Part shown: one piece after another, positions 1 to 35,563 of the stretch
Layout: each line of letters opens with the position of its first letter
Position numbering within the stretch: position 1 is the stretch's first letter
NCBI GenBank assembly: GCA_017857755.1
Contig: JAFMCM010000014.1
Span: forward strand, 1-35,563
Length of the DNA: 35,563 bases
Source: Methylophilaceae bacterium
GTDB taxonomy: Bacteria > Pseudomonadota > Gammaproteobacteria > Burkholderiales > Methylophilaceae
Direction: 5' to 3'
Notes under the pieces: generated by a model
Told to the model about the DNA's origin: nothing
Seen by the model: the letters and a program-made list of their open reading frames with translations, nothing else
The model's database searches: none
Made by a program: the position numbers and the translations under genes

Positions 1-446
1 GCTGTTGCTATTATCGTGGCTGGGTCATCCGATAGCTCGCCATCAGAACCTGGAACACAAGGGATACCAGCCTTTTTCATTGCTTCTTTGGCAGATACTT
101 TGTCACCCATTAGGCGTATCGTTTCCGCTTTTGGTCCAATAAAAGTAAAGCCACTTTGTTCCACACGCTCAGCGAAATCGGCATTTTCAGATAAAAAGCC
201 GTAGCCTGGATGAATCGCTTGCGCGTCAGTTACCTCAGCCGCACTAATGACGGCAGGAATATTTAGATAACTTAGATTTGAAGCTGCAGGACCGATACAA
301 ACCGACTCATCTGCTAATTTGACATATTTAGCTTCTTTATCTGCTTCGGAGTGAACGGCAACTGTTTTGATGCCCATTTCACGACAGGCACGTTGCACAC
401 GTAATGCAATCTCACCTCTATTGGCAATTAATATTTTTTCAAACAT
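1..446 (-). CDS. accC: Acetyl-CoA carboxylase, biotin carboxylase subunit (5' part only)
   Basis: N-terminal ~148 residues of biotin carboxylase, which uses ATP and bicarbonate to carboxylate the biotin on AccB as the first half-reaction of acetyl-CoA carboxylase in fatty acid synthesis. Translating the minus strand from the ATG at 446 gives [17 protein letters not shown], then a segment with [15 protein letters not shown] and the start of the ATP-grasp region ([14 protein letters not shown]), all hallmark AccC sequence. The frame is open to the left edge, so about two thirds of the protein (family about 450 residues) lies outside the window. It starts 4 bp after the accB stop, so the two are almost certainly cotranscribed and translationally coupled. 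Identity is very secure. Confidence 0.96.
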
Positions 447-450
447 CGGC

Positions 451-897
451 TTACCCAATCACAAACAAAGGTTCGCCATATTCAACTGGTTGGCCATTTT
501 CAATCAATATTTTCTTAACGATACCCGCTTGGTCACTTTCAATTTCGTTAAGTAACTTCATTGCTTCAATAATACAAAGTGTGTCACCGACTTCAACGGT
601 GTCGCCAACTTGTACAAAAGCACTCGCTTCAGGTGAGGAAGAGCGGTAAAAAGTGCCTACCATAGGTGAGTTGACCGTATGCCCCTCGACAACGGCTGCG
701 ATAGGCTCGGTCGCAACACTTGGAGCTGCTGGCACAGCAGCCTGTAATGGCGCTGCAGCATATTGTAGCGCTTGAGGAGCTGCTACTGGTGTCGCGCGAC
801 TTATGCGGACTTTTTCTTCACCTTCTGTTAGCTCTAATTCAGAAATGCCTGATTCTTCGACTAAATCAATTAATTTTTTTAATTTACGTAAATCCAT
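451..897 (-). CDS. accB: Biotin carboxyl carrier protein of acetyl-CoA carboxylase
   Basis: Carries the biotin that is carboxylated by AccC and then passed to acetyl-CoA by AccAD. The 148-residue length is normal for BCCP. The N-terminal helix ([20 protein letters not shown]) is typical, residues about 35-68 form the Ala/Pro-rich flexible linker, and residues about 72-148 form the biotinyl domain. The biotinylation motif EAMKL places the modified lysine at residue 114. An SD-like GAGG lies just upstream of the ATG (minus strand). aroQ is directly upstream and accC directly downstream; aroQ-accB-accC is a common bacterial order. Confidence 0.97.
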
Positions 898-922
898 GGT
901 AACTCCTCAAATAATCTGATTT

Positions 923-1375
923 TTATAATGCGTTATTTAAACGATTGATTGCAAAACGTAGAGCGGCGTCGTAACCATCGGCACCTAAACCACTGATGAC
1001 GCCGACTGCAATATCACTAAAGAATGAGTGATGTCTAAAACTTTCACGTGCGAACACATTCGATAAGTGAACTTCAACAAAAGGAATGTTTACCGCAGAA
1101 ATAGCATCACGTATGGAAACGGATGTATGGGTAAATGCCGCAGGGTTGATAATCATAAAATCAACGGTATTGGACGCTAAGTTTTGAATTTTGGCGACAA
1201 TATCAGCTTCAGCATTGCTTTGATAAGTCTCTAACGTAATGTCTGCTGTATCGGCAATTCTACTTAACTGTGTATTGATTTTATCTAGTGTTATATGACC
1301 ATAATGCGCTGGCTCACGAATGCCAAGCAGGTTAAGGTTAGGACCATGAATCACTAAAATTGATTTTGTTGCCAT
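923..1375 (-). CDS. aroQ: Type II 3-dehydroquinate dehydratase
   Basis: Dodecameric dehydratase converting 3-dehydroquinate to 3-dehydroshikimate, the third step of the shikimate pathway. The 150 residues match the small type II family. Visible landmarks are the N-terminal HGPNLNLLG strand/loop, Tyr25 in the flexible lid (catalytic tyrosine position), Asn78 in INPAAFTH, His103 in EVHLSNV (catalytic histidine) and Arg114 in RESFRHHS. An AAGG ribosome binding site precedes the ATG. First gene of the aroQ-accB-accC run. The 157 bp upstream contain no convincing gene and probably hold the promoter. Confidence 0.96.
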
Positions 1376-1532
1376 TTTACTTATTGCCTTGCTGCAAAAT
1401 ATAGAATATTCATCATGCGCAAGTTTGCCGAAGTTAAGCTATTTTGTCCAGCTAATTTGCAACATTTAAGCGAAGTTAATGGTTGCGGCCTTATGGGAGA
1501 TATGCTAAGCGATTGAATAAATGGGGGAATAG

Positions 1533-2081
1533 TTAGGGTATTAATTTTACTAATGTTTCTTCAAGAAGCGCCTTTGAAATGCGGCCAAAATAGGTGTTGG
1601 CAATGCTACCATCTGGCTTAATGATGACGGTGTAAGGTAGGGCGCTTTTATCGTTACCCATTTTAAAAGCTAAACTACTGCCAGAGTCTTCGGCAGCTAA
1701 TAGAGGGTAGCTAATGGTGTTTTCTTCAGCAAATGTTTTGATTAATGCAATTTCATCTAGTGCGATACCGATGACAATCACATTTTTGTCTTGGTACTCA
1801 GTATTCAGCGCTGATAGTTCAGGCATTTCTTCGCGGCATGGTGGACACCATGTTGCCCAAAAATTAAGTACAATAATTTTTCCTCGCCACTGGCTTAATG
1901 CTTGTGGTACGCCATTCTCATCAGGTAAGGTCATATCAAACAGCTCAGTAGCAGAGGCTGAACTCACAGGCTGTGCTACCGTCTTTTTTGACATCAAATG
2001 GTTGGTAGAGACGGCGATGAGTATAAATAAAATAATGGCGCTAAATGGAGAAGTCAGTTTGTTTAACATAAGTTTTTTCAA
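1533..2081 (-). CDS. TlpA-like periplasmic thioredoxin-fold protein, membrane anchored
   Basis: Thiol:disulfide oxidoreductase of the TlpA/ResA type, expected to act in the periplasm as a reductant, for example of apocytochromes or other cysteine proteins. Residues about 13-30 form one hydrophobic signal anchor. The thioredoxin fold follows, with WATWCPPC (Cys79 and Cys82) and the downstream cis-proline context ALPYTVI. The CPPC active site is characteristic of TlpA/ResA. It lies 36 bp after dsbD on the same strand, and DsbD is the natural electron donor for such proteins, so the pair probably forms one periplasmic reducing module. The exact client is not visible from sequence. Confidence 0.88.
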   Translation of the reverse strand: MKKLMLNKLTSPFSAIILFILIAVSTNHLMSKKTVAQPVSSASATELFDMTLPDENGVPQALSQWRGKIIVLNFWATWCPPCREEMPELSALNTEYQDKNVIVIGIALDEIALIKTFAEENTISYPLLAAEDSGSSLAFKMGNDKSALPYTVIIKPDGSIANTYFGRISKALLEETLVKLIP

Positions 2082-2117
2082 TTATCTTGTTCAGTTGTTG
2101 GCATTAAATGATTGCGT

Positions 2118-4001
2118 TTAACAAGTCATCAGCGGATTACATGCGTCGGTTTTTAGTGTGTTAACTCGATTAATCGTGGCTAAAAAAGTTGAGGCTTTTT
2201 CGTAGCCGATGACACGAATGGTTTTGATTTCTTGTCCAGCACGATTAAAAAAAATAATGCCAGGTGGTCCAAATAGATTGAAGCGTTGCAACAATGCAAG
2301 ATCAAAAGAGGTGTTATCAGTAACATCAGCCTGTAGTAAAACCACATCTTTTAATGCGGTTTGTACCGCAGGATCGCTAAACGTTAACAGTTCCATTTCT
2401 TTACAGGAGGTACACCAGTCAGCGTAGAAATCCAGCATGACAATTTTACCTTTTGCCTCGTCGATACGGGCGTCTAGCTCGGCAGTATTTTTAACCCGGG
2501 TAAAAAATAAGTGGGAAGTATTTTGTTGTTGATGGGATACACTTAATCCTGCCAGTGGTTGTAGAGGGGACTTGGCGCCAGAAATCGCACCAACTAACAT
2601 GGCGATACCAACAATTAATAACATGATGCCAATCCCTTTCCAAAAGCGCATCCATGGATGTGAGCGGCCTGTGGCGATATTAATCGGCAAGCTATCCAAT
2701 GCGTGTAAGTAAATGGCTGGGATAATCAGCAAGGCTGACCACAACAACATTTGTACATGGATATCAATAATCGGCGAGATGATATAGACGGCAACTGCCA
2801 ACATTAAAATACCAAAGAAGTTTCGTACCGCTGTCATCCAACCGCCTGCTCTGGGAAGCATATGGCCTGCGGAAGCGCCAATGAGTAACAATGGTACGCC
2901 CATGCCAATAGACAACGCAAACAAAGCAACGCCACCTAATAATACATCACGCGTTTGGCTGATATAAATCAGTGCACCTGCTAATGGTGCCGCAACACAA
3001 GGGCTGACAATCATGGCAGAAATGACACCCATTAAGAAAACGCCAAGCAATTGACCGCTTTTGAGTTTGTTCGAGGTGTTGACCATGTAGTCTTGAATAA
3101 AGCTAGGTAATCTTAGCTCATAAAATCCAAACATCGAAAACGACAACACCACAAAGATGACGGCAGTTGCGGTTAGCATCAGTGGGCTTTGCAGCGCATT
3201 GCTCAATAATTGTCCAGATAAACCAGCTGCAATCCCAGCGATGGTATAGCTAAGCGCTATGCCTAACACGTAAGCGAGTGATAGATTAAAGCTGTGCAGA
3301 CGGCTAGTTTCTACTTGATGTACTTTTTCATCGCCAACAATAATGCCAGATAAGATGGGGATCATCGGCAACACGCAAGGGGTGAAAGAAAGCAGTAGGC
3401 CGAAGCCAAAAAACCCAACGGCAATCAGCCATAATTGACCACTTTTTAATAGGTTGGTGGCTTTATCCTCACCATTAGCCTCAGTGGGTGTTTTGGCCAT
3501 CGGTTGCAAGGGCGCCACTTCAGCCATGTTGATATGATAGGTTTTAACTTGAGGTGCGTAACAAAGCCCTTGTTCACTGCAGCCTTGATAGCGGGCCTGT
3601 ATAACCATGGCTTGCGCAGCGTTTTCGATCGTTATCCGAGAAGTAAAATCGTGATGATAAACTTCTTGTTTGCCAAAGTTGGGGTCATTTTTGACATCGC
3701 CAGCTGGCATATCAATCTGACTAATTGTGCCTAGGCTGGCATCTTTGATTTCAAATTGTATACGTTCTTTATAAAGATAATAGCCTGGTACGACAGTGAA
3801 TTTGCCAATTAGGGTGTAATTATCTTGAACTAGCATATCAAGTTTAAAGGCTTGATCTGGCGGTAAGAAATCTGCTTTATCACTTTCATCAAAGAGACTT
3901 AAACCGCTGCTATTGGCAGCAGAACTTGTAAGCGGACTTAACTGCATGAGCAGTACAAATGCGCTTAAAATTATCAATAGCATTGGAAAAGGTTTAAACA
4001 T
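2118..4001 (-). CDS. dsbD: Thiol:disulfide interchange protein DsbD
   Basis: Inner-membrane reductase passing electrons from cytoplasmic thioredoxin to periplasmic thiol proteins. The 627-residue protein has all three expected parts. A signal peptide (about residues 1-28) is followed by the alpha domain with Cys141 and Cys147 (CSEQGLC). An eight-helix core (about 190-490) follows, with the redox pair Cys209 (SFTPCVLP) and Cys335 (VSPCVAAP). Last is a thioredoxin-like gamma domain with DWCTSC (Cys530 and Cys533). It ends in an unusual tail with two more cysteines, 621 and 627, the last being the final residue. Followed by the tlpA-like gene; upstream lies decayed cutA. Confidence 0.96.
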   Translation of the reverse strand: MFKPFPMLLIILSAFVLLMQLSPLTSSAANSSGLSLFDESDKADFLPPDQAFKLDMLVQDNYTLIGKFTVVPGYYLYKERIQFEIKDASLGTISQIDMPAGDVKNDPNFGKQEVYHHDFTSRITIENAAQAMVIQARYQGCSEQGLCYAPQVKTYHINMAEVAPLQPMAKTPTEANGEDKATNLLKSGQLWLIAVGFFGFGLLLSFTPCVLPMIPILSGIIVGDEKVHQVETSRLHSFNLSLAYVLGIALSYTIAGIAAGLSGQLLSNALQSPLMLTATAVIFVVLSFSMFGFYELRLPSFIQDYMVNTSNKLKSGQLLGVFLMGVISAMIVSPCVAAPLAGALIYISQTRDVLLGGVALFALSIGMGVPLLLIGASAGHMLPRAGGWMTAVRNFFGILMLAVAVYIISPIIDIHVQMLLWSALLIIPAIYLHALDSLPINIATGRSHPWMRFWKGIGIMLLIVGIAMLVGAISGAKSPLQPLAGLSVSHQQQNTSHLFFTRVKNTAELDARIDEAKGKIVMLDFYADWCTSCKEMELLTFSDPAVQTALKDVVLLQADVTDNTSFDLALLQRFNLFGPPGIIFFNRAGQEIKTIRVIGYEKASTFLATINRVNTLKTDACNPLMTC

Positions 4002-4008
4002 TGTTGTC

Positions 4009-4299
4009 CTATGGCGAAAATTGAGCGTTAACCCATTGCAAATAATTGATCAAGCCACCATCTACATTGAGTGCAACAATGTCAGGAAGTTCGTATGGGG
4101 CATGGCTAAAATCAGGGCTTCTGCTTAAACTATATAACAATCTACATTTTTTGTTAATTTACTAAATTAAACGCTATTTGCAGTTGGCCTTGCGATTTGG
4201 ATAGGGTTTGGCGCCACCAATATTAACGCAGTCTGATAGTTTAGCCATAATCAGTTATTTTGCAATGCGTTTTGCATCATTAGCGCCAGGCGGATATGT
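4009..4299 (-). pseudogene. cutA: Decayed divalent-cation tolerance gene cutA
   Basis: Three collinear pieces of CutA are recognisable on the minus strand. The C-terminal piece (4012-4107) reads SHAPYELPDIVALNVDGG and continues to a YLQWV tail before a TAG at 4009-4011. The middle piece (4172-4195) reads SQGQLQIA, matching the family's W-Q-G segment with W replaced by S. The N-terminal piece (4201-4299) reads NDAKRIAK, an in-frame TAA (4255-4257), then LIMAKLSDCVNI, matching the family's conserved A-CVNI motif. The pieces lie in different frames, the stretch between QGQLQIA and the PYELP motif is about 30 bp too short, and no start codon is left. cutA commonly precedes dsbD in betaproteobacteria, which supports decay in place. 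Confidence 0.82.
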
Positions 4300-4396
4300 T
4301 GATAGGCTATGGTATTATTTTTTACATAGTGGTTTTTTTAGAATAGGATATTCAAGCATTGTTAATGTGGCTCAATGTTTTTTCGTTAAGGAGTTT

Positions 4397-4870
4397 ATGC
4401 GTTTATTTATCATACTAATCTTAGTGGCTTTCCCAATAGCAGAAATTTGCCTATTGGTAGAGTTGGGCGAACATTATGGCTGGTGGTTAATATTGTACTT
4501 AGTCGTGATTACCTATCTTGGCTTGCAACTAATTAAAGGCGAAAAACAAATGATGACCACTAAAATGATGCAAAGCATACAAGCTGGTGGCAATCCGTTT
4601 AAAACCATTATGGGCAGTGCGCGTAATTTGATTGCAGGATTTTTGTTGGTTATTCCAGGTGTCATAACGGATGTCATAGCGGTCGCTTTACTTTTAATAC
4701 CCATGCAACAAGCGAGTGATCCAAGCGATAGCAGTGAGGCTGAGGGGGGCTATAGGCGTACTGATTCACAATCCGCTAACGATGATATTATTGAAGGCGA
4801 ATTTGAAGAAATCAAAGAAAAGACGAAATATGAAAATATCAGCTTGACTGACCAAGGCCCGAGTCAGTAA
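4397..4870 (+). CDS. fxsA: FxsA family cytoplasmic membrane protein
   Basis: Small membrane protein of the FxsA family; in E. coli it modulates phage T7 F-exclusion, and its normal cellular role is unclear. The 157-residue product begins MRLFIILILVAFPIAEI, has hydrophobic segments at about residues 3-20, 28-46 and 80-100, and carries the conserved GGNPF and LIPGVITD stretches. The tail is acidic and polar (rich in D/E/S), as usual for the family. The ATG at 4397 is chosen because AAGGAG precedes it at a normal distance and the protein then starts where the family starts. The frame is open further upstream, but that part overlaps decayed cutA and has no family similarity. Confidence 0.9.
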   Translation: MRLFIILILVAFPIAEICLLVELGEHYGWWLILYLVVITYLGLQLIKGEKQMMTTKMMQSIQAGGNPFKTIMGSARNLIAGFLLVIPGVITDVIAVALLLIPMQQASDPSDSSEAEGGYRRTDSQSANDDIIEGEFEEIKEKTKYENISLTDQGPSQ

Positions 4871-4907
4871 TTGAGCAATGGATTGAGAAAACGATTTTAG
4901 GAAAAAT

Positions 4908-5909
4908 ATGGCAAAAGTTACCATACAGTCTAGCGGACATGTTTTTGAGGTTAAGCCCAGTCAAACCATTTTAGAAGCGGCTATTGCAAGCGGTGTTAAT
5001 TTACCCTATAGCTGTCGCACAGGGGCATGTGGCTCATGTAAAGGTAAGGTAATTGCGGGTAAAGTCATGCACGATGACTACCAAAATACTGCGATGACTG
5101 ATGTCGAGTTAGCTGCTGGCAGCGCCTTATTTTGTTGCGCAAGACCGTTAGGGGATCTAACGATCGATGTACGTGAGTCAGTTGGCACAGGAATTAAACC
5201 GCGCATTTTACCAGTGCGGGTGTCCAAAAAAGAATTATTAGCCCCAGACGTAATGGCACTCCATATACAACTTCCAGCGAGTGAGCGCTTACAGTTTTTA
5301 CCAGGGCAGTATATTGAATTTATTTTACGTAACGGCAAACGTCGCGCTTTCTCAATTGCGAATGCACCGCATGCGGATTACGGTATAGAGCTTCATTTGC
5401 GATTAGTCAAAGGTGGCGAATTCACAGAGTATGTATTTAATGAACTACAAGAAAAAGCCATTATGCGGATAGAGGCGCCATTTGGTAGCTTCCATTTAAG
5501 GGAGGAGTCTAATAAACCGATCATCTTCGCTGCAACTGGCACTGGTTTTGCGCCAATTAAGGCTATCATCGAGCATATGCTTTACAGCGATATTCAACGT
5601 TCGATGACACTCTATTGGGGTGGCCGTCAACTGGTTGATTTATATATGGATGACTTATGCCGTCGTTGGGCACAACATGTACCTACGTTTACTTATATCC
5701 CAGTTCTTTCCAAGCCCAATGTCGATTGGGCGGGTAGAACAGGTTATGTTCAACATGTCATCACAGAAGATATTCCTGATTTAAGCGGTTATGAAGCTTA
5801 TGTATGTGGATTACCAAATATGGTGGATGACGCACAGAAGCAGTTTGCGGCCTATGGATTACCGCAAGATGCATTTTTTAGTGACGCGTTTACATTTGCG
5901 CCTCAGTAA
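4908..5909 (+). CDS. 2Fe-2S ferredoxin-type NAD(P)H flavin oxidoreductase (CDP-6-deoxyglucoseen reductase-like)
   Basis: A 333-residue, three-domain electron-transfer flavoprotein. Residues 1-90 form a plant-type ferredoxin with CRTGACGSC (Cys36, 41, 44) and the fourth ligand Cys76 in LFCCARP. Residues about 97-195 form an FAD-binding barrel with RAFS (146-149). Residues about 200-333 form an NAD(P)H-binding domain with ATGTGFAP (209-216) and a CGLPNMV segment near the end. This order matches the family often labelled CDP-4-dehydro-6-deoxyglucose reductase (AscD type). No deoxysugar genes are nearby, so it more likely serves a general ferredoxin/flavin reductase role. The physiological partner is unknown. 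It follows fxsA by 37 bp. Confidence 0.85.
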   Translation: MAKVTIQSSGHVFEVKPSQTILEAAIASGVNLPYSCRTGACGSCKGKVIAGKVMHDDYQNTAMTDVELAAGSALFCCARPLGDLTIDVRESVGTGIKPRILPVRVSKKELLAPDVMALHIQLPASERLQFLPGQYIEFILRNGKRRAFSIANAPHADYGIELHLRLVKGGEFTEYVFNELQEKAIMRIEAPFGSFHLREESNKPIIFAATGTGFAPIKAIIEHMLYSDIQRSMTLYWGGRQLVDLYMDDLCRRWAQHVPTFTYIPVLSKPNVDWAGRTGYVQHVITEDIPDLSGYEAYVCGLPNMVDDAQKQFAAYGLPQDAFFSDAFTFAPQ

Positions 5910-5919
5910 ATAGGAATAC

Positions 5920-5950
5920 AAAAATGAAAAAGCCCTCTGGAGGAGGGCTT
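5920..5950 (-). terminator. Rho-independent terminator of the FKBP gene
   Basis: A perfect 8-bp stem, AAGCCCTC (5930-5937) pairing with GAGGGCTT (5943-5950) around a 5-nt loop. Read on the minus strand it is followed by T-rich sequence (complement of 5921-5930). It lies about 30 bp past the minus-strand stop of the FKBP gene. The plus-strand side lacks a T run, so it serves the minus-strand gene mainly. Confidence 0.85.
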
Positions 5951-5978
5951 CTATGGCGTCCTGAATTTAATTGTGGTT

Positions 5979-6605
5979 TTAAGCAATACCTAACAATTCA
6001 ACTTCAAATACTAATACCGCATCAGGGCCAATCATAGGGCCAGACCCATGCGCACCATAGGCGAGTTCTGATGGAATCGTAAGTTCAAGTTTGTCGCCGA
6101 CATGCATTATTTGAAGCGCTTCAACCCAGCCAGCAATAACACCTGTGACTGGGAAGGAAGCAGGTTGTCCACGGTCATAAGAGCTATCGAAAACAGTGCC
6201 ATCAATCAATGTCCCTTTGTAATGGACCGTTACGCTATCAGTTGATTTAGGCTTTTCGCCAACGCCACTAACGAGTGATTTATACTGCAGACCAGAAGCT
6301 GTGATTTTTACACCTTCTTTTTTAGCGTTTGATTCTAGGTAGGCAGTTCCTTCAGTTTTGTTTTTCGCTGATTTCTCAGATTGCTCAGCTTGTTGCTGGG
6401 CTTGACTTAGTTTTTGGATTTCTTCAACGGTCGTTCTTTTTATTTCGTCGGTTAAACGAGATGGATTGCCAGCAGTCACATCTTTGACCGCCAAAACTAA
6501 GGCATCAGTATCTAGCTCAAGGCCGTCATTTTTTAATTGTGTGGCCATATTTTCGCCAACGATATAACTTAAGCGTTGGTTGAGGGTTACTAGTTCTTTT
6601 GTCAT
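5979..6605 (-). CDS. FKBP-type peptidyl-prolyl cis-trans isomerase (FklB-like)
   Basis: Prolyl isomerase of the FKBP22/FklB type. Its 208 residues divide into an N-terminal helical dimerisation domain (about 1-95, including RLSYIVGENMATQL and a Gln/Glu/Lys-rich helix) and a C-terminal FKBP domain (about 100-208). The FKBP domain shows VTVHYKGTLIDGTVFDSS, the Gly-Trp ligand-pocket segment VIAGWVEAL and IPSELAYG. There is no signal peptide, so a cytoplasmic FklB-like protein fits better than periplasmic FkpA. It is monocistronic, with a clear terminator downstream and 156 bp separating it from hemD. Confidence 0.9.
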   Translation of the reverse strand: MTKELVTLNQRLSYIVGENMATQLKNDGLELDTDALVLAVKDVTAGNPSRLTDEIKRTTVEEIQKLSQAQQQAEQSEKSAKNKTEGTAYLESNAKKEGVKITASGLQYKSLVSGVGEKPKSTDSVTVHYKGTLIDGTVFDSSYDRGQPASFPVTGVIAGWVEALQIMHVGDKLELTIPSELAYGAHGSGPMIGPDAVLVFEVELLGIA

Positions 6606-6761
6606 TTGATTGCTTTCTATTGTTGTCGCATATTGAGCGGTGTATGGTAATCTTGCGAGTCGGAGTGAGGTTATTTTACTTGCAAACGATGAATATTCCT
6701 AGTTTAGAGAAGGTGCTAAGGGATGTGATTCACTTAGTTCTGTACTTGTAGAAAGCGTTGT

Positions 6762-7535
6762 TTAGGCTAATATAGTCAGCATGGCTTCATCGCCTGATGT
6801 AGGCGCGATTTTCACAGTTAATCCTCTTTTTAATGGTTCTTCAGCGATTCTGGCATGATTGACACAAATCGTGACTTGTTTTAACCAATCAGCATCACCT
6901 GCCAAGTTTAGCAGGAAGCGCATCGCTTCTGAACTGGTGACCACAATGCGGTGTAACTGTTGTTGAGCAAATGCATGGGCTAAAACATCGCAGTTGGTTT
7001 GCGGATTAATGCGTTGGTAACATTCTGCAAAAGTGACTATTGCACCGCGCTGGACGAGTGTATTGGCTAAAACATCGCGCCCACCAATGCCGCGTACTAA
7101 CATCACTCTTTTACCATGCATGTCCAGCATATCTGGTAACGAGAGTAAAGACTCACTATCGAAACGCACTTTAGGTATTAACACTTCATTTACACCAAAG
7201 CTCTTTAGGCTTTCAGCCGTTGTAGGGCCGATGGCCGCAAACCTTAATTGTGATGGAATGCCATGATTAAGCAGTCTAGGCATGCTGTTTTGCACGGCAT
7301 TGCTACTGATAAAGATGAGCCAATCATAGTTAGCGATTTCTTGAATGACCTTTTCAAAAGCATTGTAGTCATCCAACGCTGCAATTTGGATGAGTGGAAA
7401 GGTAATGACATTGCCGCCTGCGGCAGTAATCAGTTGGCTGAGCTGTTTTGTTTGGTCAACGGGTCGTGTAATGGCAATGCCGATGTTGGTTAGTGATTGA
7501 TGCCGTATCTGCGTTAGTTCGACGGAGACAGACAT
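6762..7535 (-). CDS. hemD: Uroporphyrinogen-III synthase
   Basis: Closes and inverts ring D of hydroxymethylbilane to give uroporphyrinogen III. Family sequence conservation is low, but the 257-residue length, the opening IGIAITRPVDQTKQL (the family's typical TRP start), IFISSNAVQNSMPRL, FAAIGPTTAESL, RGIGGRDVLANTL and a late VVTSSEAMRFLL stretch are all diagnostic. It overlaps the hemC stop by one base (TAATG), implying translational coupling. In many betaproteobacteria hemX and hemY follow; here nothing follows on this strand before the FKBP gene. Confidence 0.93.
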   Translation of the reverse strand: MSVSVELTQIRHQSLTNIGIAITRPVDQTKQLSQLITAAGGNVITFPLIQIAALDDYNAFEKVIQEIANYDWLIFISSNAVQNSMPRLLNHGIPSQLRFAAIGPTTAESLKSFGVNEVLIPKVRFDSESLLSLPDMLDMHGKRVMLVRGIGGRDVLANTLVQRGAIVTFAECYQRINPQTNCDVLAHAFAQQQLHRIVVTSSEAMRFLLNLAGDADWLKQVTICVNHARIAEEPLKRGLTVKIAPTSGDEAMLTILA

Positions 7536-8485
7536 TATTTTACGCCGTCTAATGTTGCCAATATTTTGTCTGCACCCAGGCTTATTAATTTGGCAGCCAA
7601 AGCTTGGCCTATTGGTTCAGCATTTGAGGCGTCACCAGTGATGGTTTCACGTAACATTTTGCTGCCATCGACACTCGCAACAAAGCCAGTAATCCTAATC
7701 GTTTGACCAGATTTGGTGGCATACGCACCTAGAGGAACAGTACAACTGCCAGCAAGAGCACGGCTAAAACCACGCTCGGCGGCAACGCACTGTTCGCTAT
7801 CGATGTGGTTAAGTGGAGTCAACACGGGAATTAAATCAGTTCTATCTGATCTGATTTCTATGCCCAATGCACCTTGTCCGACTGCTGGAATACTATCTTC
7901 CGCTGAAATAAAGCTCCGAATTCTATCGCCGAGGGCTAAACGAATTAAACCTGCGGCTGCTAAGATAATGGCAGCGTATTGTCCTTCATCTAATTTACGT
8001 AAGCGGGTTTGTACATTACCGCGTAGCGATTCTATTTTAAGATGCGGAAATCGTGCTTGGATTTGGCTTTGACGTCTTAAGCTTGAGGTGCCAACAACGC
8101 TCCCATGCGGTAAATCCGCTAGTGAATCATAATCATTAGAAACAAAGGCGTCATGTGGGTTTTCACGTTCGCCAGTTGCCACTAACATGAAACCTTCTGG
8201 CATATTCATTGGTACATCTTTCATGCTGTGTACGGCTAAATCTGCGCTACCGTCTAACAGAGCGTTTTCTAACTCTTTAATAAAGAGGCCTTTACCACCA
8301 ATGTTAGCCAATGGTTGGTCTAAAATTTGATCGCCAGTGGTTGTCATGCCTAAAATTTTTACATCACACGTTGGATACAAAGCTTTTAAGCGCGCTTGAA
8401 TATGTTTTGCTTGCCACATGGCGAGCGCACTTTCGCGTGATGCAATCACTAATTGAGATGGTTCTGTCAGGTGGATATTATTCAT
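7535..8485 (-). CDS. hemC: Hydroxymethylbilane synthase (porphobilinogen deaminase)
   Basis: Polymerises four porphobilinogens into hydroxymethylbilane for haem and sirohaem synthesis. 316 residues, normal length. The dipyrromethane-cofactor cysteine is Cys248 in LAGSCTVPLGAY. Other signatures are SRESALAMWQAKHI, DLAVHSMKDVP (substrate-binding Asp region) and SLRGNVQTRLRKLD. Downstream hemD overlaps by one base. The start ATG at 8485 has no Shine-Dalgarno: a TGCTAAAAT extended -10-like box (minus strand, 8501-8493) ends only 7 nt before the ATG, so the message might be leaderless. A second TATAAT-like box lies further upstream. Confidence 0.97.
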   Translation of the reverse strand: MNNIHLTEPSQLVIASRESALAMWQAKHIQARLKALYPTCDVKILGMTTTGDQILDQPLANIGGKGLFIKELENALLDGSADLAVHSMKDVPMNMPEGFMLVATGERENPHDAFVSNDYDSLADLPHGSVVGTSSLRRQSQIQARFPHLKIESLRGNVQTRLRKLDEGQYAAIILAAAGLIRLALGDRIRSFISAEDSIPAVGQGALGIEIRSDRTDLIPVLTPLNHIDSEQCVAAERGFSRALAGSCTVPLGAYATKSGQTIRITGFVASVDGSKMLRETITGDASNAEPIGQALAAKLISLGADKILATLDGVK

Positions 8486-8617
8486 AATTGGAATTTTAGC
8501 ATAGGCAAGGAATTATAAAGTGCTATTAGAAACAGTGATTTTTAAGGTAAGCTAATGGATTATTGAGTGGACCAGTAATGGTTAAACAGGACTCAAGTTT
8601 TAATTTTGGAGATTTTT

Positions 8618-9289
8618 ATGCAATATCAGTTAGATATATTTTTGGGCTCGCTGAACCAGTTTTGGGAGCAGTTAGTGAATTTTGTCCCCAAGTTGCTTGC
8701 GGTCGTCGTGATTTTATTTTTCGGTTGGGTAATTGCTAAGTTGGCAAGAACGGCTGTTAAGCGTATTTTACAACTAATTCAGTTTGATAACTTTGCACAA
8801 AAGTCTGGCTTAGAGGCTTTTATGAATAGTGGCAACGTTAATGTAACGCTCAGTGCTGTTATTAGTGAAGTGATGTATTGGCTGGTGATTATTATGTTTG
8901 TTATTACAGGCGCCAATATGCTTGGTTTGACGGAGGTGGCAGAGTTATTACATGATTTAGCATTCTATCTACCGCGTATAATTTTAGCGATTTTAGTTAT
9001 GATTTTTGGTACCTTACTTGCACGCTTTATTAACCGTCTAGTGTTTGCTTGGTTGCATAGCATTAAATTTGAACGTGCTTTAATGGTCAGCACTTCGGTT
9101 GAATATGGCATACAAATCTTGGCATTATTTATTGCGCTAGAGCAATTGGGTATTGGTGTGCAGTTAATTAATGCTCTGTTTATTATTGTATTTGGTGGGA
9201 TTTTCTTAGGTTTAGCAATCGCATTTGGTTTAGGTGGAAGAGACTGGGCTGCTAAAGTAATAGAAGATTTGTCAAAGGGAAAAAAATAA
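8618..9289 (+). CDS. CmpX-like membrane protein with TM_helix repeats (mechanosensitive-channel related)
   Basis: A 223-residue integral membrane protein. Hydrophobic segments lie at about residues 22-42, 80-100, 112-132, 148-165 and 180-205. Two copies of the conserved TM-helix motif are visible: VPKLLAVVVILFFGWVIAKL near the N terminus and LPRIILAILVMIFGTLLARF in the middle. It ends in the channel-like GLAIAFGLGGRDWAAK. This architecture matches the CmpX group; the soluble MscS beta domain is absent. The role (osmotic or membrane-tension sensing) is inferred from the family. ATG 8618 is preferred because TTTTGGAGA lies at the right spacing. It stands alone, divergent from hemC. Confidence 0.82.
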   Translation: MQYQLDIFLGSLNQFWEQLVNFVPKLLAVVVILFFGWVIAKLARTAVKRILQLIQFDNFAQKSGLEAFMNSGNVNVTLSAVISEVMYWLVIIMFVITGANMLGLTEVAELLHDLAFYLPRIILAILVMIFGTLLARFINRLVFAWLHSIKFERALMVSTSVEYGIQILALFIALEQLGIGVQLINALFIIVFGGIFLGLAIAFGLGGRDWAAKVIEDLSKGKK

Positions 9290-9821
9290 ATAGAATGGCG
9301 ACCCGCATTGACCGTAAAAAACATATTTTTTCTACTGAGTGCTGTTGTCGCCTACTAATGACAGAGAAATGCTAATTTGCAGAACCTGAAAACGCGCTTG
9401 TATTATGGTAGGCGAATAACTGCGCTAGAATTAATTAAAGTTATAAGGCGGAATCGCTAGTCAGACCATCAGAGTCAAGCTGGCGTTTTGCCATTAGTGC
9501 GATTGCTTTCATAAGGATAGGTTAATACAAGTTAATAACGTTGTGCCATCAAAAGAATTGTTTCAGTCTGGACTGCTCTTTTTGGTCACAATTCTGCTCA
9601 ATGAGTGGGCGTATTGCGAGCGGTACAACATGTGCGCTGATTAAAATACGCAACAAAATGCATCATTGAGTAAACTAGATAACAACGTTTGTTTACCCAC
9701 TTTTGCTCATCATAAGGTCTAAATAAGGTCTAAGTTAAAATGTCTATGAATCTTAGCTGTAAGTGTATTATGATTGATACTATTTTCTATCACCAAAACC
9801 AAACATAAAGCTAATCAAACC
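9290..9821. other. Long intergenic region between the CmpX-like gene and argH
   Basis: About 530 bp with no recognisable gene on either strand; the longest frames are about 35 codons with no ribosome binding site or family similarity. The one clear structure is a perfect 11-bp tandem repeat at 9712-9733, listed separately. The argH promoter presumably lies in the right-hand half, but I could not assign a convincing -35/-10 pair. Confidence 0.6.
9712..9733. repeat. Perfect tandem repeat of an 11-bp unit upstream of argH
   Basis: ATAAGGTCTAA occurs twice back to back (9712-9722 and 9723-9733), about 90 bp before the chosen argH start. The 11-bp period equals roughly one helical turn, so two protein subunits could bind the same DNA face. 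It does not resemble an ArgR box. Confidence 0.7.
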
Positions 9822-11240
9822 GTGTCAGAACATCATAAAGAGACAACATCATCACTCAATGCCAAAGCAGAAGCGTGGTCAGGACGATTCAATGAACCTG
9901 TTGCTGAGTTGGTAAAACGCTATACCGCTTCTGTTGACTTTGATCAGCGCCTTGCGGTATTTGACATTCAAGGCTCAGTCGCCCATGCGCAAATGTTAGC
10001 TGCACAAAAGATTATTTCAAACGATGATTTGATTGCCATTGAACAAGGCTTAGCTGAAGTTAAACAAGACATTGCAGCAGGTACTTTTGAGTGGTTATTA
10101 GATCTTGAAGATGTGCATCTTAATATTGAAAAAGCATTAACCGATAAAATTGGTGATGCAGGTAAGCGCTTACACACAGGTAGAAGCCGTAATGACCAGG
10201 TAGCTACCGATATACGACTCTATTTACGTGCTGTTTGTGATGATGCGATTGCAGGGATTAAGAAGTTGCAAACAAGCTTGCTGGATTTGGCAGCGCAACA
10301 TGCCCATACGATCATGCCGGGCTTTACTCATCTACAAGTGGCACAGCCAGTCACGTTTGGACACCACTTGCTGGCTTATTACGAGATGCTAAAACGGGAT
10401 GCATCTCGTTTTTCGGATTGTAGAAAACGCATAAATCAATTGCCACTGGGCGCGGCTGCTTTAGCTGGCACCAGCTATCCGATTGACCGTGAAATGGTGG
10501 CTAAATTATTAGATTTTGATGGCGTTTGCGAGAATTCTCTTGATGCCGTTTCTGATCGTGATTTTGCTATCGAGTTTACGGCAGCCAGCGCATTATTGAT
10601 GACGCATTTGTCACGCTTTTCAGAGGAGCTCATTTTATGGTGTTCACCACGGTTTGCTTTTATTGAAATCGCTGATCGCTTTTGCACAGGTTCTAGTATC
10701 ATGCCGCAGAAAAAGAACCCAGACGTGCCAGAGTTAGTGCGCGGTAAAACAGGCCGGGTGAATGGGCATTTGGTTGCTTTACTAACGCTGATGAAAGGCC
10801 AGCCATTGGCCTACAATAAAGATAACCAAGAAGATAAAGAGCCGTTGTTCGATACAGCCGATACGCTATTAGTTACATTGGAAATCTATGCCGATATGAT
10901 GCGTGGCATCACGGTTAATAAAGACAATATGCGTCAAGCCGCTTTTGAGGGTTATGCTACTGCGACCGATTTGGCTGATTATTTAGTGAAAAAAGGTATG
11001 CCATTTAGAGATGCGCATGAAGTTGTCGCTTTAGCAGTGAGACATGCTGTAGATCAAAAGTGCGACTTATCTGAACTAAGTTTAGAGCAACTGCGAACAT
11101 TTAGCGACACAATTACAGAAGATATTTTTGCTGTGTTGACTTTAGACGGTTCTGTTGCCAGCCGAAATCATATTGGTGGAACAGCACCTGAGCAGGTGTT
11201 AAAAGCGATTGCGCGCGCCAGACAGGCGCTTAACGGCTAA
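9822..11240 (+). CDS. argH: Argininosuccinate lyase
   Basis: Cleaves argininosuccinate to arginine and fumarate, the last step of arginine synthesis. The product is a fumarase/aspartase-superfamily enzyme with [20 protein letters not shown] at the start, THLQVAQPV (catalytic His near residue 170) and the signature loop [12 protein letters not shown] (about residues 290-301, catalytic Ser region). GTG at 9822 gives 472 residues and places the conserved [10 protein letters not shown] block about 15 residues in, as in homologues. The frame is open upstream to a TTG at 9774, but that extension looks non-native. It is single, convergent with hemW. Confidence 0.95.
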
Positions 11241-11351
11241 AGGTTGGGTAATGTGTTTATCGGCAATAGACGATGCTTCAGTCGAAAACGATAAATTTAA
11301 AGTGTGGTTTTAAAAATAACTTGATCAAACAGCCAGCGCCAACGCCCACAA

Positions 11352-12569
11352 TCATAAGAAAATAGCCAGTAAGTCGTTTAAGAATCGCTGACCTAATAAT
11401 GTCGGCTTAATAGTTTGGTTATCTCGTCTGATTAATCCTTTGCTCTCGGCTACCTGTAACTGTTTGGCGATTGTGATTAAAGGCAAGCCTGTCCGCTCTT
11501 GAAATAAATCCGTATTAAATCCTTCTGTTAATCGCAGCGCGTTCATCATAAACTCAAAGCCTAAATCTGCTTGTGTAATTAGTGTTGTTTGATCAACCGC
11601 ATTACCTGCCTCCGCATTCTCCATAAAGGCTTTGGGATGTTTATATCTTGCCTCGCGGGTGATTTGGTCGTGGTAGCTCAACTTGCTATGTGCACCAGCG
11701 CCTATGCCCAAATAATCACCAAATAACCAATAGTTGAGATTGTGTCTAGCTTGACTTTTAGGTTTACAAAAAGCAGAGGTTTCATAATGCAGATAATGAT
11801 TTTCAGCTAACAAGCTTTCTATTTTCTCTTGCATTTCTGCACTTGTATCATCACTCGGCAAGCTCGGTGGCGTGCGATAAAAAGGTGTATTTGGCTCTAA
11901 GGTTAAATGATAAAACGATAAATGCTCAGGATTTAGAGCCATTGCTTGTTTTGCATCGGCTAACGCACTCGCTAGCGATTGATTCGGCAAACCATACATC
12001 ACATCTAAATTCACGTGTTCAAAAGTAGCCAAGGCTAGTTCAGCCGCTGCGATTGCCTGTTTGTCATCATGGATTCTACCCAAAGCCTTTAAAGCGTCAG
12101 CGTTAAAACTTTGTATTCCCAAAGAAACTCGATTTACCCCAGCTTCTTTATACCCTGCAAAATGCGCTGTATCTACTGTGCCAGGGTTTGCTTCAAGTGT
12201 CACTTCTGCTGCATATTCCAATGGCGTCAACATGTTTACTGCAGAAAGGATTTCAGCAATCGACTCAGGGTTAAATAAACTAGGCGTGCCACCACCAAAA
12301 AATATACTCCGAATTTTGCGTCCATACACCCGTGGCACAGATTGCTCCAAATCCGCAATCAACGCCGCCACATAACGCTTCTCAGGAATTTCCGCCCGAC
12401 TTTCATGTGAATTAAAATCACAGTAAGGACATTTTTTTACACACCACGGAATATGGATATAGAGTGATAAGGGTGGTGAGTTTTTAAGCCCCGTTTTGGT
12501 ATAGCTACCCATCGTCGGCGCGTGTTGATTAAGGGTGTTGAAGTCTGAGACTGGAATAATGGGAATCAT
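11352..12569 (-). CDS. hemW: Radical SAM haem chaperone HemW
   Basis: Member of the HemN/HemW radical-SAM family. It shows the cluster motif C-X3-C-X2-C as IPWCVKKCPYCDFNSH (Cys43, 47, 50), followed by FFGGGTPSLF and TLEANPGTV. HemW proteins bind and deliver haem and are not coproporphyrinogen dehydrogenases; the absence of an N-terminal HemN extension and the 405-residue length fit HemW. The first ~30 residues are poorly conserved, so translation could start at an inner ATG (residue 20). It is the last gene of a minus-strand group (rph, rdgB, small unknown, recQ, hemW). Confidence 0.93.
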   Translation of the reverse strand: MIPIIPVSDFNTLNQHAPTMGSYTKTGLKNSPPLSLYIHIPWCVKKCPYCDFNSHESRAEIPEKRYVAALIADLEQSVPRVYGRKIRSIFFGGGTPSLFNPESIAEILSAVNMLTPLEYAAEVTLEANPGTVDTAHFAGYKEAGVNRVSLGIQSFNADALKALGRIHDDKQAIAAAELALATFEHVNLDVMYGLPNQSLASALADAKQAMALNPEHLSFYHLTLEPNTPFYRTPPSLPSDDTSAEMQEKIESLLAENHYLHYETSAFCKPKSQARHNLNYWLFGDYLGIGAGAHSKLSYHDQITREARYKHPKAFMENAEAGNAVDQTTLITQADLGFEFMMNALRLTEGFNTDLFQERTGLPLITIAKQLQVAESKGLIRRDNQTIKPTLLGQRFLNDLLAIFL

Positions 12570-12618
12570 GTGGGTATTATAGCTTTGTCAGCACGGTTGA
12601 TCGATTAAGAATGATAGA

Positions 12619-14454
12619 TTAATCAACCTGTGCAATCACTTCCAAAAACGCTTTCCCATACCGCTCTAACTTCGCTTGTCCAACACCACTAATCTGTCCT
12701 AGGGTATTTAAATCTTGTGGCTTTTGATTCAAGATTTCTATTAGCGTGGCATCATGAAAAATCACATAGGGTGGTACACCTTGCTCTTTGGCGAGTTCCA
12801 TGCGTTTAGCTTTTAACGCTAGCCAAACGGGGTCATCGTTGGCGCCAGCAAAGGCTTCTTTTAATCTGGCAGAGCGTTCGGCTTTGCTGCTGCGCTTTTC
12901 TGGAGTGGCATCACGACGTAGCCAAACGGCCTGTTCGCCTTTTAAGATGGGTCTTGCCGCTTCGGTTAAACGTAAACCGCCATAGGCTTCAACATCCGCT
13001 TCCAAAAATCCGCCAGCAGTCAATTGGCGATAGACACTGTGCCATTGTGCTTGGTTCAGGGCTTTGCCGATAGCGTAAGTGCTTACTTCGTTGTGTCGAA
13101 AGCGCTCTATTTGCGTCGTGGCTTTACCCAGTAATACATCAATTAGGTGCCCTGCACCAAAGCGTTGTCCTGTGCGAAATACACAAGAGAGTGCCATTTG
13201 TGCGGCTTCGGTGGCTAGCCATGTATCAACTGGATTTAAACAATTGTCACATTGTCCGCAGTTGCCAGCATGTGTTTCACCGAAGTACCGCAGGATGGAT
13301 TGGTGACGACAGTCTGTGGATTCACAATAGCCAAGTAGGGCATTGAGTTTATGTCGTTCTAAGCGTTTGCGCTCTTCAGAAGCGTCGCCGTTATCAAGCA
13401 TTTGGCGCATAGAGACGACATCGCCTAAACCATAGGTCATCCATGCATTGGCGGGTAAACCATCGCGTCCTGCACGACCCGTTTCTTGGTAATAACCTTC
13501 CATGCTTTTGGGTATGTCCATATGAGCCACAAAACGTACATTTGGTTTATCAATGCCCATACCAAACGCAATTGTCGCTACCATGATGATGCCTTCTTCA
13601 CGTAAAAAGCGACGTTGGTTTTTTTCGCGGGTTTGTGCAGATAAGCCTGCGTGATAGGGCAGTGCGTCCCAACCTTTCTCGGCTAGCCATGTAGCGGTGT
13701 CTTCAACTTTTTTGCGAGATAAACAATAAATAATGCCTGCATCATTTGGGTGTTCACGTTCTATGAACGTGAGTAATTGTTGGCGTGCATTATCTTTAAT
13801 CGTAACATGATAGCGAATATTGGGACGATCAAAACTGGAGACAAATTGCGCGGCATTTTCAAGTGCCAGTTGCGAGATGATTTCGGCGCGCGTTGGTGCG
13901 TCTGCTGTTGCGGTTAATGCAACCCGCGGTACATTAGGGAACCGGTTGTGTAATATGGTCAGTTGCCGATATTCTGGTCGGAAGTCATGTCCCCATTGCG
14001 ATACGCAATGCGCCTCATCAATGGCAAATAAGGCTAAGCCAACATGGGTATTGATTTCATCTAGTAGACTTAAAAAAATATTCACCGTTAGTCGCTCTGG
14101 GGCAACATATAATATTTTGATATCACCAGCTAATGCTTGGCTGGTGATGCGGGTATTGTCTTCCGCGCTGAGACTAGAGTTTAAAAAAGCAGCGCTTACG
14201 CCTAGTTGTTGTAGTGCATCTACTTGATCTTGCATGAGTGCAATTAAGGGTGAAACCACAATGGCTAAACCATCACGCGCCAAGGCTGGAATCTGGTAGC
14301 AAAGTGATTTGCCGCCACCAGTTGGCATCAGGACCAAAGCATCTTGTCCTGCAATCACATGCTCAACGATGGCTTGTTGTTGATCACGAAAATGGGAATA
14401 ACCAAAAGTGGTTTGTAAAATATGAATAGCGTCAGGCAATACTGACCCCATCAT
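12619..14454 (-). CDS. recQ: ATP-dependent DNA helicase RecQ
   Basis: 3'-5' superfamily 2 helicase for recombination and stalled-fork processing. 611 residues with full RecQ layout: Walker A MPTGGGKS (43-50), DEAH box (146-149) in [16 protein letters not shown], helicase C domain with [10 protein letters not shown], four-cysteine zinc region (CDNC and nearby cysteines, about 375-405), winged helix, and a C-terminal HRDC domain (about 530-611, with [14 protein letters not shown]-like helix-hairpin content). All catalytic motifs look intact. It sits between hemW and rdgB, a pair that is often adjacent in betaproteobacteria. Confidence 0.96.
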
Positions 14455-14609
14455 TAGCGTTATAGCTTGGATAAATGCTTGGTATTAGAATTGACATTTT
14501 AGCTATTGTACGCAAAATTTAAACAGGGAAACTAGAAAAATTAAGTTTAGGCTCTAAACTGGCGGGCGGATATTGTTTTACAACGAGAAAAGTTAGGCAG
14601 ACAACAGAA

Positions 14610-14828
14610 TTATGTTTTGTCGTAAGGATTAATTAATTCATCCACCATTTGATGCAATACTGCGCGCATTTGTGTTTCTGATACTTCCATCAGTAGACCA
14701 TCTTCAAACGCATCTTGGGTGATTTGTTGTATCTCGTCAAAGTTTTCTTTCATGACGCGGATTTTTTCTGTACAGGCGACAATGCTTTTATCATCGCGTA
14801 TCCATATAGGTAATGCTATTTTTGACAT
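14610..14828 (-). CDS. Small conserved protein of unknown function
   Basis: A 72-residue acidic, mostly helical protein beginning MSKIALPIWIRDDKSIVACTE and ending NPYDKT. I recall similar short proteins beside rdgB/hemW in other betaproteobacteria but know no assigned domain or function. It has no membrane segment or signal peptide and only one cysteine. It starts 14 bp after the rdgB stop on the same strand, so it is probably cotranscribed with rph-rdgB. The composition and the position tight behind rdgB argue for a real gene. Confidence 0.75.
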   Translation of the reverse strand: MSKIALPIWIRDDKSIVACTEKIRVMKENFDEIQQITQDAFEDGLLMEVSETQMRAVLHQMVDELINPYDKT

Positions 14829-14842
14829 ATTGTAATGTGAGA

Positions 14843-15442
14843 TTAATCCGTTAAATGTTCAATTAAATGCAGCATCTTTCTTAATGCCTGACCACGATGG
14901 CTAATTTTATTTTTAATCTCAGGACTTAACTCTGCAGCTGCTTTTCCAGTGATATCGTCTAAAAACAAAGGGTCGTAACCAAAGCCATTACTACCACGCG
15001 CTTCTTTTAAGATACTACCATGCCATATGCCCTCTGCAATCAATGGCTGTGGGTCATCATGTTTGCGCACCAGTACTAGACAACAGTAATAGTAGGCAGC
15101 ACGATTTTCTAGGCCATCTAAGGTTTTTATCAAATGCACATTGTTATTGACATCATTGCTTGGTTTTCCAGCAAAGTAGGCTGATTGCACGCCAGGCTCT
15201 CCGTTTAAAGCGGCGATGCATAAGCCAGAGTCATCAGCTAAGGCCGGCATGCTGGTTGCTAGACTTGCATGGCGCGCCTTTGATAATGCATTCTCAATGA
15301 AAGTGCAATGTGGTTCTGGTGCTTCTACGACATTAAAATCTGATTGTGGAAACACTGCAATATTAAGCGGCGATAACAATGTCTGTATTTCTGTTAATTT
15401 ACCTTTGTTCGCACTAGCTATCACCAATTTTTCAATCATCAT
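14843..15442 (-). CDS. rdgB: XTP/dITP diphosphatase (RdgB/HAM1)
   Basis: Removes dITP, XTP and related non-canonical purine triphosphates to keep them out of nucleic acids. 199 residues with the family's opening [12 protein letters not shown], the metal-binding [13 protein letters not shown] (ADDSG at 69-73), [11 protein letters not shown] and C-terminal [10 protein letters not shown]. Its ATG overlaps the rph TGA by four bases (ATGA), a standard coupling. A second in-frame ATG immediately follows the first. Confidence 0.96.
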
Positions 15443-16173
15443 GCGCTTAAGCCTAACACTTGTTTTTGCATGTTGAATAATTGCTTAATGCCATGTTCTG
15501 CTAAATCCGTCATCGCGTTCAAGGTCTCACGACTGAAAGGCTCACCCTCTGCAGTTCCTTGAATTTCAACAAACCCGCCACTGCTGGTCATGACAATATT
15601 CATATCGGTGTCACAATCAGAATCTTCAATATAATCTAAATCTAACACGGGGGTACCTTTGTAAACACCAACCGAAATGGCGGCAACTGCGTTGATTAAT
15701 GGCGACGCTGTGATTAGATGGTTGTCGAGTAAATAGCGAACCGCATCATGCATGGCTACATAAGCCCCTGTGATGCTGGCTGTTCTTGTGCCACCATCAG
15801 CTTGAATCACATCACAATCAAAATGAATAGTGCGCTCGCCTAGTTTTTTTAAATCAATCACAGCGCGCAAGCTTCGTCCAATCAGACGTTGAATTTCTTG
15901 TGTGCGACCTGATTGCTTGCCTCTTGCTGCCTCACGTTGCATGCGGCTACCTGTTGAACGCGGTAACATACCATATTCAGCCGTTACCCATCCCTGACAT
16001 TTGCCTTTTAGGAAGCCTGGAACGTTTTCTTCTACACTGGCGGTACAAAGTACATGAGTGTCACCAAACTTAACTAAAACAGAACCTTCTGCGTGTTTTG
16101 TGTAATGGCGAATGATTTCTACTTGGCGCAGTTCATTATGTTGACGGCCGCTAGGACGAATTAAAGATGACAT
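15439..16173 (-). CDS. rph: Ribonuclease PH
   Basis: Phosphorolytic 3'-5' exoribonuclease that trims tRNA 3' ends. 244 residues, normal length. Landmarks are the N-terminal [42 protein letters not shown] (phosphate-binding region), [31 protein letters not shown] and [16 protein letters not shown]. All look intact. It is the first gene of the rph-rdgB-unknown run, and its upstream region faces yicC divergently across about 390 bp. Confidence 0.97.
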
Positions 16174-16565
16174 ATTGTGAATAATCTTTTTAGTAAAAAA
16201 ACAGATTATAAAACATGCAGAAACGATGTGCTTCTTAATTCATGTTATCTGCTTGTCTCTGTTGATTACACCTCCAATTTATGCACCAGCCAAGCAAGTC
16301 CTAAGACCATCAGCATAAAGTCGTATAGTATCGCTATTGTGTTTTTTGACAGGTAGACAAAACAATACCTGTCTATAGTTAAAACTTCAGTGATGGTAGT
16401 ATAGTCCTGGAATGCGGCAAGGTTTGAGGGTTAACTTTTGCCATGTCAATAAGCCATGTCAACTCTGAGAGTTGAGGCTGAAATCTGATGGTCATTCAGA
16501 CATCGAATCAACCACATTTGATACAATTATTATCAATTACTTTAATTTTTTGTGAATAAAACAAC
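16174..16565. other. Divergent intergenic region rph/yicC
   Basis: About 390 bp with no convincing gene. It holds a perfect 8-bp inverted repeat, GACAGGTA (16348-16355) and TACCTGTC (16366-16373) with a 10-nt loop. It also holds two direct copies of GCCATGTCAA (16440-16449 and 16454-16463), and a small hairpin CAACTC-TGA-GAGTTG (16460-16474). Promoters for both flanking genes presumably lie here; none stands out. Some betaproteobacteria have a PP2C phosphatase and a Ser/Thr kinase gene at this position, and neither is present. Confidence 0.6.
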
Positions 16566-17429
16566 ATGATCATGAGCATGACGGGCTTTGCGTCCCATGA
16601 ACGCAATACGCATGATGGTATTTTACAGGTTGAGTTACGTTCTGTTAATCAGCGCTACTTGGAATTGCATTTGAAGCTAGACGATGCATTGCGGGCTCAA
16701 GAGCCAGCAATGCGCGACATTTTGAAAGCAAAACTGGGTCGCGGCAAAGTAGAGTGTCGTGTTCAGTTCCTTAAGGCGACTTCAGAGGGGGAAATACAAC
16801 TCAATGAGGCTGTTTTGCAACAGATTGCGCGTTCGGCTAGAGCTGTCACTACTTATTTTCCAGAGGCACAAGCCATTGATCCTTTGGCTGTTTTACGGAT
16901 GCCTGGTGTTATGTCGACGCCAGTTATTCATATTGAGGCTTTATCGCAAGAGTTACTTAGCGTACTTGAGTTGGTAGTGACAGAATTAATGGCGGCTAGA
17001 GGAAGAGAGGGCGAGAAATTAAAGAAGGTGATTTTAACGCGGCTGGCTGAAATAGAGTCGCTAATCACCATAGTCAAACCGATGTTGCCTAATTTGGTGG
17101 TAGCGTACCAAGACAAGTTGTTAACAAAATTAAAGGAAGCGCAACTTAGTCAAGATGAAGAGCGGATTCGACAAGAAATCATACTGTATACACAGCGGAT
17201 TGATGTGGATGAAGAGCTGTCTCGTTTAGACGCGCATGTGAACGAAGTGAAGCGCATTCTCGATGCAGGGGGGATGGCGGGCAAACAATTAGATTTTTTA
17301 ATGCAAGAGATGAATCGTGAGGCCAATACATTGGGCTCAAAATCAGTTGCCGTTGAAACTACCCAAATCGCAATGCAACTTAAAGTGTTGATTGAACAAA
17401 TGCGGGAACAGATTCAAAATATTGAATAA
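16566..17429 (+). CDS. yicC: YicC family endoribonuclease
   Basis: 287-residue YicC/YloC protein. E. coli YicC is an endoribonuclease that promotes decay of the small RNA RyhB; the family is widely conserved. It starts with MSMTGFASHER and VELRSVNQRYLELHLKL and ends with the strongly conserved DEELSRLDAHVNEVKRIL and LDFLMQEMNREANTLGSKS. Two in-frame ATGs (16566 and 16572) are possible; the second gives the common MSMTGF start. It heads a plus-strand run with gmk, rpoZ and spoT. Confidence 0.94.
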   Translation: MIMSMTGFASHERNTHDGILQVELRSVNQRYLELHLKLDDALRAQEPAMRDILKAKLGRGKVECRVQFLKATSEGEIQLNEAVLQQIARSARAVTTYFPEAQAIDPLAVLRMPGVMSTPVIHIEALSQELLSVLELVVTELMAARGREGEKLKKVILTRLAEIESLITIVKPMLPNLVVAYQDKLLTKLKEAQLSQDEERIRQEIILYTQRIDVDEELSRLDAHVNEVKRILDAGGMAGKQLDFLMQEMNREANTLGSKSVAVETTQIAMQLKVLIEQMREQIQNIE

Positions 17430-17470
17430 TATTCGGCATCTTCTATCATAAAATCAACTAAAATACGTTC

Positions 17471-18082
17471 ATGATTTCAGGCAACTTATTTATTATTACG
17501 GCAGCATCCGGTGCAGGTAAAACCAGTTTGGTAAAAGCCTTGTTGGATAAAGATGCCCACGTCAAACTGTCTATTTCTCATACCACGCGTGTACCAAGGC
17601 CTGGAGAAGAAGATGGGGTGCATTATCACTTTGTTGATGAAGCAACTTTTTTAGGGATGCTAGAAAAGGGCGCTTTTTTGGAAAGCGCCCAAGTACATAG
17701 TGCGCGCTATGGCACATCAGAAAAAGCAGTGAATACGGCTTTGGCAGCAGGTCACGATGTGATTCTAGAAATTGATTGGCAAGGTGCTGAGCAAGTGCGA
17801 GCAATTTACCCGCTCGCGGTGAGTATATTTATTTTGCCACCATCATTGGATACCTTGGCGGAGCGATTAAAAGGTAGAGCGCAAGATAGTGATGCAGTGA
17901 TTGCTAGTCGCTTAGCTGTGGCACGTGAAGAAATGCGCCACTTAGTCGCGTTTGATTATGTTACAATCAACGATAAATTTGAAGATGCTCTACAAGATTT
18001 GATTGCGATTATTCAAGCGCAGCGACTAAAAACAAACACACAATTAGAACGCCATAGCGCGTTAATTCAAACACTGGTTTAA
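17471..18082 (+). CDS. gmk: Guanylate kinase
   Basis: Phosphorylates GMP to GDP, feeding GTP and (p)ppGpp pools. 203 residues. The P-loop ASGAGKTS is at 12-19, the GMP-binding segment SISHTTRVPRPGEEDGVHYHF follows, then EIDWQGAEQVR and the lid region RLKGRAQDSD. No Shine-Dalgarno is visible before ATG 17471, and a TAAAAT box ends 6 nt upstream. The adjacency to rpoZ and spoT is the conserved stringent-response cluster order. Confidence 0.97.
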   Translation: MISGNLFIITAASGAGKTSLVKALLDKDAHVKLSISHTTRVPRPGEEDGVHYHFVDEATFLGMLEKGAFLESAQVHSARYGTSEKAVNTALAAGHDVILEIDWQGAEQVRAIYPLAVSIFILPPSLDTLAERLKGRAQDSDAVIASRLAVAREEMRHLVAFDYVTINDKFEDALQDLIAIIQAQRLKTNTQLERHSALIQTLV

Positions 18083-18099
18083 CTTAAAGGATACTTACC

Positions 18100-18306
18100 A
18101 TGGCACGTATTACTGTAGATGATTGTTTAGACAATATTCCAAATCGCTTTCAGCTGACACTGGTTGCAGCTTACCGTGCTCGTCAAATTGCAAACGGTTC
18201 TGACCCTTTGGTGAATATGCATGGTTTACGTGACAAGCCAACGGTGATTGCTTTGCGTGAAATTGCAGCAGGTAAAGTGGGTATAGAACTTTTAAATCGT
18301 AATTAG
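18100..18306 (+). CDS. rpoZ: RNA polymerase omega subunit
   Basis: Smallest core RNA polymerase subunit, assisting beta' folding and forming part of one ppGpp-binding site in proteobacteria. 68 residues beginning [19 protein letters not shown], with the conserved AAYRARQI helix and a C-terminal [14 protein letters not shown]. It is preceded by AAAGGA and lies 17 bp after gmk and 17 bp before spoT. Confidence 0.97.
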
Positions 18307-18323
18307 TCGTATTCTTCAATCCT

Positions 18324-20537
18324 ATGCCGAAAACCGCTAAACAATCGTCAGCGGAATCTTATTCAGAGGAGCTTCAACTGTTGCCTGCTGACAGCGAAGA
18401 CTCTCAACTTACAACGCTATTAAAAGCCTATCTGACCCAAGCCGAAATTGAACAAGTTTGGGAGGCATATCGCTTTAGCGATAATGCACATAAAGGGCAA
18501 ATCCGTCGGTCTGGTGAACCATATATCACTCACCCAGTTGCCGTTGCTTGTATCTTAGCCCAGTTGCATTTGGATGTTCCAACTTTGTTAGCTGCCTTAT
18601 TACATGATGTGGTAGAAGATTCAGATATTTCTGCAGATGAAATTAGTGATCGTTTTGGCAAGCAGGTGGCTGACTTAGTCGAAGGTTTAACCAAGTTAGA
18701 TAAAATTGAGTTACAAACGGCAGTACAAGCACAAGCCGAGAATGTCCGTAAAATGCTGTTAGCAATGAGTCAAGATGTCCGAGTGATTTTGGTTAAATTA
18801 GCTGACCGTTTACACAATATGCAAACTTTAGAGATAATGAAGCCAGCCAAGCAGCGCCGTATCTCACAAGAAACATTAGATATTTATGCGCCAATTGCAA
18901 ATCGCTTAGGCCTTAATGTTATTTATCAAGAGCTTGAAGATTTAAGTTTTAAATATATTTATCCCAACCGATATCATGTTATTGCAAAAGCCATCAAAAC
19001 TGCACGCGGTAATCGTAAAGAGGTTATTTCCAAAATTTTAGAATCCATTAAATCTAAACTAGCGGATGCTGACATTGAAGCGACGGTTGAAGGTCGTGAA
19101 AAACATCTCTTTAGTGTCTATAAGAAAATGACGAATAAAGGCCTTAAATTATCGCAGGTTGGTGATATTTATGGTTTCCGTGTCTTAGTCAAGGACCTGC
19201 CCACCTGTTATCTGACATTAGGCAGTTTGCATAGTCTGTATAAGCCAATTCCAGGTAAGTTTAAAGACTACATTGCTATTTCTAAGCTGAATGGCTACCA
19301 ATCACTCCACACCACATTGTTTGGTCCTTTTGGTACGCCGATTGAGGTGCAAATTCGAAGCCTTTCCATGCATAATATTGCACAAGCTGGTGTCGCTGCT
19401 CACTGGCTATATAAAACTACTGATGCGCACCTTACCAGGTTACAACAGCAGACTCATCAATGGTTACAGCGTCTTGTGGAAATTCAAACGGAAAGTGATG
19501 ATAGCCACGAATTTTTGGAACATTTTAAGGTCGATTTATTCCCTGATGAAGTTTACGTCTTTACGCCAAAAGGGAATATCTTAGCTTTGCCAAAAGGGTC
19601 AACAGCCGTTGATTTTGCGTATGCCGTCCATACCGATGTTGGTAATTGTTGTGTTGCCGTTAAAATTAATCATGAATTGGCACCACTTAGAACTGAAATG
19701 CAAAATGGGGACCACGTCGAGATTATTACCTCTGCATTAGCTAAGCCCAACCCTGCATGGTTGAACTATGTGGTTACAGCGAAAGCGCGCTCGCATTTGA
19801 GACACTATTTGAAGTCAATCAAAGTAACAGAGTCGACTCACTTGGGTGAGCGTATGTTAAACACTGCTTTAAGAGCCTTGCATGTTGAGCCAGGTCAGAT
19901 TAACGACAGTCAATGGCACAAAGTTATGCGCGATTATGGCGCGAAAGAAAAAGATGAGATATTGGCGGATATTGGCTTAGGGAAACGCGTTAGTTTGATG
20001 GTCGCTCACCAGCTTATTGCCAGTACGCACGAACATGAAAACGGCGCGCCGAATACGCATAAAACGTTTGATAAAATTACCATCTCGGGCTCAGAAGGTA
20101 TGGCTGTACAATTTGCGCCGTGTTGCAGACCGATTCCTGGAGACCCAATTTTAGGGTTTATTAATAAAGATAAGGGCTTGGTGATTCATACGCACGATTG
20201 TGTCGCGATAGGTAAATTTAAACTGGACCCTGATAAATGGTTGGATGTTGAATGGGATGCAGGTGATAAGCGCTTGTTTAGAGTTGATTTACGTATCATC
20301 GTGGTGAATGAGAGAGGTATGTTGGCTAAACTGGCTGCAGGCATATCGGATGCGGGATCCAATATTGATAATGTGAGTGCTGAAGAGTCAGACGGTAGTC
20401 AATACAGTGTGATTAATTTTACTGTGCAAGTGCATGACCGTGTGCATTTGGCGGAATTGATACGGAATTTACGTAAAATACCAGAGGTTGTTCGTATCAA
20501 TCGCTTAAAAGGCAAGTATAGAGAGCAAAAAATTTAA
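18324..20537 (+). CDS. spoT: Bifunctional (p)ppGpp synthetase/hydrolase SpoT
   Basis: Controls the stringent-response alarmone. The 737 residues contain an HD hydrolase domain (about 45-200) with intact ALLHDVVEDSD (His94-Asp95), so hydrolase activity is expected. A synthetase domain (about 225-380) follows, with YGFRVLV and NGYQSLHT. Next are a TGS domain (about 415-475) starting VFTPKGNILALPKGSTAVDF, a helical/zinc-finger region with CCRPIPGDPI, and a C-terminal ACT domain (about 660-737). This full RSH layout fits SpoT/Rel. Adjacent rpoZ and gmk are functionally linked through ppGpp and GTP. Confidence 0.96.
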   Translation: MPKTAKQSSAESYSEELQLLPADSEDSQLTTLLKAYLTQAEIEQVWEAYRFSDNAHKGQIRRSGEPYITHPVAVACILAQLHLDVPTLLAALLHDVVEDSDISADEISDRFGKQVADLVEGLTKLDKIELQTAVQAQAENVRKMLLAMSQDVRVILVKLADRLHNMQTLEIMKPAKQRRISQETLDIYAPIANRLGLNVIYQELEDLSFKYIYPNRYHVIAKAIKTARGNRKEVISKILESIKSKLADADIEATVEGREKHLFSVYKKMTNKGLKLSQVGDIYGFRVLVKDLPTCYLTLGSLHSLYKPIPGKFKDYIAISKLNGYQSLHTTLFGPFGTPIEVQIRSLSMHNIAQAGVAAHWLYKTTDAHLTRLQQQTHQWLQRLVEIQTESDDSHEFLEHFKVDLFPDEVYVFTPKGNILALPKGSTAVDFAYAVHTDVGNCCVAVKINHELAPLRTEMQNGDHVEIITSALAKPNPAWLNYVVTAKARSHLRHYLKSIKVTESTHLGERMLNTALRALHVEPGQINDSQWHKVMRDYGAKEKDEILADIGLGKRVSLMVAHQLIASTHEHENGAPNTHKTFDKITISGSEGMAVQFAPCCRPIPGDPILGFINKDKGLVIHTHDCVAIGKFKLDPDKWLDVEWDAGDKRLFRVDLRIIVVNERGMLAKLAAGISDAGSNIDNVSAEESDGSQYSVINFTVQVHDRVHLAELIRNLRKIPEVVRINRLKGKYREQKI

Positions 20538-20571
20538 ATAGCGTTTATTTTAATACTCAATGTAGGACATT

Positions 20572-20955
20572 ATGGCAAACAAAACAATTATTCAAACTTC
20601 GTTAGCACCAACTGCAATTGGCACCTATTCACAAGCAGTTCAAGTTGGTAAAACCGTTTATTTATCAGGACAAATTGGTTTAGATCCAGTGAGTATGGAG
20701 TTAGTTGATGGTATTGAGGCACAAGTGCGTAGAGTATTGACTAACATTCGAGCGGTGACCGATGCGGCTGGTGGAACAATGGCAGACATTGTGAAATTAA
20801 ACGTATTTTTAATTGATTTGAATAACTTTGCATTAGTCAACAGTATTATGACTGAATACTTTTCAGAACCCTATCCAGCTCGTGCTGCTGTGGGTGTGGC
20901 GTCATTGCCAAAAGGTGCTTTAGTCGAGGCAGATGCAGTGATGGTATTAGATTAA
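20572..20955 (+). CDS. ridA: RidA family reactive-intermediate deaminase
   Basis: Hydrolyses reactive enamine/imine intermediates released by PLP-dependent dehydratases. 127 residues, standard length. The core [18 protein letters not shown] contains the catalytic arginine; [20 protein letters not shown] and the mid-protein [10 protein letters not shown] stretch are typical. It has a short SD (AGGA) and lies 34 bp after spoT, between spoT and recG as in many proteobacteria. Confidence 0.95.
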
Positions 20956-20999
20956 GCGCTTCAAAAGCTGATACTTCATCAATCAAATTAGCGGGTTAA

Positions 21000-23036
21000 A
21001 TGCAATTAAGTGAAATTAAATCATTTTCTAAACCGCTGATGATGAATCTAGCGAAGCTAGGCATTCATGACGTCCAAGATTTGTTATTGCATTTGCCTTT
21101 GCGTTATATGGATGAAACGCGCATTGTCCTTATTCGTGATTTACGCTTAGGCGAGTCAGTCCAAGTGCAGGGTGAGATTGTCCATGCTGAAGTCACATAT
21201 CAACCTCGTAAAGCATTAATTGCACGCTTAGCGGATGAAAGTGGTCAGTTGAGCTTGCGGTTTTTACATTTCTATCCAAGTCAAATTAATGCCTTAAAAG
21301 TAGGTAATCAATTGCGGGTATATGGTGAAGTACGTCATGGGTATTTTGGCTATGAAATGGTGCATCCACAGTGTAAAGTGGCTAGCAATAATGCCGAGGT
21401 AAGTGAACAACTTACGCCAATTTATCCTACGACTGCTGGATTAACGCAGTCATCCATACGTAAGGCGATTAAAGTGGTGATGGGCCTGCCTCTATCCATT
21501 GAGACATTGCCGCCTTTTGTTTATGAAAAATTAGGATTGCCTAGCTTTTTTGAGAGTGTTCAACGTATACATTACCCGCAAGCGGATGCCAATCTAGCCG
21601 ATTTAGAAGATCGTTCAACGCTAGAATGGCGGCGCTTAGCTTACGATGAGTTACTGGCCCAACAACTGTCAATGCGTAAGCATTATGCCAAAAGACGGCA
21701 GCATCATGCGCCGGCAATTGCGTCATCAAACCGATTGGTCAAGCAGTTATTAGCAGAATTACCTTTTGCGTTAACCCAAGCGCAACAAACAGTCACACAT
21801 GAGATTAGTCAAGATTTAACACAACCATACCCCATGCAACGCTTATTGCAAGGTGATGTGGGAAGTGGTAAAACCATTGTTGCTTGTATTGCAGCATTAC
21901 AAGCCATTGAGCATGGTTGGCAAGTGACATTGATGGCGCCGACAGAAATCTTAGCCGAGCAACATTTCAAAAAGTTTGCCATGTGGCTGACGCCACTAAA
22001 TATAAGAGTGGCTTGGTTAACTGGCAGTCAGAATAAGAAAATACGAGAGACGGCATTGCAGGATATCGCAACTGGTCAAGCACAGCTGGTGGTTGGTACC
22101 CATGCTTTGTTTCAAGAAGCAGTGACATTTAAAAAATTAGGCCTTGCTATTATTGATGAGCAACATCGTTTTGGTGTACAACAGCGACTTGCTTTACGTC
22201 AAAAAGGTCACCCTGAGCCACATCAATTGATGATGACTGCAACACCAATTCCGCGAACGCTCTCCATGAGTTATTACGCAGACTTAGATGTTTCAGTCAT
22301 TGATGAGCTGCCACCAGGACGCACGCCTGTGGTCACTAAATTAGTGTCTAATCAGCGACGGGAAGAGATTCTGCAACGTGTTCGAGATGCTTGCCAATCA
22401 GGTAGTCAAGCTTATTGGGTTTGTCCATTGATAGAAGAGTCAGAAGTATTACAGCTGCAGACAGCCACGGAAATTTTTGAAAACCTTCAACAGAATTTTC
22501 CCGATTTAACAGTTGGGTTAGTGCATGGGCGCATGAAATCGGCTGAAAAACAATCTGTAATGCAGGCTTTTATCGCGGGTGAAACGCAATTGCTGGTAGC
22601 AACTACAGTGATTGAAGTTGGAGTTGATGTCCCCAATGCGAATTTAATGGTAATTGAACATGCAGAGCGCATGGGTTTGAGTCAGTTGCATCAGTTGCGT
22701 GGAAGAGTTGGGCGTGGTGCAGCAAAAAGCACCTGTATTTTGATGTATCAAAATAAGTTATCAGAGATGGCACGCGCAAGGCTTAAAGTAATCTATGAAA
22801 ATACGGATGGCTTTGCCATCTCGCAAGCGGACTTGAATTTACGTGGGCCAGGCGAATTTTTAGGTACCCGCCAAAGTGGAGTACCTATGCTTAAAATTGC
22901 CGATTTGAGCCGTGATGAAGATTTGTTATATGAGGCCAAAGTAATTGCGGAACGCTTATTGAAGCAACATCCTGAAGCGGTTGATGCGCATTTGCAACGA
23001 TGGTTGCGACAAGGTGCTGATTTAGTTAAAGTCTAA
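21000..23036 (+). CDS. recG: ATP-dependent DNA helicase RecG
   Basis: Branch-migration helicase that remodels stalled forks and Holliday junctions. 678 residues. An N-terminal wedge/OB domain (about 1-155) is followed by helicase motifs: LLQGDVGSGKTIVA (Walker A, 285-292), DEQH (386-389) in AIIDEQHRFGVQQRL, MTATPIPRTLSM, and QLRGRVGRGA in the second helicase domain. It ends with the TRP-type DLNLRGPGEFLGTRQSG segment. All motifs are present. It lies 44 bp after ridA; the SD is weak. Confidence 0.96.
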   Translation: MQLSEIKSFSKPLMMNLAKLGIHDVQDLLLHLPLRYMDETRIVLIRDLRLGESVQVQGEIVHAEVTYQPRKALIARLADESGQLSLRFLHFYPSQINALKVGNQLRVYGEVRHGYFGYEMVHPQCKVASNNAEVSEQLTPIYPTTAGLTQSSIRKAIKVVMGLPLSIETLPPFVYEKLGLPSFFESVQRIHYPQADANLADLEDRSTLEWRRLAYDELLAQQLSMRKHYAKRRQHHAPAIASSNRLVKQLLAELPFALTQAQQTVTHEISQDLTQPYPMQRLLQGDVGSGKTIVACIAALQAIEHGWQVTLMAPTEILAEQHFKKFAMWLTPLNIRVAWLTGSQNKKIRETALQDIATGQAQLVVGTHALFQEAVTFKKLGLAIIDEQHRFGVQQRLALRQKGHPEPHQLMMTATPIPRTLSMSYYADLDVSVIDELPPGRTPVVTKLVSNQRREEILQRVRDACQSGSQAYWVCPLIEESEVLQLQTATEIFENLQQNFPDLTVGLVHGRMKSAEKQSVMQAFIAGETQLLVATTVIEVGVDVPNANLMVIEHAERMGLSQLHQLRGRVGRGAAKSTCILMYQNKLSEMARARLKVIYENTDGFAISQADLNLRGPGEFLGTRQSGVPMLKIADLSRDEDLLYEAKVIAERLLKQHPEAVDAHLQRWLRQGADLVKV

Positions 23037-23101
23037 GCCTGCCAAACATGATATGAGCCCTATTTTCCAACATACATTCACCTCATATTTGTAACTGTTT
23101 A

Positions 23102-23110
23102 TGCGATAAT
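23102..23110 (+). promoter_or_regulatory. Candidate extended -10 element abutting ubiC
   Basis: TGCGATAAT (TG at 23102-23103, GATAAT at 23105-23110) ends 7 nt before the GTG of ubiC at 23118. There is no good -35 and no Shine-Dalgarno. If used, transcription would begin at or next to the start codon. Confidence 0.35.
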
Positions 23111-23117
23111 TTGTCTT

Positions 23118-23666
23118 GTGAAAATCAAGCCACATAACATCAAATTACGTTCAAATTGGTTAAAAAAACCAGTCCAGGCGTTTGCATATCGAGACTGGTT
23201 AGTCGATGAGCGTTCATTAACAGCAAGATTACAGTCGTTTTCTACTCATTTTCGTGTGCAAGCTATCGCCCAACAAAACACAAAGCCCATCGCTGATGAA
23301 GCTGCTTTGTTAAACTGTAAACAATCGACAATTGCCAACGTACGTGATGTACTGTTGATTGGGGATGAACAAGTGCTCGTCTACGCACATAGCGTCTTAC
23401 CACATGAAAGCTTGCGTGGGGAATGGGTGAAATTGGGTCAATTAGGTAACCAGCCATTAGGCGCCACTTTGTTTGCTAATCCACGTGTTAAACGCTCACC
23501 ACTTTACTATAAAAAACTAGCCAAACATCACAAGCTTTACCAAAAAGCAGCACATTATTTGCCAGAAGTGCCTGCCTACTTATGGGCAAGAAGATCAATT
23601 TTTAGCTTGAACGGTGCTCATATTTTAGTGACAGAAGTCTTTTTACCAAGCGTTTGTGAGAGGTAA
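23118..23666 (+). CDS. ubiC: Chorismate--pyruvate lyase
   Basis: Converts chorismate to 4-hydroxybenzoate and pyruvate, the committed step to ubiquinone. 182 residues. Diagnostic parts are FAYRDWLVDERSLTARLQS near the N terminus, the VYAHSVLPHESLRG stretch (Arg in the product site) and the C-terminal LWARRSIFSLNGAHILVTEV and FLPS. The start is GTG; homologues begin about 20 residues before the DWL..SLT block, as here. It lies 5 bp before ubiA, which uses its product. Confidence 0.93.
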   Translation: MKIKPHNIKLRSNWLKKPVQAFAYRDWLVDERSLTARLQSFSTHFRVQAIAQQNTKPIADEAALLNCKQSTIANVRDVLLIGDEQVLVYAHSVLPHESLRGEWVKLGQLGNQPLGATLFANPRVKRSPLYYKKLAKHHKLYQKAAHYLPEVPAYLWARRSIFSLNGAHILVTEVFLPSVCER

Positions 23667-23671
23667 AATCG

Positions 23672-24547
23672 ATGGGCAACAAAAAAGGCTTAATAAGAAA
23701 ACTGAATGCTTATACGCGTTTAATGCGCTTAGATAAGCCAATTGGTATTTTATTATTGCTATGGCCGACACTTTGGGGTTTGCTGCTAGCTGGTGATGGC
23801 CGTCCTAATTGGCCAATTGTTTTTATTTTTATCATTGGCGTCGTGTTAATGCGCAGTGCAGGCTGTGTAATGAATGATATCGCAGACCGTCATTATGACG
23901 GACATGTTGAGCGCACCCAGAATAGACCAATTGTGAATGGCGAGGTCAGTGTTAAAGAGGCTTTGTTTTTAGCATCAGGATTAAGCGTGATGGCTTTTTT
24001 CTTTGTTTGCTTTCTTAATGCAATGACCATCATATTATCAATAATTGCTTTATTCTTAGCAGCGACTTATCCACTAACAAAACGCTTTTTGGCGATTCCG
24101 CAAGCCTATCTAGGAGTCGCTTTTGGATTTGGTATTCCAATGGCTTTCGCAGCAATACAAAACCAGATTCCGCTGATTGCTTGGTCATTATTCATTTCCA
24201 ATATCTTTTGGGCTATTGCATACGACACAGCTTATGCAATGGTTGACCGTGATGATGATGTCAAGATTGGGATAGAATCATCAGCTTTGTTTTTTGGAAA
24301 ATATGATGTGTTTGCTATTATAGTTTGTTATGCCTTGATGCTAGGTTTATTCGTTTATGTGGGTTGGCAAATGGCCTTTGGACATACTTATTTTATTGGC
24401 CTACTTGCAACCTCAGGATTAATTGCTTGGCAGTATCAAATGATCAGAGCACGTGGCAAGTCTGATTGTTTCAGAGCATTTATAGCTAACAACTGGATAG
24501 GTTTATCTTTATTGATTAGTTTAGGCGTTGGGTATTATTTACCTTAA
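23672..24547 (+). CDS. ubiA: 4-hydroxybenzoate polyprenyltransferase
   Basis: Integral-membrane prenyltransferase attaching the polyprenyl tail to 4-hydroxybenzoate in ubiquinone synthesis. 291 residues with about eight or nine hydrophobic helices. The first aspartate-rich motif is NDIADRHYD (68-76), followed by RTQNRPI. The second is YAMVDRDDDVKIGIESSA, which binds Mg-diphosphate. It directly follows ubiC (5-bp gap), giving a two-gene ubiquinone unit. Confidence 0.96.
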   Translation: MGNKKGLIRKLNAYTRLMRLDKPIGILLLLWPTLWGLLLAGDGRPNWPIVFIFIIGVVLMRSAGCVMNDIADRHYDGHVERTQNRPIVNGEVSVKEALFLASGLSVMAFFFVCFLNAMTIILSIIALFLAATYPLTKRFLAIPQAYLGVAFGFGIPMAFAAIQNQIPLIAWSLFISNIFWAIAYDTAYAMVDRDDDVKIGIESSALFFGKYDVFAIIVCYALMLGLFVYVGWQMAFGHTYFIGLLATSGLIAWQYQMIRARGKSDCFRAFIANNWIGLSLLISLGVGYYLP

Positions 24548-24560
24548 TCATGTTCAGCTA

Positions 24561-24662
24561 TCAACAGATGTTTATCTGCAGTTGCTGTAGAAAAGCCTTT
24601 TGTTGGCGATGAGGTGCATCCTCTATTCGCTCAATAGTTTCTAAATTTTCAGCACAAAACAT
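24561..24662 (-). CDS. Candidate 33-residue small protein with strong ribosome binding site
   Basis: A minus-strand frame of 33 codons beginning MFCAENLETIERIED and ending LQQLQINIC. It is preceded by AAAGGAGG (complement of 24672-24679), which ends 9 nt before the ATG: one of the best Shine-Dalgarno sequences in the window. The predicted peptide is hydrophilic and helix-prone, rich in Glu and Gln, with a cysteine at residue 3 and one at the C terminus. An in-frame stop lies just upstream, so it is not the tail of a longer frame. I recognise no family. It may be a real small gene or the remnant of one; it is convergent with ubiA. Confidence 0.42.
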   Translation of the reverse strand: MFCAENLETIERIEDAPHRQQKAFLQQLQINIC

Positions 24663-25001
24663 AAATCGATGCCTCCTTTAAAAGCTTAGCCTAATCTGAA
24701 TAACATCATGACATCCAATGGGCGTTTGGATAGTAAATGGCAAAAGAATCGTTCACGGTAGTTGATTTAATTTAGGCGTTAAACAATGATTAGTCCCTTA
24801 TTTCATGTCTTTTATAAAGGGTCTTTATTGATAAAAACTAACTTTATATTATAGTTTTTACATTCAGCTAGGCGCACACAAGCGCTTGACCAAGTTAGTT
24901 ATCTGATTAAGAAATGTGCTATTAAAATAACTAAAATGCTAAAATAAGTAATGTAGTCACTCTTATACACAGAAATAATTCATTTTACAGGATAAAATTG
25001 T
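24663..25001. other. Intergenic region upstream of the rplM promoter
   Basis: AT-rich, with no gene apart from the small minus-strand frame to its left. It holds an inverted repeat AAAAACTA (24833-24840) / TAGTTTTT (24852-24859) with an 11-nt loop. The stem is A/T-rich and weak, and no function is assigned. Confidence 0.5.
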
Positions 25002-25030
25002 TTGACGAGGCGTGAGCAAAAGCATATAAT
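25002..25030 (+). promoter_or_regulatory. Sigma-70 promoter of rplM-rpsI
   Basis: TTGACG (-35, 25002-25007), a 17-bp spacer and TATAAT (-10, 25025-25030), a near-consensus promoter. The predicted start is about 25037, leaving a leader of about 40 nt before rplM. Confidence 0.88.
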
Positions 25031-25075
25031 CCGCCCTCTTGATTTTAATAAGCTATATAAATTGGTAGTAATATG

Positions 25076-25504
25076 ATGAAAACGTTTTCAGCAAAAACAC
25101 ATGAAGTAAAACGGGATTGGTTCGTAATTGATGCGACCGATTTGGTTTTGGGTCGCTTAGCCAGTGCTTGTGCACACCGCTTGCGTGGTAAGCATAAGAC
25201 AATTTATACACCTCACGTTGATACGGGTGATTACATAGTTGTGATTAATGCTGATAAACTACGCGTAACTGGCGCTAAATCAACTGATAAACAATATCAT
25301 ACCCATTCTGGTTATCCTGGTGGGCTTTCAACAACAACATTCAGCAAGATGCAAGATCGTTTCCCAGGTCGTGCGTTAGAAAAAGCGGTTAAAGGCATGC
25401 TGCCTAAGGGCCCTTTAGGCTATGCAATGATTAAAAAATTAAAAGTTTATGCGGGTGACCAGCATGACCATGCTGCACAACAACCACAAGCATTGACTAT
25501 CTAA
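25076..25504 (+). CDS. rplM: 50S ribosomal protein L13
   Basis: Early-assembly large-subunit protein. From ATG 25076 it is 142 residues, the same length as E. coli L13, beginning [19 protein letters not shown] and containing [27 protein letters not shown] and [15 protein letters not shown]. An ATG one codon earlier (25073) is also in frame; the GGTAG upstream favours the second. It is cotranscribed with rpsI 11 bp downstream, the universal bacterial pair. Confidence 0.97.
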
Positions 25505-25515
25505 GGTAAAAGAAG

Positions 25516-25908
25516 ATGATTGGTAAATATAATTACGGTACAGGACGTCGCAAAAGCTCAGTCGCGCGCGTTTTTTTGAAATCTGGTAAGGGTAACATCA
25601 TCGTCAATGACAAGCCTGTAGATGAGTACTTCTCGCGTGAAACATCTCGTATGATTTTACGTCAACCATTAGCCTTGACTTCAAATCTTGAAAGCTTTGA
25701 TATCAAAATTAATGTTATTGGTGGTGGTGAGTCAGGTCAAGCTGGTGCAGTTCGTCATGGCATTACCCGTGCTTTAATTGATTTCGATGCTGCTTTAAAG
25801 CCAGATTTGTCAAAAGCGGGCTATGTTACTCGTGATGCTCGCGAAGTAGAGCGTAAAAAAGTTGGCTTCCGTAAAGCGCGTCGCCGTAAGCAGTTCTCTA
25901 AACGTTAA
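25516..25908 (+). CDS. rpsI: 30S ribosomal protein S9
   Basis: Small-subunit protein whose C-terminal tail reaches the P-site tRNA. 130 residues beginning [19 protein letters not shown], with [19 protein letters not shown] and the conserved basic end [11 protein letters not shown], whose terminal Lys-Arg contacts tRNA. The operon ends at a strong terminator 35 bp downstream. Confidence 0.98.
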
Positions 25909-25942
25909 GATTTGTGTTTCCTGTTTTGAGGGAAAACTAATG

Positions 25943-25970
25943 AAAAAGGTCGCTATTGCGACCTTTTTTT
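25943..25970 (+). terminator. Rho-independent terminator of rplM-rpsI
   Basis: Stem AAAAAGGTCGC (25943-25953), loop TATT, and GCGACCTTTTT (25958-25968), running on in T to 25970. A classical terminator with a perfect 11-bp stem. The A run on the left makes it potentially bidirectional. Confidence 0.93.
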
Positions 25971-25989
25971 ATTTAATGAATATTTGGGT

Positions 25990-25995
25990 TATGAT
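25990..25995 (+). promoter_or_regulatory. Candidate -10 element abutting argC
   Basis: TATGAT at 25990-25995 ends 6 nt before the argC ATG at 26002, with no Shine-Dalgarno between. The preceding terminator makes a separate argC promoter necessary. The -35 is poor (T-rich tail of the terminator). Confidence 0.4.
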
Positions 25996-26001
25996 TGAAT
26001 C

Positions 26002-27051
26002 ATGTTAAATAAAAAAGTGAAAGTTGGTATTGTAGGGGGCACTGGATATACGGGTGTTGAATTATTGCGCTTGCTAGCAAATCATCCAAACGTAGAGATT
26101 GTTGCAGTAACCTCCCGTGGTGATGCAGGTTTACCTGTTGCAGATATGTTTCCAAGCTTGCGTGGATATATTAATGTTGTATTTAGTGACCCAGAAAACA
26201 CCGATTTAGCGGAATGTGATGTAGTGTTTTTTGCTACACCGCATGGTGTTGCGATGAATCAAACTCCTACTTTACTATTGGCAGATACCAAGGTAATTGA
26301 TTTGGCTGCTGATTTTAGATTACAAGATGTCGTTGCTTTTAAAAAGTGGTACGAGATGACGCACAGTTGTCCAGATGTATTAAAGGAAGCAGTTTATGGT
26401 ATTCCAGAATTAAATCGAGATAAAATTAAATCAGCGAATGTGATTGCGAATCCTGGATGTTACCCAACTACGGTACTATTGGGTTTAGTTCCATTATTGG
26501 AACAAAAGTTGATTGATTTTTCGTCACCAATTATCGCTGATGCTAAATCAGGTGTTTCAGGTGCAGGTAGAAAAGCTTCAGTAGCTACGTTATTTGCTGA
26601 GGCAAGTGATAATATGAAAGCATACGGCTTATCTGGACACCGGCATCATCCAGAAATTGATGCGCAATTGAAGCAATTAGCTGGAAATGAATTACAATTT
26701 ATTTTTGTGCCGCATTTAATTCCGATGATTCGTGGTATGTTATCTACGCTCTATATTAAACTTGCTGACTCAGCTAAAAATGTTGATTTACAATCCTTAT
26801 ATGAAGAGCGTTATGCAACAGAGTATTTTGTCGATGTGTTGCCGCAAGGAGTGTTGCCCGAAACAAGGTCAGTGCGTGGATCTAACCATTTGCGAATTGC
26901 TTTGCAACAACAAGTTAACGGATACTTGACGATTGTTGTTGTGCAGGATAATTTAGTCAAAGGTGCGGCGGGACAGGCTGTGCAAAATATGAATGTCATG
27001 TTTGAATTAGATGAAAAGGCTGGTTTAGACGTTGTGCCATTAATGCCGTAA
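26002..27051 (+). CDS. argC: N-acetyl-gamma-glutamyl-phosphate reductase
   Basis: NADPH-dependent third step of arginine synthesis. 349 residues. The Rossmann start is [18 protein letters not shown], the catalytic cysteine is Cys153 in [13 protein letters not shown], and [12 protein letters not shown] plus the GHRHHPEI segment complete the active site. It is the long type 1 form. The start ATG lacks an SD and may be leaderless. argC followed by a coiled-coil protein, bactofilin and erpA appears to be a lineage-conserved order. Confidence 0.97.
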
Positions 27052-27061
27052 TGAGTACTGT

Positions 27062-27421
27062 ATGAGAAAATTTAAACGTGGTGTACGTAATCATTATGGC
27101 TATACGGCTAGGCGCGTTGCCGTTAAAGCGGATAGACCGTGGTATTATCGCCTGCTTGTAGTGTTATTTTGTATCGGGCTAGGTTTTGGGTTTGCTTACT
27201 TGATGATGCGTAGTAGCGATTATCAAACGATCAGTTCAAAATTAGCTGAGATAGAACATAAAAATAAAATGCTTGAGTTTAAGTTAATTGAAGCGCAACG
27301 CGAGTTGCAAATTGAATTCGCAACTAATACAAATCTTGCAAAAGAGCTTGTTAAAGTTCAAGATGAAAATCTTAAAGCAAAGGAAGATTTGTTATTTTAT
27401 AAAAAGATGATGGGGAAATAA
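27062..27421 (+). CDS. Membrane-anchored coiled-coil protein, function unknown (possibly DUF6776)
   Basis: A 119-residue protein with a basic N terminus (MRKFKRGVRNHYGY, cytoplasmic by the positive-inside rule), one membrane helix at about residues 30-50 (LLVVLFCIGLGFGFAYLMM), and a long charged coiled coil from about 55 to 112 with heptad-like Leu/Ile spacing. It resembles the betaproteobacterial DUF6776 proteins found beside bactofilin, but this is recollection, not a search. It lies 10 bp after argC and 45 bp before the bactofilin gene, so a scaffold or envelope role with bactofilin is plausible. Confidence 0.8.
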   Translation: MRKFKRGVRNHYGYTARRVAVKADRPWYYRLLVVLFCIGLGFGFAYLMMRSSDYQTISSKLAEIEHKNKMLEFKLIEAQRELQIEFATNTNLAKELVKVQDENLKAKEDLLFYKKMMGK

Positions 27422-27466
27422 TTTCGGTAAGATTTTGGTTAGTTTAAAATAAGGTAGAACATACAA

Positions 27467-27850
27467 ATGTTTTTAAAAAAAATTAATAAAATTGACAGTC
27501 GCATTGATACCTTAGTCGGTGTTGATACCCTAATAATGGGGGATATTGTTTTTAGTGGTGGTTTACGCATTGATGGCACAATTCGTGGTGACGTTAATGA
27601 GCAAGCTGATTCAGAAGGTACTATCATTATTGGTGAAAGTGGTCGGATAGAGGGTGCTGTCAGTGCCACTAAAATTGTATTAGTTGGTACTGTCATCGGT
27701 CCAGTTAAAGCCAGCCAGTTTATTGAATTACAAGCAAAAGCACGCATTAAAGGCGATTTGCACTACAAGTCATTAGAAATGCATATGGGGTCAGTTATTG
27801 ATGGAAAGCTTGTTCATAGCGAAGAAAGTGTAACTGAATTGCCAGGTTAG
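27467..27850 (+). CDS. Bactofilin (polymer-forming cytoskeletal protein)
   Basis: 127 residues, nearly all one bactofilin domain. Beta-helix-type short repeats with regularly spaced glycine and valine/isoleucine are seen, including IDTLVGVDTLIMGDIVFSGG, LRIDGTIRGDV, GRIEGAVSATKIVLVGTVIG and ARIKGDLHYKSLEM. Bactofilins self-assemble without nucleotide into filaments that organise peptidoglycan enzymes, stalks or chromosomes in different species. Located between the coiled-coil membrane protein and erpA. Start ATG 27467 has AAGG at a workable spacing. The local role is not known. Confidence 0.92.
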   Translation: MFLKKINKIDSRIDTLVGVDTLIMGDIVFSGGLRIDGTIRGDVNEQADSEGTIIIGESGRIEGAVSATKIVLVGTVIGPVKASQFIELQAKARIKGDLHYKSLEMHMGSVIDGKLVHSEESVTELPG

Positions 27851-27889
27851 GGTCTTATATTGAATATGAGTGAGTTAAAAGGAGACATA

Positions 27890-28255
27890 ATGAATACAGC
27901 AACAGATTTAGCAAAATTGGAGCTGCCAGCACCGCTGGTATTTACTGATAATGCAGCAAAAAAAGTGAAAGAATTAATTGAAGAAGAAGGTACGCCAGAT
28001 TTGAAACTACGTGTGTTTGTTAGCGGCGGTGGTTGTTCTGGTTTTCAGTACGGCTTTACTTTTGAAGAAGAAGTAAACGAAGATGATACTCAAGTTGAGA
28101 AAGATGCAGTAACTTTGTTGATTGATCCAATGAGTTTGCAGTATTTAATGGGTGCGGAAATCGACTATCAAGACAACTTGCAGGGTTCACAGTTTGTAAT
28201 TAGAAACCCGCAAGCTACAACGACTTGTGGTTGTGGGTCATCGTTTTCTGTTTAA
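27890..28255 (+). CDS. erpA: Iron-sulfur cluster insertion protein ErpA
   Basis: A-type carrier that delivers Fe-S clusters to apoproteins. From ATG 27890 (SD AAAAGGAG just upstream) it is 121 residues with the three cluster cysteines Cys49 ([12 protein letters not shown]), Cys113 and Cys115 (TTCGCGSSF). The frame extends a further 10 codons upstream, but the start with the SD gives the family's usual length. The conserved [17 protein letters not shown] stretch distinguishes ErpA from IscA. It ends with a clear terminator. Confidence 0.95.
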
Positions 28256-28293
28256 TTCTACTCGTTAATCGTTTATTTGCGCTGAGTATGATC

Positions 28294-28324
28294 AACTGCA
28301 TTCGTTTAGAATGCAGTTTTTTTA
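28294..28324 (+). terminator. Rho-independent terminator after erpA
   Basis: Perfect 10-bp stem AACTGCATTC (28294-28303) / GAATGCAGTT (28309-28318) with loop GTTTA, followed by a T run to about 28323. It lies about 40 bp after the erpA stop and just before the end of convergent gltA. Confidence 0.93.
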
Positions 28325-28336
28325 TCATGTCTATGA

Positions 28337-29635
28337 TCACCGATCATTGATTGGCGCAAATTCTCGCTTCATTTCACCAGTATACAGTTGTCTTGGACGA
28401 CCAATTTTATTTGAGGGTTCAGTATGCATTTCATGCCATTGCGCTATCCATCCTGCAGTGCGAGCAAGTGCAAATATAGCGGTAAACATTGAATTTGGGA
28501 TACCCATTGCGCGCATCACAATCCCACTGTAGAAGTCAACATTCGGATACAGTTTACGCTTGACAAAGTAATCATCCTCTAAGGCAATTTTTTCTAACCG
28601 CATTGCCAGTTTGAACATTGGATCATCATTTAGACCGAGCTCATTTAGTACTTCATGACAAGTTTCTCGCATAATTGCTGCTCGTGGATCCATGTTCCGA
28701 TAAACGCGGTGGCCAAAACCCATGAGCCGGAAACTATCATTTTTATCCTTAGCACGCTTAATAAAGTCATCAATTCTGCTAATGTCGCCTATCTCATCGA
28801 GCATTTTTAATGTCGCTTCATTGGCACCACCATGCGCAGGCCCCCATAGTGACGCAATACCAGCTGCGATACATGCAAAAGGATTTGCACCGCTAGAACC
28901 AACTAGACGGACTGTTGAAGTCGATGCGTTTTGTTCATGATCTGCATGTAAAATCAGAATGCGTTCAAATGCTTTTGAAACGACTGGATTGACTACATAG
29001 TCCTCACATGGTGTTGCAAACATCATATGTAAGAAGTTTTCTGCAAAGCTCAGCTTATTTTGTGGGTACATAAAAGGCTGTCCACTGGTGTATTTGTAAC
29101 TCCATGCGGCAATGGTTGGTGCTTTTGCTAACAATCTAATCGCTGCTTTTTCGCGCAGTTTGGGGTCTGAAACATCGGTGTGCTCTGGATAGAAGGCTGC
29201 CATTGCACCAACAACAGAAACCATAACTGCCATTGGGTGCGCATCTCTGCGGAAGCCTCTAAAAACATTATTCATTTGGTCATGGAGCATGGTGTGGCGC
29301 TCAACAGCCGTTCTAAACGTTTTATTTTGCTCCCTGTTTGGGAGTTCACCTTGGATAAGTAAGTGAGCTACTTCTAAGAAATCACAGTTTTTTGCTAGTT
29401 GCTCAATTGGGTAGCCGCGGTGATACAACAGACCTTTTTCACCATTAATAAACGTGATATTTGAGTTGCATGAAGCAGTTGATAAAAAGCCAGGGTCATA
29501 AGTATAGATGCCATGATTGCCTAGTGTTCTGATATCTATAACATCGTTACCAAGGGTGCCAGAAAGAATAGGCAGTTCAACGGGAAGAATGTCATTATCA
29601 AAAGTGAGTGTTACTTTTGTCGGTTTTGTTGCCAT
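28337..29635 (-). CDS. gltA: Citrate synthase (type I, hexameric)
   Basis: Condenses acetyl-CoA and oxaloacetate to citrate. 432 residues, the length of the NADH-sensitive large hexameric type. The N-terminal regulatory/beta region (about 1-65) includes [20 protein letters not shown]. Catalytic landmarks are [11 protein letters not shown] (His), [14 protein letters not shown] (His/Arg) and the late [13 protein letters not shown] segment containing the active Asp neighbourhood. Single gene between erpA and anmK, with its own promoter-like TATAAT upstream. Confidence 0.97.
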
Positions 29636-29671
29636 GAGATGTTCTTTAATTTAAGATGCTTGAATAGGAAT

Positions 29672-29677
29672 ATTATA
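29672..29677 (-). promoter_or_regulatory. Candidate -10 box of gltA
   Basis: TATAAT on the minus strand (complement of 29672-29677), preceded by TTGCG. It would give a leader of about 30 nt before the gltA ATG at 29635. The -35 match is poor. Confidence 0.45.
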
Positions 29678-29722
29678 CGCAACCAGCTTTAAAAGTTGAG
29701 TAAAAAATGAAATTAAACTAAT

Positions 29723-30835
29723 TTAGGCTGGATAAATGGCGCCTAGAACACGCGACCCATGCGCGCCTGTGGCGGCAGGTAAGTTGCTGGTCTTATTATG
29801 CATCGTTTGTCTAGCTAGCCATGCAAACGCCCCAGCCTCGACCCAGTCTACGTTTACACCAAGTTGATCGGTAGTGGATAAGGCAATCGGGTTTAGTGAT
29901 GCGGCAATTGAGTCGCGGAGCAAGCGGTTATGTGCGCCACCACCGCAAAGATAAACTTCATCTACTTCTGGGCAATATTGATGAATCGCTTCATCAATAG
30001 TTTGGCTAGTTAATGCAACTAAGGTATGTGCAATATCCTGCGGTTGGCAGTCTAATTGAGCAATATGCCGCGTTAGCCAAGCTTGATTGAAGTGATCTCG
30101 ACCTGTGCTCTTGGGCGGTGGCAAAGCAAAATAGGAATCTGCCAACATATGCGATAACAAGGGTTGATTAATCACGCCGGTCGCCGCCCAAGCGCCATCG
30201 GCATCGTATTCTTGGCCAAGACTATTTTTTACCCAGTGGTCCAACAATAAGTTACCTGGCCCAGAGTCAAAACCAAAAACATCGCCATTACGTGCTAGAT
30301 AAGTAATATTGGCAATGCCGCCAATATTGACAATCGCACGATTTTTATCTGGGTGAGCAAATACGTCTTTGTGGAACGCGGGCACAAGTGGTGCGCCTTG
30401 ACCGCCTGCAGCAATATCTCGACTTCGAAAATCGCCAACAACGGTAATATTGGTTAACTCAGCCAAAAGTGCATGATTACCAAGCTGAACCGTATAGCCA
30501 ACGGTGTCGTTAAGTCTGGGCTGGTGACGAATGGTCTGACCGTGACAACCAACTGCAGTTACATCTTTAGAGCTGAGTTGATTATTTGAAAGTAGGCTGT
30601 TAATGGCTTGTGCATATAGGCTTGCCAATTGATTAGCCATGAGTGCTGATTTTTCTAGCTCATTTTCAGATGGAAAATGTAAAGCCAATAGAGATTGCTT
30701 TATTTCAGCGGAGTAAGCCTGAAAATGGGTAGCAACTATTTTGCAATAGTCGTCAGTGATTTCCGTTAAAGCAACATCAATACCATCTAAACTGCTCCCA
30801 GACATTACACCAATAAAGGATAACGCCTTATTCAT
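29723..30835 (-). CDS. anmK: Anhydro-N-acetylmuramic acid kinase
   Basis: Converts 1,6-anhydro-MurNAc from cell-wall turnover to MurNAc-6-phosphate, letting the cell recycle peptidoglycan. 370 residues with the N-terminal IGVMSGSSLDGIDVAL phosphate-binding loop, CHGQTIRHQP, VVGDFRSRDIAAGGQGAPLV, IVNIGGIANITYL and the adenine-side VYLCGGGAHNRLL. It starts 2 bp after the M23 peptidase stop, so wall remodelling and recycling are coupled in one transcript. Confidence 0.96.
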   Translation of the reverse strand: MNKALSFIGVMSGSSLDGIDVALTEITDDYCKIVATHFQAYSAEIKQSLLALHFPSENELEKSALMANQLASLYAQAINSLLSNNQLSSKDVTAVGCHGQTIRHQPRLNDTVGYTVQLGNHALLAELTNITVVGDFRSRDIAAGGQGAPLVPAFHKDVFAHPDKNRAIVNIGGIANITYLARNGDVFGFDSGPGNLLLDHWVKNSLGQEYDADGAWAATGVINQPLLSHMLADSYFALPPPKSTGRDHFNQAWLTRHIAQLDCQPQDIAHTLVALTSQTIDEAIHQYCPEVDEVYLCGGGAHNRLLRDSIAASLNPIALSTTDQLGVNVDWVEAGAFAWLARQTMHNKTSNLPAATGAHGSRVLGAIYPA

Positions 30836-30837
30836 GA

Positions 30838-32175
30838 TTAGTTGCTTGCAGTCATCGTATGGCGGTTCAACATATTGATTTTTGCCATATAGGTTGCTGC
30901 ATTTACTTCAAACTCAGCTTTATATTTTTCTTCAAGTGGAGTGCCTGTAGGTAAAGCCACCTTCATCGGGTCGCGATGCACACCTCTTAGTAAAAACTCG
31001 TAGTGTAAATGTGGGCCTGTTGCCATGCCTGACATACCAACATAACCAATGATGTCGCCTTGGGTCACTTTGTTGCCTTTATGCAGGCCTTTAGCAAACC
31101 CAGATAAATGACCGTACAAGGTTTCAATATGATTGCGATGTTGAATAATAATCACATTACCGTAACCACCTTTTCTTCCTTTAAATTTCACCACACCATC
31201 ACCAGATGCTTTAACTCTTGTTCCAGTACTCGCTGCTAGGTCAACTCCTTTATGCGCTCTAACGCGGTGTAATACGGGGTGAAAGCGACCATGACTAAAC
31301 GATGAGCTAACACGGGTGAACTCTAATGGAGAACGTAAAAATGATTTATGTAAGCTTTTGCCTTCAGGCGTGTAATAAGCATATTTATTGTTCGCTTTAC
31401 CGAAATGAATAGCTTGATAAGTTTTACCACGATTCACAATTTCAACGGCAAGAATATCGCCAGTACGAATCAAGTCACCATGATTGTAAAACCCTTCATA
31501 CACAACACTAATAGTATCGCCTGAGCGTAAATCTTCGTTAAAATCAATTTCGCTAGAAAAAATGTCGGCAATTTGCAAAGCAATGAGGTCAGGAATCTCT
31601 GCATCATCTGTTGCGCCAAACAAAGAACTTTTAATGGTTGCAGACTTGAGTATTTCATGGCGTACCAATGGAATTTTTTCTTTATTCACCTGATACCCAT
31701 CAGGCGTTAATTGGGCAATGATTCGTTCATCATCTGGCAAGTCGTATTGTAAATAAAGCAGTTTACCTGCAGCATTTACTTTGCTATCAATGTTGCGACC
31801 TGGAACCAACTGGGTGTTGAGTGCGCTCACTTCAGGTGTGTACATAAAAAACTTTAAAGCATCATTGTCATGTACAGACATGCGATTAAAGATTACATCA
31901 AGGGTGTCGTTACGGCGCACCTCGTCCGTATGCCAAAAAGCCTTGTTAGGATTTTGTTTGTGCATCGTGAACGGCAACGGGATTGCATTGATGGTCGTTT
32001 TTATTGGTAAATAGCCTGCTTCGCTATCAGGTGCTGTTCCTAGGGTGCTAATTAACACAATAACAGGGAGTAAAAAAACGACAAATATCCAATGTAATTT
32101 CATCTTGCTAACAGCTAATAAATGGTTTTGCGTTAGAATGGAGCGCTTAGCAAATGGGGTTTTTTGAAAGAACAT
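30838..32175 (-). CDS. M23 family metallopeptidase (MepM-like peptidoglycan hydrolase)
   Basis: Envelope zinc endopeptidase, 445 residues. An N-terminal signal anchor (about residues 25-48, LHWIFVVFLLPVIVLISTLG) is followed by an OapA/LysM-like region with RRNDTLDVIFNRM (about 85-100) and a middle domain. The C-terminal LytM/M23 domain (about 285-410) has zinc ligands in AHKGVDLA and GPHLHYEF, with GYVGMSGMATGPHLHYE as its core. It probably cuts peptide cross-links to allow wall growth. It is divergent from tyrS and is followed directly by anmK. Confidence 0.93.
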   Translation of the reverse strand: MFFQKTPFAKRSILTQNHLLAVSKMKLHWIFVVFLLPVIVLISTLGTAPDSEAGYLPIKTTINAIPLPFTMHKQNPNKAFWHTDEVRRNDTLDVIFNRMSVHDNDALKFFMYTPEVSALNTQLVPGRNIDSKVNAAGKLLYLQYDLPDDERIIAQLTPDGYQVNKEKIPLVRHEILKSATIKSSLFGATDDAEIPDLIALQIADIFSSEIDFNEDLRSGDTISVVYEGFYNHGDLIRTGDILAVEIVNRGKTYQAIHFGKANNKYAYYTPEGKSLHKSFLRSPLEFTRVSSSFSHGRFHPVLHRVRAHKGVDLAASTGTRVKASGDGVVKFKGRKGGYGNVIIIQHRNHIETLYGHLSGFAKGLHKGNKVTQGDIIGYVGMSGMATGPHLHYEFLLRGVHRDPMKVALPTGTPLEEKYKAEFEVNAATYMAKINMLNRHTMTASN

Positions 32176-32295
32176 ATGTAAAGAATACCATTTAAGTGCT
32201 TGAATAAAGAATGTATCTTAGCAGAAAATGAGTTTCATGAAAGTGTAAGACCACAATTAAGAGAGTATTCTTTTTAGAAAATTTTGGGAATTATA

Positions 32296-33495
32296 GTGAA
32301 CACCGACATCAATCAATCATTGGCAATTATTAAACGCGGCGCAGACGAGTTGCTTATAGAGGCAGAGCTCATTGAAAAGCTCAAAAAAGGCAAACCCTTG
32401 CGAGTGAAGGCTGGTTTTGACCCGACTGCACCAGATTTGCATTTAGGTCATACGGTACTCATCAACAAGTTGCGACAGTTGCAAGATTTAGGTCATCAAG
32501 TGTTATTTCTTATTGGAGATTTCACAGGCATGATTGGCGACCCTACAGGCAAGAGTACGACTCGACCACCGCTAACGCCAGCGCAGGTCCAGGAGAATGC
32601 CAAGTCTTATGCTGAGCAAGTATTCAAAGTGCTTGATAAAGAAAAAACAGAAATTGTGTTTAACTCGCATTGGCTAACCGACATAGGTGCGGCGGGGATG
32701 TTGAAATTGGCGTCTAGTTTAACCGTCGCGCGTATGCTAGAACGGGATGATTTTTCTAAGCGTTTTAAAAGCAATCAGCCGATTGCTATTCATGAGTTTA
32801 TGTATCCTTTATTGCAGGGCTATGATTCTGTTGCTTTAGAAGCAGATTTAGAACTTGGTGGAACGGACCAAAAATTCAATCTACTTATGGGAAGGGAGTT
32901 GCAAAAGCAGGCGGGCCAATCTGCACAATGTGTGTTGACAATGCCGTTGCTAGAGGGCTTGGATGGTGTTAACAAGATGTCTAAATCATTGGGTAACTAT
33001 ATTGGTATTAACGAAGCGCCAGAGATCATCTTTGCTAAAATCATGTCTGTTTCAGATGATTTGATGTGGCGATATATCGAGTTGCTCTCGTTCGAATCTT
33101 TAGAAACGGTTGCGCAATGGAAGTTGGCAGTTGAGGTCGGTGAAAATCCACGCAATATTAAAGTCCGCTTTGCGCAAGAGATTGTTACGCGTTTTCATAG
33201 TCAAGCCGCAGCAGAAAAAGCCTTAAGTGATTTTCAAACACGTGCCAAAGGAGGTATCCCAGACGAGGTGCCCGAAATAAGCGTTAAAATTGAAGAGCAA
33301 TCTATTGGCATTGCCCAGTTACTAAAAATAGCTGGTTTGGTAGAAAGTACCAGTGAAGCCATGCGTGCAATACAACAAGGGGGGGTAAAAATAGACAGTG
33401 TTAAAGTAGAAGATAAGGGGTTGCAAATCCACAAAGGGTCTTCCTTGGTTGCACAAGTCGGCAAACGTAAATTTGCTAAGATTATTGTCGATTAG
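32296..33495 (+). CDS. tyrS: Tyrosyl-tRNA synthetase
   Basis: Class I synthetase charging tRNA-Tyr. GTG at 32296 with GGGA upstream gives 399 residues; the frame is open to a TTG at 32284, but the SD sits between the two. The HIGH-type motif is HLGH (49-52) in [14 protein letters not shown], and the KMSKS motif is KMSKS (227-231) in [13 protein letters not shown]-terminal S4 RNA-binding domain occupies about 335-399. The sequence follows the TyrZ-like bacterial subgroup. The tyrS / M23 peptidase divergent pair is common in betaproteobacteria. Confidence 0.96.
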
Positions 33496-33516
33496 ACTTT
33501 AATATTAAGGATTAAG

Positions 33517-34416
33517 ATGGAATTATCGGGGGAATTGGTTAAATGGATGACATTCTTTTTTAATAAAGACTGGTTTCATATTGGCAACACTGCCATCACG
33601 TTTTCTACGCTATTTGGATTTATCCTAATTGTTTTATCAGTGAGTTGGTTAGCCAAAGTAGCTGAAAGAATCATTTATAACGTTGCAAACACACGTGCAA
33701 CTAACTCCTTTAGTCAATCCAGCATTTATGCTTTAAGTCGTATTACGCGTTATATGATTTTATTCATAGGTAGCATTGTTGGACTAAACTTTATCGGTAT
33801 TGACTTTACAAGCCTTGCGATTTTAGGCGGTGCGCTTGGGGTTGGAATTGGTTTTGGTCTGCAAAATATTTTTAACAACTTAGTTTCAGGCATTATTATT
33901 TTGCTAGAGGAAACTTTAAAAGTCGGAGACTTTGTTGATTTGGAATCGGGCGTCATGGGGCGGGTAAGTGAAATCAATATGCGTTACACCCGTGTCACCA
34001 CGAATGATGAAGTCGATATCATCGTGCCCAATTCAGAGTTTATTAATGGTCGCGTCATCAATTGGACCTTAGGTAATATTCACCGTCGCATGCACATTCC
34101 GTTTGGAGTAGCCTATGGCACAGATAAAGAGTTGGTGAAGCAGTGCGCACTTAATGCCGCCAGCAGTAGCAGCTACACTGTAGAAGATATGCAAAAAGAA
34201 ACGGACGTATGGTTAACCAAATTCGGTGATAGCAGTTTGGATTTTGAGCTAGTTGTTTGGGTTGGTGCTGAGGGCGTGCGAGCGCCCGCTAAAGTCCATG
34301 CCAAATATCTATGGGCAATTGAAACCGAGTTAGCCAAAGCGGGCATTGAAATTCCATTCCCGCAACGTGATTTACATGTCAAAAGTGGCTCAATAAACGT
34401 TAACTTAGTCAAATAA
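33517..34416 (+). CDS. MscS family mechanosensitive ion channel
   Basis: 299-residue small-conductance mechanosensitive channel protecting against osmotic down-shock. Membrane helices lie at about 25-48, 72-92 and a pore helix at about 96-125 rich in Gly and Ala (LAILGGALGVGIGFGLQNIF). The MscS beta domain follows with LKVGDFVDLESGVMGRVSEI and IIVPNSEFINGRVINWT, then the alpha/beta C-terminal domain. An AAGGA precedes the ATG. It lies 21 bp after tyrS, so cotranscription is likely. Distinct from the CmpX-like protein at 8618. Confidence 0.93.
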   Translation: MELSGELVKWMTFFFNKDWFHIGNTAITFSTLFGFILIVLSVSWLAKVAERIIYNVANTRATNSFSQSSIYALSRITRYMILFIGSIVGLNFIGIDFTSLAILGGALGVGIGFGLQNIFNNLVSGIIILLEETLKVGDFVDLESGVMGRVSEINMRYTRVTTNDEVDIIVPNSEFINGRVINWTLGNIHRRMHIPFGVAYGTDKELVKQCALNAASSSSYTVEDMQKETDVWLTKFGDSSLDFELVVWVGAEGVRAPAKVHAKYLWAIETELAKAGIEIPFPQRDLHVKSGSINVNLVK

Positions 34417-34620
34417 AGCATCAATCCCATCCTCGTCGAATTGAAAAAGTACTAACGCTAAACTGTTGATAAGTCGTACAGCTCCTTTTGATTAAGTTTC
34501 TCTATTCAATCAGGCTTAAGCATCAGGGCTGCTATGTCGGATACACGAGGAGTATGCCATTGGCATATTTCAACTATTGAGTTCCGTTATACTTTTGTCC
34601 ATTAGGGTCCATAGACTAGC
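34417..34620. other. Spacer between the MscS gene and the rRNA promoter region
   Basis: No gene or terminator hairpin was found. It contains a palindrome TATGCCA-T-TGGCATA at 34553-34567. Confidence 0.5.
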
Positions 34621-34660
34621 TACTTAATTGTAATTAAATTGTAATAAATCCCAAAAATCC

Positions 34661-34688
34661 TTGACCAAATTTCCAGCCACGGTAGAAT
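34661..34688 (+). promoter_or_regulatory. rRNA operon promoter module 1
   Basis: TTGACC (34661-34666), 16-bp spacer, TAGAAT (34683-34688). The 40 bp upstream are very AT-rich with two AATTGTAAT copies, resembling an UP element. A small CTCG/CGAG stem and GTGAAAGACGCAA follow. Confidence 0.8.
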
Positions 34689-34769
34689 TCTGCCCTCGCA
34701 CGAGTAGTCGAGTGAAAGACGCAATAAAATGCAATGTTAACCATTTGTTTAGTTGACTAAAATAAATAC

Positions 34770-34797
34770 TTGACTGTCTTGTAAAGCACTGTAGAAT
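34770..34797 (+). promoter_or_regulatory. rRNA operon promoter module 2
   Basis: TTGACT (34770-34775), 16-bp spacer, TAGAAT (34792-34797), then a GC-rich discriminator GCGCACC, as is usual for promoters inhibited by ppGpp. It is followed by a hairpin GCTCGT-GACA-ACGAGC and GCGAAAGTCGCAA. AT-rich sequence lies upstream. Confidence 0.85.
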
Positions 34798-34871
34798 GCG
34801 CACCTTGCTCGTGACAACGAGCGAAAGTCGCAACAGAACTAACAAGTTAAGTGATTAATTGAAATTAATGC

Positions 34872-34899
34872 TTGACTGGTTTTAAAACCTCTGTAAAAT
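34872..34899 (+). promoter_or_regulatory. rRNA operon promoter module 3
   Basis: TTGACT (34872-34877), 16-bp spacer, TAAAAT (34894-34899), then the same GCGCACC discriminator as module 2. A small ACGC-AAA-GCGT hairpin follows. It is nearest to the rRNA, about 320 bp before the 16S 5' end. Confidence 0.85.
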
Positions 34900-34934
34900 G
34901 CGCACCTCGTTAACGCAAAGCGTGAATCGATAAA

Positions 34935-34962
34935 GCCGAAAAGGCACTGTTCTTTAACAATC
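34935..34962 (+). promoter_or_regulatory. rRNA antitermination (boxB-like/boxA) site
   Basis: A boxB-like mini-hairpin GCC-GAAAA-GGC (34935-34945) is followed by TGTTCTTTAACAAT (34949-34962), which matches the E. coli rRNA boxA TGCTCTTTAACAA closely. It would recruit the Nus factors to make rRNA transcription resistant to Rho. Confidence 0.82.
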
Positions 34963-35219
34963 AGAATGACTGATAAGTGTGGGTGTTTGTGGTTGAGACA
35001 ACAACATTAGACGAAACGTTTAATGTGACTCAAGATATAAATGCTTACACTTAAATTTATGACAAGTATGTAATAACCATTAGCTAGCAATAGTTAATGC
35101 GTACAAGACACACCTTGGAAATGAATTTGAGATATGCTTTTATAGAAATTAATTTCTGTAGAAGACAAAGCAAAAGCGAAATACCACCTCGCAAGAGGAA
35201 AAAGTAATAGTTGTGAATT

Positions 35220-35563
<344 letters not shown>

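Follow-up and report, generated by a model that had tools for sequence, protein, structure and literature searches.

A probable unitary pseudogene of cutA between fxsA and dsbD in a Methylophilaceae genome

CutA in the literature and at the fxsA-dsbD locus

The label of copper tolerance gene that is attached to cutA is disputed. In the available parts of PMC8469502 and PMC7694984, the involvement of CutA in metal tolerance is described as either refuted or not found in a cyanobacterium, so that loss of cutA alone does not predict copper sensitivity, and the weight that the first-pass annotation of this DNA had placed on copper tolerance is not supported. The same part of PMC8469502 names HPYE as a signature of CutA and calls DsbD CutA2. 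For the Methylophilaceae, genome streamlining has been described (Salcher et al., PMC6794327, available in part), and the introduction of that paper states that streamlined genomes have few pseudogenes; its main text contains neither "cuta" nor "copper". The decay of cutA reported here resembles that streamlining in the family concerned and in the loss of dispensable genes. Literature searches that covered few subscription papers showed no title on this subject among the matches listed.

The window analysed here (35,563 nucleotides) is one whole contig, JAFMCM010000014.1, of a 1.6 Mb Methylophilaceae genome (GCA_017857755.1, G000) in 67 contigs, 99.4% complete. The features of the locus are as follows.

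1533..2081, minus strand: putative TlpA-like thioredoxin-fold protein, named by eye, downstream of dsbD
2118..4001, minus strand: dsbD, intact, open frame of 627 aa, co-oriented with the pseudogene and downstream of it
4009..4359, minus strand: cutA pseudogene, from ATG 4359-4357 to TAG 4011-4009, with five internal in-frame stops, a frame-shifted middle and an internal deletion
4099..4359, minus strand: decayed 5' part of the pseudogene, in which the five internal stops all fall, along with the main indels
4009..4098, minus strand: 3' end of the pseudogene (PYELPDIVALNVDGGLINYLQWVNAQFSP), hardly changed and lying immediately before dsbD, with 50 of 52 relative-invariant columns kept
4397..4870, plus strand: fxsA, intact, open frame of 157 aa, divergent neighbour

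The five other genomes of the genus (G001-G005) all carry an intact cutA between fxsA and dsbD, in the same place, order and strands as the remnant, with 65-73% DNA identity to it over aligned bases. Their cutA frames are open (107-125 aa, no stops), while that of the remnant is broken. G001 has CutA copies on two contigs (L002, 184-519, and L007, 1483-1809) which share their C-terminal parts and differ in their N-terminal parts; one of them may be a chimeric contig end. The alignment, codon and tree analyses were made without L002 (contig G001:C82), because its 5' part differs from that of L007 and lies at a contig end, possibly chimeric; it was kept in the 36-row alignment behind the family CutA profile.

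Taken on its sequence, the remnant is very probably a unitary pseudogene, that is, the sole cutA found in this Methylophilaceae genome, which has lost its function and is decaying in place, as seen in one genome of the species. The locus shows an intact orthologue in 5/5 relatives, disabling lesions, no other copy found, and selection that is relaxed except at the 3' end. A profile search of the 67 contigs gave a single CutA match at E <= 0.001, which is the broken copy, and no second cutA was found in G000; a copy outside the assembly is possible though unlikely.

Anatomy of the remnant and its rate of change

From ATG to TAG the remnant is 351 nt long, and its ATG and final stop share one net frame. 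With X at the stops, this frame matches Pfam CutA1 (PF03091) from profile position 8 to 98 (of 99) with 32.3 bits (E 9.1e-8), above the gathering score of 22.4, while the remaining two minus frames gave no Pfam match up to E 10. The match to NCBIfam dival_cat_tol_CutA, at 30.8 bits, stays below the cut-off of 120, which is what a wrecked gene should give. Read through its stops, the remnant thus matches the CutA1 profile at family level and has no intact frame; with five stops, a deletion and frame shifts, it is a relic of a CutA1 member and not a member.

The first-pass annotation had described a cutA decayed in place between intact dsbD and fxsA, with three CutA fragments in the correct order interrupted by an in-frame stop, a frameshift and an internal deletion. 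This picture holds: all three fragments are present on the minus strand, both neighbours are open, and five in-frame stops of two kinds (TAA, TAG) interrupt the reading. Aligned with the five intact relatives, the remnant shows gaps of about 4 nt (split 2+2 by one alignment) and of 5-6 nt, besides several small indels (1-4 nt). The fragment SQGQLQIA does not share the frame of the other two and aligns with the W-Q-G-x-I-E segment of the relatives, which indicates that the middle of the remnant is frame-shifted and that the frame is restored before PYELP. In the HPYE signature, PYELP is kept and H reads as A in frame, with a 1-nt gap just before it; the C-terminal tail LINYLQWVNAQFSP is still present up to the stop. 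Two points of that description have to be corrected. The gene had been said to have no start codon, but it has an ATG at 4359-4357, which lines up with the cutA start in G003 and G002 and is followed by a stop 14 codons later; and the extent given, 4009-4299, does contain decayed cutA, but the remnant spans 4009-4359. The three checks proposed with it, on the three minus frames, on the sister genomes and on another cutA in this genome, all came out in favour of decay in place.

The rate of change was measured at columns identical in all five intact relatives, split by codon position. At positions 1+2 the remnant has changed at 30/135 sites, compared with 41/454 for fxsA and dsbD of the same genome together (13/209 and 28/245, respectively; Fisher p 1.2e-4 for cutA against both). 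The corresponding values in each intact relative are 2-9 of 107-114 for cutA, 6-17 of 223-234 for dsbD and 1-21 of 197-217 for fxsA. Part of the cutA excess reflects the speed of the lineage, since intact genes of this genome (dsbD) are also somewhat faster than those of the relatives. The two ends of the remnant behave differently: in its 5' part, 29/100 sites at positions 1+2 and 8/22 at position 3 have changed, whereas the last ~80 nt show 1/35 and 1/15, respectively. The 5' two thirds of the remnant thus evolve roughly as neutral DNA. Considering that the two 5' rates are nearly equal, the decay seems to span much of the branch leading to this lineage, and the earlier view that it is recent finds no support.

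These observations also bear on two other accounts of the broken frame. The assembly is a draft of 67 contigs, one of which is the window, and a sequencing or assembly error might have broken a cutA that is intact in the organism; this is highly improbable, as five stops, several indels, an internal deletion and 30/135 changed constrained sites are packed into one gene between two open neighbours, and errors do not concentrate so. That a full CutA protein is still made through recoding or frameshifting would fit the single net frame shared by the ATG and the final stop, but five in-frame stops of two kinds, the internal deletion and the largely lost 5' constraint make this the least credible reading of all. 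Loss of function followed by decay in place is the reading retained below.

Loss of cutA across the family

A CutA match was found in 102 of 187 Methylophilaceae genomes, the wreck in the window and a short match in G106 included, and 85 genomes are without one. Any sense of a singular event is not supported, as cutA is gone from the locus in several lineages of the family. The short match (G106:C1, L137, about 1371-1739) lies between fxsA and dsbD in a one-contig genome of 2.8 Mb, and covers 46 residues of the C-terminal half by the family CutA profile, including YELPEIIHVSI, with two stops near the end. It represents a second cutA in decay and comes from a different genus of the Methylophilaceae. 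Like the pseudogene in the window, it is at the fxsA-dsbD locus, retains the C-terminal YELPE part and has stops after it; unlike the latter, it has lost most of its 5' part. In the DsbD tree, G106 sits (on a long branch) among genomes with intact cutA and away from the genus of the window, which points to an independent loss event.

The region upstream of fxsA was compared in 60 cases, namely 56 from the 85 genomes without a match, G161, G121 and G136 (CutA match elsewhere) and G076 (intact). Leaving out G076, G125 and G122 (in the last two, dsbD does not adjoin fxsA), there are 57 closed-up loci, 54 of them from genomes without any CutA match and three from genomes with a match elsewhere. 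In these 57, fxsA faces dsbD across 25-195 nt (median 118), and scanning these gaps with the family CutA profile gave at most 1.9 bits, compared with up to 9.0 for 3600 shuffled frames, 46 for the window and 34 for G106; no trace of cutA was detected in them. The matches of the three exceptions are on G161:C61, G121:C9 and G136:C343, with none at the fxsA-dsbD locus; their CutA has perhaps been regained or moved.

The DsbD tree has 92 rows (34 with cutA intact, 58 with cutA gone), these being the sequences long enough among 94 DsbD matches from 97 loci. The fewest cutA state changes on it are 4, a count that is blind to gain versus loss. As we read the topology, a history of four changes would require cutA to have been lost twice and regained twice in one and the same place. 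In a wider set obtained by DsbD scan, 80 loci were kept of 593 found, and removal of 9 without a CutA match gave 71; this set is not independent of the family set, because some Methylophilaceae are in both. In 71/71 of these loci cutA precedes dsbD in the same orientation, lying within 400 nt of the aligned dsbD segment in 44; fxsA was found in 25 loci, divergent next to cutA in 7. The order cutA before dsbD is thus probably ancestral, and on account of this constancy we read the changes as five losses: one each in the genome of the window, G106, G139 and G046, and an old one covering a clade of 54 rows. The number is approximate, because some rows, G106 included, have long branches.

The path would then be one in which cutA became dispensable, the only copy lost its function and gathered stops, indels and replacement changes between the divergent fxsA and the downstream dsbD, and deletions finally removed the remnant, as in relatives. 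The 3' end may lag behind in this process if it is part of the dsbD leader, as expression of dsbD must persist. Both the pseudogene of G106 and the 57 closed-up loci fit the same path. By itself, the remnant in the window is one more ordinary pseudogene, cutA having been lost elsewhere in the Methylophilaceae as well. The survey makes it part of a small natural series at one fixed locus (intact, decaying in two genomes, closed up) in a family known for genome reduction. It also shows that loss of cutA is compatible with retention of the neighbouring dsbD, which bears weakly on the role of CutA.

The slow-changing 3' end and the dsbD leader

The 3' end of the remnant alone shows no decay. Of the columns that are invariant among the relatives, it keeps 50/52, compared with 85/127 in the 5' part (Fisher p 1.4e-5); the intact relatives themselves keep 127 of 131-141 columns in the 5' part and 52 of 54-57 in the 3' end. 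When only the well-aligned 5' block KRIAK-CVNIG is used (38/47 kept), the contrast shrinks to p 0.023, because part of the middle of the remnant aligns poorly. The 3' end has changed at the same rate in the remnant (2/52) as in the intact relatives (2/54 in four, 5/57 in one). Third codon positions are also unusually invariant there among the five intact relatives, with 15/23 against 22/77 in the rest of cutA (p 0.0026) and against 101/443 when the remainder of cutA is pooled with fxsA and dsbD (p 3e-5).

The final stop of the pseudogene is separated from the ATG of dsbD by 7 bases, a spacing which places the end of the pseudogene at the expected ribosome-binding site of dsbD. It is possible, though on balance we doubt it, that the CutA protein is gone while the last ~80-90 nt are kept because the dsbD operon has part of its leader or promoter region in them, an account compatible with that of a unitary pseudogene. 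The slow change of the 3' end (p 1.4e-5, or 0.023 with the best block) and its invariant third positions in intact relatives argue for it, as does the pseudogene of G106, which likewise keeps the YELPEIIHVSI part with most of the 5' part lost. Against it, the 57 loci without cutA show no trace of the gene upstream of dsbD, so that such an element is unneeded there; RNA structure in the dsbD leader is no better than in shuffles; the best promoter-like match falls in the decayed middle, outside the 3' end; the family-wide synonymous excess lies in single codons more than in a block; and the 3' part codes for highly conserved residues in intact genes.

Three candidate signals of such a function were set aside. 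Synonymous constraint forming a block at the 3' end (3' versus 5') is weak in 35 family loci (p 0.037) and absent in 71 wider loci (p 0.67), an element GAACTTC conserved upstream of dsbD in genomes without cutA occurs in only 1/57 (G046), and RNA structure in the leader has a z of 0.52 against shuffles. The promoter-like match mentioned above lies at 4129-4157 on the minus strand (TTAACA, 17 nt, TATAGT, 10/12), facing dsbD; between 3950 and 4450 there are 5 such matches compared with a shuffle mean of 2.4 (sd 1.5), which is a weak excess.

One such codon is that for the Leu of the HPYELP segment of CutA. Counting per locus, without phylogenetic correction, this codon is CTT in 32/34 family loci (3.9 expected from local codon use) and in 34/55 wider loci (7.8 expected). 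Across the class, 18 of the 30 loci examined have HPYxL, where Leu is CTT in 14/18 and CTG in 0/18, although CTG makes up 40% of Leu codons there. In other ELP tripeptides of the same loci CTT is used in 0/13 and about 9/87 cases, and the Pro codon after the Leu of HPYELP varies freely. A similar excess of single codons is seen in cutA for Val GTC, Thr ACC and Glu GAA. The fixed CTT of the window falls within 4085-4092 on the minus strand, and the loci surveyed were L003-L037, L057-L136 and L231-L260. GAACTTCC is still present in both pseudogenes, that of the window and that of G106. One could imagine that the last ~80-90 nt of cutA, around the fixed GAA CTT codons, have a second, non-protein function (e.g. 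in expression of the dsbD operon) which outlives the protein, and that this end would persist in dying cutA genes until dsbD acquires a new leader, but we regard this broader proposal as improbable.

Elsewhere in the window, five gaps picked by eye were scanned for more pseudogenes (9290-9850, 24548-25072 and 34417-35219 in six frames, 14455-14842 and 16174-16565 in two of six frames each), and every Pfam match was under its cut-off (DUF863, 10.5 bits against 25; Zn_ribbon_DZR_6, 16.6 against 23.4; DUF6579, 13.8 against 27.2). A tRNA search of the window found none. The sole match to an RNA family at gathering level is the 16S rRNA at the window end (35220-35563), where the contig stops inside the gene, a common break point of draft assemblies.
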